Source of the DNA: Acidobacteriota bacterium | Lineage (GTDB): Bacteria > Acidobacteriota > Terriglobia > Bryobacterales > Bryobacteraceae | Assembly (NCBI GenBank): GCA_029776225.1 | Contig: JAKOTR010000102.1 | Span: 62,001 to 126,000 of the forward strand | Direction: 5' to 3' | DNA length: 64,000 nt | In this document: piece after piece, positions 1 through 64,000 of the stretch | Numbering within the stretch: the first letter of the stretch is position 1 | How the letters are laid out: each line of letters begins with the position of its first letter | Program-made: the position numbers and the translations under genes | Notes under the pieces: model-generated | What the model saw: the letters and a program-made list of their open reading frames with translations, nothing else | Database searches by the model: none | Told to the model about the DNA's origin: nothing

Positions 1-1
1 T

Positions 2-394
2 GCCGCCATCGCCCGCGAAGTGCTGCTTTCAGGACGCCCGGCGCGCCCGCCGCTGTGCCTGATCTCGGGCGGCGAAACCACGGTCACGCTGCGGGGCAAC
101 GGACTGGGCGGCCGAAACCAGGAGTTCGTGCTGGCCGCCGCAATCGATCTGGCGGGCGCTGACAACGTAGTGGTGCTCAGCGGCGGCACGGACGGCACCG
201 ACGGGCCCACCGACGCGGCGGGCGCCATCGCCGATGGCATGACCCTGTGCCGCGCCGAACGCCTGGGTCTGGACGCCCGGCAATTCCTCGCGGCCAACGA
301 TTCGTATCATTTCTTCGAGCCGCTGGGCGACCTGCTCAAGACTGGGCCAACCAACACCAACGTGATGGACGTCAGGCTCGTTCTCGTGGGCTGA
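2..394 (+). CDS. Glycerate 2-kinase, C-terminal MOFRL part (5' end outside window)
   Basis: The frame is open from base 2 and ends at TGA 392-394, giving the last 130 residues of a protein that begins before the window. The segment contains GGETTVTL, GLGGRNQEFVL and the Gly/Asp-rich GGTDGTDGPTDAAGA, and it ends GPTNTNVMDVRL. These are the signature blocks of the MOFRL domain of glycerate 2-kinases (GckA/TtuD type), which make 2-phosphoglycerate from D-glycerate and ATP in the cytoplasm. The catalytic N-terminal half cannot be seen, so substrate assignment rests on the family. The next gene is convergent, with a gap of about 40 bases. Confidence 0.85.
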   Translation, partial: AAIAREVLLSGRPARPPLCLISGGETTVTLRGNGLGGRNQEFVLAAAIDLAGADNVVVLSGGTDGTDGPTDAAGAIADGMTLCRAERLGLDARQFLAANDSYHFFEPLGDLLKTGPTNTNVMDVRLVLVG

Positions 395-435
395 CCGCAG
401 CGATACGGCGCGCGCATGGCGACCGGCTAATGCGC

Positions 436-2835
436 CTACTGCTGTTTCACGTATTTGTCGAACCAGGAGATCATCTCGTACAGGGTGTGCTCCACAGACT
501 CGCGGGCCACGTAGCCGTGCGACTCGTGCGGCAGCATCACCAGCCGCACATTGCCCCCATTCCCGCGAATCGCCTGGTACAAGCGCTCGGACTGCATCGG
601 GAAGGTACCCGAATTGTTGTCCGCTTCGCCGTGAATCAACAGAATCGGCTCCTTGATCTTGTCGGCGTACATGAACGGCGACATTCTCAGGTAGACCTCC
701 GGCGCCTCCCATAGCGTGCGGCGCTCGCTTTGGAAACCGAACGGCGTGAGCGTGCGGTTATAGGCGCCGCTGCGGGCTATGCCGGCGCGGAACAGGTCGC
801 TGTGAGCAAGCAGGTTGGCCGTCATGAACGCGCCATAGCTGTGCCCGCCCACGCCGACGCGGTTGGGATCGGTCACGCCCATTTCCACCGCCTTGTCGAT
901 GGCCGCTTTCGCGCTGGCGACAATCTGCTCGATGTAGGTGTTGTTGGCGGTCTTGAAGTCGCCTACCACCGGCATGGTGGCGTTGTCGAGCACCGCGTAG
1001 CCGCGCAGCAGGAAGAACAGGTGCGACGTGCCGGTGATCCGGGTGAAGCGCCGGTCCGAGCCGGCGACTTGTCCCGCCGTCGCGGGATCGTTGTATTCCA
1101 GCGGATACGCCCAGAGGACCGTTGGCAGGCGGGTCCCCGGCTTGTAGCCGGGCGGCAGGTAGAGCGTGAAGGAAAGCTGGACTCCGTCCGGGCGCTGGTA
1201 CTTCACCAGTTGCTTGGTGATGCCGCGAAGCTGCGGGGTGGGGTCCGGGAAGCTGGTGACGGCCTTGGGCGGCGTGTCCGCTTTCAGCGTCCGTATGAAG
1301 TAGTTCGGAGGATCAGCAGGCGACTCGCGCATGGTGAGGATGGTTCCGGCGGCCGGGTCCAGTACCGCCGCCACTTCCTCGTATTCGTTCGTTCCGCAGC
1401 GGAAAAGGCGTTCGGTTTCCAGCGTCTTCAGGCTGAGGCGGTCCAGAAACGGGCGGTCGCCTTCGGGCGAGGAGCCCTGACCGGAAAGGTAGAGATATTC
1501 GCCGTGCTGGAGCAGCACACGGTAGCCGTTCGGAAGCGGGCGGGTGAGCGGCGTGCCGGGATCGTTGTAGCGGTCGCGCGAATCGCGGCTGGAAATCACC
1601 CGGGGCGGCTCGGAAGGCTTGTCGACGTTGATCGCGAGAACACGCACCCAGCGCCGGCCGCGCTCGTAATCGCGAACCAGGGCCAAGCCGCCCTCCGCGC
1701 CCCACTGTATGCCCATGAAGCGCTGCTCGGTCTTCACCACCTCGATGGGATCCGCCGAAAAGGGCGCTCTGAGCATGAGCACGCGGTCGCGGAAGGGAAC
1801 GTCTACCCTGGGGTCGCCCTTATCGAGCGCTTCGACCCAAACCAGCGTGGCCGGCTCCGTGGGCCTCCAACCATACTGCCGCGGGCCGGTGGGCACCCCG
1901 TCGACAGGGACCGCGTCGGCCAGCGGCAGACTGGCGAGCTTGTACACGACGTTGCCCGCGCGGTCCCAGACTTCCACGTCTTTCGGGAACGAATCCAGTT
2001 GGTAAAGGTACGAATACGGGCGATGGATGCGCGCCACGAGCAGATGCCGTCCGCCGGGCGCCGGAGAAGCGGTCTCGAACACCGCCGGCTTGCCTACCAG
2101 CGTTGCCGTTCCGGTCGCGCTATCGACGAATGCAAGCTGGCACTGGGCGTAGTAGTCGAACAGGTCCTCGTCGTGCGGGTTCTTGAGCAGGTCCTGCAAG
2201 GTCCAGACGGGCGCGCCCTTGCCGTAGCTTTCCTGAATCACGGGCCCCGCCGGCTGGCGCGATGCCTCCGGCGGTTTCCCGCGGCCGGAGGGGATGAGGC
2301 GCGCCAGCAGGGTGCGGCTGTCCGGCATCCACCGGAACGCGCTCCCCATGACGGTGTTCAGCTTTGCCGTCCCGAGCCTGCGGGCTTTGGCCGTGGCCGT
2401 GTCGCCGACCCACAGCTCCGCACCGCCCTCCGCGACAACGGTAAAGGCGAACTGCCTCCCGTCGGGGCTGAATTGCGGCATTCCCGGCCGCGCGCCGGCG
2501 GGCAGCGCCACTTTAACCGCTGGCCCGCCCGTTATCTTCTGCACCGCGAGCGATGCCATCGTGGTCGCTCCGTGCGGGCCGTTCGTCACCGGACTGATGC
2601 GCAGCCCGGCCAGCCGGAGCATGGGCTGTGCGAGGTCGGCAATCGGGGGATACCGAACCGGCTCGGCCAGCAGCAGGTAATCGTTCGTGGGGCTGAGCAC
2701 CACATAGGGAGTGGCGGGCGCGTGCAGCACATCCAGGATTTCCTTCGGAGGTTTTTGGTAGACCTGCGCGGAAAACCCGGCCCAGGCGAATATCAAGAGC
2801 AGCGGAAACAAGACAGCCCGGCGCATACGCGGCAT
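436..2835 (-). CDS. Secreted S9-family (prolyl oligopeptidase-type) serine peptidase
   Basis: This 799-residue protein begins at ATG 2835 (MPRMRRAVLFPLLL), which gives a clean signal peptide; the longer reading from 2874 adds an unlikely charged N-terminus. The first ~500 residues have the look of a WD/beta-propeller region. The C-terminal alpha/beta-hydrolase has the nucleophile elbow GGHSYGAF (Ser666), Asp739 in HGEADNNSG and His773 in HESHGY. A periplasmic or exported peptidase of S9 type is expected to cleave short peptides. It lies 35 bases downstream of the membrane/TPR gene on the same strand and may be cotranscribed with it. Confidence 0.88.
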   Translation of the reverse strand: MPRMRRAVLFPLLLIFAWAGFSAQVYQKPPKEILDVLHAPATPYVVLSPTNDYLLLAEPVRYPPIADLAQPMLRLAGLRISPVTNGPHGATTMASLAVQKITGGPAVKVALPAGARPGMPQFSPDGRQFAFTVVAEGGAELWVGDTATAKARRLGTAKLNTVMGSAFRWMPDSRTLLARLIPSGRGKPPEASRQPAGPVIQESYGKGAPVWTLQDLLKNPHDEDLFDYYAQCQLAFVDSATGTATLVGKPAVFETASPAPGGRHLLVARIHRPYSYLYQLDSFPKDVEVWDRAGNVVYKLASLPLADAVPVDGVPTGPRQYGWRPTEPATLVWVEALDKGDPRVDVPFRDRVLMLRAPFSADPIEVVKTEQRFMGIQWGAEGGLALVRDYERGRRWVRVLAINVDKPSEPPRVISSRDSRDRYNDPGTPLTRPLPNGYRVLLQHGEYLYLSGQGSSPEGDRPFLDRLSLKTLETERLFRCGTNEYEEVAAVLDPAAGTILTMRESPADPPNYFIRTLKADTPPKAVTSFPDPTPQLRGITKQLVKYQRPDGVQLSFTLYLPPGYKPGTRLPTVLWAYPLEYNDPATAGQVAGSDRRFTRITGTSHLFFLLRGYAVLDNATMPVVGDFKTANNTYIEQIVASAKAAIDKAVEMGVTDPNRVGVGGHSYGAFMTANLLAHSDLFRAGIARSGAYNRTLTPFGFQSERRTLWEAPEVYLRMSPFMYADKIKEPILLIHGEADNNSGTFPMQSERLYQAIRGNGGNVRLVMLPHESHGYVARESVEHTLYEMISWFDKYVKQQ

Positions 2836-2870
2836 TGTACACCGCCCGGAACTCCTCTCCGGGAAGCGGA

Positions 2871-4367
2871 TCACCGCACGGCGGCCGCGTCCAGCGATCG
2901 CCGCTGCTCCGGCGTGTAACGGCAGTTTTTGCCCGGCCCCATCCGCAAGTTCAATCGCGCTTCAAAGAGGCAAGGATCCAGTTCGAGCGCCCGCTTGAAA
3001 TCCGCCGCGGCGGCATCCTTCTGCCCGAGCGCGAGCAGGGCCGTGCCGCGGTTGTTTAAAGCCCGCGGATCGGACGGGGCCAGCGCCAGCGCCCGCCCGA
3101 AGCACTCCAGGGCCTTGACCGGGTCCCCTGCTTCGAGGTAAATCCGCCCCATCTCCGAAGGCACTTCAGGCGCTTCCGGCGCTAACTCCGCAGCCTCGCG
3201 GAGAAGCTCCAGGGCACGGTCGCCGCCAACGGCGCGGGCAAGCTGAATCTTAGGACGCACGGCGCGCGGCGAAGCCCGTACCGCTTCCTCCCACAGCGAG
3301 CGCTCCGTCTGCCACACTCGCATCCGCCCCACGCTGAGCAGAATCAGCGCGGCCGCGATCCCAGCAATCCAGGGCCGCCGCAGCCGGCTCAACAGAACTC
3401 CGCCGCCCGCGGCAAGCGCCAGCATCGGCACGTACATCCGGCGGTCCGCCGCCAGGTCCGCCGCGGGAAAAATCGAAGAGGATGGCAGCAGCAACACCAG
3501 AGCGATTCCAAGAAACCGCCAGTTGCGTTTCCAGGAAAACCATACGAGCGCGCCCAGCAGCGGCCAGGCGAGCAGGTTGATCCAGGTGCGTTGGATCTCC
3601 GGCTCCACGGTGAACCCCCAGGGCAAGACAACCAGCCGCAAATACCGCAGAATGACCGCGCCCTGGTGCGAAAAATAGCTCCAGGGAGAGAATCCCGATC
3701 CCGCCCCGACGGATTCTCCCAGCGCCGCGGCCACCCACATCACGTGCAGCCCGGCGGCGAGCGCGAGCAGGAGCATCGCAAGCAGGGGCAGCTTGAATTG
3801 CCGCGCCCGTGCCCTATCGAGCAGCCACAGGGCGAGCGGAAACGCCGCGGCTTCCTCCTTCCCTAACAGGGCCAGGGCGAAAAAGCACACCGCAAGCCAC
3901 GGGCGGCCGCGAATCCACGCCAGGGCGGCAAGCAGGCAAAACAGCGCGGCAATGATGATGGCGCGCGCGAACACGTACGCCACCGGCTCGCTCTGAATCG
4001 GATGGATCGCAAACACCAGCGCCGCAATCCATGCGGCACGCGCTGGAAGCACCCGGCGCAGCAACTCCCACAGCAGCAGAACCACTCCGATGTGCAGCGC
4101 GAGATTGACCGCGTGATAGCCCACCGGCGCGTGCGAACCGAGCTGATAGTTGAGCCAGAAACTCAGATAAGTGAGCGGCCTTGTGCGCAGCGGTCCCCAG
4201 ACTTCGCGCCACCCGGACGGCGAGGTCGCCGCCGGGTCCGAGAAAATGCCGTAGTCGTCAAAGTGAAACGAGCATGTCAGCGAGGCCCCGAACGCTGCGA
4301 GCGCCGCGGCGATGAGCAGGAGCGGTTCGCGATATCGATGCGCCGCTGTGGCTGTTCCCGTGTGCAC
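2871..4367 (-). CDS. TMTC-like polytopic membrane protein with C-terminal TPR repeats
   Basis: This 498-residue protein has a hydrophobic N-terminal ~350 residues with about nine membrane segments and a TPR region from roughly residue 365 to 470 (EMGRIYLEAGDPVKALECF, then LNNRGTALLALGQKDAAAAD). The first loop contains an acidic pair (FHFDDY, residues 35-39), and HPIQSEPVAYVFARA follows later. This arrangement matches GT-C-fold TMTC-type proteins, which in animals O-mannosylate cadherins. Whether this bacterial relative transfers a sugar is inference. It is tandem with the downstream S9 peptidase. It may start at ATG 4367; no better internal start precedes the first membrane span. Confidence 0.7.
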   Translation of the reverse strand: MHTGTATAAHRYREPLLLIAAALAAFGASLTCSFHFDDYGIFSDPAATSPSGWREVWGPLRTRPLTYLSFWLNYQLGSHAPVGYHAVNLALHIGVVLLLWELLRRVLPARAAWIAALVFAIHPIQSEPVAYVFARAIIIAALFCLLAALAWIRGRPWLAVCFFALALLGKEEAAAFPLALWLLDRARARQFKLPLLAMLLLALAAGLHVMWVAAALGESVGAGSGFSPWSYFSHQGAVILRYLRLVVLPWGFTVEPEIQRTWINLLAWPLLGALVWFSWKRNWRFLGIALVLLLPSSSIFPAADLAADRRMYVPMLALAAGGGVLLSRLRRPWIAGIAAALILLSVGRMRVWQTERSLWEEAVRASPRAVRPKIQLARAVGGDRALELLREAAELAPEAPEVPSEMGRIYLEAGDPVKALECFGRALALAPSDPRALNNRGTALLALGQKDAAAADFKRALELDPCLFEARLNLRMGPGKNCRYTPEQRRSLDAAAVR

Positions 4368-4561
4368 CTTTTCGTCATCTTAGTGCGATTCCGAGCGGCG
4401 GATCACGGAATTGCGGTCTTTGCCTGAACCCTTGCTGAAATCCATTGCTGATGACATAATGAGTTTTCCCCGCGTCCCGCTGGTCTGTGCCGGTTCTTTC
4501 CCCACCGTCTCAGGCTCATCTTCGACCGGCGTCAATTCTGATGCGTGAAGGTTTGTCACAA

Positions 4562-6685
4562 ATGTCGAAGAGAAGTCATGTTCTGTTCATCCCGGTAGTC
4601 TTGCTCGCGCTGGCCGCATCTCCGGCCGCCGCATCGCTGGTGTGCGTGTCTTCCGCCGCGCCCGTCCTGGTGCGCTCGGAAGGCCTTTCCGAGCAGATGG
4701 GCGATATCGTGCTGAACTGCTCGGGCGGCGTCCCCAACGGCAGCCTGAAAGGCGCGCTCTCGGTCTTCCTTTCCGTCCCGGTCACCAATCGTGTGTCGCC
4801 CTCGGGTGCGGTGGACGCCGTGCTTACGGTGGATAACGGCAGCGGCACACCGGGTTCCGCGGGAGCCATCCCGACGCTTGTCGGCAACGGGATCACATTC
4901 AGCGGGATCAACACGACCTTGTCGCCGGAGGGCACGATAACCCTCCGCATTTCGAACCTGCGGGGCGCGGTCGCGTCCCAGGGAGTCGACAACACGGCGC
5001 CCATCCAGGCCGCTCTTGGCTACATGGGCGACGATGTGCTGTTCACCCAGACAGTGCTCACCGTTGGCCTGCCCAGGCGCGCGCTGCTGGTTGGTGCGGC
5101 GGCGGCCAGCATCCAGTGCTACGCTTCGCCCGCGCCCAAAACCGTCTCCATGGAGGGCCTGTTCGCCGCCGGAACCCGGTCTGCAACCATGCGACTGACA
5201 CCAGGGTTCAACGGCGCGTTTCAGAAGCGTGTTCCGGGAGCGGATTCGGGCGTCCGGTTCGTGTTTAACCTCTCGGGATTCCCACTCGGCGCGCGCGTGT
5301 TTGTTCCCGACGCGATCGCTGGGTCCGACGCCAGCCAGCCCACGGGAGGCGGCGGCCTGGTGGCCCCGCGCGCGGCAGGCGCGTACACTCCAACGCTTGA
5401 GGGTTCGCTGCTGCTCGCACGGGTCGAAGGCGCGGATGCGAACGGCGCCGGCGGGGTGCCCGTTTTCACTCCCGGCGCTCCGGGCTCCGGGACCGTGGTT
5501 CTGAACGGCGCATCCGAAGTGCCGCTGGTCTCCGGCGCCGGGCAGGTCGTCTTCGAGGTGGTCGACGCTAATCCGCTGACACGCGCTTCGGTCGAGGTTC
5601 CGATCTTCCTTGCCATACCTTATGTCAGCGGCAACTTCGCCCCGCAGGCCAAGGTGTCCGTGACGCTCGGTCCGGTTTCCACCGTCGCGCGGGCGGCCGA
5701 AGCCGAACCCGTGCCCCGCTTCCTGGCCGTGACGCCTCCGGCCGATTGCCCGTCCGGCACGGAATGCGCCGCCCTGTTCCCTAAGCTCAGAGTGAAAGCG
5801 CCGCCGTTCGAGTACACGGCAAAGAGCGGCGATCCCGAGAAAGGCGACTGGTTCCTCATCATCAACGACGGCGGCGGAGTGCTCGCCTACAGCATGTACG
5901 TCACCTACAAGACCGGCTCCAACTGGATCCGGCTCCAGAACGACCCCTGGGGCAACGGCTGGATCTGGGTGAAGCCAAAGGACCTCGCTCCAGGAGTTTA
6001 CGAGGCTATCCTGCACGTCGATGCCGGCGTTTGCGCGGGGACAGTAGACCTGCCGGTGAAGCTGACCGTCACACCGGCCACGCCGCCCGGCCCGAAGATC
6101 GACCTCGTCGCGCACTCGGCCACCTACGAGCCAACGCCGCTCGCGCCTGGTTCGATCGCCATGGTGAAGGGGAGCGGGCTGGCAGGAGAGACCGTTTCGG
6201 CCAGCTTCGACGGGCTGCCGTCCGCGCTGTTCTATGTCAGCGAGGAGCAGATCAACCTGCTCGTGCCCGCCGAGCTCGGATTGCGCACGTCGGCGCAGTT
6301 GGTCGTCACGGTGGACGGGGTTGCGAGCGATCCCGTAACCGTCCCGCTGGCCGAAGTCAGTCCCGGCATTTTCCCGGGCGGCATTCTGAACCAGAACGGC
6401 TCTTTGAACAGCGCCGAAAATCCGGCGGAAGTAGGCAGCATCGTCGCGATCTTCGCTACGGGACTGCCGGAGGTGGAGGGCGCCATCACGGCGAAAATCC
6501 ACGACCGGGAGATCACGCAGCCGGAATATGCCGGGCCTGCCCCAACGCTCACCGGAGTTCAACAGGTGAACATCCGCATCCCGGCCGACCTGCCGCCGAT
6601 GACGACCGAGGTGGTCCTCTGCGGCCGGAACTCCGCGGGCCAGAACGTGTGCAGCCCGCCGGCGAAGATCACGCTGCGGCACTAA
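4562..6685 (+). CDS. Secreted protein with C-terminal TIGR03437 module
   Basis: This 707-residue protein starts at ATG 4562 (MSKRSHVLFIPVVLLALAAS), followed by a signal peptide ending near AAA-S; the frame opens earlier, at 4487, but the extra residues are not signal-like. The N-terminal half consists of two similar beta-rich segments, each opening with a Cys-containing strand. The C-terminal ~210 residues (SATYEPTPLAPGSIAMVKG, then LPSALFYVSEEQINLLVPAE, then GIFP and ATGLP) are the TIGR03437 module typical of Solibacter-like Acidobacteria. Its function is unknown; surface or exported location is inferred. It is divergent from the TMTC-like gene. Confidence 0.85.
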   Translation: MSKRSHVLFIPVVLLALAASPAAASLVCVSSAAPVLVRSEGLSEQMGDIVLNCSGGVPNGSLKGALSVFLSVPVTNRVSPSGAVDAVLTVDNGSGTPGSAGAIPTLVGNGITFSGINTTLSPEGTITLRISNLRGAVASQGVDNTAPIQAALGYMGDDVLFTQTVLTVGLPRRALLVGAAAASIQCYASPAPKTVSMEGLFAAGTRSATMRLTPGFNGAFQKRVPGADSGVRFVFNLSGFPLGARVFVPDAIAGSDASQPTGGGGLVAPRAAGAYTPTLEGSLLLARVEGADANGAGGVPVFTPGAPGSGTVVLNGASEVPLVSGAGQVVFEVVDANPLTRASVEVPIFLAIPYVSGNFAPQAKVSVTLGPVSTVARAAEAEPVPRFLAVTPPADCPSGTECAALFPKLRVKAPPFEYTAKSGDPEKGDWFLIINDGGGVLAYSMYVTYKTGSNWIRLQNDPWGNGWIWVKPKDLAPGVYEAILHVDAGVCAGTVDLPVKLTVTPATPPGPKIDLVAHSATYEPTPLAPGSIAMVKGSGLAGETVSASFDGLPSALFYVSEEQINLLVPAELGLRTSAQLVVTVDGVASDPVTVPLAEVSPGIFPGGILNQNGSLNSAENPAEVGSIVAIFATGLPEVEGAITAKIHDREITQPEYAGPAPTLTGVQQVNIRIPADLPPMTTEVVLCGRNSAGQNVCSPPAKITLRH

Positions 6686-6748
6686 GAAGCCGCCTGCGGG
6701 CGCCGGCGCCGTTCCGGACGCGCGTCAATCGCCCTAAGATTGGAGGAG

Positions 6749-7132
6749 ATGCGCGTCCGAATCATCGTGGGGACGGCGGTGGCGTTTGTGCTGGCGGCAA
6801 TTTACGCGGCGCCGCTGCTGCCCGCCCTCGGCCTCGCGCTCCAGGCCGTTTGTCATCAGGCTCCCGAGCGGTGCTTCGAATGGCTGGGACGTCCGCTGCC
6901 GGTGTGCGCCCGGTGCCTGGCTCTGTATTCGGGCGTGCTGGCGGCGGCGCTGCGTCCGTCTTCGCGGCCATATCCTCGATTGTTCGTCTCGCTCGCCGTC
7001 CTGAACGGGCTGGACTGGCTCGGCGGCTTCACCGGCAACGAGGCGCGCTTTCTGCTCGCGTTGCCGCTATTCTGGCTTGCCGCGTCATACATGATGACGC
7101 TTGATTCGCACGAGCGCGCTGCGTCAAACTGA
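6749..7132 (+). CDS. DUF2085 small membrane protein
   Basis: This 127-residue protein begins at ATG 6749, right behind GGAGGAG, although the spacing is unusually short; TTG 6740 is an alternative. It has an N-terminal membrane span, then CHQAPERCF (Cys35-His36, Cys42) and LPVCARCLALY (Cys53, Cys56), then two further spans. The CHQ...RSF...LPVCARC pattern is the DUF2085 signature. The conserved Cys/His residues suggest a metal or redox role, but none is established. The stop is directly followed by the start of the zinc-ribbon membrane gene. Confidence 0.8.
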   Translation: MRVRIIVGTAVAFVLAAIYAAPLLPALGLALQAVCHQAPERCFEWLGRPLPVCARCLALYSGVLAAALRPSSRPYPRLFVSLAVLNGLDWLGGFTGNEARFLLALPLFWLAASYMMTLDSHERAASN

Positions 7133-7136
7133 ACAT

Positions 7137-7775
7137 GTGCCTGATTTTTGCACCTGCGGTGCACAACTGCCACCAGATGCCCGGTTTTGTCACAAGTGCG
7201 GCAAGCCACAGCGGGAAGAGGATCTAAACCTCGAGCCGGCAGCGGAAGTCGTTCAGCCCACGCCCGCGCCCACCCAGTTGCCTGCCCCCACGGCGGTGGC
7301 TGAGGCTCCGATCGATTTCCGCAATGCAATGGCCGTACGCGTCGGTTTCCTCACGGCGCTGCTGGCCAGCCTGTTCAACGCGATGCTTGTCTACGCGTGC
7401 CCGGTGTGGCTCTTGATGGCCGGCTTCCTTTGCGTCTACTTCTACCAGCGCCGCACGGGCCAGGTCTTGACGGTGAGCAACGGCGCGAGAATGGGCTGGA
7501 TCACCGGACTGTTCAGCTTTGTGATCTTCACCGTTCTCTTCACCTTGAGTTTCGTCGCCCAGGTGCGCAGCGGAGAGCTTCTGAAGAATTTGAGCGACGT
7601 TCCCTTTTTCCAGGGCAGCGCCGACCAGTTGCGGGAACTGTTCGCGAACCCTCTCTACCTGGCCTTCAATGTCCTGGTGAGCCTGGCCGTTCTCTTCGTG
7701 GTCTTCACTACGCTCTCGATCGCCGGCGGCGCCCTCGGCGCAAAAATGTTGAGCCGCCCGAGAAACGCCTCATAA
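7137..7775 (+). CDS. Zinc-ribbon protein with C-terminal membrane spans
   Basis: This 212-residue protein is read from GTG 7137, four bases after the upstream stop; the frame is also open to TTG 7101, overlapping the upstream gene. The first 25 residues form a zinc ribbon with two CxxC-type pairs (FCTCG, then FCHKCGKPQ). A Pro/Ala linker follows, then three to four membrane spans. The domain order matches the zinc-ribbon membrane proteins common in Acidobacteria, whose function is unknown. It is probably cotranscribed with the DUF2085 gene. Confidence 0.7.
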   Translation: MPDFCTCGAQLPPDARFCHKCGKPQREEDLNLEPAAEVVQPTPAPTQLPAPTAVAEAPIDFRNAMAVRVGFLTALLASLFNAMLVYACPVWLLMAGFLCVYFYQRRTGQVLTVSNGARMGWITGLFSFVIFTVLFTLSFVAQVRSGELLKNLSDVPFFQGSADQLRELFANPLYLAFNVLVSLAVLFVVFTTLSIAGGALGAKMLSRPRNAS

Positions 7776-7818
7776 TTCGCACGCCGGCGCGGGTGGTCTC
7801 GCACCGACGGCAGCCTGG

Positions 7819-8079
7819 TTATCCGCGGCCTTCCGATCCTTCCAGCTTCACCAGCTTGTTATAAAGCCCTAAGATCAACAACACGGGCGCCCAGTGGCCC
7901 AAAAAGTTGGCGTCCTCGGTTTTCCCCATCATGCGGAGAGCAAGCGCTCCGAAGATCGAGCCCGCGGCGCCCCACAGGAAGAAATCCGAAGGCAGCTTTG
8001 CCGTCCGCTCCTCGATCGCTCGCGCGATGCGGCCCTCCCGGTATTCAGGATGCGGTTCCTGTTGCATGTGTGTGCCCAT
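7819..8079 (-). CDS. Small two-span membrane protein
   Basis: This 86-residue protein starts at ATG 8079, preceded on its strand by GAGGAGGGG at good spacing. The strong ribosome-binding site decides this start over the much longer open frame to 8271. The N-terminal ~38 residues are charged (HPEYREGRIARAIEERTAKL). Two hydrophobic segments follow (about residues 40-55 and 65-80), with a short hydrophilic tail. I do not recognise a family. It follows the other small membrane gene (8198-8443) on the same strand. Confidence 0.6.
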   Translation of the reverse strand: MGTHMQQEPHPEYREGRIARAIEERTAKLPSDFFLWGAAGSIFGALALRMMGKTEDANFLGHWAPVLLILGLYNKLVKLEGSEGRG

Positions 8080-8197
8080 GGAAACACCCCTCCTCTCCGG
8101 AAAACGGTGCAATTGGCTCGCCAGCGCCTTGAGTGATGACACGATTGGGAAGGGCCTGCGCGGGCGTGAAGTCTTTACACGAGGGTGAGTGGACTTC

Positions 8198-8443
8198 TCA
8201 AAAGTCGATCGCTCCAAGCTGCCGGCGGTGCGTGCGGGCGCGAAAAACTTCAAACGGCCGGCCCGAGACATCGAACGTGTGCTCCGGCGCCGAAAGGCCG
8301 CGGTAAATCTTCATTTCGACCCACCGGCCGTCCCAGACCGCGGTCTCGAACCCCGCCCGCGGGGCCACTCCCAGCAACAGGCTGAGCACCACAACGGCGA
8401 TAATATCCGGGTTGCGTCTGAGTTCGTCGAATAGCGCCCGCAT
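8198..8443 (-). CDS. Small single-span membrane protein
   Basis: This 81-residue protein is read from ATG 8443 (MRALFDELRRNPDIIAVVVL), preceded by AGGAGCAGGAG. One hydrophobic segment (about residues 14-28) is followed by a basic, beta-prone tail. I do not recognise a family. The distance from the gcv operon end (8612) and an inverted repeat in between suggest a separate transcript. Confidence 0.5.
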   Translation of the reverse strand: MRALFDELRRNPDIIAVVVLSLLLGVAPRAGFETAVWDGRWVEMKIYRGLSAPEHTFDVSGRPFEVFRARTHRRQLGAIDF

Positions 8444-8565
8444 CGAAGGCTCCTGCTCCTCCAAACGGATGAAACCGGCTTTGAAAACGCGCTCTCTTAC
8501 GGGCAAGTTGCTTGCCAGGATTGTCCCTGACTATCAATAGGTTAGGGCGGGGCGCCGCGCCGGGA

Positions 8566-8604
8566 CTGTCCGCTTCCGGGACGCCGCTGTATGGAACCGG
8601 ACAG
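8566..8604 (-). terminator. Hairpin downstream of the gcv operon
   Basis: CTGTCCG-c-TTCC (8566-8577) pairs with GGAA-c-CGGACAG (8593-8604), twelve base pairs with one mismatch around a 15-base loop. It sits just beyond the gcvPB stop (8612). No U-run follows, so it may be only a weak or factor-aided terminator or a 3'-end stabiliser. Confidence 0.4.
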
Positions 8605-8611
8605 CAAGCCC

Positions 8612-10090
8612 CTATTTCGGGCGCCAGCGTACGACGGGCCTGCGCGCGGCGGTGACTTCGTCCACCCGGCCGATGCGCGTGTTGTGCGGAGCCTTGGTGA
8701 CCAGCTCGGGGTTTTCTTCCACCTCGCGGGCAATGGAGATCATCGCGTCGATAAAGGCGTCCAGTTCGCGCTTGCTCTCGGTTTCCGTGGGCTCGATCAT
8801 CAACGCCCCGTGAACGATCAGCGGAAAGCTGACCGTGTAGGGGTGGAAGCCGTAGTCGATGAGCCGCTTGGCGATGTCGCCGGTACGGACGCCGTGCTTT
8901 GCCTGTCGCGCGTCGCTGAACACGCACTCGTGAAGCGAAGGCGCCTCGGCGGCAATCTCGTAATGCGCTTCGAGTTTCTTGCGGATGTAGTTGGCGTTCA
9001 GCACGGCGTCGAGCGTTGCGTTGCGCAGGCCTTCGCCCCCGTGCGCCATGATGTAGGCCAGCGCGCGCACCAGCACTCCAAAATTACCGTAAAAAGCGCG
9101 GACACGGCCGATTGAGAGCGGGCGCTGGTAATCGAAAACCCACTTGCCGTCTTGCTGCTTCAAGCGCGGCACGGGCAAAAAGGGTTCCAAATGCCGCTTC
9201 ACCGCCACCGGACCGCTGCCCGGACCGCCGCCTCCGTGCGGGGTCGAGAACGTCTTGTGCAGGTTCAGGTGCATGACGTCCACGCCGTTGTCGCCCGGCC
9301 GCGTGATGCCGGCCAGCGCGTTCATGTTCGCGCCATCCATATAGAGCAGCGCGCCTTTGTCGTGCAGAATCTGGGCGATCTTGCGAATGTTCACCTCAAG
9401 CACGCCGAGCGTGTTGGGGTTGGTGATCATCAGCGCGGCCACGTCCTCATCGACGATGCGGGCGAGCGCCTCCACGTCCACCATGCCGCGTTCGTTCGAG
9501 CGTATGTTCTCGACCGCGTAGCCGGCAATGGCGGCGGTGGCGGGGTTGGTGCCGTGGGCGGAGTCGGGAATCAGCACCTTCTTGCGCGGATTGCCCCTCG
9601 ATTCCAGCAGCGCGCGGATGAGCAGGATGCCCGTGAGCTCGCCGTGCGCTCCGGCGGCGGGCTGCAACGTTACCGCGTCCATGCCTGTAATTTCAGCGAG
9701 GGCGGCTTCCAGGCGCGCCATCACTTCGAGCGCTCCCTGCACCAGCGGCTCGGGCTGATACGGGTGCGCCCAGGCAAGTCCCTCGATCCGCGCTACGGCC
9801 TCGTTCACGCGCGGGTTGTACTTCATCGTGCAGGAGCCGAGCGGGTAAACACCGAGGTCGATGGCGTAATTCCAGGTGGAAAGGCGCGTGAAGTGGCGTA
9901 TGGCCTCCACCTCGCTGACCTCGGGGAAGCCCTCGATTTCCGCGCGCGTGTTTTCCGCGCCGAGAACTTCGGCGGCGTCCACCGGGGGCACGTCCAGCTC
10001 GGGAAGCTGGTAGCCCTTCTTGCCGGGGGAACTCAGTTCGAACAGCAGCGGCTCATTCCGGCTGACGTGGGTTCGCGCCTCGCGAATCAT
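8612..10090 (-). CDS. gcvPB: Glycine dehydrogenase (decarboxylating) subunit 2
   Basis: This 492-residue PLP enzyme subunit belongs to the glycine cleavage system. With GcvPA it decarboxylates glycine and passes the aminomethyl group to lipoyl-GcvH. The PLP lysine is Lys279 in [25 protein letters not shown] and [10 protein letters not shown] are also present. The length is normal for the split two-subunit form. Its ATG (10090) overlaps the gcvPA stop by four bases (ATGA), so it is the last gene of the coupled gcvT-gcvH-gcvPA-gcvPB operon. Confidence 0.96.
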
Positions 10091-11427
10091 TGCGCCTCCA
10101 CCTCCCGCGGCTCGGCCGCGCTTGCGAAGGCCTCCGCCACTGCATCCATGTCAGGACGCCGGCTCATCTCGGTTGCGCAAAGCAGCATCGCGTTTTTCAG
10201 TTCCGGATAGAAGCGGCCCAGCGGAAGGCCGCCAATGATCTTCTTCTCGAGCAGCGCTTCGTTGAGAGCCACGGGGTCTTCCACGGTGGCGACAAACTCG
10301 TTGAAGAACGGGCCGTTGAACCGCAGCGGCAGCTTGCCGGCAAGATAGTGCGCCTTCGCCAGGTTCTGCTCGGCAAGTTCGCGCAGGCCCTGCTTGCCAT
10401 AGACGGTCATGAAAACCGTGGCCATCAGCGCGACCAGCGCCTGGTTGGTGCAGATATTGGATGTGGCCTTCTCGCGGCGTATGTGCTGCTCGCGGGTGGC
10501 CAGCGTCAGGCAGTACGCGCGGTTGCCGCGGGTGTCCACGGTCTCGCCTACCAGCCGCCCAGGAATCTGGCGGATATATTTCTCCCGCGTTGCGATCACA
10601 CCGGCAAATGGACCGCCAAAGCTCGGGGAAATGGCGAACGATTGCAGCTCGCCTGCCACAATGTCCGCAGCCGAAGGCGGAGCGATGATCCCGAGCGCCG
10701 TTGCCTCGGTGAACACGTCCACCAGCAGCGCGCCCGCGCCATGCGCGAGCTCCGCCGCCGCTCTGATGTCTTCGATGACGCCGAAGAAGTTCGGCGACTG
10801 CACGATCACCGCCGCGGTTGCGCCGTCGAGCTTGCGTTCGAGGTCTTCCAGATCGAGCGCGCCGCTTACGGCGTCGTACCCGAACTCGACCACCTCCAGC
10901 CCCTGGTTGCGCGCGTATGTAGCCAGCACTTCGCGGTATTCCGGATGGACGGTCCGTGCCACCAGCGCCCGCTTCCGGCCGGTGATCCGCACGGCCATCA
11001 TAGCGGCTTCGGCCATCGCCGTAGAGCCGTCGTACATGGACGCGTTGGCCACGTCCATGCCGGTGAGCTGGCACATCATCGTCTGGAACTCGAAGATGGC
11101 CGTCAGGGTGCCTTGTGAAATCTCGGCCTGGTAGGGCGTGTACGAAGTGAGGAACTCGCTCCGCGACACCACCGCATCCACCAGCACGGGGCGGTAGTGA
11201 TAATATGCCCCCGCGCCGAGAAAACACGGAGAACCGGTCACGTTCGCGGCGCCGCGCGCGCGGAACCAGTCGATAATCTCGTACTCCGACTTGCCGCTCT
11301 CGAGCGCGAGCGGGCGCGTCAAGCGCTCCTCAGGCGGCAGATGCGCGAACAACTCCTCGATGGAGCTCAAACCGCACGCCGCCAGCATTTCACGGCGCTC
11401 GGATTCCGACTTCGGAAGGTAACGCAA
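10087..11427 (-). CDS. gcvPA: Glycine dehydrogenase (decarboxylating) subunit 1
   Basis: This 446-residue partner of GcvPB forms the heterotetrameric P-protein. The start is TTG 11427 ([15 protein letters not shown]), which matches the conserved N-terminus of the family; no in-frame ATG fits as well. The family blocks [36 protein letters not shown] and FGGPFAGV are visible. It lies 17 bases after gcvH and overlaps gcvPB by four bases. Confidence 0.96.
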
Positions 11428-11444
11428 ATGATTTGCTCCCGGAT

Positions 11445-11831
11445 CTACTCAGCGCCGGCGTAGCTCTTGTACTCGGCCGCGGACATCAGGCCGCTCAACT
11501 CGTCCTGGGCGCTGAGCTTGATCTTGACGAGCCAGGCGGCGCCGTGCGGGTCCTGATTCAGTTTCTCGGGCGCGTCGGCGAGCGATTCGTTGACCTCGAC
11601 CACCTCGCCCGAAACCGGCGAATAAATATCGGAAACGGCTTTTACGGATTCCACCGAACCAAGGGGCTTGCCCTGCTCGACAACCGCGCCGACCTTGGGC
11701 AGGTCCACATAGACGATGTCGCCCAGCTCCCGCTGAGCGTGGTCGGTGATGCCTATGGTGCCGATTTCACCATCCACCTGCACCCACTCGTGTTCTTTCG
11801 TGTAACGGAACTGCTCTGGATATGTGCTCAT
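11445..11831 (-). CDS. gcvH: Glycine cleavage system H protein
   Basis: This 128-residue lipoyl carrier shuttles the aminomethyl group between P-, T- and L-proteins. The lipoylated lysine is Lys64 in [19 protein letters not shown]. The length is as expected. Its ATG overlaps the gcvT stop by four bases. The L-protein (lipoamide dehydrogenase) gene is not in the window. Confidence 0.97.
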
Positions 11832-12931
11832 TTCGCTCGCTTGTAAAAGGGCGTTGGAACCGTTATCGCCTCGACAAGCTGGCCGCGGATCGAGATCTGG
11901 ATTTTTCGCCCGGTCGCCGCCAGCTCCGCCGGAAGGTAACAGAGCCCGATGTTCTTGTTCAGTGCCGGCGAAGGCCCTCCGCTGGTGACCCAGCCCGCGG
12001 GCGAACCATCGACATACACTTCATAGCCGTCGCGGCCAATACCGCGTCCGGTCATCTCAAAACCTGTCAGCTTTCTTCGGACCCCTTCCCGCTGCTGGCG
12101 CTCCAGGCGATCACGCCCCAAAAAATCGCCTTTCTCCATTTTAACGGTCCATCCGAGGCCGGCCTCGAAAGGGGTGATTTCCGCGCTGATTTCGTGTCCG
12201 TAGAGCGGCATGGCGGCTTCCAGCCGCAGTGTGTTTCGCGCGCCAAGGCCGCATGGTTTGATGCCGAACTCTTTGCCCGCTTCCAGAATCTTGTCCCAGA
12301 TGCGCGGCGCCTCCTCGGGCGGAATGTAGATTTCAAAACCGTCCTCGCCGGTGTAACCCGTCCGCGAGATGCGCGCGGGCGTGCCGCAGACCTCGCCGTC
12401 GGTGAACCAATAGTAGCGAAGGCTTGCCAGATCCACCGCCGTGAGCTTCTGAAGCGTAGCCGCAGCGTGCGGCCCCTGGATGGCAAGCTGCGCGTAGCGG
12501 TCGCTGGAAAGCTCGACCTCGGCATCCCAGCGGTTGTGCGCCTGGATGTGCCGGGCGTCCTTTTCCTGGTTCGAGGCGTTCACGCAAAGGAAGTAGTGGT
12601 CGTCGGCAACCTTGTGCACCAGGATGTCGTCGACGTAGCCGCCGTGCTCGTAAAGCAGCCCCGAATACTGAATCTGGCCAGCGCGGAGGCGTGCGAGCGC
12701 GTTCGTCGTGACAAAATTTACAAGTTCAAAAGCTTGAGGCCCGCGAACGTCGATCTCTCCCATGTGGCTGACGTCGAACAGGCCAACCGCGCGCCGGACC
12801 GTGTTGTGTTCCTCGACGATGCCGGAGTATTGCACCGGCATCTCCCAGCCGCCGAAATCCACCATGCGCGCGCCGTGGCGGCGGTGGACAGAATAAAGCG
12901 GCGTCTGCTTCAAACCGGCGGAAGGAGTCAT
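11828..12931 (-). CDS. gcvT: Aminomethyltransferase (glycine cleavage T protein)
   Basis: This 367-residue protein releases ammonia from aminomethyl-lipoyl-GcvH and makes 5,10-methylene-tetrahydrofolate. The start is ATG 12931 (MTPSAGLKQTPLYSVH); a TTG precedes it directly. Characteristic blocks are MVDFGGWEMPVQY, GLFDVSHMGEI, ISRTGYTGEDGFEIY and GLGARNTLRLEA. It is the first gene of the operon and is divergent from bacterioferritin. I did not see a glycine riboswitch in the 128 bases between them. Confidence 0.96.
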   Translation of the reverse strand: MTPSAGLKQTPLYSVHRRHGARMVDFGGWEMPVQYSGIVEEHNTVRRAVGLFDVSHMGEIDVRGPQAFELVNFVTTNALARLRAGQIQYSGLLYEHGGYVDDILVHKVADDHYFLCVNASNQEKDARHIQAHNRWDAEVELSSDRYAQLAIQGPHAAATLQKLTAVDLASLRYYWFTDGEVCGTPARISRTGYTGEDGFEIYIPPEEAPRIWDKILEAGKEFGIKPCGLGARNTLRLEAAMPLYGHEISAEITPFEAGLGWTVKMEKGDFLGRDRLERQQREGVRRKLTGFEMTGRGIGRDGYEVYVDGSPAGWVTSGGPSPALNKNIGLCYLPAELAATGRKIQISIRGQLVEAITVPTPFYKRAK

Positions 12932-13007
12932 CAAATCAGAAGCCTAACAGGGCGCTGGAAGCGTGTCAAATACAACAAAGCTCTGAGCTTGCGCGGCGCT
13001 TACGTCT

Positions 13008-13021
13008 GTTATTCTGATAAC
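13008..13021. promoter_or_regulatory. Perfect palindrome GTTAT-TCTG-ATAAC between gcvT and bfr
   Basis: The arms GTTAT (13008-13012) and ATAAC (13017-13021) are perfect inverted copies around TCTG. The site lies about 40 bases before the bfr ATG and about 75 bases before gcvT, in the only shared promoter region. It has the size of a dimeric-regulator operator; which regulator is unknown. Confidence 0.35.
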
Positions 13022-13059
13022 GAAGCGGTAAATTACTGTCAGCAGGAGAACGCGTCCTA

Positions 13060-13530
13060 ATGAAGGGAAACGAGAAAGTCATCGCAGCACTGAACGAAGC
13101 TCTAAAGTCCGAGTTGACCGCAATCAATCAATACTTTTTGCACGCGGAGATGCGCCATGACTGGGGATATCAGGGCCTTTACCAGATCACCAAGAAGCAA
13201 TCGATCGACGAGATGAAGCATGCGGAAAGTCTGATCGAGCGCATCCTGTTTCTGGAAGGCGCCCCGAACATGTCCGAGCTGTTCCCGATCAAGGTAGGGG
13301 AGAACGTGAAAGCCCAATTCGAAAACGACCTGGCGCTGGAACTGGAGGCGGTGGCCCGCTACAACGCCAGCATCAAGCTCTGCGCCGAGGTGGGCGACAA
13401 CGCCAGCCGCGAGCTCTTCGTGAAGCTGCTGAAGGACGAAGAAGAGCACGTGGATTTCCTCGAATCACAGCTCCACCTGATCAGCGAAGTCGGTTTGGAG
13501 CGCTATCTCACCGAGCAGATCCGGGGCTAA
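13060..13530 (+). CDS. bfr: Bacterioferritin
   Basis: This 156-residue ferritin-like four-helix protein oxidises and stores iron in 24-mers with haem. All ferroxidase ligands are present at the classical positions: Glu18, Glu51, His54, Glu94, Glu127 and His130. The haem-ligand methionine is also present (Met52 in SIDEMKHA). It ends four bases before the convergent patatin gene. A palindrome upstream may be its operator. Confidence 0.96.
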   Translation: MKGNEKVIAALNEALKSELTAINQYFLHAEMRHDWGYQGLYQITKKQSIDEMKHAESLIERILFLEGAPNMSELFPIKVGENVKAQFENDLALELEAVARYNASIKLCAEVGDNASRELFVKLLKDEEEHVDFLESQLHLISEVGLERYLTEQIRG

Positions 13531-13534
13531 GATT

Positions 13535-14392
13535 TCAGGCTGCTTCGGCAGCGGGCGCGCCCCGGCCGAGCCAGGACAGAATGCGAGGGAGGGCGGCCCG
13601 CGCCGCCTTCTCGCCCCTCTCGATCAGCTTTTGAGCGTTCGCGAATCCATCCCACTCCATCCCGCTCACATCCGGCTCGATCACCACATTCGCAAACCTC
13701 CGCCACTCGCGTTCAGCGCGCGACTGCATGATCTGAAAACAGCGGTTCACCACTTGCAGCATGTTACGCGGGTCGAAGCCGTCGCCGTTCACGGGAAGGC
13801 TGACCGCAATAACGTGAGTCGCGCCCATCCGGCGGAGCGAATGCGCGGGCACCTCCATGGTCATGGCCCCGTCCACGAGGTAATGGCCGCGATACCGCAC
13901 GGGCTGGAAAAGGCCCGGGTAGGAGCAGCTCGCGCGGATCGGCAGCACCACGTCGCCGTAGTCGCGAAAGACGATCGGCCTGCCGGTGTTGAGGTCGGTG
14001 GCCGCGATGGCCAGCGGAATGCGCATCTCTTCAAACCGGTAGACCTTGAGCAGGCGGGCGATAAAATCCACCATGCGGTCGCTGCCGGCAAGGCCCAACC
14101 GGCTGATGGTCCACCGCCCTATGTCCCGGAACTTCATCTCCTTCGCGATGGCGGCGATCGTGCCCACTTCCGCGCCGCTGGCATAAGCCGATGCGACAAC
14201 CGCACCGGCGCTCACCCCTGCAATCATCGCGACAGGGACCTGGTATTCCTCCAAAACCTTCAGAATGCCCAGATGAGCGATGCCGCGTGCAAAGCCGCCG
14301 CCCAGGGCAAGCCCGATCACCGGACCGGACCCGGAGGGCGATTGCCGCGCCCATCTGCGAATTCTTGTAAGTATCCCCTGTGCCCTTCCCAT
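13535..14392 (-). CDS. Patatin-like phospholipase (RssA type)
   Basis: This 285-residue predicted lipid acyl hydrolase has the oxyanion loop GGGFARG (31-37), the nucleophile elbow GVSAG (Ser61) and the catalytic Asp in YLVDGAM (Asp174). There is no signal peptide, so it is a cytoplasmic or membrane-associated bacterial patatin of the RssA/YlbK group. The substrate is unknown. It is convergent with bfr and divergent from the PIG-L cassette. Confidence 0.88.
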   Translation of the reverse strand: MGRAQGILTRIRRWARQSPSGSGPVIGLALGGGFARGIAHLGILKVLEEYQVPVAMIAGVSAGAVVASAYASGAEVGTIAAIAKEMKFRDIGRWTISRLGLAGSDRMVDFIARLLKVYRFEEMRIPLAIAATDLNTGRPIVFRDYGDVVLPIRASCSYPGLFQPVRYRGHYLVDGAMTMEVPAHSLRRMGATHVIAVSLPVNGDGFDPRNMLQVVNRCFQIMQSRAEREWRRFANVVIEPDVSGMEWDGFANAQKLIERGEKAARAALPRILSWLGRGAPAAEAA

Positions 14393-14492
14393 CCCCGCGG
14401 GGCCCTCGTGAAATCGTCTACTATTATTGATTTAGATGTGCGCAAGCGGCTGTGGGGTTTCCGTGCGTGCAACAGCAAAGGGAGGGGCGTGT

Positions 14493-16940
14493 TTGGGCAG
14501 GCTGCTTCTGCTGATTCTCTGCGTTGCGTTGGGCGCGGGCGCCCAGCCGAACCTGTCCGGCGAAGCTCGTATCCGCCTCGCGCTCAAGAGGCTGAACACG
14601 CTTGGCAGCGTGCTGATGATCGGGGCCCATCCCGACGATGAACACACGGCAACGCTCGCGTACCTGGCGCGCGGCAGGGGCATTCGCACTGCTTATCTCT
14701 CGCTGACGCGCGGCGAGGGCGGGCAGAACCTGATCGGTCCGGAGCGCGGCCATTTGCTCGGCCTGATCCGCACGGAAGAATTGCTCGCTGCTCGGGAGAT
14801 CGACGGCGCGGAGCAGTACTTCACGCGAGCGATCGATTTCGGCTTCAGCAAGAGCGTTGACGAAGCGCTGGCCAAGTGGGGGCGCGAAACAATCCTCGCC
14901 GATGTCGTCTGGAACATACGGCGTTTCCGTCCCGATGTGATCATCCTGTGCTTCTCCGACACCTCCTCGAGCGGCCACGGGCATCACCAGGCCTCGGCCG
15001 TTCTGGGCAAGGAAGCCTTCAACGCCGCGGCGGACCCAAATCGTTTCCCCGAGCAACTCAAGTTCGCCGGACCTTGGCACGCCAAACGGCTGCTGTGGAA
15101 TGTGTTCGGGCGCGCGCCGGGCGGCTCGTCCAGGGTGCTGGAGATCGAAACCGGCGCTTACAACCCCGTGCTCGGCTATTCCTACAACGAGATCGCCGGG
15201 ATGAGCCGCAGCATGCACCGTTCGCAGGCGATGGGCAGCCCTCAGCGGCGCGGCGCCGCCACGGCCAACCTCGTTCTTGTAGCTGGAGAACCGGCCACGA
15301 AGGACATCTTCGAGAACATCGACACGAGCTGGAACCGCGTCGAGGGCGGAGCGGAAGCCGGCCGCATTCTGGCCGAGGCGGAGCGGTCGTTTGATCCAGC
15401 GCAGCCCGAGAAGATCGTTCCTCTATTGCTCGACGCGCGGCGGCGAATCGCTGGGCTCAAAGACTTCTGGGCGCGCGAGAAGCTACGCGAACTGGACGAG
15501 GTCATCGCGCTGTGCGCGGGCCTTTGGTTGGACGCCTCGGCTGACCGCTACGAGGCGGCGCCCGGCTCGACGGTAACCATCCGCGCCACTGCGCTGAACC
15601 GTTCTTCGGTTCCCATCCGGCTCGCGGCCGTGACGCTGAAAGACACTGCGCTCGTCGACGCCGAGTTGCCTTTCAACCAGCCGGTAGTCCGCGAATTCCA
15701 ATGGAAAGTGCCCGAGGACGCCGCGTATTCACAGCCATACTGGCTGCGCGAGGCGCCGAAGGGCGAAGTCTACTCGATCCCCGATCAGCAGTTGGTGGGA
15801 GCGCCGGAAAATCCGCCGGAGCTGGAGGTGCGCTTCAAACTGCGCATCGGCGCCGAGGAGATCGAGTTCACCCGACCGGTGATCCACCGCTACGTAGACC
15901 GGCTGAGGGGCGAGCTGACGCGGCCGTTCGTGATCGCGCCTCCGATCGCGCTGCGATTCGCCGAGCCCGTCCTGGTCCTGCCCGGCCCGCAGCGGCGCAA
16001 ATTCGAAGTGGTAGTCCGGGGAAGTGTGCCGGGGGCATCCGGCGAGGTCACGCTTGATGCTCCAAGAGGCTGGAAGATCGAGCCGGCAGCGAGAAAATTC
16101 CAGTTGGGCGAAGCCGGCCAGGAGCAGACGTTGTCCTTCGAAGCGGCTGCGGAGGCGGAAGCGGCGCCAGGCTGGATCCGCGCAACCGCACTATACGGAT
16201 CGCAGCGGATCTCTTCCGGTATCGAAGTGATTGCCCATCCGCACATACGAACCCAAACGGTCTTTCCGGAAGCGGCACTGAAAGCCGTGCGTGTGGATGC
16301 CGCCGTGCTCGTGAAAAACGTCGGCTACGTGGCGGGCGCCGGAGACGAGGTGCCGCAAGCCCTGCGGCAGCTTGGCTGTGACGTGACGTTCCTGGAGGCG
16401 GAAGACCTCGCGAAGGCGGACCTGAGCCGCTTCGACGCAATCGTGACCGGCATACGCGCCTACAATGTGCGGCCCGATCTCCGGGCGAACCAGCAGCGGC
16501 TGCTCGAATACGTCAGAAACGGCGGCACGCTGGTGGTGCAGTACGTCACACCAGAGGGTCAAACGATCCGCAACATCGGGCCCTTCCCGCTGCAAATATC
16601 GCGAGACCGCGTGAGCGTGGAAGAAGCGCCGGTGACGTTCCCGAATCCGGAAAGCCCATTGCTCCGGCAGCCAAACCGCATCACTGCGGCCGATTTCGAC
16701 GGATGGGTTCAGGAGCGCGGCCTGTATTTCGCCGCGGAGTGGGACCCGCGGTACAACACTCTCTTTGAGTCTCACGACCCTGGCGAACCGCCGCGTCCGG
16801 GCGGCACGCTGTATGCGCGGTATGGCAAGGGCGTGTACGTCTTCACGGCCTACTCATGGTTCCGGCAGCTTCCTGCCGGTGTGCCCGGCGCGTTTCGCAT
16901 CTTTGCGAATCTGCTGAGCGCGGGAAAGGTGCTTCCATGA
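14493..16940 (+). CDS. Secreted PIG-L family deacetylase, multidomain
   Basis: This is an 815-residue protein. TTG 14493 is preferred because AAAGGGAGGGG lies about six bases upstream and it yields a compact signal peptide (MGRLLLLILCVALGAGAQP); ATG 14436 adds 19 Cys-rich residues. The Zn-dependent N-acetylglucosaminyl deacetylase domain covers residues ~37-290, with AHPDDE (45-50) and GHGHH (161-165). A middle beta-sandwich region and a C-terminal amidotransferase-like fold (residues ~590-800; QLGCDVTFLEAEDL, then GGTLVVQYV) follow. It probably deacetylates an exported amino-sugar conjugate. Its stop overlaps the next ATG (ATGA). Confidence 0.85.
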   Translation: MGRLLLLILCVALGAGAQPNLSGEARIRLALKRLNTLGSVLMIGAHPDDEHTATLAYLARGRGIRTAYLSLTRGEGGQNLIGPERGHLLGLIRTEELLAAREIDGAEQYFTRAIDFGFSKSVDEALAKWGRETILADVVWNIRRFRPDVIILCFSDTSSSGHGHHQASAVLGKEAFNAAADPNRFPEQLKFAGPWHAKRLLWNVFGRAPGGSSRVLEIETGAYNPVLGYSYNEIAGMSRSMHRSQAMGSPQRRGAATANLVLVAGEPATKDIFENIDTSWNRVEGGAEAGRILAEAERSFDPAQPEKIVPLLLDARRRIAGLKDFWAREKLRELDEVIALCAGLWLDASADRYEAAPGSTVTIRATALNRSSVPIRLAAVTLKDTALVDAELPFNQPVVREFQWKVPEDAAYSQPYWLREAPKGEVYSIPDQQLVGAPENPPELEVRFKLRIGAEEIEFTRPVIHRYVDRLRGELTRPFVIAPPIALRFAEPVLVLPGPQRRKFEVVVRGSVPGASGEVTLDAPRGWKIEPAARKFQLGEAGQEQTLSFEAAAEAEAAPGWIRATALYGSQRISSGIEVIAHPHIRTQTVFPEAALKAVRVDAAVLVKNVGYVAGAGDEVPQALRQLGCDVTFLEAEDLAKADLSRFDAIVTGIRAYNVRPDLRANQQRLLEYVRNGGTLVVQYVTPEGQTIRNIGPFPLQISRDRVSVEEAPVTFPNPESPLLRQPNRITAADFDGWVQERGLYFAAEWDPRYNTLFESHDPGEPPRPGGTLYARYGKGVYVFTAYSWFRQLPAGVPGAFRIFANLLSAGKVLP

Positions 16941-17083
16941 ACGCGAATCGCTCCGAACGGCCCGACGCCGACGAACCACCGCCCTTTCTGGGAACCTGGC
17001 GCCGCGTGTATGCCGCCGTCCTGCTCTACCTGGCTTCGCTGATCCTGCTGTTCTACATCTTCACGCGGGTGTTTTCCATATGA
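16937..17083 (+). CDS. 48-aa single-span membrane peptide between PIG-L and SSS genes
   Basis: This tiny gene is defined by ATGA overlaps at both ends: its ATG (16937) overlaps the deacetylase stop, and its TGA overlaps the symporter ATG (17080). The product has a hydrophilic N-terminus (MNANRSERPDADEPPPFL) and one membrane span (AAVLLYLASLILLFYIF). Small membrane partners next to SSS transporters are known (for example YhdT beside PanF), so an accessory subunit is plausible, but this family is not one I recognise. Confidence 0.75.
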   Translation: MNANRSERPDADEPPPFLGTWRRVYAAVLLYLASLILLFYIFTRVFSI

Positions 17084-18765
17084 GAGCGCTCGACTGGATT
17101 GTTCTGGGCGCTTCGCTCGTCTTCATAGCCGTTTACGGCGTTTACAAGGGGCGCGGCAGCAACACGGTAAACAAGTACCTGCTTGCCGGCAAGACGATGC
17201 CGTGGTGGGCCGTCGCGCTCTCGATCATGGCGACGCAGGCCAGCGCCATCACCTTCATCTCCACCACCGGGCAGTCCTACGTGGACGGCATGCGATTCGT
17301 GCAGTTCTACTTCGGCCTGCCGGTCGCAATGGTGATCCTGGCGGCCACAGCCGTTCCCGCCTTCCACCGCACCAATGTCTACACGGCATACGAGTACCTG
17401 GAGAAGCGGTTCGACGCGAAAACCCGGGCGCTGGTGACGGTGATCTTCCTGATCCAGCGCGGCCTCGGCGCGGGCTTCACAATCTATGCCCCCGCGATCG
17501 TGCTCACCGTGCTTCTGGGCTGGCCCGATCAGATTACGACGCTGGTGATGGGAGGGATTGTAATCCTCTATACCGTGCTGGGCGGTATCAAGGCGGTGAC
17601 CTGGACCGATGTGCAGCAGATGGCCATCGTGATGGGCGGGCTGCTGGTGGCGCTGGTCACGGCGATCCGGCTGCTGCCTCCGGAGGTTTCACTGCTCGAT
17701 GCCGTGTCGCTCGCCGGAGCGGCGGGCAAGCTCAATGCCGTCGATCTCAGTTTCGACCTGCAAAACCGCTACAACATCTGGAGCGGACTTATCGGCGGGA
17801 CGTTCCTCGCCCTGGCCTATTTCGGGACCGATCAGTCGCAGGTGCAGCGGTATCTTTCGGGGAAGTCGATCACCCACAGCCGCATCAGCCTGTTGTTCAA
17901 CGGGATCGCGAAAATTCCGATGCAATTCATCATCCTGTTCACCGGGGCGATGGTGTTTGTGTTCTACATCTACCAGCAGCCGCCGCTGCTTTTTCAGCCT
18001 GTCGAGCTGAATAACATACAGGCGCTCGAAGAGTACGGCCCGCTGGCCGAACGCTACCGTCAGGCTTTCGAGGAACGCAAAGCGGCGGCGACAGAGTTGA
18101 TCCAGGCGCGCCGCAGCGGCGACCGGGCGTACGAACAGGAGAGCCTCGAGCGCTACAGGCAGGCGCACAGCAAGCTCAATGAGGCCCGCGCCGAGGGCGC
18201 CGAGCTTGTCAAAAAGGCGAGCGGCAGCTCCGGGTTTAACGACACGAACTACATCTTCCTCTCGTTCGTCACCAAGTATATGCCCGCCGGACTCGTGGGG
18301 CTGGTCATGGCGATGATATTCGCGGCGGCGATGTCCAGCACCTCAGCGGAGATCAATTCACTGGCCACTGTCACGGTCATCGATCTCTATAAGCGGCACA
18401 TCCGGCGCGAGGGCTCGGACCGGCACTACTTGTGGGTTTCCCGCCTGGCGACCGCTTTCTGGGGGGTGTACGCGGTCCTGTTCGCGCAGTTCGTGAAAAG
18501 CATGGGATCGCTGGTGGAGGCGGTGAACGTCGTGGGTTCGCTGTTCTATGGCGGAATGCTGGGCGTCTTCGTGCTGGCGTTCTACTTCCCCCGCGTGCGC
18601 GGGAACGCGGCCTTCATCGGTGTTCTTGCTGGGGAAGCGGCCATTTTCTATTCGCACTGGTTCACCCAGATTTCCTTCCTCTGGTACAACGTCATCGGCT
18701 GCGCCATCGTGGTGGGGACCGGCCTGCTGATCTCGCGTTTCGAGCGGCGCCCGGCGGTTTTATAG
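17080..18765 (+). CDS. Sodium:solute symporter (SSS family)
   Basis: This 561-residue LeuT-fold symporter has about 13 membrane spans. Typical elements are WWAVALSIMATQASAITFI, the GGIKAVTWTDVQQ block and YFGTDQSQVQRYL. An unusual ~80-residue charged, coiled-coil-like segment (about residues 308-385) interrupts the membrane core. The substrate is unknown; coupling to a deacetylase suggests uptake of a sugar or acid product (inference). Third gene of the overlapping cassette. Confidence 0.92.
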   Translation: MRALDWIVLGASLVFIAVYGVYKGRGSNTVNKYLLAGKTMPWWAVALSIMATQASAITFISTTGQSYVDGMRFVQFYFGLPVAMVILAATAVPAFHRTNVYTAYEYLEKRFDAKTRALVTVIFLIQRGLGAGFTIYAPAIVLTVLLGWPDQITTLVMGGIVILYTVLGGIKAVTWTDVQQMAIVMGGLLVALVTAIRLLPPEVSLLDAVSLAGAAGKLNAVDLSFDLQNRYNIWSGLIGGTFLALAYFGTDQSQVQRYLSGKSITHSRISLLFNGIAKIPMQFIILFTGAMVFVFYIYQQPPLLFQPVELNNIQALEEYGPLAERYRQAFEERKAAATELIQARRSGDRAYEQESLERYRQAHSKLNEARAEGAELVKKASGSSGFNDTNYIFLSFVTKYMPAGLVGLVMAMIFAAAMSSTSAEINSLATVTVIDLYKRHIRREGSDRHYLWVSRLATAFWGVYAVLFAQFVKSMGSLVEAVNVVGSLFYGGMLGVFVLAFYFPRVRGNAAFIGVLAGEAAIFYSHWFTQISFLWYNVIGCAIVVGTGLLISRFERRPAVL

Positions 18766-18818
18766 CAGCCTGACCGGCGCCGGAACCCGCCCCGCAAACA
18801 CGCCCCTCGAGTCCGAAC

Positions 18819-18890
18819 AAAAAAAACTTCCCGGCCCGGCCGAAGCCGGACCGCGAAGGTCACTGAACGCTATCATCCGTCGAACACGAG
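18819..18890 (-). terminator. Degenerate duplicate of the downstream terminator plus a coding tail
   Basis: Hairpin 18828-18857 (TTCCCGG..CCGCGAA around CCGGC/GCCGG) is followed on the minus strand by a run of eight U (18819-18826). Bases 18828-18889 align without gaps to 18897-18958 (50 of 62 identical). The copy includes a relic of the last codons and stop of the neighbouring gene: it reads LVFDG-stop, against FVFVGQ-stop in the intact gene. Confidence 0.7.
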
Positions 18891-18926
18891 AAAAAATTCC
18901 CGGCCCGGCCGGAGCCGGACCGGGAA
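18891..18926 (-). terminator. Rho-independent terminator of the PKD-type protein gene
   Basis: TTCCCGG-c-CCGGC / GCCGG-a-CCGGGAA (18897-18926) forms a 12-bp stem with one mismatch. On the minus strand it is followed by six U (18891-18896). It lies 13 bases beyond the TAA of the gene at 18939. Confidence 0.85.
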
Positions 18927-18938
18927 GGCCAGTAAGCG

Positions 18939-20162
18939 TTATTGCCCCACGAACACGAACGGAAGCGAAACGCTGCTTTGGATGCCCGAGGCGTCTGTCA
19001 CCGTGAGTTGGACGTTGAACGGACCGGATGTGGGGAACGTGACCGTCGGCGTCGGCGTATTCGCATTGGCGATCGAGGCGCCACTTGGGCTGGTCCAGGA
19101 GAACGTGAGCGGGCCGCCGGTCGGGCTGAACGACTGGCTGGCGTCCAGCATGATCATGCGCGATGTCGCCGCCAGGCTGACGGGAACGATCCTGATCACA
19201 GGGAAGTTCATCGTGTCGGGTGTCCCGACGGCGCTGGTGGTGGTGACATCCACGGTGGCGAAACCGCTGGGTCCTGCCAGCACATAAGCGCCCGCGACCA
19301 TCTCGCTGTAGAAGGATGTTGTCGCGATGTCGGGTGTTCCGAACGGACCCGTTTCCGTCAGGCCCGGGAATGGGAAGCTGGCCTGAAACGCCATGGAAAT
19401 AGCCGCGGCGTTGTTGTCCAGGTCACCGAACAGGTTGGGAACCAAAGGAGTCTGCCCGTTCGATCCCGCCGTTGAGTCGGAAGGAAGGACGGTGCCCGAC
19501 AGCATCATCGTGGTGTGCTGCCCGCGCGTTACGGTGATGTTGCTCACCTGGATGCGGACCTGGTTGATCAGCGTGCCGGTCGGTATCGCCAGCGAGGCGG
19601 TGCCGCCCGGAAGCACGGGGCCCACCGTCGGGAAGGGAGCATTCGCCTGGACGGCGATCAGACTCGACGAAAGGATACCGCCCGCAAGCCGGACAAACTT
19701 ACGCAGTTCCAATGTGCCCAGGCTGAGACCGTTGAAGATATCCGGCGGCAACAGCGGCGCACGGCCGGAGAGAACAAACGTGGGCGGCACCACCGTTTCG
19801 GCGGCGAATCGAACGTCCAGCAAGGTCGGTGTGATACCGGGGGCCGAGCAGCGCACCGTAAGCGAGCCGTCGGCGTTGGCGCTGCCGGTCACGCCCGTGC
19901 CATTCTCCGTGCCTGTTCCGTTGTCGGTGCCGTTGCCTGTTCCATTGCCACTCCCCGCGCCCGCGCTGTTGTCTACGTTGTCCGACAGGCCGGGAACGGC
20001 GCAATATACAGCGCTCGGAAGGTCTGTGCCGTTGTCACCGGGGACAACCTGCGGCAGCGCCGGCATGCAAAGTGCCAGAGTCAACACGATCGGCGCCAAA
20101 CCTTTGAAAAAGGCAGGGACGATTGGAATAGAGTCGTTTTGCCCTCTGAGTTTTACCCGCAT
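18939..20162 (-). CDS. Secreted PKD/Ig-like protein with Gly/Asn/Thr-rich tract
   Basis: This 407-residue protein starts at ATG 20162, preceded by AAGGAGGAAGGAA, an excellent ribosome-binding site; the open frame extends further to 20273. A signal peptide (ending near ALPQ) is followed by a low-complexity tract of GNGTGNGTDNGTGTENGTG type (about residues 55-85), then a beta-rich region. The C-terminus is a PKD-like domain (SFSPTGGPLTFSWTSPSG, then FNVQLTVTD). Its function is unknown; a cell-surface or exported protein is inferred. A canonical terminator follows, and behind it a relic of a second copy. Confidence 0.75.
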   Translation of the reverse strand: MRVKLRGQNDSIPIVPAFFKGLAPIVLTLALCMPALPQVVPGDNGTDLPSAVYCAVPGLSDNVDNSAGAGSGNGTGNGTDNGTGTENGTGVTGSANADGSLTVRCSAPGITPTLLDVRFAAETVVPPTFVLSGRAPLLPPDIFNGLSLGTLELRKFVRLAGGILSSSLIAVQANAPFPTVGPVLPGGTASLAIPTGTLINQVRIQVSNITVTRGQHTTMMLSGTVLPSDSTAGSNGQTPLVPNLFGDLDNNAAAISMAFQASFPFPGLTETGPFGTPDIATTSFYSEMVAGAYVLAGPSGFATVDVTTTSAVGTPDTMNFPVIRIVPVSLAATSRMIMLDASQSFSPTGGPLTFSWTSPSGASIANANTPTPTVTFPTSGPFNVQLTVTDASGIQSSVSLPFVFVGQ

Positions 20163-20279
20163 TTCCTTCCTCCTTGTGATGTGTACACAGCGACATCTGC
20201 GGTAAACGAGAAACGAGATACGAGATACGGCTGAAATCGGCAAGTCAACCCGGAGCGCGCGTCCCCTCTTCACGCGAAA

Positions 20280-20345
20280 GTTAAATTCAGCTTACCACAG
20301 TTATTCAAATTAATAAATGGGAAAAATCAGTTTGAATTAGAACTG
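20280..20345 (-). promoter_or_regulatory. Candidate promoter with overlapping inverted repeat
   Basis: This is an AT-rich island in GC-rich surroundings. On the minus strand TTGAAT (20303-20308) and TTTAAC (20280-20285) are 17 bases apart, a plausible -35/-10 pair with 4/6 matches each. The inverted arms CAGTT.ATTCAAA (20298-20309) and TTTGAAT.tag.AACTG (20331-20345) cover the -35. It would transcribe the gene starting at 20162 with a ~110-base leader. Confidence 0.35.
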
Positions 20346-20442
20346 TTTATGCCGGAGAAAAGCTTAGAATAAGACGCAGGATCCAGCCTCTCGCGCGCGT
20401 CTTTGCGGCGGTTGCAAACCCGGAAATCCGCCGAACACCGAA

Positions 20443-21696
20443 TCAAATAGTCACCGTGGAAAGCTCCACGCGCGAACGCGTGCCCTCGACCACGACAATC
20501 CCGCTCTCGGTGACGTGGTGGTATTTGCGGTCGTGCTCGAGGTCGTAGCCGATCGTGGCGCCTTCGGGTACGCGCGTGTTTTTATCAAGGATAGCCCTGC
20601 GGATGCGCGCGCCGCGGCCGATATCGCACCCATCAAAGATGATCGAACTCTCGACCAGCGCGCCGGAGTGCACGTGCACGTAGCGGCCGATGACCGAGTC
20701 GCGAACCGTTCCGCCGGATAGAATGGTTCCGCCCGCCACCACCGAGTTGATTGCCTGCCCGCGCCGGCCTTCCTCGTCGAAAACCGTCTTCGCCGGCGGA
20801 TCGGAGTAACCCGCGGTAATAAGCGGCCACTGGCGGTTATAAAGATTCAATTCGGGCTCGACCGCGCGGATATCCATGTTCGCTTCGTAATAGGCGTCGA
20901 TGGTTCCGACATCGCGCCAATAGGGGGGCTTGCCGGGAGGCTCCCCCGGAATGACGTTAGTCTGGAAATCGTAAGCGTACACCGCCGCGCGTCCGATGAG
21001 GGACGGCAGAATGTCGCGGCCGAAATCGTGAGTGCTGTGCTCGTTGGCGGCGTCCTGATATAGCTCCTGCAACAGCACGCGCGTGGAAAAGATGTAGTTG
21101 CCCATCGACGCGAAGACGCGCTCGGGATCGCCGGGAATATGAGGCGCATCGGCCCGCTTCTCGTGGAAGCCCAGAATGCGGCCGTCGGGGGCCGCCTCGA
21201 TGACTCCGAACTCGCGGGCGTGGCGCCGCGGCGCGGGGATGGCCGCCACCGTGACGTCGGCGCGCTTCCGCTCGTGGAACTCGATCATGTCGCGGATATT
21301 CATCCGGTAGATGTGATCGGCGCCGAAGATCACCACCACGTGCGGATCCGCCTGCTCGATGAGATTGACGTTCTGAAAAATGGCGTCGGCCGTGCCCTGG
21401 TACCACGTCTCGCCCGCCGAGCGCATCTGCGCGGGGACCGGAATGATGAACTGGCTTTTCAGCAGTCCGGCGAACTGCCAGGCGTCGCGCAGGTGTTGCA
21501 GCAGCGACTGGCTCTTGAACTGGATGAGAACGTATATCGAATAAATTCCCGAGTTGATCAGATTGCTCAGAACGAAGTCGATGATCCTGTACTTGCCTCC
21601 AAAAGGAACCGCCGGCTTGGCGCGCTCCTTGGTGAGCGGATAAAGGCGGGTCCCTTTGCCGCCGGCGAGCACAAACGCGAGTACGCGAAGCTGCAT
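20443..21696 (-). CDS. glgC: Glucose-1-phosphate adenylyltransferase
   Basis: This 417-residue enzyme makes ADP-glucose from glucose-1-phosphate and ATP for glycogen synthesis. ATG 21696 (MQLRVLAFVLAGGKG) is chosen because GAGGAGTG lies upstream and it fits the family N-terminus. The nucleotide-binding loop AGGKGTRLYPLTKERAKPAV and the block GTADAIFQN are present, as is a left-handed beta-helix C-terminus (GGTILSGGTVRDSVIG). No other glycogen gene is adjacent. It is divergent from the MFS gene. Confidence 0.95.
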   Translation of the reverse strand: MQLRVLAFVLAGGKGTRLYPLTKERAKPAVPFGGKYRIIDFVLSNLINSGIYSIYVLIQFKSQSLLQHLRDAWQFAGLLKSQFIIPVPAQMRSAGETWYQGTADAIFQNVNLIEQADPHVVVIFGADHIYRMNIRDMIEFHERKRADVTVAAIPAPRRHAREFGVIEAAPDGRILGFHEKRADAPHIPGDPERVFASMGNYIFSTRVLLQELYQDAANEHSTHDFGRDILPSLIGRAAVYAYDFQTNVIPGEPPGKPPYWRDVGTIDAYYEANMDIRAVEPELNLYNRQWPLITAGYSDPPAKTVFDEEGRRGQAINSVVAGGTILSGGTVRDSVIGRYVHVHSGALVESSIIFDGCDIGRGARIRRAILDKNTRVPEGATIGYDLEHDRKYHHVTESGIVVVEGTRSRVELSTVTI

Positions 21697-21825
21697 TCGA
21701 TCACTCCTCGGCACAACCCTAAAAGACTCATTCCTGCGAAAACTATTGTGTCACGGGTTGCGGTGTCCGATGACCGAAATTCCGACTGGGGCGGCGGCCC
21801 GGCCGGTGTGATATGTATAGCAGAC

Positions 21826-23106
21826 ATGTCCGCAGCCCCACAGCCGCAGCCTGCCCCGATTTCTTCCCGCATGCGGTGGACGATCATCGGCCTGCTGTGC
21901 CTCGGCATGATGATCGCCTACTTCGACCGCGTAAACCTCTCCGTCGCGCTGGCCGACAGCGATTCGGACACGCCGCTTAAAACCTTTCTGAATCTCACCG
22001 ACTACGACCGCGGCGCGCTGAACTCGGCCTTCTTCTGGACCTACGCGGCTCTGCAAATACCCGCCGGATGGGTAGTGGACCGCTACGGCGTAAAATTCCC
22101 GTTCGCTTTGGGATTGCTGTTCTGGAGCCTGACCTCCGCGGGCACGGCGCTGGTGACTTCGGTGCGGCAGTTGTTTGCGTTGCGCCTGCTGCTGGGAGTC
22201 GGCGAATCCATCACGACCCCGGCTGGGATGCGGTGGATCCGGTATCACTGCTCGGAGAGCCAGCGCGGGCTGGCGGTGGGCCTGTACATGGCTGCGGCCA
22301 AGATCGGGCCGGGCGTGGGCGCTCCCTTGGCCGCCTGGCTGATCGCTCTTTACGGCTGGCGCATGATGTTCGTCGTGCTCGGACTGGGCGGCCTGATCTG
22401 GCTGCTCCCCTGGATGAAGCTGGTCAAGAACGACGACCGCCAGATCGAGGCGCTCCAGGCAAAGAAATCTCCCGGAACGCAGGTCCCCTTCTCCAAGGTG
22501 CTGGCCAGCCCGGTGATCTGGGGCACCGTCATCGGCACGTTCTGCTACCAGTACTTCGTTTACTTCTGTATGACGTGGATGCCCGCCTATTTCGTCGAGC
22601 GCAGGAACCTTTCGCTCAACTCGATGGGGTTGTACACTATGTTCAGCTTCATGGGGATGGCGGTAGTAGCTACGCTCGCCGGATGGGCGGCCGATCGCAT
22701 GATCGCGCGCGGCGGCGACCCCGTGAGGGTTCGTAAGGGCTTTACCATCGCGGGCTTTCTGGTGGCTTCCACCGAGCTGATCGGCGCAATGTCGGATTCC
22801 TCTTCCGTGGCTCTGTTCTTCGCCGTGTTCTCGCTGAGCGGCCTCGGGCTGATGACCGCGAACTACTGGGCGCTGACGCAGACCCTGATTCCGGGCGCCG
22901 CCGTCGGGCGCATCGTGGGAATCCAGAACTGCGCCGCAAACATCCCGGGCATCGTCGCGCCGCTGCTGACCGGATGGCTGAAGGAGACCACCGGAAGCTA
23001 CGACGCGCCGATGCAGGCGATCTGGGTCTTTTTGCTCGCCGGAGTGGCGGCATACGTGTTCCTGGTCAGGAAGAAGTACGCGCCCGGAGGGGCGGAGGCA
23101 AGATGA
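21826..23106 (+). CDS. MFS transporter, anion:cation symporter (hexuronate/sugar-acid) type
   Basis: This 426-residue, 12-span permease starts at ATG 21826. The first span and following loop (GMMIAYFDRVNLSVAL) and the A-type motif GWVVDRYGVKFPF resemble ExuT/GudP-like ACS transporters for hexuronates and related acids. Its stop overlaps the ATG of the oxidoreductase gene (ATGA), so the two are translationally coupled. The substrate is inferred only. Confidence 0.88.
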   Translation: MSAAPQPQPAPISSRMRWTIIGLLCLGMMIAYFDRVNLSVALADSDSDTPLKTFLNLTDYDRGALNSAFFWTYAALQIPAGWVVDRYGVKFPFALGLLFWSLTSAGTALVTSVRQLFALRLLLGVGESITTPAGMRWIRYHCSESQRGLAVGLYMAAAKIGPGVGAPLAAWLIALYGWRMMFVVLGLGGLIWLLPWMKLVKNDDRQIEALQAKKSPGTQVPFSKVLASPVIWGTVIGTFCYQYFVYFCMTWMPAYFVERRNLSLNSMGLYTMFSFMGMAVVATLAGWAADRMIARGGDPVRVRKGFTIAGFLVASTELIGAMSDSSSVALFFAVFSLSGLGLMTANYWALTQTLIPGAAVGRIVGIQNCAANIPGIVAPLLTGWLKETTGSYDAPMQAIWVFLLAGVAAYVFLVRKKYAPGGAEAR

Positions 23107-24041
23107 CAATATCGTTCAACACGGCGGCGGTGATCGGAACGGGCATGATGGGCCCCGGAATCGCCGCCACGCTGGCGCTGGGAGGCCTGCGCACCACGAT
23201 TCTCAGCCGCAGTGAAAGCGGCGCGCGGGAGGGCCTCGATAAGGCGCTCTCGCTGGTGCGCTTCCTGAAAGACAACGGCATCGTCGGGCACGCGCGGGCG
23301 CAGGCCGCCATCATGGACCTCGGCGCAGGCACGCTGTTCGAAGAGGCGGTCGCGCAGGCCGACCTCGTCGTCGAATCCGTGCCCGAGGACCTCGGCATCA
23401 AACAGCAATTGTTCGCGAAACTCGACTGCGCTGCGCCGCCGCACGCCGTGCTGGCAAGCAACACGTCCTCGCTGAGCATCACCGCGGTGGCATCCCGCTG
23501 CGCGCATCCGGAACGCGTGCTCTCCATGCATTTCTGGAACCCACCCCACCTCATGCCCCTGGTGGAGATCGTAAAGGGCGAAAAGACCTCCCAGGAAGCG
23601 GCCGACGCCGTACGCGAGCTGCTGATCTCCTGCGGCAAGACGCCCGTGCTGGTGAAGAAGGACCGCCCCGGACAGCTCGGCAACCGCTTGCAACACGCCC
23701 TGCTTCGCGAGGCGGTGAATATCGTCGCCGAAGGGATCGCCGATGCCGAGGACGTGGACCTGGCCGCGAAGAAGGGCTTCGGATTGAGGCTGCCGGCCTA
23801 CGGCATACTCGAGCACGCGGATGCCGTCGGGCTCGAGATGGCCTTCGCCATCAACGACTACATCGCGAAGGATTTGTACAACAAGCCACAGGCGCCCGAG
23901 CTGCTGAGGCAAATGGTAACGAACGGCGAAACCGGGGCGCGCGCCGGCAAGGGATTTTACGACTGGTCGGAGCGGGATTTCGAGGACCTGATCAGGCGCC
24001 GCGATCAGTTCGTTCTGGAGATGGTCCGCCGCTTCAAGTAG
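23103..24041 (+). CDS. 3-hydroxyacyl-CoA dehydrogenase-like NAD oxidoreductase
   Basis: This 312-residue protein has the Rossmann loop GTGMMG (12-17) and the catalytic His143-Glu155 pair in MHFWNPPHLMPLVE, with the C-terminal helical domain to the end. The family contains 3-hydroxybutyryl-CoA dehydrogenases but also L-gulonate 3-dehydrogenase (lambda-crystallin type). The direct coupling to a sugar-acid-type permease favours a hydroxy-acid substrate such as L-gulonate; this is inference. No other fatty-acid degradation gene is nearby. Confidence 0.85.
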   Translation: MTISFNTAAVIGTGMMGPGIAATLALGGLRTTILSRSESGAREGLDKALSLVRFLKDNGIVGHARAQAAIMDLGAGTLFEEAVAQADLVVESVPEDLGIKQQLFAKLDCAAPPHAVLASNTSSLSITAVASRCAHPERVLSMHFWNPPHLMPLVEIVKGEKTSQEAADAVRELLISCGKTPVLVKKDRPGQLGNRLQHALLREAVNIVAEGIADAEDVDLAAKKGFGLRLPAYGILEHADAVGLEMAFAINDYIAKDLYNKPQAPELLRQMVTNGETGARAGKGFYDWSERDFEDLIRRRDQFVLEMVRRFK

Positions 24042-24071
24042 AGCCGCAAGCGGCGCGTCCGGCCGGGGACA

Positions 24072-25574
24072 TCAGCCCTGCCCGGCCCAGCACACCGCCA
24101 GCTCGGTCAGCGTCCGGACGCCCACTCCCGACGGCCCTTTCGCCAAAAACGGCTTGGCATCGTCGAGCCAGGCGGTCCCGGCGATATCCAAGTGGACCCA
24201 CGGGACCGAGTCCGTGAACTCTTTCAGAAACATGGCTGCGGTGATCGCGCCGCCCCAGCGTGGGCCTACGTTCGGCAGGTCGGCGAACGGGCTCTTGAGC
24301 AGCTCCTTGTATTCGTCGTCGAGCGGCATCAGCCACATCTTTTCGCCCTTGCGCCGCGCGGCGGCCATCACGCGCCCGAGCAGCGCGTCGTCGCTCGCGA
24401 ACACCCCGGTGTGCACGTGCCCGAGCGCCACCACGATCGCTCCCGTCAGCGTGGCCGCATCGACCAGGTGCGTGCAGCCGAGCGAACGGGCGTAGGTCAG
24501 CGCGTCGGCCAGAATCAGGCGGCCTTCCGCATCCGTATTCAAAACTTCCACTGTCTTGCCCGAAAGCGTGGTGACGATGTCGCCGGGCCGCTGCGCGCGG
24601 CTGCCGGGCATGTTCTCGACCGCGGGGATCAGGGCGGTGACCGGAATGGGCGGGCGCAACTGCGCGATGGCGCGCATGGCGCCGATTACCGCCGCGCCAC
24701 CGCACATGTCGAACTTCATCTTGTCCATGTCTTCGGAAGGCTTGATCGAGATGCCGCCGCTGTCGAAAGTGACTCCCTTGCCGACCAGTCCGAGATGGGT
24801 GTTCCCCGTTTCCTCGAGCGGGCGGTAGCGTAAGATGATGAGCACCGGAGGCTCGGCGCTGCCCTGCGCCACCCCCAGCAGGGCGCCCATGCCCAGTTGC
24901 GCCATGCGCTCTTTGTCCAGCACCTCGCACTCGAGGCCGAACTGCGCCGCCATCTCGTGCGCCCTCGCGGCGAGGGCAGAGGGCGTGAGGCGGTTGGCCG
25001 GCTCATTCGCCAGGGCGCGCGCGAAGTTCTGCGACTCGGCGACGATGCGGGCGCGATCCAGGGTGTCCTCCAGGCCCGCGTCCCCGCCCGGAACCATCAC
25101 GGCGAACGATTCAACGGACTTCGAGTCCTTCTTGTCCGTTTTCATCTGATCCGGCTCGAAGTCCCCCACGATGGCGCCCTCCACGGCGGCTCCTGCGCGC
25201 TCCGCTATGCCCGCCCCGGCATCGAGGAGGAAACCGATCGACGCCACCGCCTTCGGCTTGAGGAAACGCAGCGCGGCGCCGGCGACGTTCCTGAGGACCG
25301 CCGGCGTGAAGCGGTCGCTCCTGCCCGCGCCCACCACCACGAGGCGCCTGGCTTTGAGCCCCGGCGGCCGGTAGAGCATCGCGGTTTCGAAAAGCTCGCC
25401 GGAAAACTCGCCGCTGCGATACAGCTCCTCGATCCAGCCGCCTGCCAGGTCGTTCGCCGCCTGCGCGATCTCCGAGGTCAGGCCGCCTCCGGGGCTATTC
25501 TTATCGAATACCGGCGCCACAATGGCGTCCGCTTCCACCTGCTCGATGGATTGAACTTCCAGTCTGATTTGCAT
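24072..25574 (-). CDS. pepA: Leucyl aminopeptidase (M17)
   Basis: This 500-residue cytosolic metallo-exopeptidase has all known metal and active-site residues, offset by four from the E. coli numbering: Lys266, Asp271, Lys278, Asp289, Asp348, Glu350 and Arg352, in GKGVTFDSGGISIKP and NTDAEGRLILADAL. The N-terminal macro-like domain is present. It starts six bases after smpB and is probably cotranscribed with it. Confidence 0.95.
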   Translation of the reverse strand: MQIRLEVQSIEQVEADAIVAPVFDKNSPGGGLTSEIAQAANDLAGGWIEELYRSGEFSGELFETAMLYRPPGLKARRLVVVGAGRSDRFTPAVLRNVAGAALRFLKPKAVASIGFLLDAGAGIAERAGAAVEGAIVGDFEPDQMKTDKKDSKSVESFAVMVPGGDAGLEDTLDRARIVAESQNFARALANEPANRLTPSALAARAHEMAAQFGLECEVLDKERMAQLGMGALLGVAQGSAEPPVLIILRYRPLEETGNTHLGLVGKGVTFDSGGISIKPSEDMDKMKFDMCGGAAVIGAMRAIAQLRPPIPVTALIPAVENMPGSRAQRPGDIVTTLSGKTVEVLNTDAEGRLILADALTYARSLGCTHLVDAATLTGAIVVALGHVHTGVFASDDALLGRVMAAARRKGEKMWLMPLDDEYKELLKSPFADLPNVGPRWGGAITAAMFLKEFTDSVPWVHLDIAGTAWLDDAKPFLAKGPSGVGVRTLTELAVCWAGQG

Positions 25575-25580
25575 CTGATC

Positions 25581-26054
25581 TTAAGATTTCCGCGCTCTGT
25601 GCATTGCTTCGCGCGCCTCAGCCGCGGCCGTGCGCTCCCGCTCGGCGGCGCGCTTGTCGTGCAGCTTCTTGGCGCGTGCTAAAGCCAGCTCACACTTGAT
25701 CAACCCGCCTTTCAAGTATACCCGGGTGGGGATCAGCGTTAAGCCTTTTTCACGGGTTTTCCCCAGGAGCTTATCGATTTCCTGGCGGTGAAGCAAGAGC
25801 TTCCGGTTGCGTAGAGGATCGTGGTTCTGCCGGTTGCCGTGTGAATAAGGGCTAATGTGGGCATTCACGAGCCACGCTTCGTTGCCCTTGACCTCGGCGT
25901 AGCTGTCGGTGAGCTGGATTTTGCCGGCGCGTGCCGCCTTCACTTCGGTTCCGGTGAGTACAAGTCCCGCCTCGAACCGGTCCAGGAAGAAATAATTATG
26001 TCCGGCGCGCCGGTTGGCGGCCAGAATTTTGATGTCGTTCCCCTGTTTCTGCAA
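25581..26054 (-). CDS. smpB: SsrA-binding protein
   Basis: This RNA-binding protein delivers tmRNA to stalled ribosomes. The core [40 protein letters not shown] and the basic C-terminal tail ([20 protein letters not shown]) are typical. No ATG fits the N-terminus. TTG 26054 ([16 protein letters not shown], 157 aa) matches the family best; TTG 26090 would add 12 residues. No tmRNA gene was seen beside it. Confidence 0.93.
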
Positions 26055-26154
26055 GTTTGTTCTACACGCGCCGAAACCAGTGCTCGTCAAGAGTTGTATG
26101 GCATGGGTTGCGTCGCCGCAACTATATTAACACAACCTTTGCAAAACCAATAAG

Positions 26155-28602
26155 ATGCACATCCGCAAGCGCTCAGCCATTTGGATTGCCGCAGTCGCCC
26201 TGGTGCTGGCGACCTGCAACGGTATCGACGCGAGAACCAAAAAGGGTGACAAATTCTTTAACGAAGGCCGCAAGGCGGAGCAGAGCAAGCAGTGGGACAA
26301 GGCTCTGGAGCTGTATGAAAACGCCTTAGCCGAAGATCCGAACGACGTCGGCTATCAGATGGCCGTGCGGCGTGTGCGCTTCCAGGCCGCCCAGGCCCAT
26401 GTCCAGGAGGGCCAGAAGCTCCGCGAAAGCGGGCAACTCGAGCAGGCGCTGGCCGAGTTTCAAAAGGCCTACGCCATGGACCCCTCCTCGGCGGTCGCCA
26501 TCCAGGAGATCAGGGAGACCGTCGAAATGATCGAGCGCAACAAGAAGGCCGCTGAACGGGGCGCCGAGCTTCCGCCGGAAGCGCGGAAACTGACCGCGGC
26601 CGAACTCGCGCGCCAGCAGGAGTTGGAGCGGATCTCGCGCATCCAGCCGCCCCCGGAGCTGAAACCGCTTTCGCGGCAACCGCTCAATCTCCGCATGTCC
26701 AACCAGCCTCCGAGGGTGCTGTTTGAGACCGTCGGCAAGCTGGCGGGCATCAACGTCCTCTTCGATCCGGACTATAGGAACGATCCCAACGCGCAGCGCC
26801 CCGCGAGCATCGAGCTGAACAACTCGACTCTCGAAGACGCGCTCAACTATCTCTCGGTGATCACCAAGTCCTTCTGGAAGCCGCTTTCCGAAAACGCCAT
26901 TCTCGTCACCAACGATAACCAGGCCAAGCGCCGGGACTACGAAGAGTCGGTGGTGAAGGTGTTCTATCTGAGCAATCTCACCACGCCGCAGGAGCTTCAG
27001 GAAATCACCACCACACTCCGCACCGTGGGCAACCTGCGGAAGGTGTTCACGTACAACGCCCTGAACGCGATCGTCGTGCGCGGAACCACGGACGAGGTGA
27101 GGCTGGCCGAAAAACTCGTGGCTGACCTCGACAAACCGAAAGCAGAGGTGGTCGTGGACGTGATCGTGATGGAGGCCAGCAAAAACAAGACTCGCGACCT
27201 GGCGGCCACCATCGCGTCGCAAGGCGTGCCGGGCATCAACGCCCCGATCCTGTTCACTCCGCGCAACCCGGTGTTGCTGGGAGGAGACGACAAGAATGGC
27301 GACGGCGACGGCGACGGCAACCCTAACCCCAGCAGCGTGCTTTCCGGAATCGGCAGCCTGAGCGCGGGCAAGACGCAGCAGTTGATTTCGCTGGCGCGCA
27401 TCGGAAGGATTTCAACCAACGATTTCTCGATCACCCTGCCCGGCGCGCTGCTTCAGGCGATGATGCAGGACAGCCAGACCAAGATCCTGCAATCTCCTCA
27501 GGTACGCGCGGCCAACGGCCAGAAGGCGATCCTGCGCATCGGCGATAAGGTGCCGATCGCCTCGGGCGGCGTGCAACCGTTCGGCGGCACGGGCATCGGC
27601 TACGGCTCGCTCTATTCGCAATTCCAGTTCGTCGATGTCGGCGTGAACGTGGACGTCACGCCAATCGTGCACGGGGACAAGGAAGTCACGTTGAAGACCG
27701 TACTGGAGATATCCAGTGTCCGGGACCGCATCGATATCGGCGGCATCTCGCAGCCGATCATCGGCCAGCGCAAGATAGAACTCGAACTGCGGCTCCGCGA
27801 GGGCGAGGTGAGCCTGCTCGGCGGGCTCATGCAGGACCAGGACTCCAAATCCGTTTCCGGCGTGCCCGGTTTGATGAACGTGCCGGGATTGGGCCGGCTG
27901 TTTTCCAGCCACAACACGGTCCGCAGCAGCAACGAGCTGCTGATCGCTCTGGTGCCGCACATCGTGCGGACGCCGGGAATCACCGACGTGAACCTGCGGC
28001 CGGTGGCTGCGGGCAACGATACATTCACCAAGCTGAGCTTCGCTCCTCCCCAGGAGACCCAGCCTCCGGCGCCCGAGGAAGCCAAGCCCGCCGCTCCTGC
28101 TCCCGCGCCCGCAGCTCCCGCACAGCAGCCGGGCGCACCGGCGCAGGAAGCGCCTCAAGCGGCACAGCCCGCGCCCCAGCCTGACGGCGCATTGCGTCTC
28201 TCGCTGCGGCCCCCGGTCGTGCAGCCGCAGGTGGGAGGCACTTTCACGATTGTGCTTGAAGCCGAAAACGCGAGAGACTTGTTCGCCGCGCCGTTCCGCC
28301 TGAAGTTCGATCCGCAGGTTCTGCGGTTGAACGAGATTCAGGCCGGCGGGCTTCTCGGCGGCGACGGCCAGAAGATCATCTTCACGCGCAACATCCTGAA
28401 CGACACCGGTGATGCCACCGTCAATCTCAACCGCATGCCGGGCACCGGCGGAGTGAGCGGATCGGGAACCCTGGCCGTATTCACGTTCCAGGCGTTGAAG
28501 CCGGGCAACGCCACCATCACGTTCACGGACCTGACGCCGCGGAACTCGCAGCTTCAGCCGATTCAGGTGAGCATTCCGCAGGCGGTCGTAAACGTCAAGT
28601 AA
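26155..28602 (+). CDS. GspD/PilQ-type secretin with TPR N-terminus and cohesin C-terminus
   Basis: This is an 815-residue protein. After an N-terminal hydrophobic export signal come TPR-like helices (~30-112) and secretin N-domains (~177-328). An Asp/Gly-rich insert (378-393, DKNGDGDGDGNPN) precedes the secretin core (~436-606) with VPGLGRLFSS (577-585) and the ALVPHIVRT end block. A Pro/Ala linker (630-677) leads to a cohesin domain (~678-815). A secretin forms the outer-membrane ring of type II secretion or type IV pili; cohesin would be an extra binding domain. It is followed two bases later by a pseudopilin gene. Confidence 0.9.
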   Translation: MHIRKRSAIWIAAVALVLATCNGIDARTKKGDKFFNEGRKAEQSKQWDKALELYENALAEDPNDVGYQMAVRRVRFQAAQAHVQEGQKLRESGQLEQALAEFQKAYAMDPSSAVAIQEIRETVEMIERNKKAAERGAELPPEARKLTAAELARQQELERISRIQPPPELKPLSRQPLNLRMSNQPPRVLFETVGKLAGINVLFDPDYRNDPNAQRPASIELNNSTLEDALNYLSVITKSFWKPLSENAILVTNDNQAKRRDYEESVVKVFYLSNLTTPQELQEITTTLRTVGNLRKVFTYNALNAIVVRGTTDEVRLAEKLVADLDKPKAEVVVDVIVMEASKNKTRDLAATIASQGVPGINAPILFTPRNPVLLGGDDKNGDGDGDGNPNPSSVLSGIGSLSAGKTQQLISLARIGRISTNDFSITLPGALLQAMMQDSQTKILQSPQVRAANGQKAILRIGDKVPIASGGVQPFGGTGIGYGSLYSQFQFVDVGVNVDVTPIVHGDKEVTLKTVLEISSVRDRIDIGGISQPIIGQRKIELELRLREGEVSLLGGLMQDQDSKSVSGVPGLMNVPGLGRLFSSHNTVRSSNELLIALVPHIVRTPGITDVNLRPVAAGNDTFTKLSFAPPQETQPPAPEEAKPAAPAPAPAAPAQQPGAPAQEAPQAAQPAPQPDGALRLSLRPPVVQPQVGGTFTIVLEAENARDLFAAPFRLKFDPQVLRLNEIQAGGLLGGDGQKIIFTRNILNDTGDATVNLNRMPGTGGVSGSGTLAVFTFQALKPGNATITFTDLTPRNSQLQPIQVSIPQAVVNVK

Positions 28603-28603
28603 G

Positions 28604-29074
28604 ATGCGGAGCAGGCGTCGCAATCAGCGTGGATTGACTTTGGTGGAGCTGATCGTGGCCTTTACGATCATGTCATTGCTTGCGGGGATGGCGGTTCCGC
28701 TCGCGCGTACCAAGGTGAGGCGCGAGAAGGAGCGCGAGCTGCGCCAGGCGCTGCGCGAGATCCGGACCGCGATCGACAAGTACAAGGACGCCTCCGACTA
28801 TAAGTTGATTCCTCCGGGCAAGATCGACAGCGACGGCTACCCGGAAAGCCTGGAGCAACTCGTCGAGGGCGTCAGGATGATGAACAGCCCCGACAAGAAA
28901 ATCCGGTTTCTGCGGCGGATCCCGAAAGACCCGATGACCAATTCGACCGATTGGGGCTTGCGCAGCACCCGCGACGACCCCAACTCGCTGAGCTGGGGTG
29001 GACAAAACGTCTTTGACGTCTATACAAAGAGCACGGAGAGAGCGCTCGATGGAACGCCGTATTCGGAGTGGTAG
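28604..29074 (+). CDS. GspG-like pseudopilin 1
   Basis: This 156-residue protein has a type III (prepilin) signal: the basic MRSRRRNQRG leader, cleavage after Gly10, Glu15 at +5 and a hydrophobic helix (LTLVELIVAFTIMSLLAG). The C-terminal part (DPMTNSTDWGLRS, ending YSEW) resembles major pseudopilins of type II secretion. It follows the secretin by one base and overlaps the next pseudopilin gene by 26 bases. No prepilin peptidase or ATPase is in the window. Confidence 0.85.
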   Translation: MRSRRRNQRGLTLVELIVAFTIMSLLAGMAVPLARTKVRREKERELRQALREIRTAIDKYKDASDYKLIPPGKIDSDGYPESLEQLVEGVRMMNSPDKKIRFLRRIPKDPMTNSTDWGLRSTRDDPNSLSWGGQNVFDVYTKSTERALDGTPYSEW

Positions 29075-29474
29075 CGGCGTACCGCGGTCCCGGCGCGGAT
29101 TCACGCTGATCGAGATCATGATCGTGATGGCGATCGTCTCGATCCTGGTCTCGATCGCCGTGCCGATGTATCAGAAAGCCATTCTGCGGGCCAAGGAGAG
29201 CCTGCTGAAGAACAACCTGTTCACCCTGCGGATGGTGATCGGCCAGTACACCTACGACAAGCAGAAAGCGCCGCAGACGCTGCAAGACCTGGTGACCGAA
29301 GGCTATCTGTCGAAGATACCGGTGGACCCGATCACCGGCTCGAACACCACCTGGCAAGTGGTGATGGAAGATGCGATGACGAGCATCAATCAGATGGAGC
29401 CGGGCATCTTCGACGTGCGCAGCGGCTCCGACCAGATAAGCCCGCTGGAGGGGACCCCCTACTCCGACTGGTAG
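29049..29474 (+). CDS. GspG-like pseudopilin 2
   Basis: This 141-residue protein is read from ATG 29049 with GGAGAG seven bases upstream, inside the end of the preceding gene. The leader is MERRIRSGSGVPRSRRG with cleavage after Gly17, then FTLIEIMIVMAIVSILVSIA (Glu22 at +5). It shares the C-terminal layout with pseudopilin 1 (DPITGSNTTWQVV, ending YSDW), which suggests they arose by duplication. It ends one base before the convergent cupin gene. Confidence 0.87.
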   Translation: MERRIRSGSGVPRSRRGFTLIEIMIVMAIVSILVSIAVPMYQKAILRAKESLLKNNLFTLRMVIGQYTYDKQKAPQTLQDLVTEGYLSKIPVDPITGSNTTWQVVMEDAMTSINQMEPGIFDVRSGSDQISPLEGTPYSDW

Positions 29475-30320
29475 CTATTGCCGGCGGCGCGGGTACAGCG
29501 ACCTCACGGCCAGTATCCGCGAAACGCCGTCGCCGTTGTAAAAGCCCACCGTGCAGTTGAGGCGGAAGAAGAACGCATCGCCGGGCTTGACCGGGTGGCG
29601 GCCCTCTACGCCGTCCATGCCGCCGCCCGCCACCATCTGCCCTTCCCCTTCGAGCAGCAGGTAGATCTCCTCCTCCGAATCGTGATGGTGCGGGAAGTTG
29701 GTCCCGCCCGGCTTGAATTCCATGATGAAGAGGCTGGTCAGCAGATGGCCGGCGGCGATGCGGTCGCGCGTGCTGGTGGCCGGGCCCACCATGAGCTGGT
29801 AAAGCACCGTATCCGGGTGCCCGGCCACCGTCTGTTTCGGAACTTCGGAGAGGTTGGCGATCAGCAGCTTCGGCGGAGGCGGCGTACCTTGGGGGATCCG
29901 GAATCCCATCACAATCAGCCGCAATGGCGCAGCGCCGGGGTTCGAAACGCCGTGCCTGACGCCCGCCGGCAGGTACATGAAGTCGTCTTTCTTTACGGGC
30001 GCGGTTTCATCGCCGTAGAGCAGCGTGCCGGCGCCCTCCATGATGACGTACACCTGCTCCTCGGCCGGGTAGGTGACGGGATTACAGCTTCCCCCGGGTG
30101 ATACCGTGATCTCGCCGAACCGAGCCACCCCGCGCACGACCGAGGTGTCCGTATCGCCTGCGCCGAACACCGGCTTGTAAAGACACGTATCCGTGGATAC
30201 GTCCATCTGTTTCGGTTGGATGCCGGACAGGTGCCGGCGCAGAAAGGTGGGGTCCACTTTTCTCGGCGCCGCGTTCAGCGCCAGCGCACCCGCCACCGCC
30301 AGGAGCAATAGTTGTGTCAT
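29475..30320 (-). CDS. Secreted bicupin protein
   Basis: This 281-residue protein has a signal peptide (MTQLLLLAVAGALALNAAP) and two cupin halves. The first has EEQVYVIMEGAGTLLYG and YLPAGVRHG. The second has FPHHHDSEEEIYLLLEGEG, a metal-binding motif; its second motif (GDAFFFRLNCTVGFYN) lacks the usual His. Reaction unknown. Its GAGGAG ribosome-binding site lies inside a long hairpin (30326-30364). Confidence 0.8.
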   Translation of the reverse strand: MTQLLLLAVAGALALNAAPRKVDPTFLRRHLSGIQPKQMDVSTDTCLYKPVFGAGDTDTSVVRGVARFGEITVSPGGSCNPVTYPAEEQVYVIMEGAGTLLYGDETAPVKKDDFMYLPAGVRHGVSNPGAAPLRLIVMGFRIPQGTPPPPKLLIANLSEVPKQTVAGHPDTVLYQLMVGPATSTRDRIAAGHLLTSLFIMEFKPGGTNFPHHHDSEEEIYLLLEGEGQMVAGGGMDGVEGRHPVKPGDAFFFRLNCTVGFYNGDGVSRILAVRSLYPRRRQ

Positions 30321-30325
30321 AGGGA

Positions 30326-30364
30326 GAGCACTCCTCGGGTGTCTAGTTTATCCGAGAAGTGCTC
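30326..30364 (-). promoter_or_regulatory. Hairpin covering the bicupin ribosome-binding site
   Basis: Bases 30326-30338 pair with 30352-30364 (13 bp, one mismatch) around a 13-base loop. On the minus strand the 3' arm contains GAGGAG, ten bases before the bicupin ATG (30320). The same hairpin lies 18 bases after the end of the nifJ/DHOD-like operon, so it could end that transcript, mask translation of the bicupin, or both. Confidence 0.45.
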
Positions 30365-30381
30365 CCCGGAGCAGCTGGAAA

Positions 30382-31380
30382 CTATCCTCTCAACGCGTAA
30401 GAGTTGAGGACCTTCAGGTAATTCGCACGCAGGAACGCATTCGGATGGGCCACGGAACGCTGGCTCATGCTGCCCTGCATTTGCCTGATCGATTCGTATT
30501 CGTGGTCTTCCATCCAGTTGGTCAGCTCGGTTTTCAACGTGCTGAGGTAGTCGATCCCACGCTTGAGAATCGCCGAGGCCATCTCGACCACCTGCGCGCC
30601 GGCCATCATCGCCTTCAACACGTCGTAGGAGGTGTGGACGCCGCCCGTGACCGCCAGGTCCAGCTTCACGCGGCCGTAAAGGATCGCCACCCAGTGCAGC
30701 CGCGTCAGCAGGTCGTAGGAGTTGCTGAGTTGCAGCGAGGGCACGACCTCCAGCGCCTCCAGGTCGAAGTCCGGCTGATAGAAGCGGTTGAACAGCACCA
30801 GCCCGTTCGCGCCGGCCTGCTGAAGCCGGCAGGCGAGATTGGCCATGGCGGTGAAGTATGGACCGAGCTTAACCGCCACAGGAATGTTCACGCTCGCCCT
30901 CACCCGGCTCACCAGGTCCACGTACATCTGTTCCACTTCCGCGCTGGTGACGTTCCCGTCGGTGGGGATCGTATAGATGTTCAGCTCGAGCGCATCGGCG
31001 CCCGCCTGTTCGATCTTCTTCGCGAAGCTCGTCCAGCCGCCAACGGACGTGCCGTTCAGGCTGGCGATGATGGGAATCTTCACCGCCGCCTTCGCCTTCG
31101 CGATGTGTTCCAGGTAGCCATCCGGCCCCAAGTTGTAGGTGGAGAAATCGGGGAAGTAGGAGAGCGATTCGGCGTAGCTCTCGCCGAGGGAGAGATTGCG
31201 GTCGAGCTCCGTGCTCTCGACCGCAATCTGTTCTTCAAAGAGCGAATGCAACACCACGGCGGCAGCGCCTGAATCTTCCATCTTTCGGATGTTGCCGATG
31301 TCCTCCGAAAGCGGGGAAGCCGCAACCACCAGAGGGTTCGCAAGGTTTAAACCGAGGTACTTCGTTGTCAGGTCGATCAT
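30382..31380 (-). CDS. Dihydroorotate dehydrogenase-like FMN protein coupled to PFOR
   Basis: This 332-residue TIM-barrel protein resembles class 1 dihydroorotate dehydrogenase: the start [43 protein letters not shown] and [19 protein letters not shown]. Its ATG overlaps the nifJ stop (ATGA). In many anaerobes and Acidobacteria such a gene follows PFOR and is not the pyrimidine-pathway enzyme; its reaction is unknown. No other pyr gene is near. Confidence 0.85.
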
Positions 31381-34300
31381 TTCTTTTCTTCCCTGGTGCC
31401 GGCCGGAACCGGGTTTGCCGCAGGCTCGCCGCCATTACCTGGACCTGGCATTGAGGCCAAGTATTCGTACAGCTTCCAGCGCCTGCGCACGTCCTGCTCG
31501 GCGAGTTCATAAAGCGCCTTAGCCACTTCCGGCTGGCCGTGCCGCAACATCGAGTAACGCGTCTCGTTGTAGATGTACTTGTCAAGGCTCAGGGTCGGAG
31601 CCCGCGAATCGAGTTGCAGCGGGTTCTTGCCCTGCTTAACGAGGTCGGGATTGTAGCGCATCAGAGGCCAGTAGCCGCTCTGCACCGCCGCTTTCTGCTG
31701 GTCGAGCCCGTGGATCAGGTCGTAGCCGTGCGCGATGCAATGGCAGTAGCAGATCAGCAGCGAGGGGCCGTCGTAGGCCTCGGCCTCGAGGAACGCCTTG
31801 ATGGTCTGGCTATCGTTGGCGCCGAAGGCGACCCGCGCCACGTAGACGTTGCCGTAGCTCATCGCCATCATGGCGAGGTCCTTCTTCGGCCGCGGCTTGC
31901 CGCCGAAGGCGAACTTCGCCACCGCGCCGAGCGGAGTGGCCTTGGACATCTGGCCGCCGGTGTTGGAGTACACCTCGGTGTCGAGCACCAGGATATTCAC
32001 GTTCTCGCCAGAGGCGAGCACGTGGTCCAGCCCGCCGTAGCCGATGTCGTACGCCCAACCGTCGCCGCCGATCGCCCACACGCTCTTCTTCACCAGCATG
32101 TCGGCCACGGCCATCAGGTCCAGCGCCTCCGCTGTGCGCAGGCCCGCGATCTTCTGCTTCAGCAGAGCAACACGCTGGCGCTGCTCCTCAATACCCTTCT
32201 CTCCGGTCTGATCGGCATTGAGCAGCGCCTCAGCCAACTCGTCGCCGATCACCGAGGAGAGCTTCTTCACCAGCTCCCGGGCATAGGCGGTCTGCTGGTT
32301 GACGGCAAGCCGCATGCCGAGCGCGAACTCGGCGGCGTCCTCAAACAGCGAGTTCGACCACGTCGGACCGCGCCCGTCCCTGTTGACCGCGTAAGGCGTA
32401 GTCGGCAGATTGCCGCCGTAGATCGACGAGCAGCCGGTCGCGTTCCCGCAGATGGCGCGGTCGCCGAACAACTGGGTCATCAGCTTGAGATACGGCGTCT
32501 CGCCGCAACCCGCGCACGCGCCGGAGAACTCAAACAGCGGCTGAAGCAACTGCGAGTCCTTCACCTGCGCCAGGCTGAGCACCTTGCGGTCGGTCTCAGG
32601 CAGCGACTTGAAGAACTCCCAGTTCACACGCTCCTGCTCGCGCAGCGGTTCCTGCGGCGCCATATTGAGGGCCTTGTGCTTCACCTCGGTCTTGCTCTTG
32701 ACCGGGCAGACTTCCACGCACAGCGCGCAGCCGGTGCAGTCTTCCGGCGCCACCTGGAGCGTGTACTTCATGTCCTTGAAATCGCGCCAGCGGGCGGGCG
32801 CGGACTTGAAAGTCTCCGGAGCATTGGCAAGCAGCGCTCCATCGTAAACCTTCGCGCGGATGCTGGCGTGCGGGCACACCAGCACGCACTTGCCGCACTG
32901 TATGCAGAGCGCCTCGTCCCAGACCGGGATTTCCAGGGCGATATTGCGACGCTCCCACTGCGCCGTGGCGGTCGGGAACGTGCCGTCGACCGGGAGAGCG
33001 CTCACCGGGAGGTCGTCGCCTTTGCCTTCCACGATGCGGGCCGTGACCTTCTGGACGAACTCGGGAGCTTCCTCCGGAACGGGGCGCCGCATATCGAAGG
33101 TGCTCGTCACGGCATCGGGCACCTTTACCTCATGCAGGTGGTCCAGCGCCGCATCCACCGCGGCGTAGTTTTTCTGCACCACCGCTTCGCCGCGCTTGCC
33201 GTAGGTCTTCGCGATGGCTTTCTTGATCGCGGCAATGGCCTCATCGCGCGGAAGAATGCCGCTGATGGCAAAGAAGCAGGTCTGCATGATGGTGTTGATG
33301 CGCCTGCCCATGCCGGTCTGTTCGGCCACCTTGTAGCCGTCGATGACGTAGAACTTCAGCTTTTTCTCGATGATCTGGCGCTGTACGGTGCGCGGCAGAT
33401 GGTCCCAGACCTCGTCCGGGCCGTAGAGGCTGTTCAGCAGGAACACGGCCCCGGGCTCGGCCGCCTTCAGCACGTCGTAGCGCTCCAGGAACGAGAACTG
33501 ATGGCACGCCACGAAGCTGGCCTTGCTGATCAGGTAGGTGGAGCGGATCGGCTTCGGACCGAAGCGCAGGTGGGAAATCGTAATCGCGCCCGCTTTCTTC
33601 GAGTCGTACACGAAGTAGCCCTGGGCGTAGTTGTCCGTGTCCTCGCCGATGATCTTCACCGAGTTCTTGTTCGCGCCCACGGTGCCGTCCGAACCCAGCC
33701 CGTAGAACAGCGCGCGCACGGTCTGCGGATCCTCGGTGGAGAACTCCGGATCGTAGTCGAGGCTCGTGTTGGTCACGTCGTCGACGATGCCAACCGTGAA
33801 GTGGTTCTTCGGGTTCGGCTTCGCGAGCTCGTCGAACACGGCCTTCACCATCGCGGGCGTGAATTCCTTCGACGAGAGCCCGTAGCGCCCGCCGATGATC
33901 TTCGGGAACGTCTTGAACGGCGCTGTGCCGGCCGCAATGGCCTCGGCTGTCGCCGTAACCACGTCGCAGTACAGCGGCTCGCCGGCTGCGCCCGGTTCCT
34001 TGGTGCGGTCCAGCACGGCGATGCTCTTCACCGTGGCAGGCAGGGCTTTGATGAAGTGCTCCACCGAGAACGGCCGGAAAAGCCGGACTTTCAGAACCCC
34101 GAGCTTCTCGCCGCGTGCGTTCAGGTACTCAATCGTCTCCTGCGCGGCTTCGGCGCCGGAACCCATAAGGATGAGCACCCGCTCCGCGTCGGGCGCGCCC
34201 ACGTAGTCGAACAGCTTGTACTGCCGCCCGACCACGCTGGCAAACCTGTCCATGACGTTCTGCACGATGGAGGGACAGGCCAGATAATACGGGTTGACGG

Positions 34301-34991
34301 TCTCGCGCGCCTGGAAGAAGACGTCCGGGTTCTGAGCGGTTCCGCGCAGCACCGGGCGGTCCGGCGACATCGAGCGCTCGCGGTGCGCGCGCACCAGCTC
34401 GTTGGGGATCATCGCCCGCATGTCGTCAAAGGTGAGCTGCTCGACCTTGGCCACTTCGTGCGAAGTGCGGAACCCGTCGAAGAAGTGCAGGAACGGCACC
34501 CGCGATTCCAGGGTGGCCGCGTGCGCAATGAGCGCGAGGTCCATGGCTTCCTGCACGGAGTTGGACGCCAGCAACGCGAAGCCGGTCTGCCGCGTCGCCA
34601 TCACGTCGCTGTGATCGCCAAAAATCGACAGAGCGTGCGTGGCCACCGCCCGCGCCGTGACGTGGATTACGCCCGACGTAAGCTCGCCCGCAATCTTATA
34701 CATGTTGGGGATCATCAACAGCAGACCCTGCGACGCCGTGAAGGTCGCCCCGAGCGCACCGGCCTGCAGTGCGCCGTGCAACGCACCGGCGGCGCCCCCT
34801 TCGCTCTGCATCTCGACAACCGTGGGGACGGTACCCCAAATGTTGGGCTTTCCCTTGGCGGACCACTCATCCGCCCACTCGCCCATCGGCGAGGAGGGTG
34901 TAATCGGGTATATAGCGCAAACCTCACTCACGTGGTACGCCGAGTAAGCAGCAGCTTCGTTCCCGTCGATGGTTACTTTTGCTCTTGTCAT
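31377..34991 (-). CDS. nifJ: Pyruvate:ferredoxin (flavodoxin) oxidoreductase
   Basis: This 1204-residue single-chain PFOR oxidises pyruvate to acetyl-CoA and CO2, reducing ferredoxin. ATG 34991 ([20 protein letters not shown]) is the family start; the open frame runs on to 35303 only by chance. Visible are [16 protein letters not shown], two 4Fe-4S motifs ([13 protein letters not shown] and [13 protein letters not shown]), [12 protein letters not shown] and the TPP-binding [13 protein letters not shown]. The length is normal. It suggests at least facultatively anaerobic or reductive metabolism. Confidence 0.97.
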
Positions 34992-35075
34992 TGGGTTTCG
35001 ATCTTCTTCTGGAATATTCCTTCGGTGGCGCGAACCGTGCGTCCGCCCCACGGCGTGGAAGGGAAGTAGACAACC

Positions 35076-35081
35076 ATTATA
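35076..35081 (-). promoter_or_regulatory. Candidate -10 element for nifJ
   Basis: On the minus strand CCTATAATGG gives a perfect TATAAT about 85 bases before the nifJ ATG. No convincing -35 hexamer is present at 16-18 bases upstream, so confidence is low. Confidence 0.35.
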
Positions 35082-35474
35082 GGACTTTTTCGTCCGATAT
35101 AGCCGCTTCGCCCCACGGCGGCAGCTCCCGCCGCGGGCGAACACAGCCGGTTCCGTCTTGACCGCCTTGCAGTGGACATTGACGCGCCTACAGCAAACCT
35201 GGAGAGTCCCCGTCTGCCATGAATTAATCTGCACGCCTGGGGCCAGCCCTTGGATGGCGGGAGGACCGCCGTTAACATTGCAAAAGAAAAGGCTCGCCCT
35301 CACACCGTCATCGCGCCGGCGGCAAACATCTCTGGGGGAAAACCCCCAATCGGGCGAGAAATCGCACCAAAGAGGGTGAATGTATCTTCATCCGTTGGGT
35401 GGAAAAACGCGGTTCCTGCCGAGTGGTTGTACGCCGTCTACGCGGTTACAAGGGCCGGCCCGCCGCGGTAGAGG
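35082..35474. other. Gene-free region with several hairpins upstream of nifJ
   Basis: I found no convincing gene in these ~390 bases. They hold three stem structures: GGCGG-GAGGA-CCGCC (35256-35270), TGGGGG-AAAA-CCCCCA (35333-35348), and an enclosing 7-bp stem CTCGCCC/GGGCGAG (35293-35299 with 35352-35358). This could be a structured RNA or leader; nothing identifies a known class. Confidence 0.35.
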
Positions 35475-35684
35475 TCAGACGGCTTTTTCGGCCGGCTGCT
35501 GGGAGGACGTGTCCTGTCCCGCGTCTTGAGCCGAGTCGAGGGGAACCTCGCACTCGCAGCAGTCGCTGCATCGCTTGCACTTGCAGCAAAGGTGGTTCGG
35601 GCACGCGTCCTTCGTGCAGTAGACGCAAATCTGGGTGGATGGTTCGCCGCAGATACTGCAATCGAAAGTACGGGCGTCGCTCAT
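35475..35684 (-). CDS. 69-aa Cys-rich zinc-finger-like protein
   Basis: This small protein starts at ATG 35684, preceded by GAGGAGAAG. It has twelve cysteines and one His within residues 9-45: FDCSICG, QICVYC, ACPNHLCCKCKRC and DCCECE. The spacing suggests two cross-braced zinc sites (B-box/ZnF-HIT-like). The tail is acidic and Gln-rich. Its ATG overlaps the stop of the upstream secreted-protein gene (ATGA), so the pair is coupled. No known family recognised. Confidence 0.7.
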   Translation of the reverse strand: MSDARTFDCSICGEPSTQICVYCTKDACPNHLCCKCKRCSDCCECEVPLDSAQDAGQDTSSQQPAEKAV

Positions 35685-36253
35685 TTCTTCTCCTCGGTTT
35701 TCGTGCGAGCCGGGGGCCTCTGAACGCTTTGGGGCTGGCGGGCAATCTGTCCGCGGCAGCGCTGCGCCTCCTCGTCGATAACGCGGAATTGCGCCTCCTT
35801 GTCGGCCGCCAGATCGATTACGTACTGTTGCAGCTTCTCGCGGTCGGCCGCTGCGGTGGAAACGGCGCCCAGCAGAAGTTCCGCCAGCGCGGCGTTCTGG
35901 TATTTTCGGATCCCGTCGGCGTAGGAGCGCAGCATGAGATCCAGCGACTGCAAGCGGAAATACGTGGTCAGAGCATTGGTGAGCCCGTCGGGACGCTCGG
36001 CCAGAGCCTTGCTCGTAGTGATGAGGTAATCGATCTCGGCATCGATGCGCTTGCCCTGCTCTGCGTAGGCGGCAGGCGCGCTCTCCCACTGCTGCGGCGT
36101 CACCTTCGCCAGAATGGGTTTGAACGCCTCCACGTGCTCGACGAGCGTTGTGATGTCCTTTCGTATCTCCCACTCCGGCGGGAGGCCGCCCGACTGGCCG
36201 GCCGCGGCCCGCGAGAGCAACACAAGCGAGAATCCGAGAAGCGCCGTCCGCAT
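35681..36253 (-). CDS. Secreted helical protein of unknown function
   Basis: This 190-residue protein is read from ATG 36253 (MRTALLGFSLVLLSRAAAGQ), which gives a signal peptide; the longer open frame to 36622 crosses into the FecR gene. The rest is predicted largely helical (EAFKPILAKVTPQQWESAPA, ALTTYFRLQSLDLMLRSYAD), with a basic Pro-rich tail. I do not recognise it. It lies 88 bases after the FecR-domain gene on the same strand and is coupled to the Cys-rich mini-gene. Confidence 0.68.
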   Translation of the reverse strand: MRTALLGFSLVLLSRAAAGQSGGLPPEWEIRKDITTLVEHVEAFKPILAKVTPQQWESAPAAYAEQGKRIDAEIDYLITTSKALAERPDGLTNALTTYFRLQSLDLMLRSYADGIRKYQNAALAELLLGAVSTAAADREKLQQYVIDLAADKEAQFRVIDEEAQRCRGQIARQPQSVQRPPARTKTEEKK

Positions 36254-36341
36254 GCTCAAAGCCTTTCCGTTTTGTACCCTCAAGTGCCAGTTTCGCACAC
36301 GGTGAGCGCGCAAAGTTCGGCACTTACGGAAAAAGCGGCGC

Positions 36342-37196
36342 CTACTTTCCGGGAGGCGGCGGTGGCGGCGGCGGGCCGGTACTACCGCCCGCTGGAGGAG
36401 GCGGCGGCGCAGGCGGAGTGTCGGAACCGCCTGGCGGCGGGGGTTCCGTCTGGCCGTGATCGCCCGGCAGGCCTCCCGGGGTCCCTCCACCACCCACGGG
36501 CGGTGGAGCGCCGCTACCAGTAGTAACCCGCGGGCTCCTGTAGATGCTGGCGTAGATCGCGTCAGCCGCGGCGCGCAGCGCGTTCTGCAGGACCGAGCCT
36601 TTGTCCAACGACTTTTGCGCAAGCCGTTCGTTCCTGTAAATCCGCAGCCACTCGCCGGGGTTCAGCAGTTTCGAGCCGGACGGGATCACCCGGTGCTGGA
36701 CTTCCACCTGGCCCTCTTCCACCAGCACGAGGGTCGTGTCGCTGTCCTCGACGGTGATATCGAATACGGTGCCCCGCACCGAAATGATGGCCGTGGGAGT
36801 GTGAACGCGGCTGGGGTTCGGCTGCCCGCCCAGCCTCTGGATATGGACCTTTATGCGGCCCAGCAGCAGGTCCAATAAGTCCTTCCAGTTGCCCGGATTT
36901 GCGCGGAAGGATACGCGCGAATTCGGGAAAACCTCGAACGTGCTGCCGTCGGAAATGCGGAAAAGCGCGTACCCGTCCTCGCCGGTGATAATCAGTTGGC
37001 CAGGACGAATCTGATCGCCGGCCGCAAGGGCCCAGGGGGTGGAATCGCGCATTACGCTGACGCGCCCGCCGACAGTGACAACGGTCGCAGCCGCGTCAGG
37101 TGATAGTAAAGAGGACGGCGCCTGGGCGTAACACACCCCAACTACTGCCAACGCCAGCAGCAGGCGACACGGTTTACACCCCATCCACCTTAACAT
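36342..37196 (-). CDS. FecR-domain secreted protein with Pro/Gly-rich tail
   Basis: This 284-residue protein has a signal peptide (LLLALAVVGVCYA). A FecR domain covers about residues 38-190, with the typical blocks GDQIRPGQLIITGEDGYALF, TPTAIISVRGTVFDI and LVLVEEGQVEV. The C-terminal ~60 residues are Gly/Pro-rich (PPPPPPPPGK end). No sigma factor or TonB receptor is adjacent, so this is a stand-alone periplasmic FecR of the kind common in Acidobacteria. It is divergent from the BNR/TIGR03437 gene. Confidence 0.85.
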   Translation of the reverse strand: MLRWMGCKPCRLLLALAVVGVCYAQAPSSLLSPDAAATVVTVGGRVSVMRDSTPWALAAGDQIRPGQLIITGEDGYALFRISDGSTFEVFPNSRVSFRANPGNWKDLLDLLLGRIKVHIQRLGGQPNPSRVHTPTAIISVRGTVFDITVEDSDTTLVLVEEGQVEVQHRVIPSGSKLLNPGEWLRIYRNERLAQKSLDKGSVLQNALRAAADAIYASIYRSPRVTTGSGAPPPVGGGGTPGGLPGDHGQTEPPPPGGSDTPPAPPPPPAGGSTGPPPPPPPPGK

Positions 37197-37247
37197 TGCA
37201 AGCCTCTGGCACGGTTCGGACCGACCCGGGCCATTTCGGAGACTTTA

Positions 37248-37282
37248 GTCTATCACCTTTAATTGCATAGCAAAAGGTAGAC
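37248..37282 (+). promoter_or_regulatory. Bulged hairpin with following T-run in the FecR/BNR intergenic region
   Basis: GTCTA-tca-CCTTT (37248-37260) pairs with AAAGG-TAGAC (37273-37282), ten pairs with a 3-base bulge. A run of seven T follows at about 37290. It could be an attenuator-like element or regulator site in the leader of the BNR gene; this is weakly supported. Confidence 0.25.
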
Positions 37283-37327
37283 CATTGAGTTTTTTTCTCG
37301 AAATACTTGTGATGGAAGAAGTTTCAT

Positions 37328-39283
37328 ATGCCGATATCTTACGGGCGGCCTTTGGCCGGGTTAGAATGGACTCAATTCATGTGTCATAGTGCCACAGGGT
37401 CGGGCTGGCTGGGACGGCGGGTCCTGTTTCTCCTCGTAATCATTCTTCCGGTCGCCGCACCGGCGCAGACGCAAGAGGGCAGGGATGGCACGCGCCCGGA
37501 CTGGAGACGTATCGGCAATTCGGCCATAGATCTTGCGCTGGCTTCCCCGGCGACGGGCCCGGTGGCAAGAGTATGGTTCTCCGAGGACGGCGCGCGGCTG
37601 TTTGTCCGGACAGCGGCCGGACGCGTCTATGTGACCTCGGACTTCGAGAAATGGCAACCCTCCAACGCGGTTCCGCCCCCTGCCGACGACCCTGCCGGGA
37701 CGCCGTTGCCGGAAGGCGTCCGCGCCATCAAGTCCAGTCCTTCACGCTCATCGCGGCTTTACGCCCTGGGGCGGCAGGTCCTCCGGTCGGATGACGGCGG
37801 CGGCTCCTGGATGGATCTGACGGCCTACAAGCAGCGGTCGATCATCGGCGGCGGCATGCGGGACCTGGCGGTTTCGCCTGTGGACGGCGATGAGGTGGTC
37901 GTGGCGAACGACCGCGGCGTATGGCGGTCGCTCGACGGAGGCGTCACCTGGACCGGCCTGAACGAAGTGCTGCCGAACCTCCCCGCCCGCAGACTGGCGG
38001 CCCTCCCGGAAGGTGGCAGAGGCATCCGCCTGATTGCGGACGGGATTGGCGTCATCGAGTGGGCCCCCGGCGAGAAACTCGCCTGGCGTCCCGTCCTGGA
38101 CCCGGCAGCCCGCGAGCAGATCATGGCCCGGGTCGCGGCTTCCGAGGCTCTCGGCGCCCAGATCACCGCGTTGACGGCGGCCGGAGACACGGTTTACGCG
38201 GGCGCTTCCGACGGGCGCATTTGGGTTTCGCAGGACAAAGGCCGGACCTGGGGGCTCCCTTCGTTCGCGGGCCGCGGCCCTGTCGAAAGCATCTGGGTGG
38301 ACCCGAGGGACCCCAGAACGGCACTAGCGGCGCTCAGCGGCTTGAGGCCTCCTTTTGTGCTGCGAACGATCAACGGCGGCCAGTACTGGGATGATTTGAC
38401 CGCGGATCTCCCCCACAGCCCGGCCTGGGGCATCACGGCCGACCGCTCCAGCGGTGCCGTTTACGTCGCTACCGGCCGGGGCGTATTCTTCACGCGCGCG
38501 GATTTGAACGCCGCTGCGGCGGCGACGAACTGGTCGCCCCTGCGAGGACTCCCCGAAGCTGCGGCGCTCGACGTCCGGCTCGACCCGGAAGGCAACCAGT
38601 TGTTCGTAACGGTTCAGGGCTACGGCGTTTACGCCGCGCTGGCCCCGCACCGCCTGGGAGACCTCCGCCTCGTGAGTGCGGCCGACTTCAGCGGCCGTCC
38701 GGCGGCCCCCGGTTCGCTGCTGAGCGTTCTGGGCGGGCGGGTCCGGACGGCGCGCGCCGGAGAGTTGAATTTCCCGGTGCTGGCGGCCAATGACCGCGAG
38801 ACGCAGATTCAGGTCCCGTTTGCAGTCTCCCCCGGGTCTCTTTCGGTGGCTCTCGACACGGCGCAGGGCAGCCTACGGCTGGCGTTGCCGGTCGAAAACG
38901 TTTCGCCCGCAATCTTTATCGACCGCGACGGCACCCCGCTGATTCTGGACGCCGACAGCGGCGTGCTTCTTGACGCCATGAACCCGGCGCGGTCGAACGG
39001 CAGGATCCAGGTCCTGGCGACGGGGCTCGGCAGGGTTCGTCCGGACTGGCCCGCGGGCATGCCGGGTCCAGTGGACGATCCCCCCACTGTGATCGAGCCG
39101 GTTCGAGCCTACCTGGACCGCGCTCCCGTGGAGGTCACCCGCGCGATCCTGGCCCCCGGCTACATCGGCCTGTATCTCGTTGAAATCCAGCTGCCCGCCA
39201 TCGTAAACGCCGGTCCCGCCGAGCTTTACCTGGAAAGCGGAGGCCGCGAAAGCAACCGTACACGCATCTGGCTGGAACCCTGA
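37328..39283 (+). CDS. Secreted BNR/sialidase-type repeat protein with TIGR03437 C-terminus
   Basis: This protein has up to 651 residues. ATG 37328 has GGAAGAAG upstream; ATG 37379 would give a shorter signal peptide (core VLFLLVIILPVAAPAQ). Repeated SxDGGxxW-type blocks (RSDDGGGSW, RSLDGGVTW, VSQDKGRTW, RTINGGQYW) are BNR/photosystem-stability-factor-like propeller blades. The C-terminal ~210 residues are a TIGR03437 module (SAADFSGRPAAPGSLLSVLG, then IQVPFAV and VLATGLG). Exported; function unknown. Confidence 0.83.
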   Translation: MPISYGRPLAGLEWTQFMCHSATGSGWLGRRVLFLLVIILPVAAPAQTQEGRDGTRPDWRRIGNSAIDLALASPATGPVARVWFSEDGARLFVRTAAGRVYVTSDFEKWQPSNAVPPPADDPAGTPLPEGVRAIKSSPSRSSRLYALGRQVLRSDDGGGSWMDLTAYKQRSIIGGGMRDLAVSPVDGDEVVVANDRGVWRSLDGGVTWTGLNEVLPNLPARRLAALPEGGRGIRLIADGIGVIEWAPGEKLAWRPVLDPAAREQIMARVAASEALGAQITALTAAGDTVYAGASDGRIWVSQDKGRTWGLPSFAGRGPVESIWVDPRDPRTALAALSGLRPPFVLRTINGGQYWDDLTADLPHSPAWGITADRSSGAVYVATGRGVFFTRADLNAAAAATNWSPLRGLPEAAALDVRLDPEGNQLFVTVQGYGVYAALAPHRLGDLRLVSAADFSGRPAAPGSLLSVLGGRVRTARAGELNFPVLAANDRETQIQVPFAVSPGSLSVALDTAQGSLRLALPVENVSPAIFIDRDGTPLILDADSGVLLDAMNPARSNGRIQVLATGLGRVRPDWPAGMPGPVDDPPTVIEPVRAYLDRAPVEVTRAILAPGYIGLYLVEIQLPAIVNAGPAELYLESGGRESNRTRIWLEP

Positions 39284-39390
39284 GCGCCAGCCACGGCGCC
39301 GCCGGGACAAGCCTGGCGGCCCCCGCCCCACTGGCAAGCCACCCCCGGAAAGTGGGACAATTCAGGTAGTAAAAACAGTTCGTTACCTTC

Positions 39391-40677
39391 ATGCCTGCTT
39401 CCGTGCCTTCCGGTGGTGAAATTCGAAAGACAGTACTCCCCAACGGCCTGCGCATCGTAAGCGAGCGTATGCCGCAGGTACGATCCGTCGCCGTCGGCAT
39501 CTGGATCTGCTCGGGTTCACGGAGGGAAACGCCCGAAGAGAACGGCATCTGCCACTTCATCGAGCACATGCTGTTCAAAGGGACCACTACGCGCTCCGCC
39601 GAAGACATTGCGCGTTCCGTGGATTCCATCGGCGGAAACCTCGATGCGTTCACCGCCAAGGAACTGGTCAGCTTCAACACCAAGGTTCTCGACGAGCATC
39701 TGCCGCAAGCCTTGGACGTGCTTTCGGACCTGGTGCTCCACCCCGTGTTCCGCCCCGAAGACATCGAGAAGGAAAAGAGGGTGATCCTCGAAGAGCTGAA
39801 GATGGACATGGACAACCCGGAGTACCTCGTCCATGAAATCTTCACCAGCAACTTCTGGATGGGGCACGCGCTCGGGAAACCGATCCTGGGCACAAAGGAG
39901 ACGGTGAAGGCGTTCTCCCAGGAGCTGGTCTGGAAGCATTACGGCAGGCATTATGTTGCGTCGAACATGCTCGTTACCGCCGCCGGGAACCTGACGCACG
40001 AACGGCTGGTGGAACTGGTGAGCGAGCTTTTTGACGGCGTGCCCGCGAGCGCGGAGGTTCCCTCCGACCCCGTTCCCGCGACTCATGCCCGAATCGCGGT
40101 GCGCAAGAAGAAGTCGCTCGAACAGACACACCTTTGCCTGGGGGTTCCTTCCTATCCGTTTCCGCACAGCGACCGTTTCGCTTGCTACGTTCTCAACACG
40201 GTGCTCGGCGGAGGGATGAGCTCCCGGCTGTTTCAGAACATTCGCGAGCGCCGCGGGCTGGCCTACGCGGTGTTTTCCGAGTTGAACCCCTACCGTGACA
40301 CCGGGTGCCTGTCGGTTTATGCGGGCACGTCGGCCGAATCGGCGGGCCGCGTCGTTCAGTTGATCCTCTCCGAGTTCACCCGCCTCAAGCAGGAGCGCGT
40401 GGATGAAGAGGAGCTGCGGCGTGCGAAGGATTATCTGAAAGGCTCGCTGATGCTCGGGTTGGAATCCACCACCAGCCGCATGGCCAACCTGGCGCGGCAG
40501 GAGATGTACTTCGGCCGCTTCTTCAGCCTGGACGAACTGGTGGCCAGCATCGACCGGGTCTCCGCGGACGACGTCCAGCGCCTCGCGCAGCGGTTCTTCG
40601 ACCCCAGCCAGGTGGCGCTCACCGTGCTGGGTAACCTCAAGAATTTCCGCATAGCGCGCGAAGATCTCGCCTGTTAA
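39391..40677 (+). CDS. M16-family zinc peptidase
   Basis: This 428-residue protein has the inverted zinc motif HFIEH (His55, Glu58, His59) followed by a conserved acidic helix. The second half contains the R/Y block RERRGLAYAVFSEL. The length suits the single-unit processing-peptidase-like group (YmxG/PqqL-related), which degrades or trims peptides in a clamshell dimer. No signal peptide is visible, so it is probably cytoplasmic. It precedes the TPM/LemA cassette by 30 bases. Confidence 0.92.
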   Translation: MPASVPSGGEIRKTVLPNGLRIVSERMPQVRSVAVGIWICSGSRRETPEENGICHFIEHMLFKGTTTRSAEDIARSVDSIGGNLDAFTAKELVSFNTKVLDEHLPQALDVLSDLVLHPVFRPEDIEKEKRVILEELKMDMDNPEYLVHEIFTSNFWMGHALGKPILGTKETVKAFSQELVWKHYGRHYVASNMLVTAAGNLTHERLVELVSELFDGVPASAEVPSDPVPATHARIAVRKKKSLEQTHLCLGVPSYPFPHSDRFACYVLNTVLGGGMSSRLFQNIRERRGLAYAVFSELNPYRDTGCLSVYAGTSAESAGRVVQLILSEFTRLKQERVDEEELRRAKDYLKGSLMLGLESTTSRMANLARQEMYFGRFFSLDELVASIDRVSADDVQRLAQRFFDPSQVALTVLGNLKNFRIAREDLAC

Positions 40678-40707
40678 AGCGTCCTTTCAAGGTAGTAAAC
40701 TAATCGT

Positions 40708-41520
40708 TTGCGCACAGAGACGCCAATTCGCCGCCTTGTGCTCGCGCTTTTGCTGTGCGCTGCGGCGGCACTCGCGGCGGATTTCGCCGCCCTGAAACCC
40801 CAGGGCTACGTGAGCGATTTCGCCGGGGTGATCGATCCCGCCAGCCGCGCGCAACTGGAGCGGTATTGCGCCAACCTCGAGCGCGTCACCGGCGCTGAGC
40901 TTGCCCTGGTGACGCTGCCGTCGCTTCAGGATGAACCGATTGAGGATGTCGCCAATGCGCTCTTCCGTGCCTGGGGCATCGGCAAGAAGGGCGAAAACAA
41001 CGGCGTGCTGCTGCTGTTGTCGATCGGCGATCGCCGGAGCCGGCTGGAAGTGGGCTACGGCCTGGAACCAATCATCACGGACGGCACGGCAGGCAGTCTG
41101 CTCCGGGCGATGGCGCCCGACCTCCGCGCGGGGCGATACGGCCCGGCGCTGTTGACGGCATCCGCGGAAATCGGCTCGCGCATTGCCCGGGCGAAAAACG
41201 TATCGCTCGATCAGCCCGCTCCTGTGCGTCCCCGCCGCCGCAGCCGGGAAGCTCCCGTGCTGCCTGGAATCGCTTTTGCGGCCATCATATTCGCCCTGCT
41301 CGTGCTCAATTCCCATTCCCGCGGCCGCGTCCGAAGCCGCGGCCATGGCGCAATGGGTGACCTGCTTACCGGCATGTTGATCGGTGCGCTGATGAACCGT
41401 CCGGGTGGCCATTACCGCGGAGGCGGAGGCGGATTCGGAGGGTACGACTCCTGGGGCGGCGGCTTCGGCGGATTCGGCGGCGGCGATTCCGGAGGCGGCG
41501 GAGCCTCCAGCAGGTGGTGA
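40708..41520 (+). CDS. TPM-domain (YgcG-type) membrane protein
   Basis: This 270-residue protein starts at TTG 40708; no ATG fits. It has a signal peptide (LVLALLLCAAAALA), then a TPM domain of ~120 residues (GYVSDFAGVIDPASRAQLE, GVLLLLSIGDRRSRLEVGYG). One membrane span (~residues 188-205) and a Gly-rich tail (GGGGGFGGYDSWGGGFGGFG) follow. TPM proteins are often paired with LemA, as here (two genes on). The role is not established; membrane quality control has been proposed for relatives. Confidence 0.87.
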   Translation: MRTETPIRRLVLALLLCAAAALAADFAALKPQGYVSDFAGVIDPASRAQLERYCANLERVTGAELALVTLPSLQDEPIEDVANALFRAWGIGKKGENNGVLLLLSIGDRRSRLEVGYGLEPIITDGTAGSLLRAMAPDLRAGRYGPALLTASAEIGSRIARAKNVSLDQPAPVRPRRRSREAPVLPGIAFAAIIFALLVLNSHSRGRVRSRGHGAMGDLLTGMLIGALMNRPGGHYRGGGGGFGGYDSWGGGFGGFGGGDSGGGGASSRW

Positions 41521-41528
41521 CCGGAGAC

Positions 41529-42251
41529 ATGGCCGTGGACATGGAAAAAAAGCTGAACCAGTTGGTGGATCGCTTGAAGAAGGCGCACGGAGAGAGCCTG
41601 ACTTCGGTGATCCTATACGGCTCGGCGGCGGCGGGCGATTACGACGGGAAGTTCTCCGATTTGAATATTCTATGCGTGCTGAAGCAGGTGACCCCGCACG
41701 AGCTGGCTGCTTCCACGCCGGTCGTGCGCTGGTGGCACGAGCAGGGTAACCCCTCGCCGCTCATGCTGAGCGATGAGGAAGTGCGCGGCGCCACCGACTG
41801 CTTCGCTATCGAATTCCACGACATCCGGGAGCGCCATCGCGTGCTCTACGGAGAGGATGTCGTGCGGAACCTGGAAATCGACGACAGCTTCTACCGCGCC
41901 CAGGTGGAGTATGAGCTCCGCGCCAAGCTGCTGCGGCTGCGGCACAAGGCCGCCGAAGCACTGGCCGATTCCGGCCTGCTCCGCAGCCTGATGAGCGATT
42001 CCGTTTCCACGTTCTGCGTCCTGTTCCGGCATGCGCTGCGGCTGGTCGGGGTTGAGGCGAGTTTCGAGAAGCGGGCGGTGATCCACCAGGCGCAAGAGCG
42101 GTTCGGAATCTCGGCCGCGCCATTCGAGAAGCTTCTCGACTTGCGCGAGGATAAGATCAAGCCGCGGGAAGTCGATCCCGTGCCCCTGCTGGAGGAATAC
42201 ATGAAGCAGATCCAGGTGGTGATCAACGCGGTCGACGGCCTGGAAAAATAG
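41529..42251 (+). CDS. Nucleotidyltransferase-fold protein with altered DxD motif
   Basis: This 240-residue protein is read from ATG 41529, with GGAG upstream; GTG 41514 also overlaps the previous gene. The N-terminus has the pol-beta-type helix-turn GSAAAGDYDGKFSDLNILCV. The first metal Asp (Asp44) is kept, but the second is Asn46 (DLN in place of DxD), which would weaken or abolish catalysis. The helical C-terminal ~130 residues resemble HEPN-like or substrate-binding helices. It sits between TPM and LemA genes with short gaps. Confidence 0.75.
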   Translation: MAVDMEKKLNQLVDRLKKAHGESLTSVILYGSAAAGDYDGKFSDLNILCVLKQVTPHELAASTPVVRWWHEQGNPSPLMLSDEEVRGATDCFAIEFHDIRERHRVLYGEDVVRNLEIDDSFYRAQVEYELRAKLLRLRHKAAEALADSGLLRSLMSDSVSTFCVLFRHALRLVGVEASFEKRAVIHQAQERFGISAAPFEKLLDLREDKIKPREVDPVPLLEEYMKQIQVVINAVDGLEK

Positions 42252-42270
42252 TAGGAGGAGAGGCGGAGGA

Positions 42271-42840
42271 ATGAGAGTCGGTCTCATCATTGGATTGGTG
42301 GTCCTGCTTGTTGCCGGGCTGGCAATCGGTGGCAAGCTGATCAGCGTGAGAAACGACCTCGTGAGGGAGCGCGAGGCGATCACGGCGCAATGGTCCCAGG
42401 TGGACGTGGCATTGAACCGCCGCGCCGACCTCATCCCGAATCTCGTGGAGACGGTGAAGGGCTACGCGAGACACGAGGAATCCACAATCGCCGCGGTCGC
42501 CGACGCCCGGGCGGCGCTCGCCAGCGCGCGTACGCCGCAAGAAAAGATTCAGGCCAACAACCAGCTGGATAGCGCGCTTGCCCGCCTGCTGGTTGTGGTG
42601 GAGAACTACCCGAATTTGAAAGCGAACGAAAACTTCCTGCGGTTGCAGGACGAACTGGCCGGCACGGAAAACCGCATCGCCGTCGAACGCCGGAAGTACA
42701 ACGAGGCGGTCCAGCGCTACAACACCGATATCGAACTGTTCCCCAACAACCTGGCGGCGGCGCTGTTCGGCTTCCAGCGAAACGACGCCTATTTCCGTAC
42801 CGAAGGCGCGGCGCGCGAAGCGCCGCGGGTGGAGTTCTAG
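42271..42840 (+). CDS. LemA family protein
   Basis: This 189-residue protein has an N-terminal membrane span (VGLIIGLVVLLVAGLAIGG) and the family core ALNRRADLIPNLVETVKGYA and ENYPNLKANENFLRLQDELA. It is preceded by a strong GGAGGA site. LemA is a membrane-anchored helical protein of uncertain function that is repeatedly found with TPM proteins, as in this cassette. Confidence 0.95.
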   Translation: MRVGLIIGLVVLLVAGLAIGGKLISVRNDLVREREAITAQWSQVDVALNRRADLIPNLVETVKGYARHEESTIAAVADARAALASARTPQEKIQANNQLDSALARLLVVVENYPNLKANENFLRLQDELAGTENRIAVERRKYNEAVQRYNTDIELFPNNLAAALFGFQRNDAYFRTEGAAREAPRVEF

Positions 42841-42890
42841 CCGCGCCCCCGGCGATTTGCGCCTGGTTAGAAGGGCATTTTCCGGACGGT

Positions 42891-42904
42891 TGGCGCTAGC
42901 GCCA
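42891..42904. promoter_or_regulatory. 14-bp perfect palindrome just before the FAH-like gene
   Basis: TGGCGCTAGCGCCA is a perfect palindrome ending seven bases before ATG 42912, where a ribosome-binding site would be expected. It could be a repressor operator or a small translation-blocking hairpin. Confidence 0.4.
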
Positions 42905-42911
42905 TTGCATC

Positions 42912-43751
42912 ATGCGTTTTGGACAAATACGATTTGAGAACAACATCGCCGCTGCTCTGTTCGAAGGCGACCAGGCGCGGCCGATTCCCGGCTACACGAC
43001 GGCTTCCCTAATCCGCAAGGCTGACGCCGAGGGCGTCTCCCTCATCGACCTGGCCCGGGAGATGGCCATTCACCACAGCCAGCCGTCCACACCCGCGATT
43101 CCGATCTTTCCGGTGGAGGTCTGGGGCTGCGGTTGTACGCATCCCGACGAGCCGCGCTCCCATGCCGGAGAACCCGGCGAAGCACTGTACGAACAGGCCT
43201 ATGCGGGTTCGCGGCCCCAGTTCTTCTTCAAGGGCACCGCGCGCATCTGCGTGGGACCGGGACAGCCCGCTGGGATTCGTCCGGATTCCTCCCTTACCGG
43301 ACCGGCGCCCTGTCTGGCCGTGGTGCTGGGCCGCAACGGGACCGTACTCGGCTACACGCTGGGCAACGATATTTCCGCGTGGGACATCGCGCGCGCGAAC
43401 CCGCTCTACCTCACGCAGGCCAAGTTCTACAAGGGCGCGTGCGCCCTCGGCCCGGTCATCGTCACTCCCGACGAGCTTCCGGACCTCAGTTGCCTTCAAA
43501 TCACCTGCTCCATCGAGAGAGACGGGGTCCAGCGGTTTTCCGAGACCATTCCGCTGGCGCGGCTTTCCAGGAGTGTAAACACTTTGATCGAACACTTGCT
43601 GCGCGCCAACCCTCTGCCGGCCGGCTCGGTGCTGCTGACCGGAACGGGGCTGCGCATCCAGGAGGAGGCGGCGCTGGCGCCGGGAGACACCGTGGTGATC
43701 CGGGTTCCGGAGATTGGCGAGCTTTCGAATCCGGTTGCTCTGGCCGAATAA
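42912..43751 (+). CDS. Fumarylacetoacetate-hydrolase-family protein, metal ligands altered
   Basis: This 279-residue protein has the FAH-family core: RPQFFFKGTARICVGPG, GYTLGNDISAWD, AKFYKGACALGP and the end block VLLTGTGL. The usual Glu-x-Glu metal ligands before LAVVLG are Ala132-x-Cys134 (TGPAPCLAVV), while the later Asp153 is kept. The closest families are sugar-acid dehydratases (2-keto-3-deoxy-arabinonate type). Loss of two ligands suggests an inactive or repurposed enzyme. It lacks a visible ribosome-binding site and is preceded by a palindrome. Confidence 0.8.
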   Translation: MRFGQIRFENNIAAALFEGDQARPIPGYTTASLIRKADAEGVSLIDLAREMAIHHSQPSTPAIPIFPVEVWGCGCTHPDEPRSHAGEPGEALYEQAYAGSRPQFFFKGTARICVGPGQPAGIRPDSSLTGPAPCLAVVLGRNGTVLGYTLGNDISAWDIARANPLYLTQAKFYKGACALGPVIVTPDELPDLSCLQITCSIERDGVQRFSETIPLARLSRSVNTLIEHLLRANPLPAGSVLLTGTGLRIQEEAALAPGDTVVIRVPEIGELSNPVALAE

Positions 43752-43792
43752 CTCTTCGTCCGCTGGGAACAGCAAAAAGACGAGGAACAGTC

Positions 43793-44542
43793 ATGAAGAC
43801 GGCGTTCCTACGTTTCTACGCGGAGCTGAACGACTTCCTGCCGCGCGAGCGGCGCATGGTCTCCTTTCCCTACCGGTTTTGCGTTCCGGCGCCGGTACGC
43901 GACGTGATTGAGTCGGCCGGCGTTCCCCACACGGAGGTCGATCTCATCCTGGTGAACGGCCGCTCGGTGGGATTTTCCCACGTGATCGAAGACGGCGACC
44001 GCATCAGCGTGTACCCCGTGTTCGAATCGATTGACATCACTCCGGTACTGCAGGTGCGGCCGCGGCCGCTGCGGCAGCCGCGCTTCGTGCTCGACGTTCA
44101 CCTCGGACGGCTGGCGGCCTACTTGAGGATGGTGGGATTCGACACGCTGTACCGGAACAGCTTCACGGACGCCGAGCTCGCGGCCGTGGCCGGCGGCGAA
44201 GACAGGATTCTGCTGACCCGCGACCGCGGGCTCCTCAAACGCACCGCAGTGTCCCGCGGCTACTGCGTGCGTGAGACCAGCCCGCGCCGGCAGCTCGAGG
44301 AAGTGCTGCGCCGCTTCGACCTGTTCAGGCTGATCGCGCCTTTCTCCCGCTGCATGGTCTGCAACGGCGTGCTCCGGCCCGTGGAGAGGGAAGCCGTGAA
44401 AGACGCGGTTCCTACGAAAATCGCCGAAACACAAACGGAATTCCTGCGGTGCGAATCCTGCGCGCGAGTCTACTGGAAAGGATCGCACTACGACCGCATG
44501 CGTAATCTGATCGAGAGCCTAAGAGAAAGAAGCGTTTTATAG
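43793..44542 (+). CDS. Mut7-C RNase-domain protein with N-terminal ubiquitin-like domain
   Basis: This 249-residue protein is read from ATG 43793, with GAGGA upstream; the open frame to 43133 overlaps the FAH-like gene. Residues 1-85 form the Mut7-C ubiquitin-like (MoaD/ThiS-like) domain (VDLILVNGRSVGFSHVIEDG). Residues ~95-245 are the PIN-like Mut7-C RNase domain (FVLDVHLGRLAAYLRMVGFD, ILLTRDRGLLKR), with a zinc ribbon CMVCNGVL...CESCARVY. It is predicted to cleave RNA; the substrate is unknown. Confidence 0.9.
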   Translation: MKTAFLRFYAELNDFLPRERRMVSFPYRFCVPAPVRDVIESAGVPHTEVDLILVNGRSVGFSHVIEDGDRISVYPVFESIDITPVLQVRPRPLRQPRFVLDVHLGRLAAYLRMVGFDTLYRNSFTDAELAAVAGGEDRILLTRDRGLLKRTAVSRGYCVRETSPRRQLEEVLRRFDLFRLIAPFSRCMVCNGVLRPVEREAVKDAVPTKIAETQTEFLRCESCARVYWKGSHYDRMRNLIESLRERSVL

Positions 44543-44562
44543 GTCCACAGGACCTTGTGCGC

Positions 44563-45141
44563 TCAAGTCCCCTGGTCTTCGTCCGCTTCTTCCGTTTCCA
44601 GAGAATCCAGCAGCTCCGGCTCGGCCGCAAAGCGCTTCAACACGCGAATCGAGTTCGAGGCCGTGAAGCCGGCGGTGCGCAGCTTCCGGTAGGCTGCGGC
44701 GAGATTTTTGGGCTCCGCCAGCCAGGTATCGAGTTGCTTGCCCCTGTATTTGCGCTGAAGATAGGCCTCGATCAACTCGATCTCGTCGGTGCCGCTGTAG
44801 ACTTCGCGCACAGCCTCGGCGGCCGTGGCGGGCGCGACGCGCCTCCGGCGGAGATCGCGCAGCACGCGGGCTTTCCCGAAACCCTGGTTCTCAAGGCGCG
44901 CGGCCGAGTAGGCTTCGGCGAAACGCCGGTCATCCAGATATCCACGCTCCTTCAGGCGCAGCAGGATGGGTTCCACGTCGCCGGCGCACTCGGCGCGGCG
45001 CAAGAGTCTCTCCCGGAGCTCTCCAGTCGAGTGGGCGCGCGATCCGAGCAGACGCAGCGCGTAATCCCACAACGAGTCAGCCGCGAGACGGCGCGGCACG
45101 CGTGCAGCCATGGCGAAGTCGCGGTGAAAAAGGATGCGCAC
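44563..45141 (-). CDS. recX: Regulatory protein RecX
   Basis: This protein of up to 192 residues has three helical repeats (DYALRLLGSRAHSTGELRER, RGYLDDRRFAEAYSAAR) typical of RecX, which modulates RecA filaments. GTG 45141 or ATG 45111 (MAARVPRRLA) could be the start; neither has a strong ribosome-binding site. recA is not adjacent. It is divergent from the YtxH gene. Confidence 0.88.
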   Translation of the reverse strand: MRILFHRDFAMAARVPRRLAADSLWDYALRLLGSRAHSTGELRERLLRRAECAGDVEPILLRLKERGYLDDRRFAEAYSAARLENQGFGKARVLRDLRRRRVAPATAAEAVREVYSGTDEIELIEAYLQRKYRGKQLDTWLAEPKNLAAAYRKLRTAGFTASNSIRVLKRFAAEPELLDSLETEEADEDQGT

Positions 45142-45176
45142 GTCGCTTAAAACGTGGCATTCCCTTTCACATCTCA

Positions 45177-45192
45177 GTTAGTATGTTAGTAT
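45177..45192. repeat. Tandem GTTAGTAT repeat in the recX/ytxH promoter region
   Basis: Two exact copies of GTTAGTAT (45177-45184, 45185-45192) lie between the divergent genes, about 35 bases before the YtxH ATG. They may overlap the promoter or form a regulator site. Confidence 0.4.
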
Positions 45193-45225
45193 GCAGTTGA
45201 GCCGAAAAGCATAGGAGGGTGCTAA

Positions 45226-45534
45226 ATGGCGGAAGAAGGCAGCAAGTTTTCGTACTTTGCATTTGGATTGGGATTGGGCATCGCGATTGGCGTCCTGTTC
45301 GCTCCGAAATCCGGCGAAGAAACGCGCGAATTCATCCGCTCGAAAGCCGATGAGGGCAAGGGTTACATTCGCAAGCGGAGCGACGAGTTGCGTTCGCAGG
45401 CTTCCGAACTCGTCGAACGCGGCAAGACCGTGGTGAGCCGGCAGCGCGACCATCTGGCGGCGGCGGTAGAGGCAGGCAAGCAGGCCTACCGAGACGCAGT
45501 CGCGGGACGTACGGAGGCGGAAACTCAAGGATAA
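45226..45534 (+). CDS. YtxH-domain membrane protein
   Basis: This 102-residue protein starts at ATG 45226 behind GGAGGG. It has an N-terminal membrane span (FAFGLGLGIAIGVLFAPKSG), with the typical APKSGEETR at its end, and a charged helical/coiled-coil C-terminus. YtxH proteins are linked to envelope stress in other bacteria; here the role is unknown. It is the first gene of a run that continues to 51144. Confidence 0.9.
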   Translation: MAEEGSKFSYFAFGLGLGIAIGVLFAPKSGEETREFIRSKADEGKGYIRKRSDELRSQASELVERGKTVVSRQRDHLAAAVEAGKQAYRDAVAGRTEAETQG

Positions 45535-45553
45535 TCATCGAGACTTCCCGTTC

Positions 45554-46057
45554 ATGACCTCAGAGACGCTTGTATATGTGATGACAGCCGCTATCGTGGT
45601 GGCGGCGGTTGCCATCGTGGTTCAGACTGCCCTGCTGATTGCGATGTTCCTGACGTCGCGGAGGCTGAAGCAACGGATCCTCGAGTTTCTCGCCAAGGTG
45701 GAGCCGATGGCCGAGAGCGGGCAGCGCTTTCTGGAAGAGGCGCGGGCCACTTTTGGGGATCTGTCCACCAGGACAAGCGATCTGCTGGAACTAACCCGCA
45801 AGCAGTTGGGGCGCGTCGATGAGGTCCTGGCCGAAGCGACCACGCGGACGCGCGTCCAAATGGATCGAATGGAAATGGTGCTCGACGACACGGTGAACCG
45901 CTTTCAGGAAACGACCTCCCTGCTTCAGAACGGCATCATGAAACCTCTCAGGCAGATCAGCGGGCTCACCATTGGCGTCCGGACTGCGCTGTCCGCCCTG
46001 CTTGGGGCGCGCCGGACCGTCGAGCAGGCCACCCACGACGAAGAGATGTTCATTTAA
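45554..46057 (+). CDS. Membrane-anchored coiled-coil protein (DUF948-like)
   Basis: This 167-residue protein has an N-terminal membrane span (~residues 6-33), then a long amphipathic coiled coil (FLEEARATFGDLSTRTSDLL, RMEMVLDDTVNRFQETTSLL). The layout matches DUF948-type proteins that often follow YtxH genes. It lies 19 bases after the YtxH gene. Confidence 0.75.
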   Translation: MTSETLVYVMTAAIVVAAVAIVVQTALLIAMFLTSRRLKQRILEFLAKVEPMAESGQRFLEEARATFGDLSTRTSDLLELTRKQLGRVDEVLAEATTRTRVQMDRMEMVLDDTVNRFQETTSLLQNGIMKPLRQISGLTIGVRTALSALLGARRTVEQATHDEEMFI

Positions 46058-46096
46058 CTCCGGGATCGCGGCAGGAGCCGGCCGCGGCCCGGAGCC

Positions 46097-46885
46097 ATGC
46101 CCACCATGATCGACATTCACTCCCATGTCCTTCCAGGTCTGGACGACGGCTCACCCGATCTCAAAGAGAGCCTGCGGATGCTGGAAATTGCGGCCGCAGC
46201 GGGCACGACGGATCTGGTCGCCACCCCCCACGCGAACCTCCAGTACGGGTTCGATCCCTCGATTGTCACCCGCAAGCTCGCCGAGCTTCAGGCCTCCGCG
46301 CCGCCAACGATTCGCCTGCACTACGGGTGCGATCTGCACCTGACTCCCGACAACGTTCGTGACGCCCTGGCCAACCCCGAGCGGTACACAATCAACCACC
46401 GCCGCTACCTGCTGGTCGAATTTCCCGACATCCTGATTCCAAAGACGACCGCCGGCATATTCTCGTCCATGCTGGAAGCGGGAATTGTTCCGGTTATTAC
46501 GCATCCCGAGCGGAATTTTCTGCTGCATAGCAGGCTGGACGAGCTGGCCGGCTGGGTCGCGCAGGGCTGCCTGGTCCAGGTCACCGCGCAGTCGTTTCTC
46601 GGGCGCTTTGGCTCGGAAGCCCGGGCTGTGTGCAAGGAGCTGATGAAACGAGGCCTGGTGCATATCGTCGCCAGCGACGCGCACGACAGCAAGGACCGCC
46701 CGCCGCGCCTCGATCTCGCCCGCCGGCATGTCGCGAAGAAGTACGGCGAGGCAGCCGCCGAGCGGCTGTTCGTGTCGAACCCGCGGGCGGTGCTCGAAGG
46801 AGAGCCGCTCCCGGAACCCGGCCGCCCCTGGCCGGAGCGCCGGCGCACCTGGCTGAAGTTGTGGCCGCAAAGCTCTCTCCCCTAA
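46097..46885 (+). CDS. CpsB/CapC-type PHP metallophosphatase
   Basis: This 262-residue PHP-domain protein has MIDIHSHVLPGLDDGS with the first metal His residues, then TPH, THPERN and ASDAHDSKDRPP. In capsule loci this family are Mn-dependent tyrosine phosphatases (CpsB/YwqE) that control exopolysaccharide kinases. No capsule genes or BY-kinase are in the window, so the target is unknown. It lies 39 bases after the DUF948-like gene. Confidence 0.9.
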   Translation: MPTMIDIHSHVLPGLDDGSPDLKESLRMLEIAAAAGTTDLVATPHANLQYGFDPSIVTRKLAELQASAPPTIRLHYGCDLHLTPDNVRDALANPERYTINHRRYLLVEFPDILIPKTTAGIFSSMLEAGIVPVITHPERNFLLHSRLDELAGWVAQGCLVQVTAQSFLGRFGSEARAVCKELMKRGLVHIVASDAHDSKDRPPRLDLARRHVAKKYGEAAAERLFVSNPRAVLEGEPLPEPGRPWPERRRTWLKLWPQSSLP

Positions 46886-46915
46886 AGGTTTTTGATTTTT
46901 CGACGATGAATTCAC

Positions 46916-48664
46916 GTGTCCGCATCGGCCGGCCAAAATTCGTTCCGCGAGCGCCTGAAAGCGAACCTGGACCGCTTTGAGGACGACCCCTCGACCGCCC
47001 GCAACGGCCTGCGCCTTCTGCTGAACGAGAATCCCGAGGAATTCTGCGCGGCTGCCGCCCCCTTTCTCATTGAGGGCAAGGAAACCGCCGCCGGCCAGTT
47101 CCTGCTTGAGCTGCTTGCCGGAAAAAGTCTTTTGCCGCTTTGTAATCCCCTTCTGCTCAGCCTGGAGGAGGAAATCGTGATCGCCCGGGCGGTCCTGGAG
47201 AAGGACCCGCTGCTGGACGTCAAGCTGGCGCGGCGCATTTCTGCGCTGGTGGCGAATCCCACCCGCGGGCAGACGGAAGTCGCCATCGCGCAGAGGATTC
47301 TGGACATCCTGGCCGCCATCACGGACGGCGCGCGCATTCTGCCAATTCTGATCCAGGTGCTTCGGGATCCGGACGGGCGGCTGCGCTCGAAGGCGGCCTT
47401 GCTGGTCGGCAGGACCAACAAGAGCGCCCAGTGGGTGGAGCAAATTCTGCGGGAGCCGGACGCCCGCGTGCGGGCCAACAGCATCGAGGCGCTCTGGGGC
47501 GTGGACACCGAGGCGGTCCGCAACGTGCTCCGCACGGCCACCAAGGACCCGAATAACCGTGTGCTGGGCAATGCGCTGTTGGGACTCTACCGGCTGGGTG
47601 ATATGTCCATTGTGAGCCGTGTGCTCAGCCTCGCCGTAAACCCAGCGCCCTTGTTCCGGGCCACCGCCGCCTGGGTCATGGGAGAAAGCAACGATCCCCG
47701 CTTCCTGCCCATTCTGGCGCAGATGGTCCGGGAGACGGACGCCCGGGCCAGGCACAACGTCTTCCGCGCGATTGCCCGCATCAAGGCCGCCGTGGCGCGG
47801 TACGCCGAATCGCCACCGGCTCTCGTTCGGATCTGCCAGGTCTCCGATGAGCCGGACGGCTCCCGGCTGGTGAAGGTCGCCATCGCGCGGGCCGATGGTG
47901 GTGAAATTCCTGGGCTGCGGCCCACCAACGTGGTGCTGTGGGATGGCAAGAGGATAGTCGCCGACTACAGTTTCCGCCGAACCCGCGCCGCCGACTGGAT
48001 GGCGCTCGGTATTGCCATGCCCGCCGCCCGCACCTGCCCTCACCCCCACGGGGAAGTGCTGGAGGAGACCGTGCGGGGCTGCCTCCGCGCCAAACGGCCC
48101 CTGGACCGCTGGGCCATCCTCCGCTTCGGGGCCCCGCGGGATGAAGATGCGCCGCCCCTCGACACGGACGTGCTTCCGCCCTGCGTTTTGACTCCGGAAA
48201 CAGCAGCGCTGGCCGCCGCCCTGGACAACCCGGAAAACCGCTACGGCTATGTCCAAACCGTGCAGTCGTTCTTGAACACGCTGGCACAATCCAGCGGCAA
48301 CCGCAACCTGCTGTTGATCGAAGACCGCACCGCCCAGTCCACGCTGCCGGAGATTCCGGCCTCCCGCTGGACATCCCTGGTTGCCGACGCTGAGGCCGCG
48401 TCAATCGCCATTCACGCGGTTGTCCTCACCGACTCGGGCAAACCCCCGGGAACGCTCGCCGAAGTGTGCGCCCAGACCGGCGGCACCTGCATGGGCGCCA
48501 ACGATCTCAGCGGGCTGTCGGCGCTTTTCGAACGAATTCATCTCCGGCTGGTGAACCCGTACGACCTCTCCTACCGGCCCGAGCGGCCGCAGAGCGGGGT
48601 GCCGATCAAGCTCCAGGTTTACTCCGAGCACGGCTGCGGCGAAGATTCCGCTCAACCCCAATAA
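46916..48664 (+). CDS. HEAT-repeat protein with partial VWA-like C-terminus
   Basis: This 582-residue protein starts at GTG 46916. Residues ~1-300 form an alpha-solenoid of HEAT type (DPDGRLRSKAALLVGRTNKS, EPDARVRANSIEALWG, DPNNRVLGNALLGLYRLGD). The rest is beta-rich. Its end (AVVLTDSGKPPGTLAEVCAQ, then TGGTCM and NPYDLSYRPE) resembles the second half of Acidobacterial 'VWFA-related' domains, with no recognisable MIDAS motif. It has no signal peptide. A scaffold role is inferred; it stands between the PHP and M1 genes. Confidence 0.7.
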   Translation: MSASAGQNSFRERLKANLDRFEDDPSTARNGLRLLLNENPEEFCAAAAPFLIEGKETAAGQFLLELLAGKSLLPLCNPLLLSLEEEIVIARAVLEKDPLLDVKLARRISALVANPTRGQTEVAIAQRILDILAAITDGARILPILIQVLRDPDGRLRSKAALLVGRTNKSAQWVEQILREPDARVRANSIEALWGVDTEAVRNVLRTATKDPNNRVLGNALLGLYRLGDMSIVSRVLSLAVNPAPLFRATAAWVMGESNDPRFLPILAQMVRETDARARHNVFRAIARIKAAVARYAESPPALVRICQVSDEPDGSRLVKVAIARADGGEIPGLRPTNVVLWDGKRIVADYSFRRTRAADWMALGIAMPAARTCPHPHGEVLEETVRGCLRAKRPLDRWAILRFGAPRDEDAPPLDTDVLPPCVLTPETAALAAALDNPENRYGYVQTVQSFLNTLAQSSGNRNLLLIEDRTAQSTLPEIPASRWTSLVADAEAASIAIHAVVLTDSGKPPGTLAEVCAQTGGTCMGANDLSGLSALFERIHLRLVNPYDLSYRPERPQSGVPIKLQVYSEHGCGEDSAQPQ

Positions 48665-48696
48665 TCCGCTCTCGGGGCCTTTTCCCGGAGAAAACA

Positions 48697-51144
48697 TTGT
48701 CCTACTCTGGAGGGGTGAAGCGTCTGGGCGCGATTCTGGGACTTCTGCTGCCCCTTTCCCTTTCCGGAGCCGAAGGCGCCGCTGCGGGACTCGCGCGCCA
48801 GATCATCGACGCAGGACTTGACCCCGAGGAGTGCTATCGCGTCCGCGACCTGCAGTTTGCAAGGGAGGACCTGCGCATCTACCTCACCGAGGGCCTGTTG
48901 ATCTTCGGCAAAGCGGTCAATGGCGCCCGGCTCACGGCCGTTTTCAGCAGCGACGTGGAACACGGCGATGCGGAAATCCTCGTAATGCCCCCGTCGCGGG
49001 CCGAACGCATGTCGCTGGCCTCCTTCGCGCGGACGCCCAACCTGGCCGAACATTTCCGCTCCGGCGTCATGGTTTTCACCGACGAGACCCACGCCGAACT
49101 GATGAAACAGATTCTGGCGCGCGGAGAGCCGCGGAAAGAGCCGGACCAAGGTGCTCTCCTCGCGGAGACGTGGAATGAAGTCGTTCGCAACTTCGTCTCC
49201 AGCTTCCAGGTCCGCCTGGTGAGGGATTTGTACCGCAATGACCGGAGCACGATCGGGTTCTTCTACATGGCGGTCATGGGGCGAACTCTCGGCAATTTCG
49301 ACATGGTGTACGACCCGATGGCGCGGGAGCAGATCAGCATCGGGCGCGTGGTCTTCCGCGAGGAGCAGTCCTTTTTCGATATCTGGACGCGGTTCCAGGC
49401 GCGCTCCTTCCGCACCGGCGCGCGGCCGCTGCCGTCCCCGGACCTGCAGGTGGACAGCTACCGCATCGACGCCACGCTCGAACCCGATCTTCGCCTCCGG
49501 GTGGTGACGCAGGCTTCCGTTACTCCCACGGAGGGCGCTCGCCGGGTGCTTCCCTTCGACATTTCATCCTCCATGCGCGTCACCGAGGTGCGGATCGACG
49601 GCGAGCCGGCGGAGGTGTTCCAGCCCGCTTCGCTGCGTTCCACCCTGATCCGCGGCGACCAGAATGAGACCTTCCTGGTGATGCCCGCCAGGCCGCTGGA
49701 GCCGGGCCGCGCATATCCGATCGAGTTCCGCCACGAGGGCGAGGTGATTACCGATGCCGGCAACGGCGTTTACTACGTCGGCGCGCGCGGCTCGTGGTAT
49801 CCGAAGATCTTCGCACAGTTCGCGAAATACGAACTCACGTTCCGCTATCCGAAGGAACTCGCTCTGGTCGCCACAGGCACGACTGTCGGCGAGGAGAGCG
49901 ACGGGCCGTGGCGCGTCACCCGGTACCGTATCGACTCGCCGGTGCGGATGGTGGGTTTCAACCTCGGCAACTATGAGCACAGAACGGTGAACCGCCGCGG
50001 CTACTCGGTTGAGGTCTATGCGAATCGCCGTGTCGAAACCGCGCTGGAGCCCAAACCGCAGGTCGTCCTCGTGCCCAGGTCCCCGACGAGGTCGCCGAGA
50101 ATCGGCCTGCCCGGCGATCAGCGCTGGACGGTGGACCTGGAACCCGTGCCAATTGAGCGGCCCGAAATCGACCCGGCCGCGCGGCTGGAGCACCTCGCGG
50201 AAGAGGTCACGGGCGCGCTGGAATTCATGGCGTCGCATTTCGGCCCGCCGGTCCTCAACCGGCTGACGATTGCGCCGATCCCCGGGACCTTTGGGCAGGG
50301 CTTTCCCGGATTGATCTACCTTTCCACGCTTGCTTATCTGGATCCGAAGCAACGCCCGGTTGGAGCCCGCAGCACGATTCAGGAACTCTTTTATTCGGAA
50401 ATTCTGCACGCGCACGAAACAGCGCACCAGTGGTGGGGCAACGTGGTCGCGTCGGCCAGCTACGAAGACGACTGGATCATGGAGGCGCTCGCCAACTACT
50501 CCGCTCTGCTCTACCTGGAAAAACGCAAAGGCGCCCGCGCCCTCGACCTGGTGCTGGCCGAGTACAAGAAACATCTGCTCCAGAGGACCGAAAGCGGCGA
50601 GCCGGTCGATTCCGCCGGGCCCATTATCTGGGGACCGCGCCTGTCGACTTCCCAGGCACCGGACGCCTGGCGCGTCATCACTTACGAGAAAGGGTCGTGG
50701 ATCATTCACATGCTTCGCCGCCGCATGGGCGACCAGCGGTTCCTGGAGATGCTCGGCCAGTTCCGCCGGAAGTACCAGTTCCAGCCCGTCACCACCGACC
50801 AGTTCCGCCGGGTCGCAGCTGAGGCTCTGCCGCCGGGATTCCCGGACCGGGACCTGGAACTTTTCTTCGATCACTGGGTGTACGGCACGGGAATTCCTTC
50901 CCTGAAGCTTTCCTATAACGTGCGGGGCAAAGCGCCGGCGGTGCGCGTGACCGGAACCGTCACGCAGAGCGGCGTCAGCGGGGAGTTCAGCACCCTGGTT
51001 CCGATCGAAATCCAGATGCGCAATGGCCCGCCAGTGATTCACTGGGTGAGAACGGCCAACGAACCGGTTTCCTTTTCCGTGACCGTGAAGCAGGCGCCCG
51101 TCAGAGTGGTGCTGGACCCGAATAACAGCGTGCTGCGGCGGTAG
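48697..51144 (+). CDS. Secreted M1-family metallopeptidase
   Basis: This is a protein of about 815 residues. TTG 48697 has GGAG at good distance and gives a signal peptide (VKRLGAILGLLLPLSLSGAEG); GTG 48715 is the alternative. The zinc site is HETAH (573-577) followed by Glu596, an exact HExxH-x18-E, in a gluzincin domain (AHQWWGN, WIMEALANYS). An N-terminal ~230-residue region of unknown type precedes the aminopeptidase-like beta sandwich. It is an exported aminopeptidase-like enzyme. It ends directly against the convergent moaA stop. Confidence 0.88.
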   Translation: MSYSGGVKRLGAILGLLLPLSLSGAEGAAAGLARQIIDAGLDPEECYRVRDLQFAREDLRIYLTEGLLIFGKAVNGARLTAVFSSDVEHGDAEILVMPPSRAERMSLASFARTPNLAEHFRSGVMVFTDETHAELMKQILARGEPRKEPDQGALLAETWNEVVRNFVSSFQVRLVRDLYRNDRSTIGFFYMAVMGRTLGNFDMVYDPMAREQISIGRVVFREEQSFFDIWTRFQARSFRTGARPLPSPDLQVDSYRIDATLEPDLRLRVVTQASVTPTEGARRVLPFDISSSMRVTEVRIDGEPAEVFQPASLRSTLIRGDQNETFLVMPARPLEPGRAYPIEFRHEGEVITDAGNGVYYVGARGSWYPKIFAQFAKYELTFRYPKELALVATGTTVGEESDGPWRVTRYRIDSPVRMVGFNLGNYEHRTVNRRGYSVEVYANRRVETALEPKPQVVLVPRSPTRSPRIGLPGDQRWTVDLEPVPIERPEIDPAARLEHLAEEVTGALEFMASHFGPPVLNRLTIAPIPGTFGQGFPGLIYLSTLAYLDPKQRPVGARSTIQELFYSEILHAHETAHQWWGNVVASASYEDDWIMEALANYSALLYLEKRKGARALDLVLAEYKKHLLQRTESGEPVDSAGPIIWGPRLSTSQAPDAWRVITYEKGSWIIHMLRRRMGDQRFLEMLGQFRRKYQFQPVTTDQFRRVAAEALPPGFPDRDLELFFDHWVYGTGIPSLKLSYNVRGKAPAVRVTGTVTQSGVSGEFSTLVPIEIQMRNGPPVIHWVRTANEPVSFSVTVKQAPVRVVLDPNNSVLRR

Positions 51145-52143
51145 CTATCCCCCAATGGAGTACATGGGGCGCGGCGGCGCGACGAAGCGGGCGCTGTTGA
51201 TTGCGTGGCCTTCCCACTTCCCCGAGACTACGCGGCGGATGAATTCCTCGATCGCCTCATCCGAGGCGCCGCCCCGAAGCAGCGGCTTCACGTCGCTTTC
51301 CTCGATGGCGAAAAGGCAGTAGCGCAGATGGCCGTCGGCGGTAAGACGGATGCGGTTGCAATTGAGGCAGAAGGGGCGGCTCACGGAGGCGATGAAGCCG
51401 ACGGTGCCGGCGCCGTCTGCGTAGCGATACTCGGTGGCGGGCGCGCGGGGATCGGCGTCGGGGACCTCAACGAGCGGGCAGATCTCGCGCGAGAGGATTT
51501 CGATGATATCGCTGGCCAGCAGGACGCGGCTGCGGTCCCACAGTCCCTGGGCGTCCAGGGGCATGAACTCGATGAAGCGGACCTCGAGGCCGTTTTCACG
51601 CCCGAAACGGGCCAGCGGCACGATGTCCGGCTCGATCAGGTTTTTCACGGCCACCGCATTGATCTTGATCGGGTGGAAACCGGCCCGCTTCGCCGTTTCA
51701 AGACCGGCGAGCACGCGATCGAGGCTGTCGTGGCGAGTGATCTGGCGGAAGCGCTCGCGGTCCAGGGTGTCGAGGTGCAGGTTGATGCGGCGCAGTCCCG
51801 CCTCGTACAGCGGCTCGGCGAGTTCGCTGAGAAACACTCCGTTGGTCGTAAGCGCGAGGTCCTGGATTTCGGGAATCGCCGCGAGCTTGCGAACCAGTTC
51901 AGGAAGATCGCGGCGCACCAGCGGCTCGCCCCCGGTGATGCGGAGCTTGGTGATGCCGAGCCGCACCGCGATCCGCACGAACCGCTCTATTTCCTCGTAA
52001 GTCAAAATCTCCGCGCGCGGGACGAAAGCCGCGTCGCGCTCGGGCATGCAGTAGAAGCAGCGGATATTGCACCGGTCGGTAACGCTGACCCTCAGATTGT
52101 TGTGCAGGCGCCCGAAGTTGTCCCGCAATCCGGAGACGTTCAT
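51145..52143 (-). CDS. moaA: GTP 3',8-cyclase
   Basis: This 332-residue radical SAM enzyme catalyses the first step of molybdenum cofactor synthesis. The N-terminal cluster motif is Cys25-x3-Cys29-x2-Cys32 (DRCNIRCFYCMPE). The C-terminal cluster is C-x2-C-x13-C (FCLNCNRIRLTADG). The protein ends in Gly-Gly, as needed for activity in this family. Its ATG overlaps the nadA stop by four bases; no other moa gene is near. Confidence 0.96.
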   Translation of the reverse strand: MNVSGLRDNFGRLHNNLRVSVTDRCNIRCFYCMPERDAAFVPRAEILTYEEIERFVRIAVRLGITKLRITGGEPLVRRDLPELVRKLAAIPEIQDLALTTNGVFLSELAEPLYEAGLRRINLHLDTLDRERFRQITRHDSLDRVLAGLETAKRAGFHPIKINAVAVKNLIEPDIVPLARFGRENGLEVRFIEFMPLDAQGLWDRSRVLLASDIIEILSREICPLVEVPDADPRAPATEYRYADGAGTVGFIASVSRPFCLNCNRIRLTADGHLRYCLFAIEESDVKPLLRGGASDEAIEEFIRRVVSGKWEGHAINSARFVAPPRPMYSIGG

Positions 52144-53069
52144 TGGATGGCAAGCATTCGTTCGAGCGGGACGAGCGCGCGCCTCATGAGGTCTTCAGAG
52201 ACTTCGACGCGGGGCTCGAGGTTTTGGAGGCAGTCGCGCAGCTTCTCGAGCGTGTTGCGCTTCATGTACGGGCACTCGCTGCAGTTGCAGTTGTCGTTGG
52301 GCAGGAAGTAGAAGCGCTTCTCGGGGGCGAGTCTCTTCAGCGAATGCGCGACTCCGCTCTCCGTCATGACGATGAACTCGTCGCCCTTGGTCTCGACGCA
52401 GTACTTGATGATTGCCGTGGTGGAGCCGACGAAGTCGGCCTGCTCCAGCACTTCCGGCGGACACTCGGGGTGCGCGGCCACAAGAGCGTTGGGGTGCTCC
52501 ATGCGCGCGGCGGCGAGTCGGCGTGCCGCGAAGGTGGCGTGCACGACGCAGGTGCCCTGCCAGATGCTCATGTTCTTGCGTCCCGTCATGCGCTGGACGT
52601 AGTTGCCCAGATTGCGGTCGGGGAGGAACAGGATGTGCTTCTCCGGCGGAATGGAATTGACTACCTGCACCGCGTTGCGGGAGGTGCACAGGATGTCGCT
52701 TTCCGCCTTCACTTCCACGGAGGTGTTGATGTAGCTGACAATGACGTGGTCCGGGTGCCTCTGCCGGTAAGCGCGGATGGGCTCCACCGGACAGCTTTCC
52801 ACCAGGCTGCAGCTTGCCTCGCGGTCCGGCACCACGACGATCCGGCCAGGGTTGAGGACCTTGGCGGTTTCGGCCATGAACCAGACGCCGCAGAAAGCGA
52901 TGACGTCGCCGTCGAACTCCCGCGCACGGCGCGCAAGCTCCAGGCTGTCCCCCACGCAGTCGGCCAGATCCTGGATCTCGGCTTCCTGGTAGTGGTGCGC
53001 GAGCAGGATCGCGCGGCGGTCCCGCTTCAACTGAAGAATCTCGTCCTGTACGCTTAAGCTCGCCGGCAT
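52140..53069 (-). CDS. nadA: Quinolinate synthase
   Basis: This 309-residue 4Fe-4S enzyme condenses iminoaspartate with DHAP to give quinolinate for NAD synthesis. Visible are LAHHYQEAEIQDLADCVGDS, FCGVWFMAETAKVLNP, NAHPECP-type (VAAHPECPPEV) and the C-terminal cluster region NCSECPYMKRN. The cluster cysteines appear intact. It is coupled to moaA by an ATGA overlap. nadB and nadC are not in the window. Confidence 0.96.
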   Translation of the reverse strand: MPASLSVQDEILQLKRDRRAILLAHHYQEAEIQDLADCVGDSLELARRAREFDGDVIAFCGVWFMAETAKVLNPGRIVVVPDREASCSLVESCPVEPIRAYRQRHPDHVIVSYINTSVEVKAESDILCTSRNAVQVVNSIPPEKHILFLPDRNLGNYVQRMTGRKNMSIWQGTCVVHATFAARRLAAARMEHPNALVAAHPECPPEVLEQADFVGSTTAIIKYCVETKGDEFIVMTESGVAHSLKRLAPEKRFYFLPNDNCNCSECPYMKRNTLEKLRDCLQNLEPRVEVSEDLMRRALVPLERMLAIQ

Positions 53070-53169
53070 TGGAATGGTGCTTCTTATTTTAGCAGGCGCG
53101 GGGCTTATTTACGCGTGCGCGGCGCGCGCTGGACGCACCCAAGCCAGGCGGCTTATTCTTGTTGGTGCG

Positions 53170-53532
53170 ATGACAAACCTGGTGCTTCTGGGGATTGGAC
53201 TGGTAGCTGGCGTGTTTGCCGGAATGTTCGGGATCGGGGGAGGGCTCATCATCGTTCCGGCTCTCCTGCTGTTGCTGAAGCTGAAGGAGGCTGAAGCGAT
53301 CGGCACGAGCCTCGCGGCTCTCATCCCGCCCGTGGGGCTGCTCGGCGCGCTCGAGTATTACAACAACGGCTATATCAACATTCGATACGCCGCACTCGTC
53401 GCGGCCGGGCTGTTCATGGGAGCGTATTTCGGAGCCAAGATCACGATCAGCCTGCCGCCGGATGTGGTCCGGCGGGTTTACGCCGGCTTTCTCTTCGTGA
53501 TGGCGGCCCGGATGATGTTCGGAGGCAAGTAA
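53170..53532 (+). CDS. TauE/SafE-type half-size permease
   Basis: This 120-residue protein is read from ATG 53170; ATG 53074 is possible but starts five bases from nadA. It has about four membrane spans and the family motif GVFAGMFGIGGGLIIVPALL. It is half the usual ~250 residues, so it would have to dimerise; such short members exist. The substrate is unknown (sulfite/organosulfonate in relatives). Its 3' end overlaps the convergent gene by 55 bases. Confidence 0.75.
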   Translation: MTNLVLLGIGLVAGVFAGMFGIGGGLIIVPALLLLLKLKEAEAIGTSLAALIPPVGLLGALEYYNNGYINIRYAALVAAGLFMGAYFGAKITISLPPDVVRRVYAGFLFVMAARMMFGGK

Positions 53533-53966
53533 TTGCACGCCTCAGAGGGGGCCACCACTGCGGCCTGCGGTGAAGCAAAGCCGGAGGCGCCGGCGATTTC
53601 GCGCTCCATCCATCCGGTGAGCGGGATGTTGCGGAAGCAGACGCGCTCCTGCAGTACGAGGGAGCGGCGGCGCGTGGCGGTTTCCCGCACAAGCTGGCGC
53701 TGCTCGACACGGATGTCCGCCATGAACTCGTCGAGCGCCTGCCGCCGCACCGCTTCTTCGACCGCACGCATCCGGTCGGCCATGGCGCGGTGCTGCGCGG
53801 CGAGCATGGCGCGCGCCTCGGCTATGGTTTCCCGCTGGCGCGAAATCTCGGCCTCGGCGCGGGCCTGCATGACGACGGCGGTGACGAAGGCCGCGCCGGC
53901 TGCAATCAGCATGGGCATGAGAACCCACAGGAAGACGGGGGATGTCTCGTCCATCAGGTATTTCAT
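53478..53966 (-). CDS. Membrane-anchored coiled-coil protein
   Basis: This 162-residue protein is read from ATG 53966 (MKYLMDETSPVFLWVL). One membrane span (~residues 12-34) is followed by a long coiled coil (EISRQRETIAEARAMLAAQH, RMRAVEEAVRRQALDEFMAD), then a short basic tail. No family recognised. It is the last gene of the minus-strand run that begins with the Omp85-like barrel. Confidence 0.6.
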   Translation of the reverse strand: MKYLMDETSPVFLWVLMPMLIAAGAAFVTAVVMQARAEAEISRQRETIAEARAMLAAQHRAMADRMRAVEEAVRRQALDEFMADIRVEQRQLVRETATRRRSLVLQERVCFRNIPLTGWMEREIAGASGFASPQAAVVAPSEACNYLPPNIIRAAITKRKPA

Positions 53967-54042
53967 CGGGCGGAGACCGCCCAAGGATGCGAGAGTAAGG
54001 TAAGAAGCTCGCGCGGCTTAGGGCAAGGGCCTTACCGCCCGC

Positions 54043-54960
54043 CTACATGGCGCGCTGGGTGCCGTCGATTTTCTGCCCGCTCAGCAAATTGAAGAACCGC
54101 GAAAAGCGGAATTGCAGGTCGCTGAAAGTGAGCAACCCGGCGAGTGCGTGCAGGATCGCAAAGAGCCGCACCTTCACACCGGCCAGAAACCCGAAATGTT
54201 TGCTCGCGTAAACCGCGGCGCCGAGCGCCCAGTCCGAGGCCAGCAGCGCGCGCACGGCGGGCGGCGCGGGCCGCTCAGGTTCTTCCTCGCGGCGGCTGAT
54301 GGCCCGAATTTTCGGGTACAGCAGAATCTTGCGGTTCGCGCGCCGGATCTGAATCGCCAGCTCCGCATCGGCCCAGGACTGCGCGTAGCGCTTGTCGATG
54401 TAGCGCAGGCCCTTGAGGAAGTAGCTGCGCACCATGTAGGCGCCGAGGCCGGCAAACGGCACAGCGACGTTTTCCTGTTCGAGATCTGGAATGGCGGCGG
54501 GGACGAAAGCGCCGGCGCGCGCCACTGCTGCCACGGTCGAGGCATCGGGAAGCTGGTACAGCTCCGGCACGGGCCTGCCGTCCGGCGTCACAAGAAGCGG
54601 ACAGACCGCGACGGCGTCGGTCTGTTCGGTGAGCCGCGCCGCCAGATCCGGGATGGTGCGGGGTAGCACCTCAACGCGCGGGTTGAGATAGAAATAGAGC
54701 TCGGCCTTGGCGGTGCGCATGCCGATGTTCAGCGCCTGCACGAAGCCGAAGTTGCGCGGCAGCGTGAGCAGGACCACCTGGGGAAACTCGCGCACCACTT
54801 CCGCGCTCCCGTCAACCGATCCCGAATCGATCACGATGACTTCTATCTTTTCGCGATCCTCGGAAGCCTCCACCGCCTGGAGGCACCTGCGCAGAGCGTC
54901 TGCGCAGTTGTAGGACACGATCAGCACAGACACTTGGGGAACGGTTTGAGTCTCTTCCAT
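54043..54960 (-). CDS. GT2-family glycosyltransferase-like protein, metal motif lost
   Basis: This 305-residue protein has a GT-A start (VSVLIVSYNCADALRRCL, VIVIDSGSVDGS) typical of rhamnosyltransferase-like GT2 enzymes. The motif that should supply the metal-binding Asp (NPD) is NPR (Asn93-Pro94-Arg95), and the later acidic motif is WADAEL. There are no membrane spans until a hydrophobic stretch near the C-terminus. It may bind but not transfer a sugar, or use an altered mechanism. It lies 45 bases after the kinase-like gene. Confidence 0.78.
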   Translation of the reverse strand: MEETQTVPQVSVLIVSYNCADALRRCLQAVEASEDREKIEVIVIDSGSVDGSAEVVREFPQVVLLTLPRNFGFVQALNIGMRTAKAELYFYLNPRVEVLPRTIPDLAARLTEQTDAVAVCPLLVTPDGRPVPELYQLPDASTVAAVARAGAFVPAAIPDLEQENVAVPFAGLGAYMVRSYFLKGLRYIDKRYAQSWADAELAIQIRRANRKILLYPKIRAISRREEEPERPAPPAVRALLASDWALGAAVYASKHFGFLAGVKVRLFAILHALAGLLTFSDLQFRFSRFFNLLSGQKIDGTQRAM

Positions 54961-55005
54961 CCGAATTGCAATGATACCTCACGAGCGCGGCGTGGGCGCA
55001 TCAAC

Positions 55006-56604
55006 TCAGTACCGGCGGTCAATTCCAACCACTTCCATGCCGCTCTTGCCCGTGCGGAAATAGACGGTAACTGACTTGTGCTGCGCGGGGCCGCGGATTT
55101 CAGCGCCGAAATAGGACCCCGGCGGCAGGTGCGCCAGTTCGCGCGGCAAGCTGACGGACCGCGCGCGCGGCAGCATAGTTTTCTTGCCGGAGAGATTGTC
55201 GAAGGAGAACCACTGGATCGAGTATTGCCGCGGCGGGCTGAAGCCGAACTCCACCCCGAGGTCCTCGAACTCGAGCGTGCCGTTTTCGAACCGGAAGTTA
55301 TCCAGCGGCAGCACGTCTTCCCAGAAAGTAGCCCCGATTTTGTCGCGGCGCGCAATTAGGGTTCTCACAAGCCATTCGCGCGCCTTCGGGTCGCTGTACT
55401 CGCCGACTTCGACGATGGCGCGGATGTCCTGGTCCGTGAACGCCATCACCTTCTTTGCGGCCCAGTAGGTGTCATCCGGACGCGCGTTGCGGAAGGCTGG
55501 GTTGGGGTAAATGGGCTTCCACTGGCGGGGATCGAAGGTAGCGTAGCCGAATTCTCCGAGTTCCGGGTGGTAGGGATCGGGGGTGACCTGCCAGGGGCGC
55601 GGCGCAAGCCCCAGAGTGAGCAACTGCCTCGCCGCGAAAGGAAGATCGAAAATGTACGCATTTCCCGACCGCAATACCCGCGGCCCGAGAGCGCTCGCAC
55701 CAAGCGTGGAGCCGAAGTCGAGCAGGTAATGCTTGACGAACCGCAGCCCGTTCTCCTCGACTACCGTGTCGAGCGTGTTGATCGCGACCGCATCGTAATG
55801 ATTCAACCAGGCGCAAAACACGTAGAGCCCGCGCAGGTCGCGCCGGTTCTCGTGTGGGACGATGTCGTTCGGATCGTCGGACCGCGTGCCGAAATACTGG
55901 AATGGCCCAATGATTTCACCGCCGATGAACCGGCTCGCCATGGCCCGGTAGCGGCCGTCCCTGGAGACACTCGTGCTTTTCAGGATGCGGACCAGATCGA
56001 CGTGCGTCATCAGCCGTTCCCTTCCCTCGGGCTCGAAGTATTTTGCGTCCGGGGCGAGAACGAGCTGGCTGGCCCGGAACCGCACGATGTAAGTCTCCGG
56101 CACGTTGTAGCCGATGGCGTGGAAAAACCGCGAGGAAATCACCTCGGCGGCGGTGGTGATGGACGGGTTCGAGGCGGGATCAAACTTGATGAGGAACTTG
56201 TCCCCGCGCGCGTCCTCGATAATCAGGCCGGGGGTGGCGCCGATGCCCTTCGCGCTGACGATTTTCCAGGGCCCGGCGGTAGAGGGAGGCCCGGCGGCGG
56301 TGGCGCCGCGGACCAGTTCAGTGACGCTCATCGGGCGGTTGAGGTCATGGCGGTTCTGATACCACGCGCTGTCGGGAACCTCGCCGAGCGTGTTGATGGC
56401 GCCCGAGGCCGCATCGGGGTTGCGCCCGGGCCGGAGGACGATCTGCTGCATCATGTCGTACGAGTCGCTGATTTTGCGCGCCTTGAGCTTTCCCACACGC
56501 AGCGGGGGCGGCTCGCGCCACAGCGGGTCGTCGGGGAAGAAAGACTGGGCCGGCGCAGACGCCACGAAGATGAACGCGGTCAGAAGCGCACCGGAACCCT
56601 TCAA
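55006..56604 (-). CDS. Secreted kinase-fold protein
   Basis: This 532-residue protein starts at TTG 56604, overlapping the barrel stop. A signal peptide (ALLTAFIFVASAPAQ) is followed by a kinase-like series in correct order: a glycine-rich turn (KGIGATPG, 119-126), Lys140 in FLIKFD, Glu154 in TAAEV, Asp271-x4-Asn276 in NHYDAVAIN and Asp296-Phe-Gly in LLDFGSTLG. These mirror the beta3 Lys, C-helix Glu, catalytic loop and DFG of protein kinases, and of HipA/FAM20-like relatives. A C-terminal ~100-residue beta-rich part follows. Phosphotransfer outside the cytoplasm is inference. Confidence 0.6.
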   Translation of the reverse strand: MKGSGALLTAFIFVASAPAQSFFPDDPLWREPPPLRVGKLKARKISDSYDMMQQIVLRPGRNPDAASGAINTLGEVPDSAWYQNRHDLNRPMSVTELVRGATAAGPPSTAGPWKIVSAKGIGATPGLIIEDARGDKFLIKFDPASNPSITTAAEVISSRFFHAIGYNVPETYIVRFRASQLVLAPDAKYFEPEGRERLMTHVDLVRILKSTSVSRDGRYRAMASRFIGGEIIGPFQYFGTRSDDPNDIVPHENRRDLRGLYVFCAWLNHYDAVAINTLDTVVEENGLRFVKHYLLDFGSTLGASALGPRVLRSGNAYIFDLPFAARQLLTLGLAPRPWQVTPDPYHPELGEFGYATFDPRQWKPIYPNPAFRNARPDDTYWAAKKVMAFTDQDIRAIVEVGEYSDPKAREWLVRTLIARRDKIGATFWEDVLPLDNFRFENGTLEFEDLGVEFGFSPPRQYSIQWFSFDNLSGKKTMLPRARSVSLPRELAHLPPGSYFGAEIRGPAQHKSVTVYFRTGKSGMEVVGIDRRY

Positions 56605-57824
56605 AACAGATCACCAAAGATCAACCAGACTTGCGGCCCCTCGCGGCTGAAACCCACGTCGAAACGCCAGGTTACAACGTTGCCCTGGCGGATGCGCACG
56701 CCGAATCCGTAGGAGGTGCTCAATTCCTGAAAGGGACGGATCTGTCCGAGGCTGGGAAAGACTTTTCCGGCGTCGACGAACAGGGCGGCGTCGGTTTGAT
56801 CCGCGATTTCCCAACGGTACTCCCCGTTCAGGACGAACATGTTGTTGTCGTAAAACCTGCGGTTGCGAAAACCTCGGAGACTCTCCGCGCCGCCGAGCCG
56901 GGGCTGGATGTAGAACGGCACGCCCTCCGAGCCAAACGGGTCGGCGAAGGCCGCCCTTGCGCGCAGCAACACTTCGCGCTGTCCGTTCAGCAGAGCGAAG
57001 TAGCGGCGGATATCAACATCGAACCGGCCGAATGTAAATCCTGCCGCCCCGGTGTCGAAGAACACCGCGTATTCCGTGAGGAGCCTCGTGCCGCTGCGCC
57101 GGCCCCTCGGATAGCGGACCCAATTGAAATCCAGGAATACGCCAGGATTGATGAAGTTTGTCTGCTGGTCCAGCCCGGGAGTTGTGGCGGGCGTGAAGAC
57201 CTCGTCGGTGGAAGCGAATTTGTCCTTGCGCCCCGGGCCGACGTTGAACAACAGATATCGGGTCAGCCCGCCGGTGCTGATGTTCCTGGAGAGATTGTAG
57301 CCGCTGCGAACCTCGAAACCCGTGTTCTCGAATGAGTAGGCGGTGCGCCCGCTCTTCTGTGAGCCGGGGCCAGGCCCGTAGTAATCGAGGTAAGGCGACC
57401 ACTGGCGCAGCGCCAGGAATTCGAGCGACGCGCGGCCGCCGGCGAGGTTCGGAAAGCCGAACGCCGCATCCGCCAGATAGAAAGCCTCGGTGGTGCCCAC
57501 CACCGAAGTGCGCACCTCGCCCCGTCCGCCAAACAAGCCGCGCCTGAGATACTGCGGACCGGCGGCGAACCCGCCGCCCGGAGCGTCAAAGCGTATGCTC
57601 ACCTCCGGGGTCGGAGACGTGATCCGGTAATACAGGCGGTTCTCCTCGAAATAGAGAAAACCCCGGTGCAAAGCGGGCAGCCGTTCCGGTGTGAGGTGAG
57701 CGGCTTTTTCTACCCGCTTCGCCTCTATCTGAGCGGCGCGCGTGGCCGGGGGTGGATTGGCGGAAGCGTGCAGAAGGGTCGCGGCGGCAAGGAAACATGG
57801 GGCGCGTGTACGGGTGTGTTTCAC
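56601..57824 (-). CDS. Omp85-superfamily beta-barrel without POTRA domains
   Basis: This 407-residue protein starts at GTG 57824, with GGGGAG upstream. A signal peptide is followed by a short N-terminal segment. The rest is alternating amphipathic strands ending in Phe (WLIFGDLF), with the loop-6 signature LGGAESLRGFRNRRFYDNN of BamA/TamA-like proteins. There is room for only the barrel, not for POTRA repeats. It is probably an outer-membrane pore or plug-type insertase/translocator. Its stop overlaps the kinase-like gene start (TTGA). Confidence 0.8.
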   Translation of the reverse strand: MKHTRTRAPCFLAAATLLHASANPPPATRAAQIEAKRVEKAAHLTPERLPALHRGFLYFEENRLYYRITSPTPEVSIRFDAPGGGFAAGPQYLRRGLFGGRGEVRTSVVGTTEAFYLADAAFGFPNLAGGRASLEFLALRQWSPYLDYYGPGPGSQKSGRTAYSFENTGFEVRSGYNLSRNISTGGLTRYLLFNVGPGRKDKFASTDEVFTPATTPGLDQQTNFINPGVFLDFNWVRYPRGRRSGTRLLTEYAVFFDTGAAGFTFGRFDVDIRRYFALLNGQREVLLRARAAFADPFGSEGVPFYIQPRLGGAESLRGFRNRRFYDNNMFVLNGEYRWEIADQTDAALFVDAGKVFPSLGQIRPFQELSTSYGFGVRIRQGNVVTWRFDVGFSREGPQVWLIFGDLF

Positions 57825-58052
57825 AGCTCTCCCCGGAAGCCGGAAAATCGCGGAACGTCAACCCGGCCCGAGCGGCCCGGTTCCCAGTTACCCACATTAT
57901 CCCTGAAAACACGGAGATTCCGCGACTCCACGAGCACCTGCCCCTTATTTTTCAGCTTCTTGCGTCCACTCGGGGCCAATGGGAACCTGAACATAGACCG
58001 GCTGCGGTAGGACTGCACAACCGCGCCGGTGCGGATTCCTGCGGCAGGGGCG

Positions 58053-59411
58053 ATGCGTTGGCTTCGGGCGATCTTCGTCAGGCAGTACTCAAGCATCCGG
58101 CCGGAGGAATGGCCGAAAGCCCTGCTTCTTTCGGCCTACTTTTTCTTGCTGATCGCCACCTATTGGGTGCTGAAGCCCGTCAAGCGCGGTCTTCTGATCG
58201 ATCACTTCAGCCACGATCCGCTCCACATCCTGGGATTCAGCCTGGGCGGCGCGGAAGCCGAGCAGGTAGCGAAAGTCATGAATGTGGTGGGCGCCTACCT
58301 GGCCGTGATCCTCTTCACATGGATGGCGCGCAGGCTGCGGCGCGAGCGGCTGGTGCTGGTCTTCACAGCTCTCTTCGCCGCAGTGTTCGCGGCTTACTCG
58401 CAAGCCGTCGATCATCCCGGCGAGTTTACCGTCTGGTCGCTCTACATGTTAGGCGACCTGTTCAACACGCTCATGGTCGGGTTGTTCTGGGCGTACACCA
58501 ACGATCTCACGACGGCGGGCGGCGCAAAGCGCACGTACAACGTGATCGGGTTGGGCGGCGTGCTGGGCGGCTTTGCCGGAGCCTCGATGGTCAGCATCCT
58601 GGTCCAGGATTTCGGAAGGGCCCCTCTGATGCTGCTATGCATCGTGCCCATGGCCGGGATCGCAGTGATCGCGGTCCTGATGCGGCGGCTGGACAGAAGC
58701 CCTCGGCCGGTCGCGCCGCCTCCGCAGCCACACAACATCAGCGCAGCCATTGAAGGCGGGCAGCTGGTTCTTCGGTCGTGGTATCTGGTGTCGATCGCGG
58801 GCCTGGTGGCGAGCTATGAGCTGGTCTCGAGCGTGGTCGACTTCCAATTGGCGGTCACGGTGGAGCGCACTATCTCAGACGCGCTTGCCAAGGACGCGTT
58901 CTTCGCCACCGTGGGACAGGCGATCGGCATTATGTCGGTCCTGGTTCAGTTGCTGCTCACCGGCTTCGTAATGCAGAAGTACGGATTGCGCGCCGCTCTG
59001 CTGTTTCTGCCGGTGGCCGTGGCCCTGGGCTCGTTGGGATTCCTCGCGATGCCGGCCCTGGCGTTCGCCGCGGCCATTTCCGTCAGCGACAACGCGCTGA
59101 ATTACTCGATCAACCAGTCGGCCAAAGAGGCGCTTTACACGCCGACCTCGGCCGACGAGAAGTACAAGGCGAAGGCGTTCATCGACATGTTCGTGCAGCG
59201 AATGGCCAAGTCCGGCTCCGTGGTGTTCAACCTCGGTTTAAGTGCCGTCGCGGTGACGGCGGTGCGCTGGCTTTCGCTGGTCACGCTGGCCATCGTCGCG
59301 ATCTGGCTCATCATGGTTTTCGCGGCGTCGCGCGGCTTCCGGCGCCTGACGGAGCGGAGCACGAAGCGAGACGACTCTCCCGTATGGGGAGAGGGAAGCG
59401 AGGCGGCATAG
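58053..59411 (+). CDS. NTP/NDP-exchange-type (ATP/ADP translocase-like) transporter
   Basis: This 452-residue protein is read from ATG 58053 (MRWLRAIFVRQ); GTG 58029 is also open. It has about 12 membrane spans, with EEWPKALLLSAYFFLLIATY, YWVLKPVKRGLLI and the block AKEALYTPTSADEKYKAKAF. These match the ADP/ATP carrier-like group within the MFS that is found outside obligate intracellular bacteria. The substrate here is unknown. It is divergent from the Omp85 operon. Confidence 0.8.
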   Translation: MRWLRAIFVRQYSSIRPEEWPKALLLSAYFFLLIATYWVLKPVKRGLLIDHFSHDPLHILGFSLGGAEAEQVAKVMNVVGAYLAVILFTWMARRLRRERLVLVFTALFAAVFAAYSQAVDHPGEFTVWSLYMLGDLFNTLMVGLFWAYTNDLTTAGGAKRTYNVIGLGGVLGGFAGASMVSILVQDFGRAPLMLLCIVPMAGIAVIAVLMRRLDRSPRPVAPPPQPHNISAAIEGGQLVLRSWYLVSIAGLVASYELVSSVVDFQLAVTVERTISDALAKDAFFATVGQAIGIMSVLVQLLLTGFVMQKYGLRAALLFLPVAVALGSLGFLAMPALAFAAAISVSDNALNYSINQSAKEALYTPTSADEKYKAKAFIDMFVQRMAKSGSVVFNLGLSAVAVTAVRWLSLVTLAIVAIWLIMVFAASRGFRRLTERSTKRDDSPVWGEGSEAA

Positions 59412-59434
59412 GTCCTCCCCGCCGCTGCGCCAAC

Positions 59435-60475
59435 TCACGGATTCCAGGTCAGAGAGAGTGCGTACGTACGCGTGCTCGGGCTGAACGTGATGCCGGGCGT
59501 CGGGATGGCACGCGACCGCTCCCGAATGGGCGCGCCGCCCAGAGACGGATCGTGGTGCCTTCGATAAATGAAGGCGCCGATCAGGTTTCCAATCACCGCC
59601 CCAGCGATCACGTCCGAAGCAAAATGGCGCCGGGCGGCGATCCGCGACGCGCTCACCGTGACCGGAAGCGCATAGATGCCGTAGCGGATCCATTTGTTGT
59701 CGTAGTATTCGCGCGAAATGATGGCCGCCACTGCCCACGTGCCGGCCGCGTGCCCGGAGGGAAACGACTGCTGGCCGCTAAAAAAATTTCCTTTGCCCGC
59801 GCCGTAATCCGGACGCTCTCTTCCGAACGCCCACTTCGACATCTGAACGACGGACTCCGTATGGAGCAGCGCCGCGGCCGACAACAGGCCGGTTTCCGTC
59901 GCGCGGCGGTTGCCGCCGAGCTTTCCGGCCAGCAGGAAAGATGCCGTGAGCCCGCCCAGTGCGTAGTACGTGCCGGCGTGCGACACTGCACGCCCGACGT
60001 TTACCTGAGTGGAAGAGTTCGGCAGAGCGCCGGCCACGCGGTGGTCAAACTGGCTCATCGCCACGGTAGCGCCGATCGCCGGCAACAGCCACGGCAGATG
60101 GCTCTTTTGGACTTTCATCGGGGCCAGCCAGATGTCCCTTTGATCCTTCAGCAGCGTGTTGATCGCGGAAGCCCACGCGGGACCGTCCAGTCCGAGAGAC
60201 GATGACGCTTTCGGAACGGGCGGAGGCGCCTCGTCACTACCAGAAGGCCATCCCGGAGAGCTTGCGGGCTGCGGCAATTGCGTATCAAGCGGCGCTGCGA
60301 GGCGGGAAGGTGGAACAAAAAACTCCGTCCGGCTTGTTACGGTGCTGCTTTCGAGGCCGCTTTGCGCCGCGGCCGGCTCCCCAAACTGCACTCCGGCCGC
60401 GTTGGATGAGAACGAGATCGCGAGCAGGAAGAACGGCAGGAGGGAAACAAAACTGCATTTCCCTGAATACAACAT
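59435..60475 (-). CDS. Secreted PAP2-family phosphatase
   Basis: This 346-residue protein is read from ATG 60475 (MLYSGKCSFVSLLPFFLLA), which gives a signal peptide. A Pro/Ser-rich stretch precedes the PAP2 core with its three motifs in order: KWAFGRERP, SFPSGHA and SRIAARRHFASD. The C-terminus resembles an outer-membrane-type end. It dephosphorylates lipid phosphates in its family. It follows the sulfatase gene on the same strand after a gap of about 100 bases. Confidence 0.88.
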   Translation of the reverse strand: MLYSGKCSFVSLLPFFLLAISFSSNAAGVQFGEPAAAQSGLESSTVTSRTEFFVPPSRLAAPLDTQLPQPASSPGWPSGSDEAPPPVPKASSSLGLDGPAWASAINTLLKDQRDIWLAPMKVQKSHLPWLLPAIGATVAMSQFDHRVAGALPNSSTQVNVGRAVSHAGTYYALGGLTASFLLAGKLGGNRRATETGLLSAAALLHTESVVQMSKWAFGRERPDYGAGKGNFFSGQQSFPSGHAAGTWAVAAIISREYYDNKWIRYGIYALPVTVSASRIAARRHFASDVIAGAVIGNLIGAFIYRRHHDPSLGGAPIRERSRAIPTPGITFSPSTRTYALSLTWNP

Positions 60476-60574
60476 TTTTTCAGCATACAACGAAGCGGTA
60501 ATTTGCCGTCTTAAGATTTCTCCACGTAACGGGAACACGCCGTTTCCGCGCCCGCGGCTATTGGAAATTGCAGC

Positions 60575-61954
60575 TCAAATTGCCCGCTTTTTCGCCTCTT
60601 CGGGTGTTAAAATCGGCCATTCATACGACTCTGTGCGCGCGCTCGCCATGATCTCCGTAATGCGCCGGACGACATCCGGATGCCGCGCCGCCACGTTGTT
60701 GCGCTCGCCGGGATCGCTCTCGAGATCGTAGAGCTCCACCGGTTCTTTCGGCCCGAGGCGAATTCCTTTCCAGTTCCCCATCCGCACGGCCTGATGGAAG
60801 CCCGCCTCGTGGAACTCCCAGTAGAAATACTCGTGCGGCTTTTGCGAACCGCCCAGCAACACCGGAACGATGGATTGCCCGTCAATTCCGCGCGGCGTCT
60901 CCGCGCCCGCCAGTTCCGCCGCCGTGGGCAGGAAATCCCAGAACGCCCAGGGGAACGAGCTGACCGAACCGGGCTTGATGCGTCCCGGCCACCGCGCCAG
61001 CATCGGAACGCGGATGCCGCCTTCGGTCAGGTCGCGCTTGATGCCTCGGAACGGGCCGCTGCTCTGGAAGAATTCCGCCGAGTGCCCGCCTTCTTTGTGC
61101 GGGCCGTTGTCGCTCGCAAAAATCACCAGCGTGTTATCGTCGAAGCCGCGCTGCCGGATCGCCTCCATCACTTTCCCGATGTCCGCGTCCATGCGCGTGA
61201 TCATCGCGGCGAAATTCTTCTCCGGCTGCGGCCACGGCCTGTTTGTGTAGGGCTCGTCGCTGGGCACTTCCATGCCATTGCCGGTGTCGCGGCCGAGTTC
61301 GTTATTGGCGTGCGGAGCCGTGTAGCAGAGGTGGAGGAAAAACGGTTGTCCCGCGGGCTGCCGCTCGATGAACTCTACGGCTCGCCGGGTGAACAGGTCG
61401 GGGGCGTAGTCCTTCTTCTGCGTCCCCATGTTTCCGCGGCAGATATAGGCGGTCTCGTTCTCAAGCAGGTGCTCCGGATAGTAGTTGTGGGCGTGGAGCT
61501 GGCTGAAGTATCCGAACCACTCGTCGAAGCCCTTGCGGGTCGGGTAGCCGCTGGAGCCGAGCTGCCCGAGCGACCACTTGCCGATCAGGGCCGTGCGGTA
61601 ACCGGCTCTCTTCAGCACCTCGGCAACGGTGATGTCGGTCGGGCGCAAAGGCAGATCCGGGTACTTGTTGCCCCGCGTGCGCGCGTGGCCGGTGTGGAGG
61701 CCCGTCATCAGGCAGCATCGGGAAGGAGCGCAAACCGTGCTGCCCGCGTAGGCTTGCGTGAACCGCATGCCTTCCGCAGCCATCCTGTCCAGGTTGGGCG
61801 TCTGAATCTGCTTCTGTCCGTAACAGCCCAAATCGCCGTACCCGAGATCGTCCGCCAGGATGAGGACGATGTTCGGCCGCCGCGTTTGGGCCGGGGAAAC
61901 CGCCGGCAATAGCGGGCTCGCAACCGCTAACCTAAGGAACTCGGAGCGTGTCAT
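60575..61954 (-). CDS. Arylsulfatase-type sulfatase (Cys-type)
   Basis: This 459-residue protein has the sulfatase signature CAPSRCCLMTG, with Cys75 as the residue converted to formylglycine. Metal ligands are ADD (34-36) near the start and FASDNGPHKEGGH later. The N-terminus (MTRSEFLRLAVASPLLPA) is a signal peptide resembling a Tat signal but without the twin Arg. Carbohydrate sulfate or sulfate-ester substrates are typical. It sits behind DUF4832 genes, suggesting glycan use (inference). Confidence 0.92.
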   Translation of the reverse strand: MTRSEFLRLAVASPLLPAVSPAQTRRPNIVLILADDLGYGDLGCYGQKQIQTPNLDRMAAEGMRFTQAYAGSTVCAPSRCCLMTGLHTGHARTRGNKYPDLPLRPTDITVAEVLKRAGYRTALIGKWSLGQLGSSGYPTRKGFDEWFGYFSQLHAHNYYPEHLLENETAYICRGNMGTQKKDYAPDLFTRRAVEFIERQPAGQPFFLHLCYTAPHANNELGRDTGNGMEVPSDEPYTNRPWPQPEKNFAAMITRMDADIGKVMEAIRQRGFDDNTLVIFASDNGPHKEGGHSAEFFQSSGPFRGIKRDLTEGGIRVPMLARWPGRIKPGSVSSFPWAFWDFLPTAAELAGAETPRGIDGQSIVPVLLGGSQKPHEYFYWEFHEAGFHQAVRMGNWKGIRLGPKEPVELYDLESDPGERNNVAARHPDVVRRITEIMASARTESYEWPILTPEEAKKRAI

Positions 61955-61964
61955 AAGGCGTATT

Positions 61965-62231
61965 CTACGCGAATGGCTGCCGCACCACAGCGGCGCCGGA
62001 TCGAAAGTACACTGCGGTCACACCGGGAAACCAGTCCAACGTGTCGTCGATGGGCCTGCTTCCGCCATACCGGGTATCCTGGTTGCCGGTGAAACACGCG
62101 CAATTGCGGCCCATGCCCGCATTCTCCAGGGCGCGGCCGTGACCGGGCGGGCGCATGACCACGCGCTGCTGTGCAAGCGCAGAGGCTGCCAACAAAGCGG
62201 CCGGCAGCACGAACATCGTCCCCACCTTCAT
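61965..62231 (-). pseudogene. Truncated paralogue of the DUF4832 protein N-terminus
   Basis: This 88-residue reading frame has a signal peptide (FVLPAALLAASALAQ) and then aligns with the first ~85 residues of the adjacent intact gene: QRVVMRPPGHGRALENAGMG against NRIVVQPKDTGVALVNPGMG, then DDTLDWFPGVTAVYFR against SDTVDDFPGLSSIYLR. It then stops. It is most simply a tandem-duplicate relic whose catalytic remainder was deleted up to the sulfatase gene; a short functional secreted peptide is less likely. Confidence 0.7.
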
Positions 62232-62275
62232 CAAGTCTCGTTCTTTTCGCTAAACACGACAGCGCAGTAAAAGTC

Positions 62276-63748
62276 TCACGACGCCGCTCCGCGAATGACG
62301 ACGGTACCGAGTCGATATCGCTTCTGTCCATCATCGTCGGGCAGCGGCAGCGCGATGGTTGGTGTGCCCGTCCGGTCGCCAATCGAGATGTACAAAGAAT
62401 ACGTGCCTGGCTTCAGAATGTTCGAAGGTGGCAGAGCAAACGGAATCAGCGGCCGGGACGCTTGCGATTGCCCCTTCATCTCCCTCCCTACCGGAACTGC
62501 CTGACCCGGGGGGCCGACCGGCAGCATCCGCACGTCAAACTCCTCGTCCACGAAGACGGCGGCGATACCACCTTTCGTGTCCTTCAGAGTCACAGCAGGA
62601 TGCCCCCCTGGATAGCAAGGTGCAACTCCCGCGTTCCTCCAGCGATACCCCACAAGAAGCGGTTCGCCCGGTTTTACCTCCGCTGGCCAGGAAGCCTCGA
62701 GTAGTTGCAAACGGTAACCGAGCCGCATGTTCACCTTGCGCACCAACTCCCGGTTTTTCTCAAGGAACTCACGCGGATACCAGTGAGCGGTCACGTAGCT
62801 CGCATGGTACTCCTCGACGGCATCGAGGAACCGGCTGCCATCGCCCCAGTAGCCGCGTTTCATCGAATTTCCCCAATGCTCACCTTCGAGAATTACCGGC
62901 AGGTCCGGCCAGAACATGGGCGCAACGTAAGCACTATGGTAAGCTTGTTCGCCCGGCTGAACCAGAATGCTATCGTCCCGCAGCGCCAGCCCCTGACGCC
63001 TCGCGTATAACAGCGTCTCAAGCCCGCGGCCCTGGCTTATAAAATCGTCGTTAGCAACCAACAGTGTTTTCTTGAAGTGCTTCTTATGAAGGTCAATGTG
63101 AGTCCGAATGGTCTTGGCGCTGTACGGAAGCCGAGACGAGGAGTACGTGTGGCCCTCGCCCCAGACGCCGAAGGATCCAACATCGATGAAAGCAACATGA
63201 GGATTGCCGTCGTAACGCGCTGCAGCGGCCGCCAAAAACTTATCCAGCTTTTCAAGAAAGATGGGGTCGTCATAGTCGGGCTCCCAAATCTTGCCTTCCG
63301 GATCGATTCCCTTGCCGGGAGTGATGAAATAGCCCTTCGCGCCGGCTTTGCGAACCCACTCCGGCGTCGCGTAAGGCTGGGTCGAGCCCGACTCGGAGCA
63401 AGTGAACCGGAACGCCACTTGCTTTCCTTTTGCAACCCAGCGCTGCATCGGAGTGTCCACGATCGCCCAATTGAACTTACCTTCTTCCGGTTCGATATAT
63501 GACCAAGCCAGCCGCAGGTAGATAGAACTGAGCCCAGGAAAATCGTCCACCGTATCGGACGGCTCGAGTTCAAGCCCGTAACGCCGGATACCATTGTCGT
63601 AGTGGTGTAACTGCCACCCCATGCCCGGATTTACGAGAGCGACGCCGGTATCCTTTGGTTGCACGACAATCCGGTTCGCAGACTGCGTTTGGGCTGAGGC
63701 CGGCACGATCGCCAACGATAAAGTCAGTGCCGCTATCGGAATTTTCAT
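62276..63748 (-). CDS. Secreted DUF4832-domain, glycosidase-like protein
   Basis: This 490-residue protein has a signal peptide (IPIAALTLSLAIVPASAQ) and a TIM-barrel-like part (residues ~25-330: NPGMGWQLHHYDNGIRRYG, LRLAWSYIEPEEGKFNW, VDVGSFGVWGEGHTY-type block, VILEGEHWG). A beta-sandwich C-terminus follows (DUF4832-like, LLVGYRWRNAGVAPCYPGG). The barrel resembles beta-galactosidase-like glycosidases, with Glu residues in GVWGEG and ILEGEHW as candidate catalytic acids. The substrate is unknown. Confidence 0.8.
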   Translation of the reverse strand: MKIPIAALTLSLAIVPASAQTQSANRIVVQPKDTGVALVNPGMGWQLHHYDNGIRRYGLELEPSDTVDDFPGLSSIYLRLAWSYIEPEEGKFNWAIVDTPMQRWVAKGKQVAFRFTCSESGSTQPYATPEWVRKAGAKGYFITPGKGIDPEGKIWEPDYDDPIFLEKLDKFLAAAAARYDGNPHVAFIDVGSFGVWGEGHTYSSSRLPYSAKTIRTHIDLHKKHFKKTLLVANDDFISQGRGLETLLYARRQGLALRDDSILVQPGEQAYHSAYVAPMFWPDLPVILEGEHWGNSMKRGYWGDGSRFLDAVEEYHASYVTAHWYPREFLEKNRELVRKVNMRLGYRLQLLEASWPAEVKPGEPLLVGYRWRNAGVAPCYPGGHPAVTLKDTKGGIAAVFVDEEFDVRMLPVGPPGQAVPVGREMKGQSQASRPLIPFALPPSNILKPGTYSLYISIGDRTGTPTIALPLPDDDGQKRYRLGTVVIRGAAS

Positions 63749-63782
63749 GGTTCAGTCTCCTCATGTGTAACGGTTTGTCTCC

Positions 63783-63998
63783 TCAAAACTTCCTGGGTTG
63801 CTCGGTGACCCACCAGCGGAAGAGCCAGCAAAGCACACTGAATAAGGACGATCTGCATTTGCCCACGGAAGATATCACAACGCGCGGTTGCTCCTCCACT
63901 TCCCGAAATGTCAAGCAGACTCTTCCGTTCTCCATTGCGACCGGCTTCCGGCGGTTCAGGTCGGTTCCGATCGTGTTAGGGAAGTTCTCCGCCTCACC
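63783..63998 (-). CDS. Possible end of a gene entering from beyond the window
   Basis: On the minus strand the frame is open from the window edge to TGA at 63783-63785, 71 codons. It reads as plausible protein at first (GEAENFPNTIGTDLNRRKP, then NGRVCLTFREVEEQPRVVI), in the style of a beta-sandwich C-terminus. The last ~28 residues are odd (Cys/Trp-rich), so the real gene may end earlier or be frameshifted. No start is visible. Confidence 0.35.
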   Translation of the reverse strand, partial: GEAENFPNTIGTDLNRRKPVAMENGRVCLTFREVEEQPRVVISSVGKCRSSLFSVLCWLFRWWVTEQPRKF

Positions 63999-64000
63999 CC

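Follow-up and report, generated by a model that had tools for sequence, protein, structure and literature searches.

Acidobacteriota encode an exported protein with a kinase fold, hereafter KIN, whose gene is constantly paired with that of an Omp85-type outer membrane barrel (OMP) and repeatedly with that of an ATP/ADP translocase-family transporter (NTT). The founding locus lies in a window of 64,000 nucleotides, the whole stretch of DNA that was analysed, from a 5.18 Mb Acidobacteriota genome (G000). The export signal, the kinase fold, the conserved active site and the two gene pairings are the observations on which we base a model of a periplasmic KIN that is docked at the barrel, is fed with ATP by NTT and modifies a target in the envelope. 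We consider this model as a whole moderately probable; catalysis, ATP export, docking at the barrel and the substrate are the parts of it that we infer.

KIN (532 aa, TTG start) occupies positions 55006–56604 of the minus strand and is described as an exported HipA/Fam20-like kinase-fold protein on the basis of its open reading frame, an AlphaFold2 model, Foldseek and VIA-align searches and more than 100 homologues. OMP (407 aa), a 16-stranded barrel of the Omp85 type that lacks POTRA domains (Pfam, AlphaFold2 and Foldseek), forms an operon with KIN and lies directly upstream on the same strand, at 56601–57824. The overlap of the two genes amounts to 4 nt, TTGA, within which the TTG start of KIN and the TGA stop of OMP have two bases in common, and this overlap suggests that their translation is coupled. 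An intergenic region of 204 nt (57825–58028, from the ORF coordinates) separates the pair from the divergent NTT gene (460 aa, 58029–59411, plus strand), which was recognised by Pfam (PF03219, TLC), phmmer and its proximity to KIN; one weak promoter-like match was found there (57820–57848, plus strand). Beyond NTT, a PAP2-family phosphatase is encoded at 59435–60538 on the minus strand (Pfam PAP2 3.9e-20) and may be an accessory component. A conserved link of KIN to the downstream glycosyltransferase (54043–54960) was considered and rejected, as no homologue of it was found beside other KINs.

The AlphaFold2 model of KIN, built from a 28-member alignment, reached a pLDDT of 91.2 and a pTM of 0.91. 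The N-lobe contains strands 113–119, 126–130 and 136–141, the last carrying K140; there follow, in the order seen in kinases, a helix with E154 (149–164), a helix (255–267) leading to the D271/N276 loop, and a strand (287–294) leading to the DFG motif (296–298). Strands also make up a C-terminal beta-rich region, residues 434–531 (55012–55305, minus strand). The best Foldseek matches were a Golgi casein kinase related to Fam20C (1.0e-4) and H. pylori CtkA (2.2e-4). In VIA-align, KIN was superimposed on CtkA with Z 14.8 (230 residues, rmsd 4.1), Fam20C with Z 14.0 (260 residues, rmsd 3.9), PI4KII with Z 12.9 (235 residues, rmsd 4.2), the hydra Fam20 glycosaminoglycan xylosylkinase with Z 12.8, CotH with Z 12.2 (233 residues, rmsd 4.3), and HipT and HipA with Z 9–12. 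All 50 VIA-align matches listed for KIN were kinase-fold chains. Judged from the predicted structure, it is virtually certain that KIN has a kinase fold.

The KIN family was surveyed in a sample of 297 Acidobacteriota genomes, 50 of which encode it. Scanning species-representative genomes yielded 406 KIN-related stretches, from which 79 loci were taken with flanks of up to 10 kb. Residue conservation was counted in 99 non-redundant KIN sequences. The N-lobe strands assigned to nucleotide binding (residues 112–142, 56179–56271, minus strand, as are all motifs below; AlphaFold2 strands and conservation) enclose a turn with Gly122 kept in 98 and Gly126 in 97 of the 99 sequences, and include Lys140 (56185–56187), a position occupied by K in 94 and by R in 4. 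An acidic residue, D or E, stands at the position of the C-helix Glu154 (56143–56145; model helix and conservation) in all 99. In the catalytic-loop motif Asp271-x4-Asn276 (55777–55794), placed by conservation and by profile alignment with the D-x4-N of HipA_C, the Asp is kept in 96 and the Asn in 97 homologues, and in the DFG motif (55711–55719) Asp296 is invariant, with Phe297 found in 94 and Gly298 in 95. K/R140, D271, N276 and D296 occur together in 94 of the 99 KINs, and one key residue is lost in the other five. The residue set of the protein-kinase-like superfamily (beta3 Lys, C-helix acid, Asp, Asn and DFG Asp) is present, each of its members in 94–99 of the 99 homologues. Since these motifs are kept across 99 non-redundant homologues, their occurrence in KIN is not a matter of chance.

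An earlier note on this DNA, made from the single sequence, had read Lys140 (in FLIKFD), Glu154, Asp271-x4-Asn276 and Asp296-Phe-Gly as a set of kinase motifs and had proposed a protein-kinase-like fold, to be checked by conservation among homologues and by a fold search; all motifs are at the positions it gave, and both checks bear out its reading. KIN is very probably catalytically active. Conserved more strongly than the catalytic motifs is a family signature, R-x-DD-x-ND-x3-H-x3-R-x2-R, at residues 241–258 (55831–55884): R241, D243, D244, N246, H251, R255 and R258 are present in all 99 KINs and D247 in 98.

KIN is a separate family within the kinase superfamily, which would work in the manner of the HipA toxins, Fam20 and CotH but belongs to none of them. 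In Pfam scans, the KIN of the window scored 12.8 bits against HipA_C, below the curated 30.5, and gave no match to HipA_2 (PF20613; curated score 27 bits), CotH (PF08757) or Fam20C (PF06702), the last of which was also missing from the family tally. Its paralogue in the same genome scored 16.5 bits against HipA_2, under the curated 27. Among the KIN homologues, HipA_2 matched 15 of 28 (best E 5.8e-4), and the best E for HipA_C was 8e-5. When the profile of the KIN kinase domain alone was compared with acidobacterial family profiles (hhalign), HipA_2 was aligned at E 3.6e-4 and HipA_C at 1.8e-3, with D271, N276 and D296 falling on D, N and D of HipA_C; no alignment was obtained with acidobacterial CotH (0.49), with Ser/Thr kinases of the cytoplasm (0.2) or with any of four unrelated decoys (0.08 or worse). 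The full-length comparison was noisier (HipA_2 1.5e-4, HipA_C 6.4e-3), and because one decoy reached 0.016 in it, the sequence link between KIN and HipA is weak and the argument is carried mainly by the fold. A search of the KIN profile against the sequences of solved structures returned nothing relevant (pyruvate carboxylase, E 0.027).

The HipA superfamily (HipA, HipT, CtkA) thus has the kinase fold and weak profile homology in common with KIN; the HipA toxins, however, are cytoplasmic and work with a HipB/HipS partner, whereas KIN has a signal peptide, lacks a HipB-like partner and neighbours an Omp85 barrel and NTT. Fam20 (Fam20C, Fam20B) and CotH are divergent-fold kinases of extracytoplasmic compartments and the spore coat, and their fold resembles that of KIN. 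We know of no Fam20 or CotH locus with a barrel plus an ATP translocase. KIN has a clear DFG motif, while CotH is described as lacking one in the part of a phosphorelay review considered here (PMC12189002).

A Sec signal peptide is predicted by eye at residues 1–19 of KIN (56548–56604, minus strand); its sequence is MKGSGALLTAFIFVASAPA, followed by QS, with cleavage at about APA/QS. A signal-like hydrophobic core precedes the conserved mature start F-x-x-DDP in 78 of 81 KIN-family ORFs, which supports the signal peptide and the extracytoplasmic location that the earlier note had assumed. KIN is almost certainly extracytoplasmic. Only 3 of the 81 ORFs have a Cys close to the mature start, so most KINs are probably not lipoproteins but become soluble once cleaved.

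OMP matches Pfam Omp85 at 7.4e-13 (49.1 bits against a cut-off of 24). Its AlphaFold2 model (pLDDT 86, pTM 0.76) forms a barrel of 16 strands, which Foldseek groups with the BamA/TamA barrels at 2.6e-12. BamA and TamA share the 16-stranded barrel with OMP and differ in carrying POTRA domains; no such domain is seen in the OMP model, where three short helices (29–69) precede the barrel. This N-terminal segment of about 40 residues is helical and conserved (R29, R37, K40, P46, E53), and suggests itself as a candidate site of docking in the periplasm. Adjacency was counted in the 49 KIN loci whose flanks extend 4 kb or more each way, and OMP adjoins KIN in all of them. The barrel gene of the window lies directly upstream, as stated in the earlier note, and the coupling of barrel and kinase claimed there is supported by this adjacency; KIN and the barrel are quite likely to be coupled functionally.

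The NTT neighbour, absent from the first reading of the sequence, is the largest change to the mechanistic picture. The gene at 58029–59411 is a clear member of the family of the plastid, Chlamydia and Rickettsia NTT/TLC translocases, with a PF03219 match at 5.2e-26 (91.9 bits against 21) and phmmer matches to the solved ADP,ATP carriers 9j3n (1.8e-13) and 9j3j (3.6e-12). Its proximity to KIN was counted by tblastn, with overlapping hits excluded: of the 51 loci that could be assessed, 30 had an NTT no more than 4 kb from KIN and 21 did not. Where KIN is flanked by 9.3 kb of sequence each way (31 loci), the number of NTTs per 2-kb step from KIN was 15, 9, 1 and then 0. Among 81 KIN loci, NTT lies directly downstream in the same direction in 23, its alignment beginning no more than 75 nt from where KIN ends and often overlapping it; in 12 it has the arrangement of the window, divergent and upstream of OMP, and in 7 it is placed otherwise. 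An OMP-KIN-NTT operon is an arrangement often met among the loci. Mapped onto the KIN tree, NTT adjacency requires a minimum of 13 changes, and supported branches by themselves call for at least 6 for the downstream and at least 4 for the divergent arrangement; because of these repeated changes, the linkage is not one inherited layout.

KIN occurs at two loci in the genome of the window itself, and each of them has one of the genome's two NTT genes (by PF03219) beside it. In the second locus, OMP, KIN and an NTT-HEAT fusion follow each other on a single strand as overlapping genes, and NTT begins within the end of KIN. In the 297 genomes, KIN and NTT were both present in 36, KIN only in 14, NTT only in 35 and neither in 212 (Fisher P 9e-16, phylogeny uncorrected); the 14 of 50 KIN genomes without an NTT match at E 1e-6 include some incomplete drafts. 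In the KIN genomes, 13 of 48 NTT genes were located within 5 kb of KIN, with about 0.17 expected. Plasmid records contained no relative of KIN or NTT-HEAT and one weak match to SK2, the family described below.

If NTTs feed secreted kinases, then those of KIN-less genomes should adjoin other secreted kinases. Twenty NTT regions from KIN-less genomes were scanned with HMMs of the families seen around KIN, and SK2, a small neighbour family first seen in six KIN loci, was found in 12 of them (L178, L181, L182, L184, L186, L187, L189–L193 and L195; a further copy flanking NTT lies at L075:4308-5342). SK2 copies are sometimes tandem, with three consecutive in L184. The family has the motifs D-R-x3-N and I-D-H-[ST]-R-x-F, in this order, and mostly signal-like N-termini; of 13 sequences, 11 matched Pfam PI3_PI4_kinase, 10 HipA_2 and 5, weakly, Fam20C, while the SK2 profile matched Fam20A (1.8e-8) and Fam20B/C (3e-5 to 1.4e-4) in the PDB. 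Four SK2s are parts of fusions in which they follow an exported calcineurin-like phosphatase domain and which appear to be extracytoplasmic (L181:10539-12419, L191:11189-13048, L193:4922-6784, L195:11466-13649).

Across the 297 genomes, SK2 and NTT were both present in 53, SK2 only in 5, NTT only in 18 and neither in 221 (P 5e-37, phylogeny uncorrected), and the corresponding numbers within KIN-less genomes were 30, 1, 5 and 211. For KIN or SK2 taken together they were 66, 15, 5 and 211 (P 6e-45, phylogeny uncorrected), that is, a secreted kinase is encoded in 66 of 71 NTT-positive and in 15 of 226 NTT-negative genomes, the 66 being spread over 30 family codes. As a negative control, the cytosolic HipA_C kinases, which are equally patchy (68 of the 297 genomes), showed no association with NTT (20/48/51/178, P 0.26). 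In the SK2 genomes, 30 of 75 NTT genes had SK2 within 5 kb, with about 0.5 expected. These 297 genomes were all Acidobacteriota, detection relied on fixed E-value cut-offs and the Fisher tests are uncorrected for phylogeny; the closeness of the genes on the chromosome is stronger evidence than co-occurrence. It is an evenly balanced proposition that Acidobacteriota have an energised envelope, in which NTT would export ATP to the periplasm and power at least two secreted kinase families, KIN with its barrel and SK2.

In the proposed mechanism, KIN would be an extracytoplasmic ATP-using phosphotransferase, placed within the kinase superfamily on the side of HipA, Fam20, CotH and PI4KII, which is exported by its Sec signal peptide, acts in the periplasm and docks to its partner Omp85-type barrel. 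At the inner membrane, NTT would pass ATP out of the cytoplasm, take spent ADP back in return and in this way keep KIN supplied with ATP, in keeping with the ATP/ADP exchange carried out by characterised NTT relatives; that NTT supplies ATP to KIN seems to us somewhat better than an even bet. The target is probably a protein or glycan of the envelope or surface, handled by the barrel or close to it. An active KIN could, however, be other than a protein kinase and act on an envelope glycan or lipid, or transfer AMP or another group, with NTT still the source of the nucleotide, a reading that we regard as a tentative but real alternative. Fam20B phosphorylates a xylose and PI4KII a lipid, and the fold neighbours of KIN include PI4KII and the hydra xylosylkinase as well as protein kinases; the NTT-linked SK2 family too matches Fam20 and PI4K profiles. 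As for AMP transfer, the intact DFG and D-x4-N motifs speak for phosphotransfer instead.

KIN could also be a pseudokinase or a scaffold with a regulatory effect on the barrel, its proximity to NTT reflecting shared regulation and not ATP supply. The stricter pairing with the barrel (49/49) than with NTT (30/51) and the existence of secreted pseudokinases, Fam20A being so named in the PDB, favour this view, but 94 of the 99 diverged KINs retain the catalytic residues, which would be unexpected for such a family and makes the view very unlikely in our estimate. The barrel might also be a dedicated secretion pore that brings KIN to the cell surface, to act outside the cell. Omp85 proteins do include secretion pores (TpsB/FhaC), and the constancy of the KIN-barrel pairing would agree with such a role; known pores of this kind, however, bind their cargo through POTRA domains, which OMP lacks, and external ATP would dilute away, so that we hold this to be distinctly improbable. 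Alternatively, NTT may scavenge external nucleotides or NAD, with the exported phosphatases and kinases forming a salvage pathway and no ATP being exported. The recurrence of secreted metallophosphoesterases and PAP2 phosphatases near KIN fits this reading, as do the origin of the characterised NTTs in parasites or organelles and their description mostly as uptake systems, some relatives transporting NAD (Major et al. 2017, PMC5381601). Yet kinases outside the cytoplasm use up ATP and have no obvious role in salvage, and two distinct secreted kinase families associate with NTT, at least one of them being present in 66 of the 71 NTT genomes; scavenging is thus an unlikely account.

Should such an energised envelope exist, it would be a phosphorylation system working beyond the cytoplasm on a dedicated supply of ATP, and the NTTs of free-living bacteria would thereby gain a function. 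Bacteria would then have a counterpart of Fam20C, the kinase of the Golgi, complete with a nucleotide source, and a means of phosphorylating their own envelope. To our knowledge, the bacterial periplasm is generally held to be without ATP, a standing objection to extracytoplasmic kinases in diderms. The KIN-NTT linkage connects this problem of periplasmic ATP for kinases with that of the role of free-living NTTs, and the three-gene operon makes both questions directly testable. According to the part of Major et al. 2017 considered here, NTTs and NTT-HEAT fusions are widespread in free-living bacteria, where they have no established role; three acidobacterial sequences are included, and that part links NTTs to no secreted kinase (PMC5381601). 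The phosphorelay review treats CotH as the bacterial relative of Fam20C and, in the part considered, describes no kinase of the periplasm that is provided with ATP (PMC12189002). No report of the KIN-barrel-NTT linkage was found in the literature searched, the search lying outside preprints and most subscription journals.

Phosphatases are further recurrent neighbours of KIN. Within 4 kb of it, PAP2 genes were found in 7 of 49 loci and a secreted metallophosphoesterase of the purple-acid type in 12 of 49; such secreted phosphatases would fit reversible phosphorylation or nucleotide recovery. A gene for a Ser/Thr protein kinase with predicted membrane segments was noted about 3.5 kb downstream of KIN, e.g., in L067, L077, L080 and L084; it is located within 4 kb of KIN in 14 of 49 loci, often past a second, longer NTT. 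The KIN-barrel-NTT locus of L084 derives from a MAG labelled Arcobacter sp., and its resemblance to the acidobacterial loci suggests that this MAG is misbinned or misnamed. The KINs of L014 (from 1441) and L017 (from 1477), of 963–966 aa, have in common about 430 additional C-terminal residues; a KIN-barrel fusion was considered for them and rejected, as these C-terminal parts, judged by eye, are unlike the barrel. In L037 and L039 (about 10000–13235), KIN is duplicated in tandem, with one barrel gene ahead of both copies.
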